44,033 nucleotides of DNA from Candidatus Woesearchaeota archaeon (GTDB taxonomy: Archaea; Nanobdellota; Nanobdellia; Woesearchaeales; UBA583), in NCBI GenBank assembly GCA_027858315.1, contig JAQICV010000038.1:1-44033 (forward strand), written 5' to 3'. Positions 1-44,033 of this stretch are shown piece by piece. The translations under genes were made by a program, and so were the position numbers. The notes beneath the pieces were generated by a model, which worked only from the letters and a program-made list of their open reading frames with translations, did no database searches and had not been told where the DNA came from. Each line of letters begins with the position of its first letter. The first letter of the stretch is position 1.

Positions 1-68
1 TTATTTAATTCTTGACGAAAAGAATTCTCGTGAGGAATTATTTGTTTTTGTACAAGTTTACGAATCAT
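1..68 (-). CDS. Partial CDS at left edge, unknown product
   Basis: On the minus strand an ATG at 66-68 opens a frame of at least 22 codons that runs off the left edge (it begins MIRKLVQKQI). It is placed exactly like other starts in this window: a TTTATAAA box at 90-97 ends 22 nt before the ATG, as for mutS and other leaderless genes. No family can be recognised from so few residues. It would be transcribed leftward, in the same direction as the RNase J gene but from its own promoter. The call rests on the promoter spacing and an open frame only. Confidence 0.5.
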   Translation of the reverse strand, partial: MIRKLVQKQIIPHENSFRQELN

Positions 69-89
69 AATAATTAAAGAAATTTGAAC

Positions 90-97
90 TTTATAAA
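90..97 (-). promoter_or_regulatory. TATA box for the left-edge gene
   Basis: TTTATAAA ends 22 nt before the ATG at 68 on the minus strand, the spacing of a leaderless archaeal promoter. The element is palindromic, so its direction is assigned from the ORF. Confidence 0.5.
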
Positions 98-184
98 TCT
101 ACTTCGGATAAAGCCTAATATAAAATTCGAAGAATAAAAGCTTGTTATTGATTTTTTTGTTTAAGATATAGTTAAAAAATTATA

Positions 185-1555
185 TTAAATATCTTTGATT
201 GATTCGAATTCAACAACCTTTTGATCATCTAGAACTAAAAGAGTATTTCCTTCTTCATAACCTAGTTCTTCAGCAAGTTCAATCATACCTTCTTTTAATC
301 TAATATCTCCGTGAGCAGGAACAATATATTTAGGATGAATCATATTCAATAAATCTCTATGATCTTCTCTTGATGCATGTCCTGAAACATGAATATCTTT
401 AAATATTTTACATCTAAAAGGTTCAAGTTTAGCACTTAAAATTTGACTCGCTTCAATATTTACTTGTGTAGGAATAACTTCGGATGAGAAAACTACAATA
501 TCATCTTCTTTTAATTCAAATGGAGTTCTAGCTTCAGCAATTCTTGAAAGAACAGCATTATCTTCTCCTTGGTGACCTGTACATACAATAATATAATCTT
601 TTTTATTTTTATTAATTATATCTAGCCATTTATTAATTTCAGCAGGACTCTCAGCAATTGCTACATCTTTTTCTTTAAAATCAATAATTCCTGCATTCTT
701 AGCAGCTTTACAATACTTTGCCATACTTCTACCTAAAAAAACTAATTTTCTTCCAAGTTCGTTAGTAAGTTCCATAATAGATTTAAGTCTAGTGATATGT
801 GATGCAAAAGTTGTAATAACAACACCTTGTGTATTAACAATATCTGTTTCAATGAAAATATCTCTAAGCATTTCTTTTACAACAATTTCAGAAAGAGTTT
901 TTCTTTTAAGATTACTTCTCAAACTATCAACAACAAGCATTGAAATTCCTTCTTTCTTATCAATTTCTCTTAATCTTTCATAATTAGTTCTTTGACCTAA
1001 AGCAGGCCTATTATCGAATTTAAAATCATTAGCATACATAATTACTCCATCTTTAGCATGAATTGCAATAATTGCAGCTTGAGGGATTGAATGTGTTGCA
1101 TTGATAAATTCAATTTCCAAACCTGAAGGGAGAGTAATACTTGAATTAACATTTACTTTGATAAATTTATTTTTAAGTGGTTCTTTAACACTTCTAGAAG
1201 ATTTCATTAAAACTTTCAAAACTTCAATTGTAAATGGAGATCCATAAATTGGACAATTAAATTTTGAAGCCATATACTGAATAGCACCTACATGATCTAA
1301 GTGAGCATGAGAAACAACAATTGCTTTAACCTTATCTTTTTTTGCCATGATTAATTCAGGATTAGCCATAATGTCTTTCTCAATCATCTCTTCAACACTC
1401 ATGTTATCTACTTCATTATTATAAGCTACAAGATTGCTAAGCTGTAATCCCATATCACAAATAATAATCTCGTCTTCGATTTCAAAAGCTACCATATTTC
1501 TGCCGGCTTCGTTAACTCCACCCATTGCATATAATTTATGTTTATTTTTTGTCAT
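185..1555 (-). CDS. rnj: RNase J (beta-CASP metallo-beta-lactamase ribonuclease)
   Basis: Archaeal RNase J is a 5'-to-3' exoribonuclease acting in mRNA and rRNA turnover. The 456-residue protein has the MBL zinc motif HAHLDH at 83-88 and the beta-CASP GHQGE segment. The late motif SGHASREDH starts at about 391, and PAHGD lies at about 413-417. The length fits archaeal RNase J, which lacks the extra C-terminal domain of bacterial enzymes. It has no KH domains, which separates it from the aCPSF1 paralogue encoded at 24818-26731. The start is the ATG at 1555. The 213-base upstream gap holds an inverted repeat at 1588-1611 that could sit in the leader. The identification is very secure; substrate details are inferred from the family. 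Confidence 0.95.
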   Translation of the reverse strand: MTKNKHKLYAMGGVNEAGRNMVAFEIEDEIIICDMGLQLSNLVAYNNEVDNMSVEEMIEKDIMANPELIMAKKDKVKAIVVSHAHLDHVGAIQYMASKFNCPIYGSPFTIEVLKVLMKSSRSVKEPLKNKFIKVNVNSSITLPSGLEIEFINATHSIPQAAIIAIHAKDGVIMYANDFKFDNRPALGQRTNYERLREIDKKEGISMLVVDSLRSNLKRKTLSEIVVKEMLRDIFIETDIVNTQGVVITTFASHITRLKSIMELTNELGRKLVFLGRSMAKYCKAAKNAGIIDFKEKDVAIAESPAEINKWLDIINKNKKDYIIVCTGHQGEDNAVLSRIAEARTPFELKEDDIVVFSSEVIPTQVNIEASQILSAKLEPFRCKIFKDIHVSGHASREDHRDLLNMIHPKYIVPAHGDIRLKEGMIELAEELGYEEGNTLLVLDDQKVVEFESIKDI

Positions 1556-1587
1556 TTTTTAAATTAAAATATAGAATAAGTATACAA

Positions 1588-1611
1588 ATTATCATATTAT
1601 TCATTGATAAT
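1588..1611 (-). repeat. Inverted repeat upstream of the RNase J gene
   Basis: ATTATCA (1588-1594) and TGATAAT (1605-1611) form a perfect 7-bp inverted repeat with a 10-nt loop, 33 bases upstream of the RNase J start. No clear TATA box lies at leaderless distance, so the transcript may have a leader containing this stem. Regulation is an inference. Confidence 0.35.
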
Positions 1612-1768
1612 GTATTTTCCTTAAATTCTCACTACTTCAAATTTAAGTATATCTTTTTAATAAAAAAGTAAAATAATAAACGAGTTTAATATACTTTATT
1701 CTATCCTAGAAGATATTTGTGTTTATTTATTTATAAATGTTCTTATTATCGAACATTATCAAAAGTAG

Positions 1769-2437
1769 CTATTTTTGTTGAATGTATTGTTTGAACTTTT
1801 TCATTTTCCCCCAAATGATTTCTTCATCAAATTTGCCTGCTAAAGCAAGGATAGCCTCCATTTTACCATCCTCATAAACCTCTCCTCTTAGTTCACAAAA
1901 ATCCGAAATTTTTTTGTTATATTTTAATCTTGAATCTTTATAAATGAATCTAGGAGTAATAGTTCCAATATCTATGCTGAAAATTTCACCTCTTATCTCG
2001 ATTTCCCCTCCTGGCATTAAACCCTCGAATACTAACTTTCTTCCACCTCTAATCGAATACCATTCCTTGTTCTTATCTTCTGTAATTTCAAAATCAGGGT
2101 CATTAATCTTATCTCTTAATTTTTCTCCTTTTTTAATCACTCTTCTTAATTTTGGATAATAAGATAAATATTTTTTAATATTTGTGGTAATCTGTTTTTG
2201 GATTATTTTTCCATTTAATTTTAAAGCCTCTTTACTTAGATCTTCCCGCTCTTCATCACTAATCTGAAAAAATTGTTCTTCGTAAAAATATGGGTCGTAA
2301 TGGTCTACAAAAAGATTTTTAGAATAGTTATTTATTTTATTTAAATCATCGAATTCATATTTTTTAGATTCTGCACATGAATATGTTACAATTGATAAAC
2401 AAGCACAAGTTGCAATTATTAATTCATTAAGTTTCAA
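1769..2437 (-). CDS. Small exported protein of unknown function
   Basis: The 222-residue protein has an N-terminal hydrophobic segment (about residues 6-20) ending in TYSCAES, which looks like a signal peptide or lipoprotein-like cleavage site. The rest is hydrophilic, rich in Lys and Glu, with no family I recognise. The start codon is TTG: the next upstream in-frame codons contain no ATG before a stop, and an ATTATAAA box (2463-2470) sits about 26 nt upstream, supporting this leaderless start. It stands alone between RNase J and the divergent ThyX-like gene. Export is inferred from the N-terminus only. Confidence 0.65.
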   Translation of the reverse strand: MKLNELIIATCACLSIVTYSCAESKKYEFDDLNKINNYSKNLFVDHYDPYFYEEQFFQISDEEREDLSKEALKLNGKIIQKQITTNIKKYLSYYPKLRRVIKKGEKLRDKINDPDFEITEDKNKEWYSIRGGRKLVFEGLMPGGEIEIRGEIFSIDIGTITPRFIYKDSRLKYNKKISDFCELRGEVYEDGKMEAILALAGKFDEEIIWGKMKKFKQYIQQK

Positions 2438-2462
2438 TTTACTTAAATTACAACATTATTCC

Positions 2463-2470
2463 TTTATAAT
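2463..2470 (-). promoter_or_regulatory. TATA box for the small exported protein
   Basis: TTTATAAT on the plus strand (ATTATAAA on the minus) lies 26 nt before the TTG start at 2437 and supports that unusual start codon. Confidence 0.45.
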
Positions 2471-2532
2471 GTTTGTGTTTTCATTTTATTCTTTAAATAT
2501 AAATGAGTACTCAATCAAATTTAACAAAAAGC

Positions 2533-2540
2533 ATATAAAG
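2533..2540 (+). promoter_or_regulatory. TATA box for the ThyX-like gene
   Basis: ATATAAAG ends 22 nt before the ATG at 2562, indicating a leaderless transcript. Confidence 0.5.
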
Positions 2541-2561
2541 GCTTTTTTTCATTAAATTATT

Positions 2562-4268
2562 ATGAAAGATTTATATGAAAAAACAGGAACATTAGCACCA
2601 ATTTTAAATAAAAGAGAATACACAAAAGATGAAAAAACTGTATTATTACATTTTTTCACAAATATTGATAAAAATGTATATTGTGCAACTGATGCAATGA
2701 GTTCGCAATTATACGCTTTTTTAATGGGACAATATTCCAGAACTTCATATTCTATGAGGGATAGATTTTTACAATTATTTGAAGATGCACAAAAAAATTT
2801 TGATGAAGGAAAAATAACAAAAGATGATTTTATTTCATTAGGTGATTTGGCCGAATCTATAAAAAATGATAATCGTAAGGGAATACAATATTTCAATGAT
2901 AAAGCTGCAATTTTTCTAAAAAAATGGGGCGTTGATTATGGTCATAATTCTCTAAAAGATGCAGATAGAATAAGATTTGCAGTAGAAAATATTTCTGAAG
3001 TATTCACAAAAGTAATTGAAGCTCCATTTCCAACACTTGGAGATTTCCAAGAAAAGTCTACAAGATATGTAAGTTTTTCAAAAGAAAATATAATTTATTC
3101 TCCTAAATTAGAAAAATCAAAATTTGGACCAAAAATAAAAGAATATATGGAAGAATTAATGGATTTATATGAAAAATATTTACCTGTAGTGAAGGATGTT
3201 CTTGTTGGAAATAAAGTAATAAATAGGAAAGACTTTCAAAGAGAATCTGCATTTGAGAGAACTCTTAATGCAAAGGCATTTGATATAGTAAGATATTTAC
3301 TTCCAACAGGAGTAGCAACTTCTCTTGGATGTGGTTTCTCTGCAAGAACTGCTGAATCACATATCTCTGAAATGTTATCTCATCCACTAGAAGAAGTAAG
3401 ACTCGTTGCAAAATCGATGCATGAAGAAGCAATAAAAGTATCACCTGGTCTTTTAACTCATGTAAAAGAAAATGAGTATTTGAGAATAAAAAGAGAGAAA
3501 ACTCAAACTATTACTGAAGACATATTTGAAAAGTCCTATCTTGGTGATATTCATCACGGAATTGAAGATTGTAATAGGGTAAAATTAATTTCTTCTGATA
3601 ATCTAGACAATATAATTGTTGCATCAATTTTATATGAAAACTCTCGAAAAAAAGGAATTTCATTTTTAGATTGTCAGAATAGAGCAGAATATCTCTCACA
3701 AAATGTCAAAGAAAAAATAATTGAAGCAGAATTAGGGGATAGAGGTCAATTTGATAGAATGCCAAGAACAATTAGGCATGGAAAAATCATATTTGAATTT
3801 TTAACTGATGCTGGTGCATATCGTGATTATCAAAGACACAGAGCTTCACCACAATTATATCAAGGAATGGGAGCAATACATGGATATGATTATCCTGAAT
3901 ATATGGATTTGCTTGGAATGGAAGAATTCACAAAAGACTATGATGAAATAATGACAAAAATAACAAATCTTTCCAGAGAAGTAATCAAAGAAGAAATTTA
4001 TGAAACAGAATATATTGCAGCATTAGGTCATTTATTAAGAACTACATTTGAAATGGACCCTGGTCAATTAGCATACATTATAGAATTAAGAACAACTCCT
4101 CATGGTCATCATTCATACAGGAAATTATTTCAGGAAGTATACAAATTAGTACAATTAAAAGCTCCAATTTTCTCAAAATATATTCGAGTAGATCAAGATC
4201 TTCAAGCAACAAGAGTAAAACAAGAAGAAAAAGCTGCTAAAAAGAGAGAAGAATTAGGTTTGAATTAA
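2562..4268 (+). CDS. Tandem-domain ThyX-like (FAD-dependent thymidylate synthase family) protein
   Basis: ThyX makes dTMP from dUMP using FAD, NADPH and methylene-tetrahydrofolate. This 568-residue protein is about twice the length of classical ThyX and seems to hold two ThyX-like halves. The first has YGHNS at 126-130 and EKSTRYV ending at 170, like the ThyX S-x-R-Y region. The second has YQRHRAS at about 423-429, the ThyX RHR signature, followed by a non-standard QLYQG instead of the usual S-x-R. The two parts of the classical motif are therefore best preserved in different halves. Similar long proteins are annotated as ThyX in ultra-small prokaryotes. It ends one base before the convergent HD-GYP gene. 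Family assignment is good; thymidylate synthase activity is not certain. Confidence 0.75.
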   Translation: MKDLYEKTGTLAPILNKREYTKDEKTVLLHFFTNIDKNVYCATDAMSSQLYAFLMGQYSRTSYSMRDRFLQLFEDAQKNFDEGKITKDDFISLGDLAESIKNDNRKGIQYFNDKAAIFLKKWGVDYGHNSLKDADRIRFAVENISEVFTKVIEAPFPTLGDFQEKSTRYVSFSKENIIYSPKLEKSKFGPKIKEYMEELMDLYEKYLPVVKDVLVGNKVINRKDFQRESAFERTLNAKAFDIVRYLLPTGVATSLGCGFSARTAESHISEMLSHPLEEVRLVAKSMHEEAIKVSPGLLTHVKENEYLRIKREKTQTITEDIFEKSYLGDIHHGIEDCNRVKLISSDNLDNIIVASILYENSRKKGISFLDCQNRAEYLSQNVKEKIIEAELGDRGQFDRMPRTIRHGKIIFEFLTDAGAYRDYQRHRASPQLYQGMGAIHGYDYPEYMDLLGMEEFTKDYDEIMTKITNLSREVIKEEIYETEYIAALGHLLRTTFEMDPGQLAYIIELRTTPHGHHSYRKLFQEVYKLVQLKAPIFSKYIRVDQDLQATRVKQEEKAAKKREELGLN

Positions 4269-4269
4269 A

Positions 4270-5346
4270 TCATTTAAAATATGAAAAATTAATACATTCA
4301 TCAGTTTTTGATCTCATAGTTATATCTTTAAATTCATCTCTATAATCTAATACGATTTCTTGAATTATAGGGTCTATATGTCCTTGGAAGTCTTGACCCC
4401 ATTGATCTTTATATTCTCCAGTTAACATTCCTAAAAATTCATCTTGTTCAATAGCTTTTCGGTAAGGTCTATCATTAGTCATAGCATCATTTAAGTCACC
4501 TAGCATTATTATTTTTGCACCAAGTGGAATGCTCTCTCCTTTTAAGTCTAGTCCATATCCTGTACCATCTGATCTCCAATGATGATTTCCTGCGGCAGAA
4601 TAAGCAAATTCTAATCCTGGAATATTTTTTAAAAGTCTTGCCCCATATTCTGCATGTTTTGTGACAATTTGGAACTCTTCTTTACTTAATTTTCTTGGAG
4701 CATGTAAGATATTCCAAGGTACAAATATTTTCCCTATATCATGAAGAAGACCTGCGAAAACTAGTTGATTGAAATAATTTGTGTGATATTCATTCACACT
4801 TTTATCAATAGCTCCTCTAAATTCTTTTTGTAATATTTTATACTCAGATTTGTTTGATAAATTTATTTTCTCCCATATAAATTTTCCAAGATATCCACTA
4901 AGAAATCCCATTCTTAAATCGTGAGAATGAGGTTCATTATCATAACCTCTAAAATGAGTTTGAATTGACTTACATGTAGAATAAGCACCACGGTCAGTTA
5001 TTTCTCCATTAATTATGTCAAATTCTATATTTAGACAAATATAATCTGTTATGTCATGACCAGTTTTATCTTTTTTAGGAATTCCATTTAAATCAGTCCT
5101 TGGCACTCCGACAGAAATTCTTTTCTTTACTCTGTTTTCTAATAGTTGTTCTAATAGGAAGTTTGGTTGTATTGGAATAACTTTAGATTTCAATGAAGGA
5201 ATTATTCTTTCAAAATTATATGAGTTATCACACAGTAAATTATTTTTAATTCTATGTTGTAAACTCCCTCCTTCTTGACATCCAATACACTTATTACTAC
5301 CCTTGAATTCAATTCCATCGCTTTTAACTATTAGACTTGGTGGCAT
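4270..5346 (-). CDS. HD-GYP-like metal-dependent phosphohydrolase
   Basis: The 358-residue protein has an N-terminal region with a CIGC pair (residues 20-23) and a C-terminal HD domain. Visible motifs are LLHDIGK (HD at 202-203), a downstream KHAEYG, NHHWRSDGTGYG (255-265) and DAMTNDRPYR (about 287-296). The last two match the HHE-DGxGYP and D-x-M-xx-RPYR elements of the HD-GYP family. In bacteria these enzymes hydrolyse cyclic di-GMP. No receiver or GGDEF domain is seen, so the substrate here is open. The GYP motif reads GYG. The gene is single, convergent with the ThyX-like gene and divergent from mutS. HD superfamily is certain, HD-GYP assignment likely, function unknown. Confidence 0.8.
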   Translation of the reverse strand: MPPSLIVKSDGIEFKGSNKCIGCQEGGSLQHRIKNNLLCDNSYNFERIIPSLKSKVIPIQPNFLLEQLLENRVKKRISVGVPRTDLNGIPKKDKTGHDITDYICLNIEFDIINGEITDRGAYSTCKSIQTHFRGYDNEPHSHDLRMGFLSGYLGKFIWEKINLSNKSEYKILQKEFRGAIDKSVNEYHTNYFNQLVFAGLLHDIGKIFVPWNILHAPRKLSKEEFQIVTKHAEYGARLLKNIPGLEFAYSAAGNHHWRSDGTGYGLDLKGESIPLGAKIIMLGDLNDAMTNDRPYRKAIEQDEFLGMLTGEYKDQWGQDFQGHIDPIIQEIVLDYRDEFKDITMRSKTDECINFSYFK

Positions 5347-5505
5347 TCTCTTATTGTTATGAATATTTCAATAGTTATATATGTTACTACTTAATGTACG
5401 CACAACTTTTCAAATATATTATGTATATATTAAACTTTCATCACAAACTAAACTAAAAAATAATTATTTTTTATGTGCATTTTAAAAATCCTATTTTCAA
5501 ATAGT

Positions 5506-5513
5506 TTTATAAA
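5506..5513 (+). promoter_or_regulatory. TATA box for mutS
   Basis: TTTATAAA, preceded by ATAG, ends 22 nt before the mutS ATG at 5535. The same ATAGTTTTATAAA string recurs before other genes in the window. Confidence 0.6.
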
Positions 5514-5534
5514 TCATCTTTCTTTTAATTTAAT

Positions 5535-8024
5535 ATGGAACAAGGAGAAAGAATTACTCCAATGATGAAACAATTTCTTGAATTAAAAAAACAATATTCG
5601 GACTGTATTCTCTTATTTAGAGCAGGAGATTTTTATGAAACATTCTATGATGATGCTAAAATTGCATCAAAAGTTCTTGGAATTACATTAACAAAAAGAG
5701 GTGAAACTCCAATGGCAGGAGTCCCATTTCATTCAATAAATCCCTACATTAAAAAATTAGTTCAAAACAATTACAAGGTTGCAATGTGCGAACAATTAGA
5801 AGACCCTAAACAAGCAAAAGGTTTGGTAAAAAGAGGAGTAACAAGAGTAATTACTCCTGGAACAATTCTGGAAGATGAATACCTTTCTTCTTCTGAAAAT
5901 AATTATATTATGTGCATATATTCTCCAAAAGATATTTCTGAAAAATATGGAATATCTATAGTTGATATTACAACTTCAGAATTTTTAACAACTCAAGTAA
6001 CAAAATTAGAAGATGTGAAAACCATAATTAAGAGATATTCTCCTAATGAAATAATTTTAAATGAATCTTCATTTGTAAGAGGACTAAAGGAAAATATTAA
6101 AAATTCAAATATATATTATAATTTTTTATCTGACATAAGATTCAATATTAATTATGCAAACGAAATACTAAAAAAACAATTTGGACATAAATCTGAAGAA
6201 TTAGGACTTGAATCAAAAGAATACTCAGTAATTTCCTCTGGTGCTTTATTGTTTTATATTTACAAACTTCAAAAATTAGAGCTATCTCACATAAACAAAA
6301 TCACATATATTAATCTATCATCTAATATGGTTTTAGATTCAATTAGTTTAAGAAATTTAGAAATAATTGAGAGTCTTTACATAAAAGATAAATCCAAAAC
6401 TCTTTATGGAATTTTAAATAATACTAAAACTTCAATTGGGGCAAGACTCCTTAAATCACACATTGTAACACCTCTATTAGATAAGAAAGAAATCAATAAA
6501 AGATTAGATGGGATTGAAGAATTAAATGAGTTAATAATTGAAAGAGATGAGATCAGAGAAATGCTTGATGAGTTCTTTGATATCGAAAGAATAACTTCGA
6601 GAATTTCTTCAGGATTAGTTTCTCCAAAAGATTTATTTGCTCTAAAAATTTCTCTTCAAAAACTTCCAAAAATAAAAGAAGCTTTATCATTATTTCAAAG
6701 CGAATATCTTACTCAAATAAAAAAAATAGATGTATTAAAAGAGATAACTGAACTTTTAGAAAATTCTATTTCAGAATCTGCACCAGCCCATCTAAGAGAT
6801 ATTGGATATATAAAAAAAGATTACAATGATAAATTAAAAGAACTTTTCGATTTAGCATTTAATTCTAAAGATTATATTAAAGAACTTGAAGAATCTGAAA
6901 GATTAAGGACTGGAATTTCAACTCTTCGAATTAGATATAATCGAATATTTGGATATTTTATAGAAATTCCTAAGACTCAATCTTCTAAGATTCCTGATGA
7001 TTATATTCTAAGGCAAACTCTTGCAAATAATTTTAGATATACAAAAGAAGAATTAAAAGAAAAAGAAGTAGAAATTTTAGGAGCTGAAGAAAAAATAAAG
7101 AATTTAGAAAAAGTACTATTTGAAGAAATAGTATCAAAGTTAAAATTCTATATTAGAAAATTCCAAGAAATTGCGGGAAAAATTGCTCTTCTTGATGTTT
7201 TAACAAATAATTCATTAAATTCACAATTATATGATTATACTAGGCCAAAATTTAATGATGAAAAAACTCAAATAATTGAAGGTAAAAATCCAATTGTAGA
7301 GAGATTCATAACTGAGTTTATCCCTAATGATACTTTTTTTGATAAAGATGAAACTATAAAAATTGTAACTGGACCAAATATGGCTGGAAAATCAACTTAC
7401 CTAAGACAAAATGCATTAATAATAATTATGGCCCAAGCTGGATTCTTTGTCCCTGCAAAATCTGCAGAGCTTAAAATATATGATAGAGTATTTACTCGAA
7501 TTGGTGCTCATGATGAACTATCTGAAGGTCAATCAACATTCATGGTTGAAATGACTGAGACTGCAAACATCATTAATAATGCGACTGAAAAATCGTTTGT
7601 TCTGCTTGATGAAATAGGTAGGGGAACTTCAACTTATGATGGACTCTCAATTGCATGGGCAATAACTGAAGAATTAAATGAGATTGGTGCTGATACAATT
7701 TTCGCAACTCATTATCATCAATTAAATAAACTCTCAGAATATTACTCTACAATTGAAAATTACAATGTTATGATTCGTGAAGAAGGAGATAATGTTGAAT
7801 TCTTAAGAAAAATAATCAAAGGTGGAACAGATAAAAGTTTTGGAATCTATGTAGGAAAACTTGCAGGAATTCCTGAAAAAGTATTAAACAGAGCAAAGGA
7901 AGTTCAAACAAATATTGAAGAAAAAGAAGAGATTGTAATTAAGCAAGAATTCAAAGAAACTTTAGTAAAGAAATCTAAGAAGAATACTGATAACAAAAAT
8001 AAAGGTTTAGGAGATTTTATTTAA
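5535..8024 (+). CDS. mutS: DNA mismatch repair protein MutS
   Basis: MutS recognises mismatches and small loops and signals to MutL. The 829-residue protein shows the full MutS1 layout: the mismatch-reading GDFYE motif (Phe33, Glu35), connector, lever and clamp regions, then the ATPase with Walker A GPNMAGKST (613-621), Walker B LLDEIGRGTSTYDG (Asp692, Glu693) and ATHYHQL. The length is typical of bacterial MutS. MutS is patchy in Archaea and usually read as bacterial in origin, yet this gene has a native-looking archaeal leaderless promoter and the local AT-rich codon use. mutL is not in the window. Its last 8 bases overlap the convergent gene. Confidence 0.97.
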   Translation: MEQGERITPMMKQFLELKKQYSDCILLFRAGDFYETFYDDAKIASKVLGITLTKRGETPMAGVPFHSINPYIKKLVQNNYKVAMCEQLEDPKQAKGLVKRGVTRVITPGTILEDEYLSSSENNYIMCIYSPKDISEKYGISIVDITTSEFLTTQVTKLEDVKTIIKRYSPNEIILNESSFVRGLKENIKNSNIYYNFLSDIRFNINYANEILKKQFGHKSEELGLESKEYSVISSGALLFYIYKLQKLELSHINKITYINLSSNMVLDSISLRNLEIIESLYIKDKSKTLYGILNNTKTSIGARLLKSHIVTPLLDKKEINKRLDGIEELNELIIERDEIREMLDEFFDIERITSRISSGLVSPKDLFALKISLQKLPKIKEALSLFQSEYLTQIKKIDVLKEITELLENSISESAPAHLRDIGYIKKDYNDKLKELFDLAFNSKDYIKELEESERLRTGISTLRIRYNRIFGYFIEIPKTQSSKIPDDYILRQTLANNFRYTKEELKEKEVEILGAEEKIKNLEKVLFEEIVSKLKFYIRKFQEIAGKIALLDVLTNNSLNSQLYDYTRPKFNDEKTQIIEGKNPIVERFITEFIPNDTFFDKDETIKIVTGPNMAGKSTYLRQNALIIIMAQAGFFVPAKSAELKIYDRVFTRIGAHDELSEGQSTFMVEMTETANIINNATEKSFVLLDEIGRGTSTYDGLSIAWAITEELNEIGADTIFATHYHQLNKLSEYYSTIENYNVMIREEGDNVEFLRKIIKGGTDKSFGIYVGKLAGIPEKVLNRAKEVQTNIEEKEEIVIKQEFKETLVKKSKKNTDNKNKGLGDFI

Positions 8025-8370
8025 GAGAGTCTTCATAATTAGAAACTAGTTTTTCAAGATTTTTTCTAGTAATCTTTTCTCCATTTGGATCAATAAAAAC
8101 CCCCTTTTCCATCATTTTATATCCTGAACCTTCAATTAATCTTAAATCAAATTCTTTTTTTTCAGCTATTGAAATTGAATTATCTTGATTTAGATCTGCA
8201 TATTGACTAATAGTAGAATTATATTTTTTATTATCTCTAGATGCAGGGTCACTCATTGTCGCGTAATTTAGGACTGTAATTAATCCAATAGATACTCCTG
8301 CAACTATAATTGCATCTTTCCAATGATTTCTAATCATTTGATAGTTCTTGTTATCATTTTTTTTATCCAT
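8017..8370 (-). CDS. Small membrane-anchored protein with an EF-hand-like loop
   Basis: I place the start at the ATG at 8370 (MDKKNDNKN), giving 117 residues, because a TATA-like ATTTTATATTATATA tract (about 8388-8402) lies at leaderless distance. The longer frame to 8424 would run through that promoter. One membrane segment (about residues 19-37) is followed by a segment beginning DLNQDNSISIAE, which resembles a calcium-binding EF-hand or dockerin loop (D-x-N-x-D-x-S-x-x-x-x-E). The function is not recognisable. The protein tail probably faces outside the cell. It overlaps the 3' end of mutS by 8 bases. Confidence 0.6.
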   Translation of the reverse strand: MDKKNDNKNYQMIRNHWKDAIIVAGVSIGLITVLNYATMSDPASRDNKKYNSTISQYADLNQDNSISIAEKKEFDLRLIEGSGYKMMEKGVFIDPNGEKITRKNLEKLVSNYEDSLK

Positions 8371-8469
8371 AAATATGATTCTTTTGTATATAATATAAAA
8401 TATTCCAAACAAAAATATAGACAAAACAAAAAATCCACATTTGTTTACTATTTAAAACTTTTCAATAAT

Positions 8470-8477
8470 TTTATAAA
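8470..8477 (+). promoter_or_regulatory. TATA box for the nitroreductase gene
   Basis: TTTATAAA ends 25 nt before the ATG at 8502. Confidence 0.55.
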
Positions 8478-8501
8478 CATTTAATTCTAAAAATACTTAA
8501 G

Positions 8502-9164
8502 ATGAGAGATAAAATAAATAAACTTCTTGGAAGAAAGTCAAATTATTATGATGATGAGATTAAGCAAATGACTCAAGAGGAAGAATTAAAATTTTTAAGA
8601 AAGGAAAATTCTAAACTAAAAAAGAAAGCTTGTGAGCAAGGAATTCAAAAATTCAAAACAAGAAGGAGTATTAGAAAATTCTCAGAAAAACCAGTTGATT
8701 TCAAATTAATTTGTGATGTAGTTGAAGCTGGAATGAATGCACCTTGTGCAGGTAATGTTCAAAATTATAAAATTATAATTGTGGAAAATTCAAAAAAGAG
8801 AATTGAATGTGGTAAAATTGCGATTCAACAATACTGGTTATCTCAAGCGCCATATTTATTAGTAGTTGTAAGAGATGACTCAGAACTCTCTGCACTTTAT
8901 CCGATGAGAGGTGAATTATATTCTATTCAAAATGTTGCAGCAGTAATTGAAAATGTTTTAATGGCGGCTCACTTTCAGGACTTGGGAGCGTGTTGGGTTG
9001 AAGCAGGAGATAATGAAGTATTAAAAGAATCTTTAGGTGTCCCAATGGATAAGAAAATAGATGCAATAATTCCTATAGGTTATCCTCTAGAGAATCCTCA
9101 AGTTCCAAAACTTGAAACAATGGAAATGTTATTTTATGAGAAATGGGGAGAAAGGCATAGATAG
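8502..9164 (+). CDS. Nitroreductase-family FMN oxidoreductase
   Basis: The 220-residue protein has an extra charged, helical N-terminus (residues 1-48) before a nitroreductase core. The core opens with RRSIRKF (54-60), the FMN-phosphate contact of the family. It continues with MNAPCAGNVQNYKI, a variant of the usual APSxxNxQPW, and ends with AIIPIGYP. Family members reduce quinones, nitro compounds or flavins with NAD(P)H, or act in cofactor synthesis. The real substrate cannot be told from the sequence. The gene is monocistronic, convergent with gyrA. Confidence 0.85.
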   Translation: MRDKINKLLGRKSNYYDDEIKQMTQEEELKFLRKENSKLKKKACEQGIQKFKTRRSIRKFSEKPVDFKLICDVVEAGMNAPCAGNVQNYKIIIVENSKKRIECGKIAIQQYWLSQAPYLLVVVRDDSELSALYPMRGELYSIQNVAAVIENVLMAAHFQDLGACWVEAGDNEVLKESLGVPMDKKIDAIIPIGYPLENPQVPKLETMEMLFYEKWGERHR

Positions 9165-9217
9165 TTTTTTTAGTTTTTCATAAAAAATATTTTTAAAGAA
9201 TTAATATTAATTTATAA

Positions 9218-11683
9218 TTATTTCAAATCATCAATTTCTACTGAATCTTCACTAATGATTTTCTCAACTCTCTCAATTCTATCATCACCATGAAGATTTA
9301 CAATTTTAACACCTTTAGTATTTCTTCCGATAATTCTTACATCACTAATTGGAGTTCTAATAATCTTTCCATGTTTTGTAACAATTAATACTTCATCTTC
9401 TTCACCAACTGCTTTCATGGTAATAACTTTTCCATTCCTTGCATCAGTCTTAATATCAATAACTCCTCTTCCAGCTCTTTTAATAGTGGGATACTCTGAA
9501 ATCAATGTTCTCTTTCCAAAACCTGCCTCACTGATTGTAAACATGGTCTTTCCTGGGTGAGCAAGCTCGATTCCAATAACTTCTTCTTCTCCTCTTAGAT
9601 TCATTGCTTTAACTCCTCTAGCAACTCTTCCTAAAACTGAAAGATCAGATTGTTTAAATCTAATCGCAAGACCTACATTACTCTCACAAATAATATCTTC
9701 TTCATGTGATTTTGTATAAATAACATTTAGAACAGTGTCTCCTTCATCTAAATTAATTGCTTTGATTCCACCAGCTCTTGGTTTTGCAAAGTTCTTCATT
9801 TCAGTCTTTTTAATAATACCTTTCTTAGTTAGGAAAATCAAGTATCCTTCTTTTAAGTCAGGAACATTTGCAACACTTGCAATCTTCTTTCCTCTTAGGT
9901 CAATGTAGTTAACAATTGGTCTTCCTTTACTCTGTCCTGCAATAGTTGGAACTTCATAAGCTTTCATCCAATTAATATTTCCATCATTAGTAAAGATTAG
10001 AACATTATCTTTTGAATTAGCAACGAATAAATTCTTAATCATATCTTCATCTTTGATGTGAGCATTAGAACCTTTTCCTCCTCTCTTCTGACTTCTATAA
10101 TCTTCTAGGGGTACTTTCTTAATGTAATCATTTTGAGTAATCATTACAACAAAATCTTCATCTTGAATTAGGTCTTCAATTGACATAATACTCTCATCTC
10201 TAATTAATTTAGAATATCTCTCATTATTGTATTTATCTTTAACTTCTAATAATTCAGTTCTAATAATTTTATATTGTTCTGAAACAGTCTCTAAAATAAA
10301 TTTGAATCCTTTAATTAATTCTAGTATTGCATTATATTCTGCTCTAATCTTTTCCATCTCAAGACCAGTTAGTTTTTGTAATCTCATATCAAGAATTGCT
10401 TGAGCTTGAAGTTCACTAAATGAATATGTGTTCATAAGTCCTTCTTTTGCTTCAGCTCCAGATTTAGATTTTTTAATTAATATAATAATATCATCGATAT
10501 TATCTAGTGCAATTTTTAGACCTTCAATAATATGTAATCTTTCTTCAGATTTTTTCAAATCAAATTTAGTTCTATTAACTACAATCTCTTTTCTAAATGC
10601 AATAAAATTGTGTAGATACTCTTTCAAATTTAAAACAGTTGGAACTCCATTTACAATTGCAAGCATCTTGGCACTAAAGTTTGTTCTAAGTGAACTAAAT
10701 TTATACAATTGATTCAAAACAATATTTGGATCAATATCTTTTTTAATCTCAATGAAAACTCTAATTCCTTTCTTATTACTCTCATCTCTAATATCTGAAA
10801 TGTCTTTAACTCTTCCAGTTTTTACTAATTCTACTATTTGATTAATTAAATTAACTTTATTTACTTGATAAGGAATTTCTTCAATAATAATTGCACTCTT
10901 TCCTTTAGCAAGTTCTTCAACAGAACACACGGCTTTCATAGTAATTGAACCTTGACCTCTCAAATAAAAATCTTTAACAGAGACATTATCTAGTATCAAT
11001 GCACCTGTAGGAAAATCTGGCGCTTTAATAATTCCTTTTCTAACAATTTCTTCAATACTTTGTTCTGGATTATCAATAAAGTCAACTGCAGCATCAATAA
11101 CTTCTCCAAGATTATGTGGAGGAATATTTGTTGCCATACCAACAGCAATACCTGAAGAACCATTAACTAAAAGATTAGGAAATGATGAAGGTAGTACTGC
11201 AGGTTCATTAACAGTACCATCAAAATTAGGAACCCATGTAACAGTTTCCTTATCAATATCATCCATAAGTTTCTCTGCAATCTTTGACATCTTAGCTTCA
11301 GTATACCTATAAGCTGCTGCGTTATCACCATCAATAGAACCAAAGTTTCCTTGACCTTGAACAAGAGGATATCTTAAGTTCCAGTCTTGAGCCATTCTAA
11401 CCATAGCATCATAAACACTACTATCTCCATGCGGATGATACTTCTTTAATACCTCTCCAACTACTCCGGCTGATTTAGAGAATTTCTTATTTGGTAATAA
11501 TCCTTCTCTAAACATTGCATACATAATTCTTCTATGTACAGGCTTTAATCCGTCACGAACATCAGGAAGAGCTCTTCCAACAATAACACTCATAGCATAT
11601 GAAAGATAGGCATCTTTCATTTCATTTTCAATAAAAACACTTTTTGTTCTTAGTTCCTTATTATCCATACTAAACTTTCTCAT
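9218..11683 (-). CDS. gyrA: DNA gyrase subunit A
   Basis: GyrA cleaves and rejoins the gate DNA segment and, through its C-terminal beta-pinwheel, wraps DNA for negative supercoiling. The 821-residue protein has the breakage-reunion domain with catalytic tyrosine in AAYRYTEAK (Tyr127). The GyrA box QKRGGKG lies at 532-538 and is followed by the pinwheel repeats. The GyrA box distinguishes gyrase from topoisomerase IV ParC. Starts at 11683 (MRKFS) or 11668 (MDNKE) are both possible. A TTATAAAC-like box near 11719-11726 would give a short leader. gyrB is not in the window. Gyrase in Archaea is generally regarded as acquired from bacteria. Confidence 0.96.
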
Positions 11684-11884
11684 TTTCGTTTATTGTATAT
11701 TTGTATTCACTGGAGAGTTTATAATTTCAAAAAATCACAAATTTCAAAAATAAGGCATTTTAGAAGTCAAAATTGAAGAGATTTTATTTCTTCACAAATC
11801 TTCATTTGTTAAGAAATGACTAAAAATTTACAATTTTTAATTTATTTTTAGAGAATTTTAATCTTTTTATTAGTAGAGTCAACT

Positions 11885-11892
11885 TTTATAAA
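11885..11892 (+). promoter_or_regulatory. TATA box for the Nip7/PUA-like gene
   Basis: TTTATAAA ends 23 nt before the ATG at 11915. Confidence 0.55.
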
Positions 11893-11914
11893 TTAAAAGT
11901 GATACTATCTTACT

Positions 11915-12355
11915 ATGGATATTAGAGAATTACGAGAATTTTTAGAAAAATTTTGTCTACCTGAAGATAAAATTGACGAATTTACCTCAAACAAGTCTCT
12001 AATTGTAAAAAACAGCAATATCTTCTTGACTAATAAAAAATTAAATAAAGATGAAGTATTTACTAATGGTTTAATCTTTGTTAATTTACAAAAATTACTT
12101 CCTTCATCTTATCTATTAAAATACATTCATCAAAATACTAAACCAATTAAGATTAAGTCTGAAAAGCAATCTTTAAACTTCACATATGCAAAATCTTTAA
12201 GTCTTGATAGTGTAAATTGTAATCAAAGATTAGTAGAAAATCAATACTATATAGTTGAATATCAAGAAACAATATTAGGATACGCTAAATTCATTCAAGA
12301 CCAAAAACATGCTATAATTAATATAATGAATATTGGTGAATATTTAAAAGAGTAA
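11915..12355 (+). CDS. Nip7-like / PUA-domain RNA-binding protein
   Basis: This 146-residue protein looks like a small two-domain protein with a C-terminal PUA fold. The segment GLIFVNLQKLLPSSYLL and the terminal ILGYAKF...NIMNIGEYLKE resemble PUA domains of Nip7 and of NOL1/NOP2/Sun-type rRNA methyltransferases, which usually end in a dLGxYLR-like motif. Nip7 acts in large-subunit pre-rRNA processing. The gene heads a plus-strand cluster with a small unknown protein and eL41, consistent with a translation role. No catalytic domain is present. The assignment comes from motif resemblance and is moderate. Confidence 0.55.
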   Translation: MDIRELREFLEKFCLPEDKIDEFTSNKSLIVKNSNIFLTNKKLNKDEVFTNGLIFVNLQKLLPSSYLLKYIHQNTKPIKIKSEKQSLNFTYAKSLSLDSVNCNQRLVENQYYIVEYQETILGYAKFIQDQKHAIINIMNIGEYLKE

Positions 12356-12386
12356 AATTTATTAATCTAAATAATACTATTATTAT

Positions 12387-12629
12387 ATGTCAAAAACAAA
12401 ACTATACACTCAAGGAATGAATCTTGACAAAATTAGATTTATTTCAATAGCGCATTTAAGAAATGGTGATGTGATATCTCTAGTCCAAGCTGAAACGACA
12501 AAAGAAATAATGCCAATTGATGAGAGTTATCAAGAATTGATCTCTATAGGTGATGCTCAAGACAAGTTTCAAATAAAGATAGTCCCGAAAAGCATATATG
12601 ATAATTTAAAAAAACTAATCGTTAATTAG
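12387..12629 (+). CDS. Conserved-looking small protein, unknown function
   Basis: An 80-residue hydrophilic protein, mixed alpha/beta in character, with no signal peptide, membrane segment or cysteines. It follows the PUA-like gene by 31 bases and precedes eL41. The gap is AT-rich and short (TAAAATTTATTAATC), so it may be co-transcribed or have its own weak promoter. I do not recognise the family. Confidence 0.55.
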   Translation: MSKTKLYTQGMNLDKIRFISIAHLRNGDVISLVQAETTKEIMPIDESYQELISIGDAQDKFQIKIVPKSIYDNLKKLIVN

Positions 12630-12704
12630 ACTTCCAATTGGAAAGCTTTAAAAACCAAACCTCATTTGATATTACTAGGTTATTATACTATATTATACAA
12701 AAAA

Positions 12705-12809
12705 ATGAAAAGAAGTTCAAGAAGATGGAAAAAGAAAGGTCAGATGCGATGGAAGTGGCAAAAGAAGATCATGAGAGCTAGAAAGAGAAAAGAAAGAAAT
12801 AATAGATAA
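12705..12809 (+). CDS. rpl41e: Large-subunit ribosomal protein eL41
   Basis: A 34-codon ORF, too short for routine gene calling, encodes an extremely basic peptide with RRWKKKGQMRWKW in its first half and RARKRKERNN at the end. This matches archaeal eL41, whose hallmark is the WKKKGRMRWKW block followed by an Arg/Lys helix. eL41 is a single helix bridging the ribosomal subunits. The start is ATG at 12705 and the stop TAA at 12807-12809. A TTTAAAAA element near 12646 lies about 50 nt upstream and the region between is AT-rich, so a short leader is likely. It sits between translation-related genes. Highly confident. Confidence 0.93.
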   Translation: MKRSSRRWKKKGQMRWKWQKKIMRARKRKERNNR

Positions 12810-12839
12810 ATTTCTTAAACTTAATTTTTAGAACAAACA

Positions 12840-13391
12840 ATGTCAAATATAATTTTAAACAAACTCAATTCTCTACAAAAACAAAAACAAAATAGTAAAT
12901 TTTGGAATATAACTTATGAACAAGGAATATTTTTATCTAATTTAATTGAAATTAAAAATCCTAAAAGGATTTTAGAAATTGGAACTTCAAACGGTTTCTC
13001 TACATTGTTCTTGTCTAAAAATTTAAACAAAGATTCGATAATTGATACTATTGAGGTAAATGAAGAAAGATATAATTTAGCAAAAAAAAACTTTGAGTCT
13101 TGCAATCTTAGTCTAATTAATTCACATCTTGGTAAAGCATTTGATATTCTTCCAAAATTAAAAAATACTTATGATTTCATTTTCATAGATGCACTTCAAG
13201 CTCAATATTTAGATTTATTAAAAGAGATTGAAAAATTAAAAATCACCTCTAAAGACTTGACAATTATATTTGATAATGTTGGGTCTCACGAGAATATGCA
13301 AGAATTTACAGACTATGTAAAAATTTATTATCACACTGAATTTATAGGTCTTGGTGGAGGCATGTTATATGCTACAAAATCTACTCTTTAA
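12840..13391 (+). CDS. Class I SAM-dependent O-methyltransferase-like protein
   Basis: The 183-residue protein has the Rossmann-type methyltransferase motif I ILEIGTSNGFST (about 45-56), motif II acidic end DTIEVNEER, a DFIFIDALQ motif and IIFDNVGSHENM. This order is that of the catechol O-methyltransferase-like family, which in microbes includes tRNA uridine-5-oxyacetic-type enzymes and small-molecule methyltransferases. The substrate cannot be determined. It lies 30 bases downstream of eL41, so co-transcription is likely, and its last 11 bases overlap the convergent gene. Confidence 0.8.
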   Translation: MSNIILNKLNSLQKQKQNSKFWNITYEQGIFLSNLIEIKNPKRILEIGTSNGFSTLFLSKNLNKDSIIDTIEVNEERYNLAKKNFESCNLSLINSHLGKAFDILPKLKNTYDFIFIDALQAQYLDLLKEIEKLKITSKDLTIIFDNVGSHENMQEFTDYVKIYYHTEFIGLGGGMLYATKSTL

Positions 13392-15345
13392 TTAATGCAA
13401 CAAACCAATCATTTTCAATGACATTTTTATATCCTTCATACTTCTCATAAAATTCATACAACTCATTTTTTAAAGGTAATTTTTTACCTTTAATTTCAAT
13501 CGTAGTTTTATTAGTGATATCATAGTAATTCAATTTTTTAATTTTTAAAATTACTTCAGAATATGCATATTTAAATAATTCTTTGATTTTCATTTTATTA
13601 GCTTTAACAAATATTTTGGGTTCTGTATTTTTTTTAATTTTTTCAAATTCTTTAAGTTCATCAAAATCTTCTTTAAGAATAACTTTTACTTTTTTACTCT
13701 TATTTATTTTTTTTAAAAGAAGAATATCTTCAAATTTTTTCTCTAGATTTGAGTCTTTATATTTATCTTTTTTATTATCTTTAGAATCTTCTTTAAAATA
13801 TGCTTCTAATACTTGTTTTATTTCTATAGAATTTTTCTCATCATAAATTGAGAGTACTGATATGGAATTCAAAATTACTAAATAAAGAGAATACATATCA
13901 TTTACATTTAATTCATAAAATTTTATTTTATTGAGTATATTTTCAAGTTTTTTATTTGTATTATTTATCAATTCATTTTTTGAGAGGTTTTTTTTATAAG
14001 CTTCAAGATAATCTAAAATAGTATTAGATGAGCTAAGCATATATTTTTCACTTAACATTTTCGCTTCAATTTGCTTAGGGTAATGATTATTTTCAATACT
14101 TTTCAAAATAAGTTTTTTAATAAGTTTTTTAATTTTATTTCTTAGTATATATTTTTTATTTTCACAGATATTTTCAGAAATAACTATATTCTTAACATCA
14201 ATATTATTTTTTGAAATTAGTTGAATTACTAATTCATTCACATTTTCAAATTCTACTATATTATCTTCATTTAATTTCTCCAAAATTCCTTCATAGTTTT
14301 TATTCAAAAAAAGATTTAGATATTTTGCTTCTTTTCCTGAAGTTGTTTGTAAATAAAGTCTTTGCAAAGTTTCTTTTTCTAGATTAAATTTAATTCCACT
14401 AAGTTCTTGAAATTCTAAAGAGTTTTTAATTGGTAGGAATTTTTGATTTGAAACATCTTTCCAAATTGGTAAAGGTAAATTTCCGTTTTTGGTACTAATT
14501 TTTATTGGTTGTAATTTTTTTATTTGATTTATTATTTTATCTTTATCAAAATTAGTTTTTGCTAAATTAATTTTTTCAATAATTTCATCTTTATTAAATC
14601 TTAATCTTAATTCATAATCAATATCATTATATAATCTCAAATTAGTTTTTTTATCAAGGAATATTTCTTGCTTTTTTTGATAAATTTGAAATGGTTTAAC
14701 AACATCTTTAATTTTGAGATTATCGTAAATATTAATAGGAGTTTCATTTATGAAATTATCTTTTATTAGACTAACTAAAGGTAAATTCATTTTAACTGCA
14801 AGTTTAAAATGTTTATATCTAAGTGTAGGAACAAACATTTCTAATTCTGATGAATTGGAAACATGTATTTTTTCAAAGTCAAGTTTTTTTATATTAGATA
14901 AATATTCTTTTAGATATTCAATAATTTGTGGTTGTGAGAAATTTAACTTATATTTTTTATTATATAATTCTCTAGGTTTAATTTCTTTTTTAGTTTTCAC
15001 TTGAATATCTTCAAATTTATTACTCTGAATATCTAAAAGGATTTTTTCAGTGCAAATATATTTTTTCAAATCTTTAGTGTTTTCAATTTCAAATAATTTT
15101 GTTCTCTCGCCTACAAGAATTGTGTGGCCTAAAAGAAAACTAATAGGCATATCTTCAATAAGTAGTATTTTTTTATTCTCAAGTTCAATTTTACAAATAT
15201 AAAACTCACAACTAAGGGTCTCCTTTTTCAAATCTTCATAATCAACTATATTATTTTTTAAAACTTTTTTAATAGTAATCTCTTCTATTAAATTTCTATT
15301 AATTATTTGATTATAAAAAAACTCTAAGTATTTATCGTCGTTCAT
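13381..15345 (-). CDS. Divergent isoleucyl-tRNA synthetase-like protein lacking visible catalytic motifs
   Basis: I place the start at ATG 15345 (MNDDKYL), two bases below the stop of the upstream gene, giving 654 residues. It is very rich in Lys, Asn, Ile and Leu. A segment at about 289-315 (LPLPIWKD, then SLEFQELSGIK) matches the archaeal/eukaryotic IleRS stretch TPIPLW...S-EELE-LSG-K that follows the editing insert. LAVKMNLPLV upstream fits the end of the editing domain. The C-terminal IEIKGKKLPL...YEGYKN...WFVALIKE resembles the end of IleRS. I see no HIGH motif, no KMSKS and no WFDSG. It could be an editing-only or regulatory paralogue, or a decaying copy. Homology is my reading by eye and needs a profile search. 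Confidence 0.5.
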   Translation of the reverse strand: MNDDKYLEFFYNQIINRNLIEEITIKKVLKNNIVDYEDLKKETLSCEFYICKIELENKKILLIEDMPISFLLGHTILVGERTKLFEIENTKDLKKYICTEKILLDIQSNKFEDIQVKTKKEIKPRELYNKKYKLNFSQPQIIEYLKEYLSNIKKLDFEKIHVSNSSELEMFVPTLRYKHFKLAVKMNLPLVSLIKDNFINETPINIYDNLKIKDVVKPFQIYQKKQEIFLDKKTNLRLYNDIDYELRLRFNKDEIIEKINLAKTNFDKDKIINQIKKLQPIKISTKNGNLPLPIWKDVSNQKFLPIKNSLEFQELSGIKFNLEKETLQRLYLQTTSGKEAKYLNLFLNKNYEGILEKLNEDNIVEFENVNELVIQLISKNNIDVKNIVISENICENKKYILRNKIKKLIKKLILKSIENNHYPKQIEAKMLSEKYMLSSSNTILDYLEAYKKNLSKNELINNTNKKLENILNKIKFYELNVNDMYSLYLVILNSISVLSIYDEKNSIEIKQVLEAYFKEDSKDNKKDKYKDSNLEKKFEDILLLKKINKSKKVKVILKEDFDELKEFEKIKKNTEPKIFVKANKMKIKELFKYAYSEVILKIKKLNYYDITNKTTIEIKGKKLPLKNELYEFYEKYEGYKNVIENDWFVALIKE

Positions 15346-15346
15346 T

Positions 15347-15679
15347 TTATGATATTGTTGTAAGTCTATATTTGTTGTCTTCAATTTCTTCAATTTGTAT
15401 ATCACTACCAAAATAATTTTTTTTAACTTTAACATCTTTATATTCTATAACAATTAGATTACCTTCTTTTCTAAGTTTCGTATCTTCATAACTAAGATCT
15501 ACTTGAAAATTCCTATCTCCAATAAGTGTTGAAGCATAAGAAAGCTCAGTTGCAGTTGCTTGTGCTTGAAGATAATGCGGATTTGAAGTAATAACTATTG
15601 CAGCGCTAATAACTAAGAATAAAAATACAACAACAATAACTTCATAAATCTCATAAACATTGCTAAAGATGTCTGCCAT
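15347..15679 (-). CDS. Small single-pass membrane protein, unknown
   Basis: The 110-residue protein has one strong transmembrane helix at about residues 13-33, then a hydrophilic C-terminal domain that looks beta-rich (NLIVIEYKDVKV). Its stop is separated by one base from the ATG of the IleRS-like gene, so the two form an operon and may act together at the membrane. The family is not recognised; DPANN genomes carry many such short membrane-anchored proteins. Confidence 0.65.
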   Translation of the reverse strand: MADIFSNVYEIYEVIVVVFLFLVISAAIVITSNPHYLQAQATATELSYASTLIGDRNFQVDLSYEDTKLRKEGNLIVIEYKDVKVKKNYFGSDIQIEEIEDNKYRLTTIS

Positions 15680-15808
15680 AGTATATATTATGAACTATTT
15701 ACTTTAATATAATGCACTATGATTTATGGGTAGTAAAAATTAATTTTTGCTTATATTTAATTAATAAGAGTAAAAAACATTTTTAAATAGATTTCATTTC
15801 AGATTATT

Positions 15809-17071
15809 ATGGTTTTAGAATTAATAGTAAATAATATTGAGTTTTTCGTATTCAGTTTACTTCTAACATTGTTTTTAGTTTTTAAAAGAAAAAACATACA
15901 AATTCAAGGATATTTTCCTGTATTTTATTTAATACTCTACAAGACAAGATTAGGTCTTGATAAAATGAGTTCATGGTCCTCAAAGCAACCTAAGATATTT
16001 TTGGGATTATCTTATCTTTCAATATTTGTTGGAATTTTTGGACTATTTGCCTCATTTTTTTTCATGATATGGCAATTAAAATATATTTTAGATTTTAATA
16101 TAACTCAAGGTGGCGGTTTAGTTTTACCTATTAAAACTGCATCAGGTACCATTGCAGGAATTCCTGTTGTAGCACCTCCATTTTTTGAATGGATAATTGC
16201 TCTAATGGTTTTAGTTATTGTTCATGAATTTGCACATGGTGTAATTTCTGAAAGATTTAAAATCCGAGTTAAATCTAGTGGTTTTGCTTTTGGAGGATTA
16301 TTCTTACCATTATTACCTGCAGCATTTGTAGAGCCAGATGAAAAACAACTAAAGAAAGCTTCATGGTGGAAACAAATTGCAGTATTTGGTGCAGGTTCTA
16401 CTAGTAATTTTATTTTTGGTTTTTTATTTTACTTAGTATTTATTTTCGTAGCACTCCCATTAACTAGTGCAACCATGCAAGTAAATGAAATTTCATTTAA
16501 TTCAGTTTTAAATGAGAGTGATTTAAACAATTATAATATTACTTCGGGAAATATAACCAAATTTAATGGAGTTGAAGTTTCAGAACTTGATTTTGTAATT
16601 TTTAATGGAGTTGGCCCAGGAATGAGTGATAGAACTTTTTTATTTAGTTTTTTGAACTTAAGTGTAAATGAGAGTATAAGTCTTACTATTGATGATGGTA
16701 AAGATATAAATACTTATGATATAAATACTTTTGAGAATCCAAGTGTTAATAATTCAGGAATGATTGGAATTTCAGGTTATGAACCAAAAATTGAAAATAA
16801 TGGCGAATATGTCTACATTGGTAATTTCCCAATATTTTTCCAAAGATTGATTTATTGGATTATTTTATTAAATATAGGAATTGGAATTATGAATCTATTA
16901 CCATTATGGATAACTGATGGTGGACAAATTGCAAGAACACTTCTAGTTAAAACAATTAAGAATAAGGATTTGGCTTTTAGAATATTAAATATTGTATCTT
17001 ATATGACATTATTACTAATAGTATTCTTACTTTTTCCAAATCTTTTAAGATCAATATTTTCTTTATTCTAA
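15809..17071 (+). CDS. Site-2 protease family membrane metalloprotease (M50)
   Basis: Intramembrane zinc protease. The 420-residue protein has an N-terminal helix, further membrane segments and the HEFAH zinc motif at 139-143 inside a hydrophobic helix. A PDZ-like extracytoplasmic stretch covers about 225-320, and the second motif NLLPLWITDGGQ supplies the third zinc ligand, Asp about 370. This is the standard S2P core with an inserted PDZ. Such enzymes release regulators or clear signal-peptide remnants. The promoter is probably a TTTTTAAATA box near 15779-15789, 20 nt before the ATG. No dedicated anti-sigma-like substrate is adjacent; the next gene encodes a single-pass membrane protein. 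Confidence 0.9.
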   Translation: MVLELIVNNIEFFVFSLLLTLFLVFKRKNIQIQGYFPVFYLILYKTRLGLDKMSSWSSKQPKIFLGLSYLSIFVGIFGLFASFFFMIWQLKYILDFNITQGGGLVLPIKTASGTIAGIPVVAPPFFEWIIALMVLVIVHEFAHGVISERFKIRVKSSGFAFGGLFLPLLPAAFVEPDEKQLKKASWWKQIAVFGAGSTSNFIFGFLFYLVFIFVALPLTSATMQVNEISFNSVLNESDLNNYNITSGNITKFNGVEVSELDFVIFNGVGPGMSDRTFLFSFLNLSVNESISLTIDDGKDINTYDINTFENPSVNNSGMIGISGYEPKIENNGEYVYIGNFPIFFQRLIYWIILLNIGIGIMNLLPLWITDGGQIARTLLVKTIKNKDLAFRILNIVSYMTLLLIVFLLFPNLLRSIFSLF

Positions 17072-17084
17072 TTTTTTAAATAGT

Positions 17085-17092
17085 TTTATAAA
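17085..17092 (+). promoter_or_regulatory. TATA box for the gene at 17114
   Basis: TTTATAAA, preceded by ATAG, ends 22 nt before the ATG at 17114. The upstream string is identical to that before mutS. Confidence 0.55.
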
Positions 17093-17113
17093 CTTTTTAA
17101 ACTCAAATAAATT

Positions 17114-17956
17114 ATGATTAAATCAAAAAAAGGAATGTCATGGGAGTTTCTTATAGGTCTAATAGTCCTAGGTGTTGTTCTTATAATCTCTTTTAATTAT
17201 GTTCAAGAATTTATAACTGAGGGAGAATATCGTTCTTCAGTTATTGGATGTAAGACTTTTTTTGAACAAATTGATGGAAAACCTGCTTTTTTTAATAATT
17301 CTTTAAATGATGTATCTCCTAAATTATATACTGCAATATCTAAAATTTGTCCTTCAAGAGATTATGAAATTGAAAAAAATCAAATCTCTCCTGCAGCAAA
17401 TTTAATTTCTGATTGTTGGGATAAAACTGGAGCCGGAGAAGATATATTTGGTGCTGAAGTAAGGGATAAAGGGATTTGTTTGTATTGTGGGAAAATTACT
17501 GCAAAAGATGAAATTCCTAATTTCAAAGATCAAATTTTAAAAGAGTTTGAAAAAGAAGAGTACTCAAATTTATACTCTGAACAAACTGGTGCAAATAATG
17601 TGAATAAATTGTACTTTGAGAAAATACCTAACTCTTTAGATGAAGACAAATCAGCTGCAGTTTTTTATTATGCATATAAACCTCCATATCCTGCTCCTGA
17701 TAAAAATGGGGAGATTAATTTTGCAACATTTTTTGATGATGTCGTTCTAGGCAAATTATCTCAAGTTGTAGGAAATTTAGGAGCAATAGGAAACTACATT
17801 AATTATTTTACAACAACAAGTTCGATAGATACTTACACTGGAATAATAGTGACTTCTCAAATTGAATATGATGAATCTAAAAGTATTGACGATATAAATA
17901 ATCAAATTGAGTTATATGGTTGTGATGTAATAATCCCTGAGAAAAATATTAAATAG
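17114..17956 (+). CDS. Membrane-anchored Cys-containing protein with pilin-like N-terminus
   Basis: The 280-residue protein begins IKSKKGMSWEF followed by a hydrophobic helix (about 12-30). A KKG before a hydrophobic run with a nearby Glu is reminiscent of a class III (prepilin) signal, although it could be a plain signal anchor. The rest is hydrophilic and contains several cysteines, including a CLYCGK pair in the middle and one near the C-terminus, suggesting disulphides or a metal site outside the cell. I do not recognise the family. It has its own leaderless promoter and is convergent with the next gene. Confidence 0.6.
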   Translation: MIKSKKGMSWEFLIGLIVLGVVLIISFNYVQEFITEGEYRSSVIGCKTFFEQIDGKPAFFNNSLNDVSPKLYTAISKICPSRDYEIEKNQISPAANLISDCWDKTGAGEDIFGAEVRDKGICLYCGKITAKDEIPNFKDQILKEFEKEEYSNLYSEQTGANNVNKLYFEKIPNSLDEDKSAAVFYYAYKPPYPAPDKNGEINFATFFDDVVLGKLSQVVGNLGAIGNYINYFTTTSSIDTYTGIIVTSQIEYDESKSIDDINNQIELYGCDVIIPEKNIK

Positions 17957-17961
17957 AAGAA

Positions 17962-18450
17962 TTAATGATTATAAAAATTATTACTTTTATCTTGCATAGC
18001 CATTCTATTAAAATGTGAATTAAGTTCCATTTGCATTGCAGGAATAGTAATTATAGGAATAAAAAACAAAAAAAACCAATAAATTCCATTTGTTCTAGTG
18101 ATTCTTCCAAATGATAAACAAAACTCGTAAATATATTTTAAAACTAAAAATAGGATAAATCCCCAAATTACTATTTCTAAAATTTCAACAAATAAGTTAT
18201 CTATAATTAATCTTTTTATAATTAAAACTACATAAAACCATCCAAAAGGAAGGAGCATCATAACTGCAGCACCTCTTGCAGCATCAGGGGAAAATTTATC
18301 TAAATGTTCAAATTCTTTATTTTTAGAATAAATCCAAGTTATTATATAAAATCCTAATGATATTATAATTAATCCAAGAACCAACCACGGATTAGTTTCT
18401 CTAAATTCTTTAAAATAAATTTCTCTTTTAGTTGGATTTCTAGAGTACAT
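17962..18450 (-). CDS. Multi-pass membrane protein, DUF4234-like
   Basis: The 162-residue protein has about four predicted membrane helices. Its N-terminal segment LVLGLIIISLGFYIITWIYS with a following charged stretch resembles DUF4234-type membrane proteins (hydrophobic helix, GxYxxxWxY). The function is unknown. It is convergent with the upstream gene, with a 5-base gap. Confidence 0.55.
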   Translation of the reverse strand: MYSRNPTKREIYFKEFRETNPWLVLGLIIISLGFYIITWIYSKNKEFEHLDKFSPDAARGAAVMMLLPFGWFYVVLIIKRLIIDNLFVEILEIVIWGFILFLVLKYIYEFCLSFGRITRTNGIYWFFLFFIPIITIPAMQMELNSHFNRMAMQDKSNNFYNH

Positions 18451-18633
18451 ATATTAAAAATAATAAGACTATTGCTTATTAAGTTTTCTTATTATAGATT
18501 TATAACAACATATAATTTAGCAAAAATTCTAAGAGTTTTTATGAATTGGGGAAAGAATGAACTAGAATGATATAAGATTATTTAGAATTTCAGATATTTT
18601 TCACAAATGTATAAAATATAATAAACCTATATA

Positions 18634-18825
18634 GTATGTAATATTGTGCAAGAAATGAGTACTTAGTACAAAATTGGCGTAGAGTTTAAATTTTGGGCAA
18701 TCAAAAGGTCCAAGCCCGATACGAGAATTTTTTTTTGTTATACGAAAAATTCAAAGTATGTGACCTTGTGCTAGAAATTAGTGCTGAGTTGAAATTTATG
18801 TGAACTAAAAAGGACCATGCCCGGG
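18634..18825. repeat. Imperfect tandem duplication including the 3' end of tRNA-His
   Basis: Two copies, 18634-18720 and 18756-18825, are related. The first 33 bases match at 26 positions by my alignment. After 17 extra bases in the first copy, both continue into an AAAAGG-CC-GCCCG stretch. In the second copy this is the 3' end of the real tRNA-His gene; in the first it is a degraded 14-17-base remnant. The area holds no protein gene. Confidence 0.5.
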
Positions 18826-18887
18826 ATTTGAACCCGAACTATGAGGACCACAACCTCATGTGCTAACCAAGTTACACCAACATGGTC
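18812..18887 (-). tRNA. tRNA-His (GUG)
   Basis: On the minus strand the 76-base gene folds into a full cloverleaf. The acceptor stem pairs 18881-18887 with 18813-18819. The anticodon stem-loop has stem TGAGG/CCTCA and anticodon GTG, and the T loop is TTCAAAT. The first transcribed base is an encoded G(-1) that pairs with C73, the identity element of tRNA-His. CCA is not encoded. A T5 run follows on the minus strand as a likely terminator. Confidence 0.95.
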
Positions 18888-18920
18888 ATTATTGGGTATG
18901 TAAGGTTAATTAAATTCTAG

Positions 18921-18928
18921 TTATAAAG
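18921..18928 (-). promoter_or_regulatory. TATA box for tRNA-His
   Basis: CTTTATAA on the minus strand lies about 34 nt upstream of the mature tRNA 5' end, leaving a short precursor leader. Confidence 0.45.
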
Positions 18929-19063
18929 TTTTTGATAATTTATTATTCGAATAGTAATTATACCATTATAAACCTTTTTGTAATACTAACAAATATTTTT
19001 TAATTCTTATGTACACTCTCAAGAACAATAAAATTTAAATATGGTGAGGTATGCATTTGAGTT

Positions 19064-20470
19064 ATGAGTATATTTAGAGCATATGATATAAGAGGGATTT
19101 ACCCTTCAGAACTTTCAGAAAAAGATGCATATTTAATAGGTTATTACTTAGTTAAATATTTAAATTTAAAAGAGATAAAAATTGCACATGACTTAAGATT
19201 ATCTTTTGAAGCTATAACAAAATTTTTTATTCAAGGAGTTTTAGATGCAGGTTCCAAACCAATTTATTTAGGTGAATTATCTACGCCTGGTTTTTACTAT
19301 TCATTATTTGAAGGGGTGAATTCAGGAGTAATGATTACAGCATCACATAATTCCAAAGAGTATAATGGAATAAAAGTAATGAATAATATGGAAAGTTTTG
19401 ATTCAAGAAATGGAATGTTTGATTTAGAAAAGCTTGTGATTGAAGACAAAGATAATAAAATTGTAGAATTAAATCAAATTGAATCTGATTTAAATGATCT
19501 GTTTTTGGCGGATTTTTTAAAAGAAAATGAAGTCGAGTATTATTTAACTAAGGAAAACTATGTTAATTTTCTAAAAGACTATTATGATAAGATATTGGAT
19601 GAAGAAGAAAAAAAAGTTTTGGAAAATATCAAATTTTCTTTAGATTTTTCTTCAGGAGTCTCATCTTTAGGCGTTGTTCCTTTTTTAGAAAAAACTAAAT
19701 TAAATTATAATTTGTTAAATGAAAAACCTGATGGTAATTTTCCAGTTCATTCTCCAGACCCACTAAAAGCAAAAGAGTATCTATCTAAATTAAACTTAAA
19801 AGACAATTTATTTACTTGTGCTTTTGATGGGGATGGTGATAGAATAGTATTCTATGATGAAAATTCGAGGTTTATACTGCAAGATTATATAATTGCAATG
19901 TTTATAGATTATTATGTTTCTGAGGGAAGTAAAAGTTTTGTTTGTGACTTAAGGGAGTCAAGAGTTGCATTTGATATTGCAAAAGAAAATGATGTCACTT
20001 TAAAGCCTTTAAGAGTTGGAAGAAGTTTTTATCAAGACTTTTTAAAAGAACATTCGTGCATTTTTGGAGCAGAACTTTCAGGCCATATGTTTTTTAGAGA
20101 CTATCGAAATTTAGACAATCCTGATATAGCATTAATTATAATGTTAAAAATTGTATCTAAAGAATTATTAAAAGGTAATTATAATTTCAAATTTTCAGAT
20201 TTAGTTGTTAAATACAAAACTTATGAAAGGATTCAAGAGACTAATCTAAAAGTTAAAGATGCAGATAAAGTTTTAGAATTTCTAAAAAATAAATATGAAA
20301 AAAATCTTGTCATGGAAATTGACGGGTATTCATTTGATTTAGGAGATTATTGGTTCAATGTTAGGAAATCAAATACTGAGCCTATAATTAGGATAAATCT
20401 TGAAGGGAAAGATAAAACAAAAACTCAAGAAGAATTTGACAATTTAATTAAATTTATTAATTCTGTTTAA
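19064..20470 (+). CDS. Phosphomannomutase/phosphoglucomutase (alpha-D-phosphohexomutase)
   Basis: The enzyme interconverts hexose 1- and 6-phosphates to feed nucleotide-sugar synthesis for glycans. In the 468-residue protein the phosphoserine loop ITASHN has Ser94, the metal loop DGDGDR is at 255-260, the sugar-binding loop is GAELSGHM, and the phosphate-binding RKSNTEP is near the C-terminus. All four family domains are present and the length is standard. Mannose or glucose preference cannot be assigned. A TTTAAATA-like box (about 19033-19040) ends 24 nt before the ATG. Confidence 0.92.
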   Translation: MSIFRAYDIRGIYPSELSEKDAYLIGYYLVKYLNLKEIKIAHDLRLSFEAITKFFIQGVLDAGSKPIYLGELSTPGFYYSLFEGVNSGVMITASHNSKEYNGIKVMNNMESFDSRNGMFDLEKLVIEDKDNKIVELNQIESDLNDLFLADFLKENEVEYYLTKENYVNFLKDYYDKILDEEEKKVLENIKFSLDFSSGVSSLGVVPFLEKTKLNYNLLNEKPDGNFPVHSPDPLKAKEYLSKLNLKDNLFTCAFDGDGDRIVFYDENSRFILQDYIIAMFIDYYVSEGSKSFVCDLRESRVAFDIAKENDVTLKPLRVGRSFYQDFLKEHSCIFGAELSGHMFFRDYRNLDNPDIALIIMLKIVSKELLKGNYNFKFSDLVVKYKTYERIQETNLKVKDADKVLEFLKNKYEKNLVMEIDGYSFDLGDYWFNVRKSNTEPIIRINLEGKDKTKTQEEFDNLIKFINSV

Positions 20471-20500
20471 TCTTTAAATTAACTACTCTCAAAAACAAAA

Positions 20501-20508
20501 TTTATAAA
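20501..20508 (+). promoter_or_regulatory. TATA box for the uL1-uL10-P1 operon
   Basis: TTTATAAA lies 71 bases before the uL1 ATG, so this transcript has a leader of about 45-50 nt, unlike most genes here. Confidence 0.55.
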
Positions 20509-20545
20509 GGAGTTTTAATTCTTATTTACTATCTACTCTGTTAGA

Positions 20546-20565
20546 CTATAGTGATTAATCTATAG
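20546..20565 (+). promoter_or_regulatory. Leader hairpin before uL1
   Basis: Two CTATAG hexamers (20546-20551 and 20560-20565) are self-complementary and can form a 6-bp stem with an 8-nt loop just upstream of the uL1 start. Archaeal uL1 is known to repress its own mRNA in methanogens; whether this stem is the target is an inference. Confidence 0.35.
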
Positions 20566-20578
20566 GAAGAGATTAAAA

Positions 20579-21229
20579 ATGGACATAAAAACTATATCAC
20601 AAAAAATAATTGAGGCTAGAGAAGCTTCAAAGAAAAGAAATTTTACTCAAACTTTTGATCTTATCATAAATCTTCAAAACTTAGATTTAAGAAAACCTGA
20701 TCACAAAGTAGATATTGGTGTAAATTTAGATTGTCAAGCAAAAGACAAAAAGTATACTATTGTCGCTGTTATTGATCATGCTATTTCTGGTGCTGAAGAA
20801 ATCTTTGATAAAGTAATTTACAATGATGAACTTGCTGCTATGAAAGGAAATATGCAAGAAATTAGGAAAATAACTCAAGGCTACGATAAATTTGTAGTTC
20901 AAATGAATGTTATGCCTCAATTTGCTCAGATTTTAGGTAGGTACTTAGGTCCTATGAATAAAATGCCTTCACCTAAATTAGGTATGGTAATTAGTCCTAA
21001 AACTCCTTTAGCTGAATTATATGCTAAACTTCAAACAGTTGTTTTATTACAAACTAAAAAGAACTTAGTTCTACAAGTAGCAATTGGTTCTGAGAAGGAA
21101 TCTGATGAAGTAATTGCAAAGAACATTGTTCATTTAAGGGAAGCTTTAATTCATGTACTTCCAGGTCATCAAAACAATCTAAAAGATATTAGATTGAAAT
21201 TAACTATGGGTAACTCGGTGGTGCTATAA
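20579..21229 (+). CDS. rpl1: Large-subunit ribosomal protein uL1
   Basis: The 216-residue archaeal-length uL1 forms the mobile L1 stalk by binding 23S rRNA. Recognisable features are the N-terminal FDLIINLQNLDLRKPDHKVD and the conserved LGPMNKMPSPKLG loop. It starts at ATG 20579, the first gene of an operon with uL10 (1-base gap) and P1. uL11, often upstream in archaea, is absent. The leader carries a hairpin that might allow autoregulation. Confidence 0.96.
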   Translation: MDIKTISQKIIEAREASKKRNFTQTFDLIINLQNLDLRKPDHKVDIGVNLDCQAKDKKYTIVAVIDHAISGAEEIFDKVIYNDELAAMKGNMQEIRKITQGYDKFVVQMNVMPQFAQILGRYLGPMNKMPSPKLGMVISPKTPLAELYAKLQTVVLLQTKKNLVLQVAIGSEKESDEVIAKNIVHLREALIHVLPGHQNNLKDIRLKLTMGNSVVL

Positions 21230-21230
21230 A

Positions 21231-22235
21231 ATGGTAGAAGTAAAATATCGACCAAAAATTAGTCCTAGAAATGAAGTATTCGCTGATAAGATTAGAACAT
21301 TTGCAAAAAAATACTCAATTGTTGGAGTATTAGATGTTGAAGGATTACCTGCTCCTCAATTCCAAAGAATTAGAGCTTCATTAAAGAAAAATGCTGAGGT
21401 TCTTATTGTTAAGAAAAACTTAATTAAATTAGTATTAGGTGAGTTAGAGAAAACTTATCCTGGTATTAAAAATCTTGAGAATAGTATGCAAGGTATTGTT
21501 GGTTTAGTTTTCACAAATGATAATCCTTTCACATTATACAAATTTGTGAAGAAGAATAAATCTTCTGCTCCTGCTAAAGCTGGTTCAATTGCTCTGGGTC
21601 CAATTGTAGTTCCTGCTGGTCCTACAAGTTTTGCTCCAGGTCCAATTATTGGTGAATTAGGAGCTTTTAAGATTAAAGCTGGAATTAATGCTGGAAAAGT
21701 AGAGATTAAAGAAGATTCACCTGTAGCAAAAGAAGGAGATGTTATCTCTGGAGCTTTAGCTGCTATTCTTACTAGATTAGGAATTGAACCAATGGAAGTT
21801 GGTTTAAACATTAAATCAATTTATGAAGATGGTACTATTTATACTAGAAGTGTTTTAGATGTTGATGAAGATGCAATTCTTGCAGATATGAGAACTTTGG
21901 CTTCAAATGCAGCAAAACTTGCTTATGGTCTAAATTATGTGACTAAAGACAATATCTCTATGTTTATTGGGAAAGCTGCAAGAGATTCTTTAGGTCTTGG
22001 TGTTGGGATTGCATATCCTGCTGCTGGAACTTTAAGTAAATTATTTGCAAAAGCAAATGCTCAAATGTCTGGAGTAGCTTCACAGCTACCTGAAGATATT
22101 AGGCCTGCTGGATTAGCTACTGCTGCTCCAGTTGCAGCTGCAGGACAAGATTCTGCAAATGCTAATGAAGAGCCACAAAAAGAAGAGAAAAAACCTGAAG
22201 AGGACGCGTCAGCATCTTTAGGAGGTTTTTTCTAA
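21231..22235 (+). CDS. rplP0: Large-subunit ribosomal protein uL10 (P0)
   Basis: The 334-residue protein has an N-terminal rRNA-binding domain, the central archaeal/eukaryotic P0 insertion and an Ala-rich C-terminal region ending in an acidic tail and SLGGFF, where P1 dimers and translation factors bind. A GGTGGT element 8 bases before its ATG may serve as an internal ribosome-binding site, as expected for a downstream operon gene. The start at 21231 is one base past the uL1 stop. Confidence 0.95.
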   Translation: MVEVKYRPKISPRNEVFADKIRTFAKKYSIVGVLDVEGLPAPQFQRIRASLKKNAEVLIVKKNLIKLVLGELEKTYPGIKNLENSMQGIVGLVFTNDNPFTLYKFVKKNKSSAPAKAGSIALGPIVVPAGPTSFAPGPIIGELGAFKIKAGINAGKVEIKEDSPVAKEGDVISGALAAILTRLGIEPMEVGLNIKSIYEDGTIYTRSVLDVDEDAILADMRTLASNAAKLAYGLNYVTKDNISMFIGKAARDSLGLGVGIAYPAAGTLSKLFAKANAQMSGVASQLPEDIRPAGLATAAPVAAAGQDSANANEEPQKEEKKPEEDASASLGGFF

Positions 22236-22290
22236 GTATTTAATACAATCTTAATAATTAAGATTGTACAATTATGTGAGAAAAAAAAAA

Positions 22291-22581
22291 ATGGAATATA
22301 TTTATAGTGTAATGTTATTAAACAAAGCTGGAAAAGATGTTAGTGAAGCTAACGTGAGTGCAGTTTTAAAAGCTGCAGGTGTTACTGCTGATGCTGCTAA
22401 AGTTAAATCTTTAATTGCCGCATTAGATGGTGTTGATGTTGAGAAAGTAATTTCTGAAAGTTCATTCGCTGCTGCACCTGTTGTTGCTGCTGCTACTGCA
22501 CCTGTTGCAGAAGCTAAAGTTGAGAAAAAAGAAGAAGCGCCAGCTGTTGATGCAGCTGCAGGTTTAGGTTCATTATTTTAA
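22291..22581 (+). CDS. rpl12: Large-subunit ribosomal protein P1 (archaeal L12)
   Basis: The acidic stalk protein recruits elongation factors. I choose ATG 22291 (MEYIYSVML), giving 96 residues; the frame extends upstream to 22264 but P1 proteins start with M-x-Y-x-Y-x-x-x-L. The helical dimerisation domain is followed by an Ala/Glu/Lys hinge and the C-terminal AAGLGSLF motif that contacts GTPase factors. It is the third gene of the uL1 operon. Confidence 0.95.
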   Translation: MEYIYSVMLLNKAGKDVSEANVSAVLKAAGVTADAAKVKSLIAALDGVDVEKVISESSFAAAPVVAAATAPVAEAKVEKKEEAPAVDAAAGLGSLF

Positions 22582-22625
22582 TACACCTAAATTAAAAATT
22601 TTAATAAATTAATTTTTTGTAACAA

Positions 22626-23492
22626 ATGGGAAACGAGGCAATTCGAGAAGAATTGGAGAAAGTAAGAGCAGAAATACGAAAGCTCAAAACAGATTTTTCT
22701 AAAAGGAAAAAGGAAAAAGAGGATCACTTTACACAAGGTGAGGATTATTCTAAAGAAATCAACGAATTATATGAAGAAATTAAAAAAATTGAAGGTGAAA
22801 GTGGATTAGAAGTCATTAATACTGATTTAGAATCTAAAAAAGCTGAATATGTTGAATTCAAAGAAAAATTAGAAGAACTTGATAAAAAATTTGCAGATTT
22901 AAGAGATTCTACACAAAAAAAAGTAGAAAGACCTGCAGTTAAAACTATTTCAGTTGATAAAGCTCAAAAAGAGATTAAGAGTTTAGATTTGAAATTACAA
23001 ACACAAGTATTATCTTTAGATAAAGAATCAGAGTTAATTAAAAAAATTCAAGAGTTAAAAGGACAAATCTCTCAAGTTAAAGGAACTTCAGAAGATAATG
23101 GCGATTTTAATGATATTAAAAAAGATATTAATTCAATGAGAAGAAAATTCAATAATGTTGAAAAAAAAATTAGATCTTTATACAAACAAATTCGATTAAT
23201 TAGTAAAGAAAAAAAGAAAAGATATAAACGAATTGATGAATTAAGAGATTTAAAGAAAAAAGCATTTGAAGATTTTAGAGATAGTAAAAAAGTATACTCT
23301 ACAACAGGAAAAAGTTTAAAAGACTTATTCAAAAAAGAGAGTGATATTTTAGAAGAACTTGGAGAATCTCCTATGCAAAGGAAAAAAAGTATGGACAAAG
23401 AGATTAGACAAAAAAGGAAAGATGTTGAAGGTAAATTAATGAAAGAAGGAATTTTGACAACAGAAGACCTACTTATGTTCCAAAAACGATAG
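22626..23492 (+). CDS. Archaeal coiled-coil protein (COG1340-like)
   Basis: The 288-residue protein is almost wholly charged heptad-type coiled coil (many E/K/L repeats from about 5 to 240). It resembles the archaeal uncharacterised coiled-coil family COG1340, which often lies near ribosomal protein genes. It follows P1 by 44 bases and may share its transcript. No membrane segment is seen. Structural or scaffolding function is inferred only from the fold. Confidence 0.7.
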   Translation: MGNEAIREELEKVRAEIRKLKTDFSKRKKEKEDHFTQGEDYSKEINELYEEIKKIEGESGLEVINTDLESKKAEYVEFKEKLEELDKKFADLRDSTQKKVERPAVKTISVDKAQKEIKSLDLKLQTQVLSLDKESELIKKIQELKGQISQVKGTSEDNGDFNDIKKDINSMRRKFNNVEKKIRSLYKQIRLISKEKKKRYKRIDELRDLKKKAFEDFRDSKKVYSTTGKSLKDLFKKESDILEELGESPMQRKKSMDKEIRQKRKDVEGKLMKEGILTTEDLLMFQKR

Positions 23493-23541
23493 TTTTTGAT
23501 GTTTAAGAATTTTTAATTCTTATTATTCCAAAAACGATAGT
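23478..23541. repeat. 16-base direct repeat spanning the end of the coiled-coil gene
   Basis: TTCCAAAAACGATAGT occurs at 23478-23493 (the last codons of the gene) and again at 23526-23541. Between them, TAAGAATT/AATTCTTA (23504-23522) forms an 8-bp hairpin with a TTT loop that may mark the transcript end. Confidence 0.5.
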
Positions 23542-23674
23542 ATTTTGGTTCTTAGAAATTTTCTAAATTTCGACATTTTTTATAAATTATTTTAGTATTA
23601 ACATAATATTTTTGAGTATTTATTTTTAAATTATATACCGCAAGATTTAAATATGCAAATAGATGTAGATTTAT

Positions 23675-24316
23675 ATGTTATTCATGATTTTGTTTTTAGT
23701 TTTCTTAGGATTATTATTTTCATATTTTTTTTATACTGGATATTTCTTTCAATTTATATTACACAAGTATCGTGTCAAAAACTCATTTATTGAAGAATTC
23801 AACAAAAATGTTAAGGGAAGGTATGCATCCACATCTTACTTTGGTAATTCTCATAAATTAGTATCTAAGGCAGAATTTCACTCTTTTTCTAACAAACATA
23901 AAATCAATTTCAGTATGTGTCATAATATTGTCAGATTTAAAACTGCTGATTCGGAATGGGAAATATTTTTCAATTTAATAAAAGAAGGAGTTGGATTCAG
24001 AGAAGTTTTTAATTTAAGAGTATTTCCTCGTTCACACTTAATAAAATCTGAAGGAAATGTTGAAAAAAATTATAGTAGATTAAATGTATTTACAAACAAT
24101 AGTTATTTAACTAAAATTTTGGAGAAAGATACAATAGATAATTTGAAATGGTTAATAAGATATAATGGAGATATACTTTTAATTTCTCCAAATAACTTAC
24201 ACTTTAAAGCATTTTTAGATTCGCAAAAGTTAAATGTTGGTCGTGTAATGGATATGGTAAAAGCAATGAATAATATAAATTCTTCGATATATAAGGAGGA
24301 TGTAATTGAATATTGA
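23675..24316 (+). CDS. Membrane-anchored protein, unknown
   Basis: The 213-residue protein has an N-terminal transmembrane segment (about 2-24), then a soluble mixed domain without recognised motifs. A GATTTAAATATGC box near 23644-23655 lies about 20 nt before the ATG, supporting this start. The family is not recognised. Confidence 0.55.
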   Translation: MLFMILFLVFLGLLFSYFFYTGYFFQFILHKYRVKNSFIEEFNKNVKGRYASTSYFGNSHKLVSKAEFHSFSNKHKINFSMCHNIVRFKTADSEWEIFFNLIKEGVGFREVFNLRVFPRSHLIKSEGNVEKNYSRLNVFTNNSYLTKILEKDTIDNLKWLIRYNGDILLISPNNLHFKAFLDSQKLNVGRVMDMVKAMNNINSSIYKEDVIEY

Positions 24317-24329
24317 GCATTTCAATAGT

Positions 24330-24337
24330 TTTATAAA
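24330..24337 (+). promoter_or_regulatory. TATA box for the gene at 24360
   Basis: TTTATAAA, preceded by ATAG, ends 23 nt before ATG 24360. It favours this start over the upstream TTG at 24306. Confidence 0.55.
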
Positions 24338-24359
24338 CTTTTTTTACAATATTAATTTT

Positions 24360-24704
24360 ATGATAAAAAATTTATTTCTTTTTAAATCTAAAAAAAAAAT
24401 TAGATATTTTGAAGAATTTTTAGAAATTTCACGAGATAAAGATAAAAATTATAGGGTAACAATTTTTCCCGAAATAAGTAATAATCCTAATGAGGAGACT
24501 ATTAATTATATGGTATCTGTTTATAATGAAAAAGGAACTAAAGCTTCATTTGGAATTAAAACTGTAATGGTTAAAATTATGGATGAAAGATCGGAGAAAT
24601 TAATAAAAGTAGCATTCAAAGAAATGAATGATACTGCAATAGAGTATAAAAAAATTGCTGAAATGAATGGATTCAGAGTAAATTTGAAATTACTTGAAGA
24701 TTAA
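24360..24704 (+). CDS. Small soluble protein, unknown
   Basis: I start the gene at ATG 24360 (MIKNLFLF), 114 residues, because the TATA box at 24330-24337 is at leaderless distance. The longer TTG-started frame would contain this promoter. The protein is charged, with a Lys-rich N-terminus and an alternating beta/alpha pattern and no recognised motif. It precedes the FttA gene, which has its own promoter. Confidence 0.55.
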   Translation: MIKNLFLFKSKKKIRYFEEFLEISRDKDKNYRVTIFPEISNNPNEETINYMVSVYNEKGTKASFGIKTVMVKIMDERSEKLIKVAFKEMNDTAIEYKKIAEMNGFRVNLKLLED

Positions 24705-24722
24705 TTTGGAAATTTCAAAAGA

Positions 24723-24730
24723 TTTATAAA
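24723..24730 (+). promoter_or_regulatory. TATA box for fttA
   Basis: TTTATAAA lies 87 bases before the fttA ATG, so the transcript carries a leader of about 60-65 nt. Confidence 0.55.
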
Positions 24731-24755
24731 TAATTCATACTATCTATAATATAAG

Positions 24756-24808
24756 AGTTGTTAAATATATCTTAGTTCTTTTAACAACTGAAATCTTATG
24801 AGATTTTA
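24756..24808 (+). promoter_or_regulatory. Two-hairpin leader of the fttA gene
   Basis: AGTTGTTAAA (24756-24765) and TTTAACAACT (24782-24791) are a perfect 10-bp inverted repeat with a 16-nt loop. Immediately after, AAATCT (24793-24798) and AGATTT (24803-24808) make a 6-bp stem with a TATG loop, followed by a U-rich stretch up to the ATG at 24818. It looks like an attenuator-style leader. Function is inferred. Confidence 0.5.
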
Positions 24809-24817
24809 ATTTTAAGA

Positions 24818-26731
24818 ATGGTAAAAATATTAGATGAAATTATGAAAGAATTGCCTAAAGATAAAATTAGTTCAGTAGAATTTGAAGCTGCAAATATTGT
24901 AGTTTACACTAATAATGCTGAATTTTTATTTAAAGGTAGAGATAAAATTAGAACAATTGTTTCTAAATTTAAAAAAAGAATAGAGTTAAGGGCCGATAAT
25001 TCCTTATTGCTTGAAATAGAAAAAGCTAAAGAAGAAATTATGAAAATTTTAAGCAATGTTCAAGTTGGAGGTTTCAAATTTGATACTGCAAGATCTAAAT
25101 TAATTATTGAAGTAGATAATGTTGGTGCAGCAGTAGGAAAAGAAGGTGCAAATCTTAAAGAGATTCAAAGAAAAACTATGTGGTCAGTAGTGGTTAAGAG
25201 AATTCCTCCATTAAGAAGTAAAGTTGTTGATGCAATGAGAGCTGTAGAATTTCAAGAATCCGAATATAGGAGAAAATTTTTGAATAGAGTTGGAAAAAGA
25301 ATTTATGGTGGTTGGACTAGAGGAAAAATCAAAGGTTGGTCAAGAATTACTATTTTAGGCGGAGGCTCACAAATTGGAAGGTCTGCAATATACTTGCAAA
25401 CTACTGAATCTAGAATTTTATTTGATTGTGGTATTGATCCTTCAGTAGATTTTGGAAACCCTGCAGAATTCCCTCATTTAGAATCTCCTGAATTCAGGTT
25501 AGAAGATGTTGATGCGATAGTAATTTCTCATGCTCATATGGATCACTGTGGTCTTTTACCATATTTATATAGAATTGGCTACAAGGGACCAGTTTATTGT
25601 ACTGAACCTACAAGAGATATAATGGCGCTTTCACAAACTGATTTCATAAAAATAATGACTTCAAATTCAGGAGTAAGTCCTATTTACAAAGTTGAAGATA
25701 TAAAAGAGATGATTAAACATGTAATTCCTCTTGATTATAATGAAGTAACTGATATTGCTCCAGATGTGAGACTTACATTTTATAATGCCGGTCATATTTT
25801 AGGAAGTGCATTTTGTCATGTAAATATAGGTAATGGGTCTCATAATTTCATGTATACTGGAGACTTTAATTATAGTTATAAGCAAAGACTTCTAAATGCT
25901 GCAGTAACTGAATTCCCAAGACTTGAGAGTATGATGATGGAATGTACTAATGCAGGTCCAAAAGATTATTCTATGAAAAGAGAAGAAGCAGAAGAAGAAT
26001 TTTTAAAAATTTTAATTGATGCATATGTAAAAAAATCTAAAATTCTAATTCCAGTATTTGGAATTGGAAGATCTCAAGAAATGCTTTTAACAATTGAGAA
26101 TTTAATTAGGGAAGGTAGATTGCCTGAAGATTTAAAAGTATATATTGATGGAATGGTTGGTGAAGTGACTGCAATTCATACTGCTTATCCTGAATATTTA
26201 AATAAAAATATCAAAGGGAGAATATTAAAAGGTGACAATCCATTTACTATTCCTAATTTTATTCAAATAGGTTCTGGAAAAGAAAGACAACAAGTTTTTG
26301 ATAGTACTGAGTGTGCAATTGTTCTTGCAACTTCGGGTATGCTTAATGGAGGAACATCAGTAGAATATTTTAAGAATTTTGCTGAGTCTGAAAACAATGG
26401 TATTGTATTTGTTGGTTATCAAGCAGAAGGAACATTAGGTAGAAGAATTAAGAATGGGGAGAAAGATATTTTATTATCAAATACTGGTAGTGCTGATGAT
26501 AGAATTAAAGTAAATTTTCAAGTGTATAGTATGCATGGTGCATTTTCTGGACACTCTGATATAGGAGCAAATAGAAGGTTTTTATCAAACCTTTCAGTAA
26601 AACCTAAAAAAGTAATATTAAATCATGGTGAATTATCTAAAATTCATTCTTTCTCAGATAATGTTAAAAAATTATTAGGGAATGTTAAAGTTTACACTCC
26701 TGAAAATTTAGAGAGTATTAGACTCCAATGA
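24818..26731 (+). CDS. fttA: aCPSF1/FttA, KH-domain beta-CASP transcription termination endonuclease
   Basis: aCPSF1/FttA cleaves nascent RNA at U-rich sites and terminates transcription in Archaea. The 637-residue protein has the two N-terminal KH-like domains (about 1-140, including VGAAVGKEGANLKEIQ). The MBL core has HAHMDH at 238-243, NAGHILGSA and YTGDFNY. The beta-CASP region has PVFGIGRSQE, GYQAEGTLGRRI, SMHGAFSGHSD (His579) and LNHGE. The length matches the family. It is the paralogue of RNase J encoded at 185-1555 but has the KH extension. The rRNA promoter region follows it. Confidence 0.96.
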   Translation: MVKILDEIMKELPKDKISSVEFEAANIVVYTNNAEFLFKGRDKIRTIVSKFKKRIELRADNSLLLEIEKAKEEIMKILSNVQVGGFKFDTARSKLIIEVDNVGAAVGKEGANLKEIQRKTMWSVVVKRIPPLRSKVVDAMRAVEFQESEYRRKFLNRVGKRIYGGWTRGKIKGWSRITILGGGSQIGRSAIYLQTTESRILFDCGIDPSVDFGNPAEFPHLESPEFRLEDVDAIVISHAHMDHCGLLPYLYRIGYKGPVYCTEPTRDIMALSQTDFIKIMTSNSGVSPIYKVEDIKEMIKHVIPLDYNEVTDIAPDVRLTFYNAGHILGSAFCHVNIGNGSHNFMYTGDFNYSYKQRLLNAAVTEFPRLESMMMECTNAGPKDYSMKREEAEEEFLKILIDAYVKKSKILIPVFGIGRSQEMLLTIENLIREGRLPEDLKVYIDGMVGEVTAIHTAYPEYLNKNIKGRILKGDNPFTIPNFIQIGSGKERQQVFDSTECAIVLATSGMLNGGTSVEYFKNFAESENNGIVFVGYQAEGTLGRRIKNGEKDILLSNTGSADDRIKVNFQVYSMHGAFSGHSDIGANRRFLSNLSVKPKKVILNHGELSKIHSFSDNVKKLLGNVKVYTPENLESIRLQ

Positions 26732-27093
26732 TATTTTTATCTATCCTTTTTTATTTCTTATTTGTTAAATTCTATCTTTAAAATACTTATTGTCTACTAA
26801 TGGCGTTTGTTTAGTATTCATTGGTCTGACTTGTCCTTAGATGAGTGATTATTTGTTTTGTGACTAAATATTCATTACTGATTAATATTATAATGAGGTT
26901 AATCCTCTCATATATCATATTCTTTTTTAGTTTAGATATTATATGTTAACATATGTTTTTATTCCTTATCTCAAGAGTTCAACATCCCTTTTTAAAGATT
27001 CGTATGGGCGAATTTACACACCATGAAAATCTTTATAAAGGGTTATTCATTCATTTAAGTTATGCCTGCACATCGGTAGGCGTTAATTAGATT
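26732..27093. other. Gene-free interval before tRNA-Ala
   Basis: This 360-base AT-rich stretch has no convincing ORF. It contains an ATGAGG...CCTC small hairpin (about 26893-26906), a 14-base TATAATGAGGTTAA copy (26889-26902) also found in the 23S processing stem at 27231-27244, and the rRNA promoter near 27032. No 16S rRNA is present. Confidence 0.6.
27032..27039 (+). promoter_or_regulatory. TATA box for the tRNA-Ala/23S transcript
   Basis: TTTATAAA about 55 bases upstream of tRNA-Ala, followed by a GC-richer leader with a GCCT/AGGC stem (27063-27081). It is the only strong promoter before the rRNA unit. Confidence 0.55.
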
Positions 27094-27167
<74 letters not shown>

Positions 27168-27237
27168 CTTGAGTGCAGTACCATAGCATAGCTGTGGTGC
27201 GAAGAACGGAAGTATTCTCTTAGGAGAATATATAATG

Positions 27238-27265
27238 AGGTTAAATAATGAAATTGTCTTTAATT
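27238..27265 (+). other. 23S processing stem, 5' strand
   Basis: AGGTTAAATAATGAAATTG (27238-27256), one bulged T, then CTTTAATT pair with 30144-30170 downstream of the 23S gene: 19 + 8 base pairs. A separate hairpin GGAATAC-ATT-GTATTCC lies inside it at 27273-27289. Confidence 0.8.
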
Positions 27266-27302
27266 CCTACTTGGAATACATTGTATTCCTAGTATAAATA
27301 AT

Positions 27303-30142
<2,840 letters not shown>

Positions 30143-30143
30143 G

Positions 30144-30170
30144 AATTAAAGCAATTTCATTATTTAACCT
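30144..30170 (+). other. 23S processing stem, 3' strand
   Basis: Complement of 27238-27265 apart from one bulged base. It ends just after the 23S gene and shows that the mature 23S is excised from a long helix. Confidence 0.8.
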
Positions 30171-30581
30171 TAAGTTCTGCAACTTAATCACTCAATAAAT
30201 TTTTTTTACATACAAATAATCACTAAACACTAAATTTTACTATATTTAATTATAAATAAACTAAAACTAGAGTTAGAATTCTTACTATATTTCAACTAAA
30301 TTGAAATGTGCTAAAAATTGGATTAACACTTCTTACTATATAATTGATTTTACTATCAAGAAAAGTATGTTTTGTACATGTATTTCTATACAAAAATTGA
30401 GTTTTTGCAAAATTTTACTATAAATTAAAGTATTTTAGAAGCTAATTTTACAATTCTTACGATGTTTACTATTCATTTTATTAGTTTAAGTAGCTAATAT
30501 ATTGTTCAAACATCTTATGAATTAAAATTAACACTTTTAAAATGTAGATATTTTTATAAAAAACAAAAGTATTTTTAGTAT
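30171..30581. other. Gene-free AT-rich interval after 23S with repeated TTACTAT motifs
   Basis: No ORF, tRNA or 5S rRNA is recognisable. Seven TTACTAT-like copies occur at 30237, 30282, 30333, 30350, 30415, 30457 (TTACGATG) and 30466. A T8 run at 30200-30207 may be an rRNA terminator. A TTTATAAA box at 30553-30560 serves the next gene. Confidence 0.5.
30553..30560 (+). promoter_or_regulatory. TATA box for the gene at 30582
   Basis: TTTATAAA ends 22 nt before ATG 30582. Confidence 0.5.
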
Positions 30582-30869
30582 ATGGATGAGAATAATTATA
30601 GTATTTGTGCAAGTTGGTTATCTCCTCAGGATAGTTCTGATTGGAGTATGCTTGGTAAAAAAAGTGAAGAAATTTTTAATGGAAAAGGTTCTTTTTTTAG
30701 AGGGAGATTAGAACAAGCAATCGAAGTAGCAAGAAAGCATTCAGATGGTCTTGGTTCAAATCCTTTCCCTGAATGGGTTTATGGAATAGTTCAAGTAAAT
30801 GATGGTGTTTTATCTGATTATATTCAAAGATATTCTAATAAATCAGGTTCATTTGATAATTTTGAATAG
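30582..30869 (+). CDS. Small soluble protein, unknown
   Basis: A 95-residue protein containing a KGSFFRGRLEQAIEVARKH helix region and no signal peptide, membrane segment or known motif. It has a leaderless-type promoter. The neighbouring hydrolase has its own TATA box inside the 37-base gap. I do not recognise the family. Confidence 0.5.
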   Translation: MDENNYSICASWLSPQDSSDWSMLGKKSEEIFNGKGSFFRGRLEQAIEVARKHSDGLGSNPFPEWVYGIVQVNDGVLSDYIQRYSNKSGSFDNFE

Positions 30870-30875
30870 ATTAGT

Positions 30876-30883
30876 TTTATAAA
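30876..30883 (+). promoter_or_regulatory. TATA box for the hydrolase gene
   Basis: TTTATAAA ends 24 nt before ATG 30907. Confidence 0.5.
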
Positions 30884-30906
30884 AAATAAATGTTATATTC
30901 TTATTT

Positions 30907-31530
30907 ATGGTAAAAGAAAAACCTCAAATACTTCTAATTCATGGTGGAATGACTTTTAAAAATCAAAAAGATTATTTAAATTATCTTCATAATAGACCTA
31001 TTTCGGTTGAAAAGAAACTTCGTTGGCAATTGGATTATTTAGATAAAAAATTAGGTAAGAAATTCGAGATTATTAGACCAAAGATGCCTTTACAAGATAA
31101 TGCTAAATATGAAGATTGGAAGATACATTTGGAGAGACATTTTCCTCTTTTGAGAGAGAATATAGTACTAATTGGAAACTCATTAGGTAGTATCTTCTTA
31201 GCTAAGTATTTATCAGAGCATAAATTTCCTAAAAATATTTTATCAACTTATCTAGTCTGTCCTCCATTTGATAACACAATAAAAGGAGAGGATTTGGTTG
31301 GAGGGTTTGTATTAAAAGATAATATATCTTTAATTGAAGAAAATTCCTCTAATACTACTTTGATGTTCTCAAAAACTGATGAAGTAGTTCCAGTTCTACA
31401 TGCAAAAAAATACAAAAAGAAATTAAAAAATTCAAATATTCTTATTTATGAAGACAAAAATGGTCATTTCAAAATAAGCAAATTTCCTGAAATAGTTAAG
31501 ATGATTAAATTAGATATGAAAAGAATTTAA
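30907..31530 (+). CDS. Alpha/beta-hydrolase (RBBP9/YdeN-like serine hydrolase)
   Basis: The 207-residue protein has ILLIHGG near the N-terminus (oxyanion region), the nucleophile elbow GNSLGS with Ser92, Asp158 in SKTDEVVPV and His187 in NGHF, making a complete Ser-Asp-His triad. Size and the SLG elbow resemble the RBBP9/YdeN group of small hydrolases of unknown substrate. It is cytoplasmic with no signal peptide. Its last 4 bases overlap the convergent membrane-protein gene. Confidence 0.8.
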   Translation: MVKEKPQILLIHGGMTFKNQKDYLNYLHNRPISVEKKLRWQLDYLDKKLGKKFEIIRPKMPLQDNAKYEDWKIHLERHFPLLRENIVLIGNSLGSIFLAKYLSEHKFPKNILSTYLVCPPFDNTIKGEDLVGGFVLKDNISLIEENSSNTTLMFSKTDEVVPVLHAKKYKKKLKNSNILIYEDKNGHFKISKFPEIVKMIKLDMKRI

Positions 31531-32681
31531 TAATAAAAATCGTTCTTTTCTATAATTAATTCTTTGATTTCTACAGGCTTTGTAAGGACTTTAAGCTCAT
31601 TTGTTCCATATCTAATATAAGGAATGATTGATTTAATTTCATCTCGTCTTAGAGTCATTGTCTGTGAATTCAATCTAAAATCAATTTGTTGTGCATCAAA
31701 ATCACCATACATAATAATATCAATCACATCATTAAAATTATTAACAGTAAATTTGTAAACATCTTGGTCATTAAAAAATATTTTATTCAAACTATAAGCA
31801 AGTTCATAATAACCTTCAGTTTTAAAAACTAATTCATTACTCTCAGAACTAATAATATTTAAAGGAATTTCTCTAGTAATTGCCCTATTAACTGAAGATG
31901 TACAATCAGGATTAAAATCATCAATTGTAAAACCATTAACTTCAACTCTAATTGGTTTATTTGAGTCAGTTTCATCATCACAATCTACAACAATATTTAA
32001 CTCAACTCTTTCCAAAAAATCTTTTTCAACTAGAAAACTAAATTCTTTTTCATTATTACTGTTATCTTGTCTAACTTCAATAATTTTTAATTCTTCAATT
32101 TCAAATCTATTCCAATTAAAAAAAGAATACCAATGTGGTTTATCTAATTCAAATTTCAAATTAGTTGCATTTCCAAATTTTTGATTAATAATTAATGGAA
32201 CTTCGTTACTTCTTGCTTTGTTTCTGTAAATTTCCATACCATTAGCATAAATCACTAAATCTTGATCTCCTGAAACTCTACTAGGATTAAAATATAAAAG
32301 AATAGATTTAACATCTTGTGGATCTTCAAAATTCACATTAAATGAATAATCATTACTTGTAAAAGGATTAGCATTAAGTCTAAAATTATTTTCTAAATGA
32401 ATTGAGTTATACTCCTTTTTTGACCCTAAAGCAATATTAGGATAACTTTGAGTAACTTTTTTTTGTTTTCCAATATCTGTTTCATTCAGAAAAAATAAAT
32501 AATTGTCTTCAGGATACTTAGAATCTGAAGCATAATCTTGCGTATTTTTTGATTCAATATAACTACTCTTAGTTTTATAAGGTGTATCATCAACAAATAT
32601 ACTTCCGAAAAAAAGAAGAACTGCTAAAACTATAATTGCAAATCCAATTTGTGTACTTCCATTTTTATTTTCCATTTTCAT
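31527..32681 (-). CDS. Membrane-anchored extracytoplasmic protein, unknown
   Basis: The 384-residue protein has an N-terminal signal anchor (about 10-29) and a long beta-rich ectodomain with repeating Asn/Phe/Val patterns typical of jelly-roll or Ig-like sandwich folds. The ATG overlaps the stop of the upstream 168-residue gene (ATGA arrangement), so the two are translationally coupled. The function is unknown; the envelope location is inferred. Confidence 0.6.
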   Translation of the reverse strand: MKMENKNGSTQIGFAIIVLAVLLFFGSIFVDDTPYKTKSSYIESKNTQDYASDSKYPEDNYLFFLNETDIGKQKKVTQSYPNIALGSKKEYNSIHLENNFRLNANPFTSNDYSFNVNFEDPQDVKSILLYFNPSRVSGDQDLVIYANGMEIYRNKARSNEVPLIINQKFGNATNLKFELDKPHWYSFFNWNRFEIEELKIIEVRQDNSNNEKEFSFLVEKDFLERVELNIVVDCDDETDSNKPIRVEVNGFTIDDFNPDCTSSVNRAITREIPLNIISSESNELVFKTEGYYELAYSLNKIFFNDQDVYKFTVNNFNDVIDIIMYGDFDAQQIDFRLNSQTMTLRRDEIKSIIPYIRYGTNELKVLTKPVEIKELIIEKNDFYY

Positions 32682-33184
32682 TTTACAGTTGTATTCATAT
32701 GCTCCTTAAATTTTTTCATTAAATCTGCAACATCGCCACCTGCAATCTTCATAACATTACTTTGTTCATCATGACCTACAAATTTATCATAAACTTTCCC
32801 TAAAAATTGATGAAGAGCATTTTTATCTCTTCCATGTTGCCAATCAGGTTCTAAATATGCATTTGCTATAATTCTTGCCTTTCCTTTTGTTAATTTAATA
32901 GTTTTGTGTTCAGTTTGAATTTCAATATCCTTACCTTCCATTAATAACTCATATTTTATAATAATTTTATAATAATCATTATATAATTTTTCAGCTTCAA
33001 GTTTTGTCATAATTTTTCTTGAGCCATCTACATTTTTTTCATCATAATCTTTTTCAGAAACATCAAAATATTTTGCATCTTCCAGATATCCTTTCATATG
33101 AAGATAAGTTCCATTAATATCAAATAAACCTTCATAAGAATACTTTTTTTCACCAACTACTGGAATTTTTTCAAGAATTGCCAT
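32678..33184 (-). CDS. Soluble protein coupled to the membrane protein, unknown
   Basis: The 168-residue protein is mixed alpha/beta and has no membrane segment or recognised motif. It contains a Tyr-rich region and a C-terminal helical part. It is the first gene of a two-gene operon overlapping the next by 4 bases. Its leaderless TATA box lies at 33213-33220. Confidence 0.6.
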   Translation of the reverse strand: MAILEKIPVVGEKKYSYEGLFDINGTYLHMKGYLEDAKYFDVSEKDYDEKNVDGSRKIMTKLEAEKLYNDYYKIIIKYELLMEGKDIEIQTEHKTIKLTKGKARIIANAYLEPDWQHGRDKNALHQFLGKVYDKFVGHDEQSNVMKIAGGDVADLMKKFKEHMNTTVK

Positions 33185-33212
33185 TATACTTAGTAAAATC
33201 CTCAGTTTATAC

Positions 33213-33220
33213 TTTATAAA
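33213..33220 (-). promoter_or_regulatory. TATA box for the 33184 operon
   Basis: TTTATAAA on either strand, 29 nt upstream of the minus-strand ATG at 33184. Confidence 0.5.
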
Positions 33221-33268
33221 TCTTTTTATTTATTCTTTTGTGAAATGCTATATAAATAAAAGAATGAC

Positions 33269-33371
33269 CAGAAAAATCTTGTTTTTCTGATTTATCGTTT
33301 CGGGAGAATTTTTTATTCTTCTTTGAACTGATGACCAAAAATCGAGTTTTAAAGTGATTTTTGATTTTTTA
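33269..33371 (+). ncRNA. Candidate small structured RNA
   Basis: A TATATAAA box (33249-33256) precedes two perfect stems: CAGAAAAA/TTTTTCTG (33269-33289, loop 5) and AAAAATC/GATTTTT (33337-33362, loop 12). A T6 run then follows at 33365-33370. No ORF fits. Promoter, stems and U-run together suggest a short transcript, but no known RNA family is recognised. Confidence 0.35.
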
Positions 33372-33418
33372 TGTGAGGTTAATCCAAACAATATTAACTA
33401 AATACTAACTAGAAAAAC

Positions 33419-33426
33419 TTATAAAA
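33419..33426 (+). promoter_or_regulatory. TATA box for the nucleotidyltransferase-HEPN-like gene
   Basis: TTATAAAA ends 21 nt before ATG 33447. Confidence 0.5.
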
Positions 33427-33446
33427 TAAGGTACTATATTTATACT

Positions 33447-35273
33447 ATGGAAAAATCTAAAGAATCAAAAAAAGATTCTAATACAACAAATACTTTTGAA
33501 AAAGAGATAGCAAGACTTCCATCTGAATTAAAAAGTAAGTTATTGTCTCAGGAAAAATATTTCAAAGAAGTTTCAGATGAAATCAATAAAGTTTCAAAAG
33601 ACTTATCTATGGGCTTTTATATAACTCCTGAAATTGAAGTCAAAAATAATGTGCCAACACCAAACTTTGATAGATTAACTCTATACTTCTTACTAGATGA
33701 TTTTGAAAAACCAATTCCAGTATTTAATGCGAAAATTTTATTAGGTAATAAATTTGATGAACTTTTAATTGAAGAAGTAAAAAAAGATGAATATGGACAA
33801 GAATATGGTGAATACACACTAAAAAAAAATAAAAATATTAAATTTGTTGGAAATTCAATCTCCACTCTAAGGGAAAATTGTTTTGATGCGGTTTATGATG
33901 ATATGAAGGCTATGGGGAGCTCTTTTGTTTATGAAGACTCAAGAGGTTTTATTAGTGCTCTGAAAACTATTGATATCCACAGAAACATGATTCTTCAAAA
34001 GTTCGAGAAATATATTGTAGTATACGCTGGAGCTGGATCATGGTTAAGGGGAGAAAAATCCAATGACTTTGATGTATTTGTAGTAGTAGATGACACAGAT
34101 GTAAAAAGAATGCCAAGAGCGCAAGTAAAAGATCAATTATCAAGAATTCTATGGCAAATGTCAAGAGAAGTTGCAGAATTTACAGGAATTCAATTACACA
34201 TCCAAGTATACCTATTAACTGACTTTTGGGAAGCTCTAAAAGATGCTCATCCAGTAATGTTTACATTCTTAAGAGATGGTGTTCCATTTTATGATAGAGG
34301 AATATATTCTGCATGGAAAGAGCTATTGAAACTTGGAAAAATTAGACCTTCAGCTGAAGCAATTGATATGCATATGAATGTTGGAACTCAACTAGTTGAT
34401 AGGGCAAAAAAGGTATTTGTAGAAATTTTTGCATCAGACATATACAATGCAGTATTATCACCTTCACAAGCTATTTTGATGCTTAAAGGATACAATCCTA
34501 CAACACCAAAAGAGACAGTTAAAATGTTTAAAGAGGTATTATTAGCAAAAGAGAAATGTGTATCTAAAGAAGATGTTGATTTCTTTGAAAATGTTGTAAA
34601 AACTTTTAAGAAAGTTGAACATGATAAAGATGCAAAAATTACTGGAAAAGATTTAGATGATATGATTGCAGGTTCAGAGAGATATCTAAAAAATATTAAG
34701 AAAATGTTTGAAGAAATAACTGAAGATAAAACTAAGGAATCTATCATCTCAACATATTCAGAATTATTAAATCAAATTAGATCTATTTCTGGTTTCTCAG
34801 ATATGAAAGACAAAGATATTTTTAAGAAATTTGAAATAGAATTAATTAAAAGTGGAAAAATTCCTGCATTCGTAAATACATCAATTAAAAGTCTAGTAAA
34901 AGCAAAAGCAGATTATGAAAAAGGTACTCTTACTGTAACTGAAGTGAATAAAGTTCTAAAGGAAGGAAGAAATGTTTTAACTGAAATTAAAGAGTATAAA
35001 AATAAAATGCTTGCTGATGACTTTGGGAAAAAGAGATTACATGTAACTTATGATAAAGATAAAACTGCAGAATTAATCAATTATGATGGTAAGAATTATC
35101 TTCTTGAAACTTCTTCAAATAAAGGATATGAATTAGATTCCAAAACTCTAAAACAATTCAAATTAGATGAAGAATCTTTTTCTGAAACTTACAAATATGG
35201 TAACATAAAACTAAGTGAAGATTTAATTACAAAAGTTAAAAAAGTCCTAAATACTGAAGAGATTTATCTATAA
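33447..35273 (+). CDS. Nucleotidyltransferase-fold protein with HEPN-like helical domain
   Basis: The 608-residue protein has an N-terminal helical/beta extension. It is followed by a polymerase-beta-type nucleotidyltransferase core with GSWLRGEKSNDFDVFV: GS at 197-198 and DxD at 207 and 209. After the core, a helical stretch (about 305-370; DMHMNVGTQL then SDIYNAVLSPSQAILMLKG) looks like a HEPN domain. The C-terminus is coiled and charged. Fused NTase and HEPN parts recall MNT-HEPN toxin-antitoxin pairs, but the length and lone arrangement suggest a DPANN housekeeping protein. The reaction is unknown. Confidence 0.65.
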   Translation: MEKSKESKKDSNTTNTFEKEIARLPSELKSKLLSQEKYFKEVSDEINKVSKDLSMGFYITPEIEVKNNVPTPNFDRLTLYFLLDDFEKPIPVFNAKILLGNKFDELLIEEVKKDEYGQEYGEYTLKKNKNIKFVGNSISTLRENCFDAVYDDMKAMGSSFVYEDSRGFISALKTIDIHRNMILQKFEKYIVVYAGAGSWLRGEKSNDFDVFVVVDDTDVKRMPRAQVKDQLSRILWQMSREVAEFTGIQLHIQVYLLTDFWEALKDAHPVMFTFLRDGVPFYDRGIYSAWKELLKLGKIRPSAEAIDMHMNVGTQLVDRAKKVFVEIFASDIYNAVLSPSQAILMLKGYNPTTPKETVKMFKEVLLAKEKCVSKEDVDFFENVVKTFKKVEHDKDAKITGKDLDDMIAGSERYLKNIKKMFEEITEDKTKESIISTYSELLNQIRSISGFSDMKDKDIFKKFEIELIKSGKIPAFVNTSIKSLVKAKADYEKGTLTVTEVNKVLKEGRNVLTEIKEYKNKMLADDFGKKRLHVTYDKDKTAELINYDGKNYLLETSSNKGYELDSKTLKQFKLDEESFSETYKYGNIKLSEDLITKVKKVLNTEEIYL

Positions 35274-35403
35274 TTTTTTCATATTTTTTTCAAATAATGA
35301 TTAAAAATTTATAGATTTATTATGTATATTAGAGATTTTCAAATTATTTTACTACTTCTACTTAACACTCAATATATTTAAAAAAAAATATTCAGTAATG
35401 ATT

Positions 35404-38292
35404 ATGATTAAAAAGAATATATTATTAATTTTCCTATCTTTCTTGATTTTACTGTCAGGAGTCTATGCGCAAGATTGTTATTTCAAGACTTACGATTCAA
35501 CTTGTGAGAGAATTTCAACTTCTAAAAATACATTCCAAATAGAAGATATTTCCTCTCAAAATCTATTTGATAGATATGAAGTTGAGATATATGAGACAAA
35601 GAGTCCAGATAATAAAATAAGTTATGAGACTCAAGATTTAAATATCAACCAAATTACTCCATTTTTAGAACCTGGAGTTTATACAGTTGAAGTAAAAGCA
35701 TATGATAAATCTAATAATTATAAATCAAAAAAATTTGAATACATTTTTGATAATTTAGAACCTATGCCTCCAATTGTTCCAATTGATTTTAATGTTGTTT
35801 CAAACTCAGCATCTATTTCAGGAAAAGCAACACCTAACTCAAATCTTTTTGTTGAAAATGCAGCAGGCCAACAAATATCTCAAATCTCTATTTCTGAAAT
35901 AGGAGGATATGATTTAACAATTAGTAATCTTGCACAAGGATTAAACTACTTAAAATTCTATGTAATAGATACAAATGGGAAAACTTCTCAAATAGTTGAA
36001 AGAGTAGTAATTAATGGTCAAGGACAAACTCAAGTAAATCCTGCTGTGTCTTCAATAAGTATCAGTTCAAATCTAGCATCACTTAATTCAAACACAATAT
36101 ATGATTCACTCTCTACATCCTACAAAACAACAAAAAGAAATTTTTATGTTCAAGGAATGGCAAATGGTGGAGCAAATGCACTGGTATATATTAACGGAAT
36201 AAGAACACTTGCTGATTCAAATGAATTATTTGGAGGATTTGTAATACTTAATGAAGGATTAAATGAAATTGAAGTAATTGTAGGTGATGCAAGTCAAAGT
36301 ATTCAAGTTGAATATCAAGATATAAGATTTAAATTTTTAGAAGTAGATTATGATAAAGTAACTCAAGATTCTATTACAGTTTCAGGACAAACAAATATTG
36401 ACTATCCATTTTTAGTAGTAGTAAATGGTGAAGTTTTATCAAATAAGATTTTTCCAAATTCAAACTCATTTAATTTCATAATTTCAAATCTTCAAGATGG
36501 AAAAAACTTTATAGAATTAAGGGGAATAAATTCACAAAGATATGATTTTATAGTATATAAAGATGTAATTGCACCTACTGCAAATATAATTGAAACAGAC
36601 TTAACAAAAGCAGACAAATTAATTTTTGAGATAAAAGATGATATTGGAGTTAATATTTTAGATTTGAATTTAAGAGTTGATTCAGTATCATTAGAAAAAG
36701 GAGATCTAAAAGTTAAAAACAATTTTTACATTTTTGATATTTCAGGAATAAGTGAGTCTATAGGACATTCTTATTTATTAGAAGGAACTGATATTTCAGG
36801 AAGAACATTTGCAATACAAGGAAATTTTGAAGTAGATACTTCAAAAACTGCAATTGAAGATATTTATTTTGATGATGGTGAATTAATTGGAAATAAATTA
36901 TTTGTAAAACAAGGAGATAATAGATTAAATATTCTACCTTCAAAAAATATTGCTTTCAAAAGTATATACTTAGATGAAGTTGAACAAATAGACTATCAAA
37001 TTTATGAAACTAATATTGTAAAATTAAATTTAGACATTAAAGAATCTCAAGGAACTTTAAGATTAGAATTTATTGATGTAGATAGGAACATATACACAAA
37101 AGAATACAATTATTATGCTCCAACTAAAGAACCTCAAATTGATTTAGATTACACTAAAAATGCAAGAGCAAAAGATTATGTGACTCTTTCAGGAGAAATA
37201 ATGGGGGAGTATATTGATTGGCTAACATTAGCTTTTAATGATCAAGAAAATTTTTTAAGATATGGGAATCATTTTGAATCAATAATTGATTTAACAAAAG
37301 ATGGTTCAGATAATTTAAATATAATTGTTTCAGATTATGCTGGAAATTCTTACACTTCAACTTATGGTTCTTTACTACATAAAGATTCAACAAAATCAAT
37401 TATAGTTTTAAATCAAGAAAATATAAATAATTCACTAAAAGGTTCAATTACAAATCAAGAAGATAGTACTGAAATTGGAGGAGGAAATTTAAATTTTGTA
37501 AACTCTTATGATGGTTACAGTTTTAATAAATTATATTTAAGTGCAGATAGTTTCGAATTACCTCTCTCACAAAGAACAGGTTATAGAACATTAAGCGTAA
37601 AAGGATATGAAAAATCAGGTGAAAGATTTGATTCAAATGTAATTTTTAAAGTAGATTATAATGAAAATATTAATCTCTTTGATGAGAAAGGTTTAGCTCC
37701 AATTATTTATTTTAATGGGAATGATAAAATTACCGATAAAGATAATTATTTTATTCAAGGAAATATTAAATCTTCAACATCAATAAAAAGTGTAACACAT
37801 CAAGGAAGTGCATGTACATTTGATAGCACAAGTTTTGTATGTCATATCTCAAATTTAAATGTTGGTGAAAATATAATCTCTGTAGATGTAGTTGATAATA
37901 CTGATAAAAGAGTATCAAAAGATTATGTCTTAGAAAGAATTCAAACATCTTATAGTGCAATATTAGATGAAATTAAAAAAGGAGAGAATACATATCCAAT
38001 TACTCAGGGTTATTATTTATTTGGGGATGAATTTGATGCTTTAGGAAGTATTGCTGGAGATGATTTAACAATAAGTGTTTTAGTTGGAGGAGAAGAAATA
38101 TTATATAATAATCAAATTGGTCAATTAGATTTAAATATTGATTTCACAATACAAGCTCAATCTCAAGATAAAGCAAATTTAAATGTTCAAATAAAAGCAG
38201 AAGACAAATTCGGAAATGTTGTTTTATCAGAGAAAATTAAAGTATTCTACAGAAGAGTAGTTGAATCTTTAACTAGAGTTCTGGTTAAATAA
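35404..38292 (+). CDS. Large exported Ig-like repeat protein
   Basis: About 962 residues. A Sec signal peptide (hydrophobic about 5-20, ending GVYAQ) is followed by a long chain of beta-sandwich repeats with recurring SGQT/SGKA/SGEI motifs and NLxxGxNxI turns, typical of Ig-like or bacterial Big-type modules. Only a few cysteines occur (near the N-terminus and about 800). No C-terminal membrane anchor is evident. The TATATTTAAA box ends at 35382, which fits the second Met (35404) better than the first (35398). It probably functions at the cell surface or in the envelope. No enzyme motif is seen. Confidence 0.7.
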   Translation: MIKKNILLIFLSFLILLSGVYAQDCYFKTYDSTCERISTSKNTFQIEDISSQNLFDRYEVEIYETKSPDNKISYETQDLNINQITPFLEPGVYTVEVKAYDKSNNYKSKKFEYIFDNLEPMPPIVPIDFNVVSNSASISGKATPNSNLFVENAAGQQISQISISEIGGYDLTISNLAQGLNYLKFYVIDTNGKTSQIVERVVINGQGQTQVNPAVSSISISSNLASLNSNTIYDSLSTSYKTTKRNFYVQGMANGGANALVYINGIRTLADSNELFGGFVILNEGLNEIEVIVGDASQSIQVEYQDIRFKFLEVDYDKVTQDSITVSGQTNIDYPFLVVVNGEVLSNKIFPNSNSFNFIISNLQDGKNFIELRGINSQRYDFIVYKDVIAPTANIIETDLTKADKLIFEIKDDIGVNILDLNLRVDSVSLEKGDLKVKNNFYIFDISGISESIGHSYLLEGTDISGRTFAIQGNFEVDTSKTAIEDIYFDDGELIGNKLFVKQGDNRLNILPSKNIAFKSIYLDEVEQIDYQIYETNIVKLNLDIKESQGTLRLEFIDVDRNIYTKEYNYYAPTKEPQIDLDYTKNARAKDYVTLSGEIMGEYIDWLTLAFNDQENFLRYGNHFESIIDLTKDGSDNLNIIVSDYAGNSYTSTYGSLLHKDSTKSIIVLNQENINNSLKGSITNQEDSTEIGGGNLNFVNSYDGYSFNKLYLSADSFELPLSQRTGYRTLSVKGYEKSGERFDSNVIFKVDYNENINLFDEKGLAPIIYFNGNDKITDKDNYFIQGNIKSSTSIKSVTHQGSACTFDSTSFVCHISNLNVGENIISVDVVDNTDKRVSKDYVLERIQTSYSAILDEIKKGENTYPITQGYYLFGDEFDALGSIAGDDLTISVLVGGEEILYNNQIGQLDLNIDFTIQAQSQDKANLNVQIKAEDKFGNVVLSEKIKVFYRRVVESLTRVLVK

Positions 38293-38304
38293 TTTTTTTT
38301 TTTT
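38293..38304 (+). terminator. T-run terminator
   Basis: Twelve consecutive T residues directly after the stop of the Ig-like gene, as expected of an archaeal U-rich termination site. Confidence 0.55.
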
Positions 38305-38369
38305 ACATAATTTAATTCTTTTTTCTTTTCCAAAAATATTATAAATTCAAATCTCTAGATATATTTAAA

Positions 38370-39053
38370 ATGGTATTACATGTAATTTCTGTAGGAGGTT
38401 CTTTAATTGTTCCAGGAGATAATATTGATATAGATTTCTTATCTTCATTTAAGCAATTTATAATTAAACGAATAGAGAAAGGAGATAGATTTATTCTAAT
38501 CGCAGGCGGAGGAAAAACTGCAAGAAAATATCAAGATTCTGCAGCTGCAGTTTCAGGAATAGATAATGAAGAAAAAGATTGGATTGGAATTCACTCAACA
38601 AGACTTAACGCGCATCTTTTAAGAACAATATTTAAACTATGGGCAAATCCAAAAGTCGTTAAAAATTTTGATGAAAAACTCCCTGAATTTAAAGAAAAAG
38701 TTTTAATAGGTGCTGGTTGGAAACCTGGTTGGTCAACAGATTATATTGCAACTCTTCTTGCAAAAGAATATGATGCAAAATCAGTAATTAATCTATCTAA
38801 TATTGAATATGTTTATTCTGAAGATCCAAAAGTGAATCCTGATGCAAAAAAATATGAGAATATATCTTGGGAAGACTTTAGGGAAATAGTAGGAGATAGA
38901 TGGGATCCTGGTATGTCAGCGCCATTTGATCCAATAGCATCAAAAGAAGCTCAAGCTCAAGAGTTAAAAGTTGCAATATTAAATGGAAAAAATTTAACTA
39001 ATTTGGGAGAATATTTTGATAAAAAGAAATTCAAAGGAACTCTAATTGAATAA
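38370..39053 (+). CDS. pyrH: UMP kinase, archaeal type
   Basis: UMP kinase makes UDP from UMP. The 227-residue amino-acid-kinase-fold protein opens with ISVGGSL, then AGGGKTARKYQ for nucleotide binding, and has SAPFDPIASKEAQ at the C-terminal half, all features of archaeal UMP kinases. A TTATAAAT box (about 38340) lies 23 nt upstream. Its last 12 bases overlap the convergent HD gene. Confidence 0.92.
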   Translation: MVLHVISVGGSLIVPGDNIDIDFLSSFKQFIIKRIEKGDRFILIAGGGKTARKYQDSAAAVSGIDNEEKDWIGIHSTRLNAHLLRTIFKLWANPKVVKNFDEKLPEFKEKVLIGAGWKPGWSTDYIATLLAKEYDAKSVINLSNIEYVYSEDPKVNPDAKKYENISWEDFREIVGDRWDPGMSAPFDPIASKEAQAQELKVAILNGKNLTNLGEYFDKKKFKGTLIE

Positions 39054-39593
39054 CTTTATAATCTTATTACAATTTTTATTTGCTTCTTTTTTGCAATCAT
39101 CTAATGTTAATAAGTTAAGTTTTTGTTCCATCTTTTGTATGACTTTTTCAACAGATTCATTAAAAGGAAAACCTCGAAGTCCCAATTCATGCAATAAAAT
39201 CAAACTACCTTCAATAGTTAAGAATTTAAAACATTCTGCATTTTTAACTACTTCAGCAATCTTCGATTTAGTTTTAATTTTATTATGATGAGATTCAATA
39301 GAATTTAAAATTATTTCTTGTTCATTTTTACTAATTTCCCATTTATCTAAATATTCTTTAATGAAGCTTGAACTTAATTCAGGATGATTCTGTTGTGTTC
39401 CTCCATGCCAAATTGGACTAAATTTAGTATGGGCAAGGTATAAAGAAACTAATACTAATTTTTCATCCACATTGTGTAATTTAGAAAGTTCTACTCCTTT
39501 CTCAATTGCAAGTTTTGTTAATAACCAAGAAGGAGCTTTATTCTTCTTTGTTTGTTCATACATTAGTTGTTTAGATAAATTAACTATATCCAT
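39042..39593 (-). CDS. HD-domain-like protein
   Basis: I place the start at ATG 39593 (MDIVNLSKQ), 183 residues; the frame extends upstream to 39620. The pattern LYLAHTKFS, QNHPELSSSF, SIESHHNK and KNAECFKF has the spacing of the HD phosphohydrolase superfamily, with the second helix His-His pair and a late Asn-Ala where the canonical Asp would be. The classical HD dyad reads AHT, so metal chemistry may be altered. Substrate unknown. It overlaps pyrH at its 3' end. Confidence 0.6.
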   Translation of the reverse strand: MDIVNLSKQLMYEQTKKNKAPSWLLTKLAIEKGVELSKLHNVDEKLVLVSLYLAHTKFSPIWHGGTQQNHPELSSSFIKEYLDKWEISKNEQEIILNSIESHHNKIKTKSKIAEVVKNAECFKFLTIEGSLILLHELGLRGFPFNESVEKVIQKMEQKLNLLTLDDCKKEANKNCNKIIKLFN

Positions 39594-39671
39594 TTTAATT
39601 ATAATAAAATTTCTTTGCATAAAAATGTTTGTATGTTTATTTTAATTCTTACAGTATCAATACAACAAATC

Positions 39672-39679
39672 TTTATAAA
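39672..39679 (+). promoter_or_regulatory. TATA box for the transaldolase operon
   Basis: TTTATAAA ends 23 nt before ATG 39702, which decides that start over upstream in-frame codons. Confidence 0.55.
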
Positions 39680-39701
39680 TAAAAAAATTAGTTATTTTTA
39701 T

Positions 39702-40379
39702 ATGAAATTATATTTAGATACAGGAAATGTAGAGGATATAGAAGCAGCAGTAAAAATTGGAGTTGTAGATGGTGTTACAACTAATCCTACTCTTATTGCA
39801 AAAGAAGGAAGAGATTTTAAGAAGACTATAAAAGAAATTGCAAATATTTTATCAAGTCATAAATTCGATTTTACAGTTAGTGCTGAAGTAACAAATACTA
39901 ATTCTGCAAAAGAAATTATCGAAGAAGCAAGAGAACTTTCAAAATTAACTAGACATATTTTAATAAAAGTACCTCTAACGAAGCCAGGAATTGAAGCTGT
40001 ATCAACTCTTTCTAAAGAAGGGATAAGATGTAATGTAACTCTTTGTTTTAGTGCAAATCAAGCGCTCCTAGCAGCAAAAGCTGGAGCATGGTGTGTTAGT
40101 CCTTTTGTTGGAAGAATAGATGATGAAGGTTATGAAGGGTTAAATGTAATTAGAGAAATAAGAAAAATATTTGATAATTATAATTTTGAAACAAAAATCC
40201 TTGCAGCAAGTATTAGAAGTCCACATGATGTATTAGAATGCGCGAAAATTGGCGCAGATATTGCAACAATTCCTCCAAAGATTTTTGATAAATTATTTTA
40301 TAATCCTTTAACTGATTTAGGGATAGTGCAATTTGAAAAAGATTGGGATGAATACAAAAAAAATTTGAAGGGGAAATAA
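39702..40379 (+). CDS. tal: Transaldolase / fructose-6-phosphate aldolase family (TalC/MipB type)
   Basis: The 226-codon gene starts at ATG 39702 (MKLYLDTGNV). Motifs are TTNPTL (26-31), ILIKVPLTKPG with the Schiff-base Lys89, CNVTLCFS and SPFVGRIDD, a classic small transaldolase. It transfers dihydroxyacetone units between sugar phosphates in the non-oxidative pentose phosphate route. It leads a three-gene operon with an SIS-domain protein (3-base gap) and RpiB, which fits that pathway. Confidence 0.92.
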   Translation: MKLYLDTGNVEDIEAAVKIGVVDGVTTNPTLIAKEGRDFKKTIKEIANILSSHKFDFTVSAEVTNTNSAKEIIEEARELSKLTRHILIKVPLTKPGIEAVSTLSKEGIRCNVTLCFSANQALLAAKAGAWCVSPFVGRIDDEGYEGLNVIREIRKIFDNYNFETKILAASIRSPHDVLECAKIGADIATIPPKIFDKLFYNPLTDLGIVQFEKDWDEYKKNLKGK

Positions 40380-40382
40380 ATA

Positions 40383-41318
40383 ATGAAATCATATCCAAAT
40401 TTAGAATTAATTGAAAAAATTTCCGAGAATAATCTTCCTTCATTATGTACTGTAACTTTAGCAGCGCTAGAATTATTTACAAAAGAAGGGCTTCCTAAAA
40501 TTAAATTTCCAGTATTTAAAAATCCAATAATTGTTGGTTCAGGAAATGCGAAAGTAACTTCTGAAATTTTATTTTCAAATGTTGATGCAATATTTGCTGA
40601 TGAGAATAATTATGAAAATGTTTTAAAAAGAAAACCTGATGGAGCAATCATCTTTAGTGCATCAGGTTCAAAACATGCTCCAATTATTGCAAAAAAATAC
40701 AAAGATAAAAAATTAAAAACTACATTAGTAACTTGTACTCCTAATTCTCCTGCAGAAATTATTCTAGGTGAACAAAATACAATAATTACTAATAAAAATA
40801 GGGAACCCTATACATATAATACTTCAACATATATGGGCTGGATTCTTGCAAAAACTCGAGAAAATCCTGAAGAAATATATGATTTTATTAAAAAGAAAAT
40901 AATATCTAAAATTCCTAAAAATCTAAAAGATTATAATGGATTTTTATTAATCACACCAAATCAATTCTCTAATGTAAATCAATTATTTGAAACAAAATTT
41001 ATAGAATTATTTGGAAGAAAAGTTGCAAGAGATGTAAAAACTTATGAAGAACTAAAACATGCAATAACTGTAGTTCCAAATAAAAAAGAATTATGTATTA
41101 AATTTGGAAAAGGTGATGATGTAATATTTGAAGGAGATGTATTAAATATTCCATTACCTGAAAATATCAACATTGGAGCAATGATGGCAATAGGTTATTA
41201 TGTGATTGGAAATATTCAAGAGCAAATGCCACAATACTTCAAAAAAAATATTAAAGAATATGTAAAAACAGCATCTTCTAAAAGTTTTGGTAAAGGAATA
41301 AGTGTGATAGTTGAATAA
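40383..41318 (+). CDS. SIS-domain sugar-phosphate isomerase-like protein
   Basis: The 311-residue protein has an SIS-like fold: NPIIVGSGNAK near 50, GAIIFSASGSKHAPI near 96-110 (phosphate-binding Ser-rich loop) and TTLVTCTPNSPAE. It resembles phosphosugar-binding SIS proteins, though a second SIS copy is weak. The GGGGAAA-like sequence 5-12 bases upstream of its start may be an internal ribosome-binding site. Its place between transaldolase and RpiB suggests a sugar-phosphate isomerase step, but the substrate is unassigned. Confidence 0.65.
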   Translation: MKSYPNLELIEKISENNLPSLCTVTLAALELFTKEGLPKIKFPVFKNPIIVGSGNAKVTSEILFSNVDAIFADENNYENVLKRKPDGAIIFSASGSKHAPIIAKKYKDKKLKTTLVTCTPNSPAEIILGEQNTIITNKNREPYTYNTSTYMGWILAKTRENPEEIYDFIKKKIISKIPKNLKDYNGFLLITPNQFSNVNQLFETKFIELFGRKVARDVKTYEELKHAITVVPNKKELCIKFGKGDDVIFEGDVLNIPLPENINIGAMMAIGYYVIGNIQEQMPQYFKKNIKEYVKTASSKSFGKGISVIVE

Positions 41319-41782
41319 TGATGAAAATGGAACAAGATAAAAAAATATATATTGGTTCAGACCATGCAGGCTTTAAGTCAAAAGAAAAAATTAAAAAAAT
41401 TCTTACTAAATTAAATTATGAATATGTGGATATGGGTCCAAACAATGATGAAAGATCAGTTGACTATCCTTTATTTGCAGCAAAAGTTGCTAAAGCAGTT
41501 TTAAAAAATGAATCAAAAGGAATTTTAATTTGTGGTTCAGGTACAGGAATGCAAATCGCTGCAAATAAAATAAAAGGAATTAGAGCTGCATTCTCATACG
41601 ATTCATACTCTGCTAAAATGGCAAGACAAGACAATGATGCAAATATATTAACACTTAGAGGAAGAAAATTTCCTTCATTAAAATACAAATCAATTGTAAA
41701 GGCATTTTTAGAAACAAAATTTTCTGGAGAAGAAAGACATCAAAGAAGAATTGAACAACTTTCTAAGCTTGAAATGGAATAA
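41318..41782 (+). CDS. rpiB: Ribose-5-phosphate isomerase B (RpiB/LacAB family)
   Basis: It interconverts ribose 5-phosphate and ribulose 5-phosphate. The 154-residue protein shows SDHAGF, DYPLFA, the catalytic Cys in ILICGSGTGMQIAANK and ARQDNDANILTLRGR, all diagnostic of RpiB. The ATG overlaps the SIS stop (TAATG), so translation is coupled. Later in-frame Mets (MKMEQ, MEQDK) are possible starts. Presence of RpiB rather than RpiA is notable for Archaea, where RpiA is common. Confidence 0.93.
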   Translation: MMKMEQDKKIYIGSDHAGFKSKEKIKKILTKLNYEYVDMGPNNDERSVDYPLFAAKVAKAVLKNESKGILICGSGTGMQIAANKIKGIRAAFSYDSYSAKMARQDNDANILTLRGRKFPSLKYKSIVKAFLETKFSGEERHQRRIEQLSKLEME

Positions 41783-41850
41783 TTATTAAACTTTATCACT
41801 TTTTCAATTTACAAGAAATCTTTATCAAAAAAAAAACATATTTTTAGAAT

Positions 41851-42840
41851 ATGTTTTTTAGAAACAGAAAAGGAATTTCGGCAGTAATTGCAGTATCCTT
41901 ATTACTTGTAGTAAGTGTTGTTGCAGTCATTGGTTTTCAAAATTGGTTTCAAACATATCAAAGTACTATGTAATCAGATGTAGAAACTCAAAGTAGTTCG
42001 AATTCAGTTCCTAATATTAAGACAATCATTGGCGATAGTTTGTATATAACTACTAAAACATATGATTTAACAATAAGTAAGATTTTAATTGATAGTAAAG
42101 ATTGTTTAACTAATGTCTCTTTGAATGAGAGTCTAACTGAAGTCAATATTAGTAGTTGTCTTAATAGTGTTAGCACTTCAACTCCTTTAATTACTTTAAT
42201 TAGTGATGATTTTATAACTAAAGAAAGTGTTTATTTAGAAGATATACAGGTAAGTGTTGGAAGTCCTATGTCAACATCTTTAAGTTGTATAACAGATAAT
42301 GATGGAGATGGACAAATACTTTTGACTTGCGCTTTGTATCTTATGACTGATACAACTTATGAAGGAGATTTGGATGTAAATGATAATAATTCTACAATTC
42401 AAGTTGATATGTCTTGTATTTTTAATAATGATAAAAGTGGATGTCTTTCAAATTATGTAATTGATGGTTGTGGAAGTGAGACGGTTTTAGATTTAGGAAC
42501 AGGACTTTGTTGGGATTGGAATTTTAATAGGGATGGTACTAAAAATTGGGAAGATGCAAAATCTTATTGTACTGGTCTAACTACACATCCTTCAGGACAT
42601 ACTGATTGGTATTTGTCAACAAGACAAGAATTTGAAACAATAGTTGATTTAACAAGAACGGCTCCACATATCGTAGGAGGAAATACAATATTTTCATCAG
42701 TTGTAAGTAATTATTATTGGACAAAAACAACTTATGGTACAAGTACGACTTATGCGTTCTATGTCTATCTTCTCGATGGCATTTCTGACGGCCTCGGTAA
42801 GGGTGGCTACAATTATGTCGCCTGCTTGCGTAGACACTAA
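41851..42840 (+). pseudogene. Pilin-like DGR target gene with DUF1566/lectin-fold C-terminus, interrupted by in-frame TAA
   Basis: ATG 41851 opens with FFRNRKGISAVIAVSLLLVV, a class III (pilin/archaellin) signal and membrane helix. After 40 codons an in-frame TAA (41971-41973) interrupts, then the same frame continues open to 42840. The rest has a beta-rich region, GLCWDWNF, WEDAKSYC, DWYLSTRQEF and a C-terminal YYWTKTT...VACLRRH, the DUF1566 C-type-lectin-like pattern. The last 96 nt are a diversity-generating-retroelement variable region (VR1). The stop differs by one base from CAA. It may be a nonsense mutation, population variant or assembly error; translation from later TTG 42040 would lose the membrane anchor. 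Target-gene identity is good; functionality is open. Confidence 0.7.
42745..42840 (+). repeat. DGR variable region VR1
   Basis: 96 nt ending at the stop, aligning without gaps to VR2 (43437-43532). 26 differences by my count, 22 at codon positions 1 or 2. G+C is 46 of 96, well above the surroundings. Invariant codons are GCG, TTC, GTC, GGC, AAG, TTG, CGT and similar. Variable codons are of NNY form. Confidence 0.85.
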
Positions 42841-42876
42841 AAATTTCTTTGAAATTTTTGGGGAATTTTGAACTTG
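42839..42876 (+). repeat. VR1-associated hairpin and conserved tail
   Basis: AAAAATTTC (42839-42847) and GAAATTTTT (42851-42859) form a 9-bp stem with a TTT loop, then GGGGAATTTTGAACTTG (42860-42876), identical to the block after VR2. Comparable downstream hairpins are needed for target recognition in the Bordetella phage DGR. Confidence 0.7.
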
Positions 42877-42889
42877 AAAATAATAAAAA

Positions 42890-43532
42890 ATGAAAAAAAT
42901 GAAAAATAAAACTATAAAAATAATAAGTATATTGTCTCTTGTTATGATAATTTTTTCTTTATCAACTTTTGCATATTATACAAATATAAGTAAATTTTTT
43001 GTTGAACAGCAAAATGTTTATGTTGATGGAGAAGGCCAACACAGATTAGCAGAAGATTTTATTGAAGATGGGGTGTGGGAGTGGTACAATGCTAGATACT
43101 GTGACTGGACTTTGTTGGGATAAAGATTTAGATGCGGGTGCAATTGATTCTGGAATTAAGAAATGGGCATTAAATTCTGCTTATCCTGAACCTGTTTGGA
43201 CTGGAACAACTTATAATTTGGGAGTTCAAGTTGCAACAGATTATCTTGCATTTAAAGTATGTGATGATTTAACAACAGGAGGAAATAGTGATTGGAGAAT
43301 GCCAACAAGAGCAGAATTATTAACTTTAATTGATGAAATTGGCTCTATTGGTACTACATGTACTACTTTAAGTGGTTTCGGGTTTTTATATTGTCAGAAT
43401 AATTGGTATTGGTCTTCAAATCAAAGAGGAAGTTCCACGACTATTGCGTTCCGTGTCAGTCTTGGAAGTGGCAGTTCCTACGGCGGCGGTAAGACTGACA
43501 GCTATTATGTCGCGTGTTTGCGTAGAAACTGA
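42890..43532 (+). pseudogene. Second DGR target gene with DUF1566/lectin-like C-terminus, frameshifted
   Basis: The first part (ATG 42890, or 42899) has a signal peptide (hydrophobic about 10-26, ending STFAYYT). The domain continues in another frame from about 43071: CGSGTMLDTVTGLCWDKD, NSDWRMPTRAELL, NWYWSSNQRGS and VACLRRN to the stop at 43532. The frames join if one G is removed from GGGG (43070-43073), restoring DGCGSGT, the same motif as in the neighbouring target. The last 96 nt are VR2. The short G-run could be a slippage site, a decayed gene or an assembly error. No membrane anchor other than the signal peptide is seen. Confidence 0.7.
43437..43532 (+). repeat. DGR variable region VR2
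   Basis: Gapless partner of VR1, same length, ending at its stop. G+C 49 of 96. It encodes the lectin-like surface loop and the terminal VACLRRN. Confidence 0.85.
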
Positions 43533-43568
43533 AAATTTCAAAGAAATTTTAGGGGAATTTTGAACTTG
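43532..43568 (+). repeat. VR2-associated hairpin and conserved tail
   Basis: AAAATTTC (43532-43539) and GAAATTTT (43543-43550) form an 8-bp stem with an AAA loop, followed by the same GGGGAATTTTGAACTTG (43552-43568). Confidence 0.7.
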
Positions 43569-44033
43569 TTCAAAATTAACTGAACTTGGTAATTTGATGC
43601 TTTGGTTATTTATTCCTTAGAATACCCCACCTTCAGTCACTCATAAATTCGTTCGGTGCACTTTGAACTAGTTCAAAGAGTTTTAAGGTGGGGATGAATC
43701 ATAAATTTATGAAATTTATGGTCATTGTTTAACATTGTGAAACAATAAAATGAATATTCTAAAGAATGACTAAAATTTTGTGTAAGTGTAATCTCACAAA
43801 AGCTTAGAAATCAAAGATTTCTTGAATCCATCTTGAAAATCTCTGCAATACTCCATCATTTATGGTGGAGATAAGAGATTTTAGGATTTTTATTTTATTA
43901 ACAAAGGCTTAGAAAATTTTTAAAAATTTCTTGAATTTGGCGATTTAGTAAATAACTAACCTTTTAGCGAATTATATATTTGGAATGTGTCTCATATAAA
44001 CGACAACTTTATAAATAATGTTGTCTTATATAT
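43569..44033. other. Gene-free, hairpin-rich right end
   Basis: No ORF, template repeat or reverse transcriptase is visible. Structures include a 43625-43693 stem (CCCCACCTT/AAGGTGGGG) enclosing an 18-base palindrome CTTTGAACTAGTTCAAAG (43661-43678), an ATTGTTT/AAACAAT stem (43724-43746), and an AAAATCTC/GAGATTTT stem (about 43835-43881). A repeated GCTTAGAAA...ATTTCTTGAAT unit occurs near 43802-43827 and 43907-43936. Confidence 0.6.
44002..44025 (+). promoter_or_regulatory. TATA box inside an inverted repeat, outward-facing promoter
   Basis: TTTATAAATA (44008-44017) is flanked by GACAAC (44002-44007) and GTTGTC (44020-44025), a perfect 6-bp inverted repeat. A gene starting a little beyond the right edge is expected. 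The repeat could be an operator. Confidence 0.5.

Follow-up and report, generated by a model that had tools for sequence, protein, structure and literature searches.

Two adjacent genes in a Woesearchaeota genome end in regions, VR1 and VR2, that are very probably variable regions of a diversity-generating retroelement (DGR), written from a common template repeat absent from the assembly. The window, i.e. the whole 44,033-nt stretch of DNA that was analysed, is contig C38 of an archaeal bin (1.77 Mb, 95% complete, 4% contamination, 105 contigs). It carries an archaeal LSU rRNA at 27297-30148, and the archaeal SSU model was matched on contig C49. The DGR reading, the core of the original prediction, is strongly supported by a codon pattern held in common with real templates, a reverse transcriptase (RT) fragment, bAvd genes and a second A-directed template/VR system. 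The features of the region are as follows.

41851-41973, plus strand: 5' part of target gene 1, up to an in-frame TAA (41971-41973); its leader (MFFRNRKGISAVIAVSLLLVVSVVAVIGFQNWFQTYQSTM) is of the class III / archaeal type IV pilin type; direct reading
41974-42474, plus strand: target gene 1, pilin-family region 3' of the TAA, matching many pilin-leader proteins of its own genome and the same genus
42478-42831, plus strand: target gene 1, Lcl_C domain (PF07603, formerly DUF1566; E 3e-20)
42745-42840, plus strand: VR1, variable region at the C-terminus of target gene 1
42840-42858, plus strand: hairpin after VR1, 8-bp stem AAAATTTC/GAAATTTT, loop TTT
42860-42876, plus strand: conserved 17-nt tail after VR1, GGGGAATTTTGAACTTG
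42890-43532, plus strand: target gene 2, a hydrophobic N-terminal anchor followed by Lcl_C, the two linked over a +1 frameshift
43437-43532, plus strand: VR2, variable region at the C-terminus of target gene 2
43532-43550, plus strand: hairpin after VR2, stem as after VR1, loop AAA
43552-43568, plus strand: conserved tail after VR2, same as 42860-42876
43569-44033, no strand: stretch without an ORF of at least 60 aa, to the contig end

VR1 and VR2 align without gaps over 96 nt and differ at 26 sites, 11 at first, 11 at second and 4 at third codon positions, a recount that agrees with the pairing, the total and the 22 first- and second-position changes originally reported. Third bases of variable codons had been described as almost all C or T, and of the 13 codons with an amino-acid change 12 indeed keep the same C or T; only CTC/GGA at 42772 has a changed third base. 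The other three third-base differences are synonymous: TCT/TCC (42786), GCC/GCG (42822) and TGC/TGT (42825). Within the block 58% of residues agree, 15 of the 18 same-residue codons are identical and third bases agree at 28 of 32 (88%). Upstream, the two Lcl_C domains share 33 of 86 residues (38%) and 47 of 86 third bases (55%). The 5' boundary is sharp, with an abrupt onset of similarity at 42745, and GC3 is 53% and 50% in the VRs versus 12-14% in the portions of the two genes that precede them. Position bias, boundary and GC3 together point to a single template from which both blocks were probably copied, changes being limited to certain codons.

Taken alone, the codon position bias is modest (Fisher p = 0.028). 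The accompanying argument, that selection would instead place changes mainly at third positions, is valid for purifying but not for positive selection, which can also favour positions 1 and 2. Tandem paralogs under positive selection on C-terminal ligand-binding loops, with gene conversion of their 3' ends, could on these two grounds be proposed in place of a DGR. This is highly improbable, since it leaves unexplained the jump in GC3 from 12-14% to about 50% exactly at the 96-nt block, the AAY codon logic common to true templates, the hairpin and tail behind each VR, and the presence of a DGR RT and Avd in the genome. The further claim of a template A behind every difference is probably wrong for the three synonymous third-base sites and for the third base of CTC/GGA, all of which are more simply ordinary drift; an A origin of every difference cannot be falsified with two sequences alone.

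Placing A at the variable sites gives an inferred template, GCG TTC AAT GTC AAT CTT AAx AAT GGC, which was widened to the degenerate pattern GCNTTYAAYGTNAAYCTNAAYAAYGG and used to scan genome_contigs, one genome per species, over 84,980 species. Matches were found in three contigs (Lysobacterales, Stenotrophomonas and Luteimonas), and all three are DGR template repeats, set in an arrangement of upstream target genes, Avd-sized gene, template and DGR RT. Template-to-VR differences in these bacterial genomes, counted over five gapless VRs, fall at A in 74 of 74 cases; a sixth VR (L056), with a 3-nt length difference, was left out of the 74. The template begins about 530-540 nt past the last VR in the three cassettes. 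Among viral contigs there were five matches, four of them DGR cassettes as judged by A-directed VRs and/or a DGR RT, which brings the pattern total to 8 contigs with seven genuine DGR cassettes, most with A-mutated target genes. Of the ten Asn codons in the Stenotrophomonas template, nine coincide with variable codons of the window when the two are aligned, versus two of the eleven remaining positions (p = 0.0016). A pattern predicted from nothing but the window has thus recovered genuine DGR templates, whose target genes likewise stand in tandem, and the codon pattern suggests A-specificity for the window VRs as well. The single viral pattern match in L050 was rejected as a relative, the virus contig being unrelated, and neither the target protein nor the 3' end of the VR, used as queries, brought up a useful relative among viral contigs.

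Behind each VR a hairpin begins at the stop codon. Only two 8-bp hairpin sites of this type occur in the whole window, one per VR, and their AT-rich stems are weak (DNA z -2.6 and -1.2). The 17-nt tail is likewise present in two copies only, both 3' of VRs, in the 1.2 Mb of genome read. The stems of the two hairpins are identical and their loops exactly inverted (TTT vs AAA), as though one had flipped.

Both VRs form the ends of PF07603 Lcl_C domains by HMM. The leader of target 1 reads MFFRNRKGISAVIAV from 41851, with KGISAVIAV recognised by eye; no Pfam model matched the pilin region above cut-off. With a class III leader and a paralogous pilin-type family, target 1 falls among the archaeal type IV pilin-type proteins. 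This leader had been overlooked in the original prediction, as had a lesion in each gene, and the two targets are not intact ORFs. At the TAA of target 1, paralogs in the genome and genus carry F, L or I (e.g. MFSD vs M*SD). Target 2 has one surplus G (GGGG, 43070-43073) between the hydrophobic N-terminus and the Lcl_C domain, and correction of the frame restores a DG-CGSGT motif as in target 1 and in L044, an Lcl_C protein. The rest of the window was checked for further lesions by eye only. An AlphaFold model was poor (pLDDT 60) and a fold search gave no match, neither being informative on the fold.

With both targets interrupted and third bases drifting, a dead cassette is therefore a serious rival as regards activity, its likelihood being considerable if somewhat short of even. 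It is a sub-case of the preferred reading: the VRs would have been written by a DGR, the cassette would now be dead and the template, perhaps also the RT, lost. The in-frame TAA at 41971 and the +1 frameshift at 43070 are consistent with decay, as are the three to four non-A-like VR differences, compared with 0 of 74 in the comparison cassettes, and the absence of a template from a 95%-complete bin. Yet the VR reading frames and the post-VR elements are intact and nearly identical, and the lesions, each of a single base, may reflect true decay but also minority alleles or errors in the MAG consensus. Absence of the template is, moreover, expected from the assembly, in which contig breaks fall again and again on DGR parts: the start of C8 lies some 100 nt ahead of a VR, and C82 ends in a VR and, at its other end, in the RT.

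DGR machinery is found elsewhere in the bin. A DGR-type RT fragment lies at C82:3-566 (minus strand), on a different contig from the window VRs; it is the N-terminal half, runs off the contig end and is the sole RT fragment in the bin. Among PDB entries the fragment is closest to 8ub7, 'Reverse transcriptase' (E 8e-19), which is the BPP-1 DGR RT, and it shows 27% identity over the fragment to the annotated BPP-1 Brt and a GMPIGN.T motif. A profile search of the whole bin for the C-terminal half with the catalytic YxDD did not find it, and no RT was found in five same-genus MAGs, themselves incomplete. Two bAvd (PF22296) genes score over the cut-off, on C82 and C8, and none on the window contig. 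C82 also carries an FGE-type template, RGGNWNNGANAGAFALNLNNGPSNSNTNNGFRCS (C82:20941 to about 20830, minus strand), of which C8:104-215 is a VR with 15 differences, 14 at template A and one C to T. The hairpins that follow the VRs of C8 and C82 show a compensatory change in a base pair (ATGGC..GCCAT vs ACGGC..GCCGT). With a second DGR showing A-directed changes across separate contigs, the lineage therefore has the machinery.

C82 (L003/L051, 22 kb) looks plasmid-like because it encodes Cdc6/Orc1, a ParA-like AAA_31, an AbiE toxin-antitoxin, Fic and, by eye, a recombinase-like ORF. An RT/Avd core on this contig might serve in trans, rewriting chromosomal targets that include the window VRs via a second template lost in an assembly gap, a reading whose likelihood is somewhat short of even. 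It would fit the match of the C8 VR to the C82 template, the Cdc6, ParA-like and AbiE genes, and the single RT fragment in the whole bin. The C82 template, however, does not fit the window VRs, and a second RT could sit in the gap to the right of the window. Were C82 circular, closing its two ends would bring the RT fragment, bAvd and template together into a single compact cassette. Both FGE-type cassettes also contain, between VR and bAvd, a conserved gene of about 125 aa (L055, on C8, 342-710; L051, on C82, 13468-13842); the C82 copy has no Pfam match, and the gene may encode an additional accessory protein.

The cognate template of the window VRs was sought by BLAST of the inferred template over the whole 95%-complete bin, and in the window, C82 and part of C8; only the VRs themselves match. 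Neither a template repeat, an RT nor Avd was found in 43569-44033. The FGE-type template of C82 was rejected as the source, as the sequences do not match, and a join of C38 to C82 by contig-end overlap was rejected as there is no overlap. Of the parts that the original prediction expected in a locus continuing to the right of the window, an Avd-like gene does exist, on C82 and C8; the RT is half there, with the DGR-type fragment on C82 and the YxDD half absent from the bin; and a template repeat matching the invariant sites, with A at the variable ones, is lacking. Continuation to the right is thus unproven, the contig stopping 501 nt after VR2. Given this position of the contig end and the breaks at DGR parts elsewhere, loss of a local template at the break is plausible. 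As the template is missing and the MAG is incomplete and broken, the window features are filed as probable DGR targets rather than a complete DGR.

If VR1 and VR2 are DGR variable regions, an RT-Avd complex would copy template RNA with errors at A, and the cDNA would take the place of the VR, with the invariant 3' end and the stop-codon hairpin as anchors. This would put random residues at about a dozen sites, mostly template AAY codons, of an Lcl_C (C-type-lectin-like) domain, which would be displayed at the cell surface via the pilin-type leader (target 1) or the hydrophobic anchor (target 2). The shared template, the RT that serves it, surface display and ligand binding are parts that we infer. 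Counting against this explanation are the lack of a cognate template, the half RT, the three or four third-base differences, the interrupted ORFs, the lack of an RT in the five same-genus MAGs and the weak hairpins.

Pilin-leader proteins with interchangeable C-terminal domains form a large family in this genome (G000; C16, C19, C75) and in MAGs G001-G005. Their C-terminal domains, named by eye, include tandem SSWDVSSVTxMxxMF-type repeats and LamG-like, beta-propeller-like and FGE-like domains. A same-genus homolog (L078:381-1754, minus strand) has an intact 458-residue frame and an FGE/DGR-like C-terminus; because its end matches the C82 template poorly and no RT was found in that MAG, a DGR status is only suggested for it. 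A mobile, plasmid-borne DGR core that hypermutates archaeal type IV pilin-type adhesins in trans, via several templates and with interchangeable C-termini (Lcl_C here, FGE-type DGR-like in the intact pilin-type protein of the sister species), is conceivable though unlikely; if it were true, the archaeon would gain randomised pilus-borne binding sites. The other Lcl_C proteins (C36; L043-L045) were inspected for a VR pair, none was seen, and they were set aside.

Among known systems, the DGRs of Stenotrophomonas and Luteimonas (L056-L058; Stenotrophomonas sp. SKA14, PMC6642488) resemble the window in their tandem DUF1566/Lcl_C-like targets with an AF-x-V-x-L-xx-G ending, C-terminal VR and same variable codon positions. 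They have a complete target-target-(Avd-sized gene)-TR-RT order with intact ORFs, whereas the window contig has no template, Avd or RT, both its ORFs are interrupted and its target 1 has an archaeal pilin-type leader. DPANN DGRs (DUSEL4 Nanoarchaeota, PMC4372165; AvpA, PMC5006420) are likewise archaeal, with more than one target set per genome, a hairpin near the VR, fragmentary cassettes and possible action on several targets. The proteins targeted there, AvpA-like or orphan, have the VR internally and the hairpin inside the gene, in contrast to the Lcl_C targets of the window with a VR at the extreme C-terminus and a hairpin from the stop codon. The BPP-1 DGR (brt, avd, mtd, TR, VR; NC_005357) shares the RT and bAvd families, a C-terminal VR and a hairpin right after it, but is a phage system with all parts in one cassette, while here no template linked to the window VRs was found.

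DGRs in nanoarchaea (PMC4372165) and the CLec fold in archaeal DGR proteins (PMC5006420) have been published, and Woesearchaeota are said to be rich in DGRs (PMC8421398). It has also been described that one DGR can have many VRs and that DUF1566 is the most frequent target domain, with pilin-like targets mentioned by citation of earlier work (PMC6642488); novelty is limited because pilin-like and DUF1566 targets had both been mentioned. Archaeal clade-5 DGR targets are usually without a recognisable anchor (Roux et al. 2021, PMC8144416), so that an archaeal Lcl_C target with a pilin-type leader adds something useful, if incremental, to what is published. It would link targeted hypermutation with surface proteins that bear a pilin leader, in archaea whose DGR targets often lack such anchors (PMC8144416), and it opens a way to test how attachment might be varied in these cells. 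Breakage of assemblies at DGR repeats hides templates and reverse transcriptases.

A motif, CAGTCACTC followed after a few nt by TTCGTTCGGT, is shared by the stretch after VR2 (43634-43660) and that after the C8 cassette (C8 1693). It was rejected as a DGR part, being a dispersed genome repeat: it also occurs on C75, C98 and several other contigs, in about 10 places in 1.2 Mb, one of them inside the 5' part of a pilin-type gene on C75. It is possibly a small mobile repeat.
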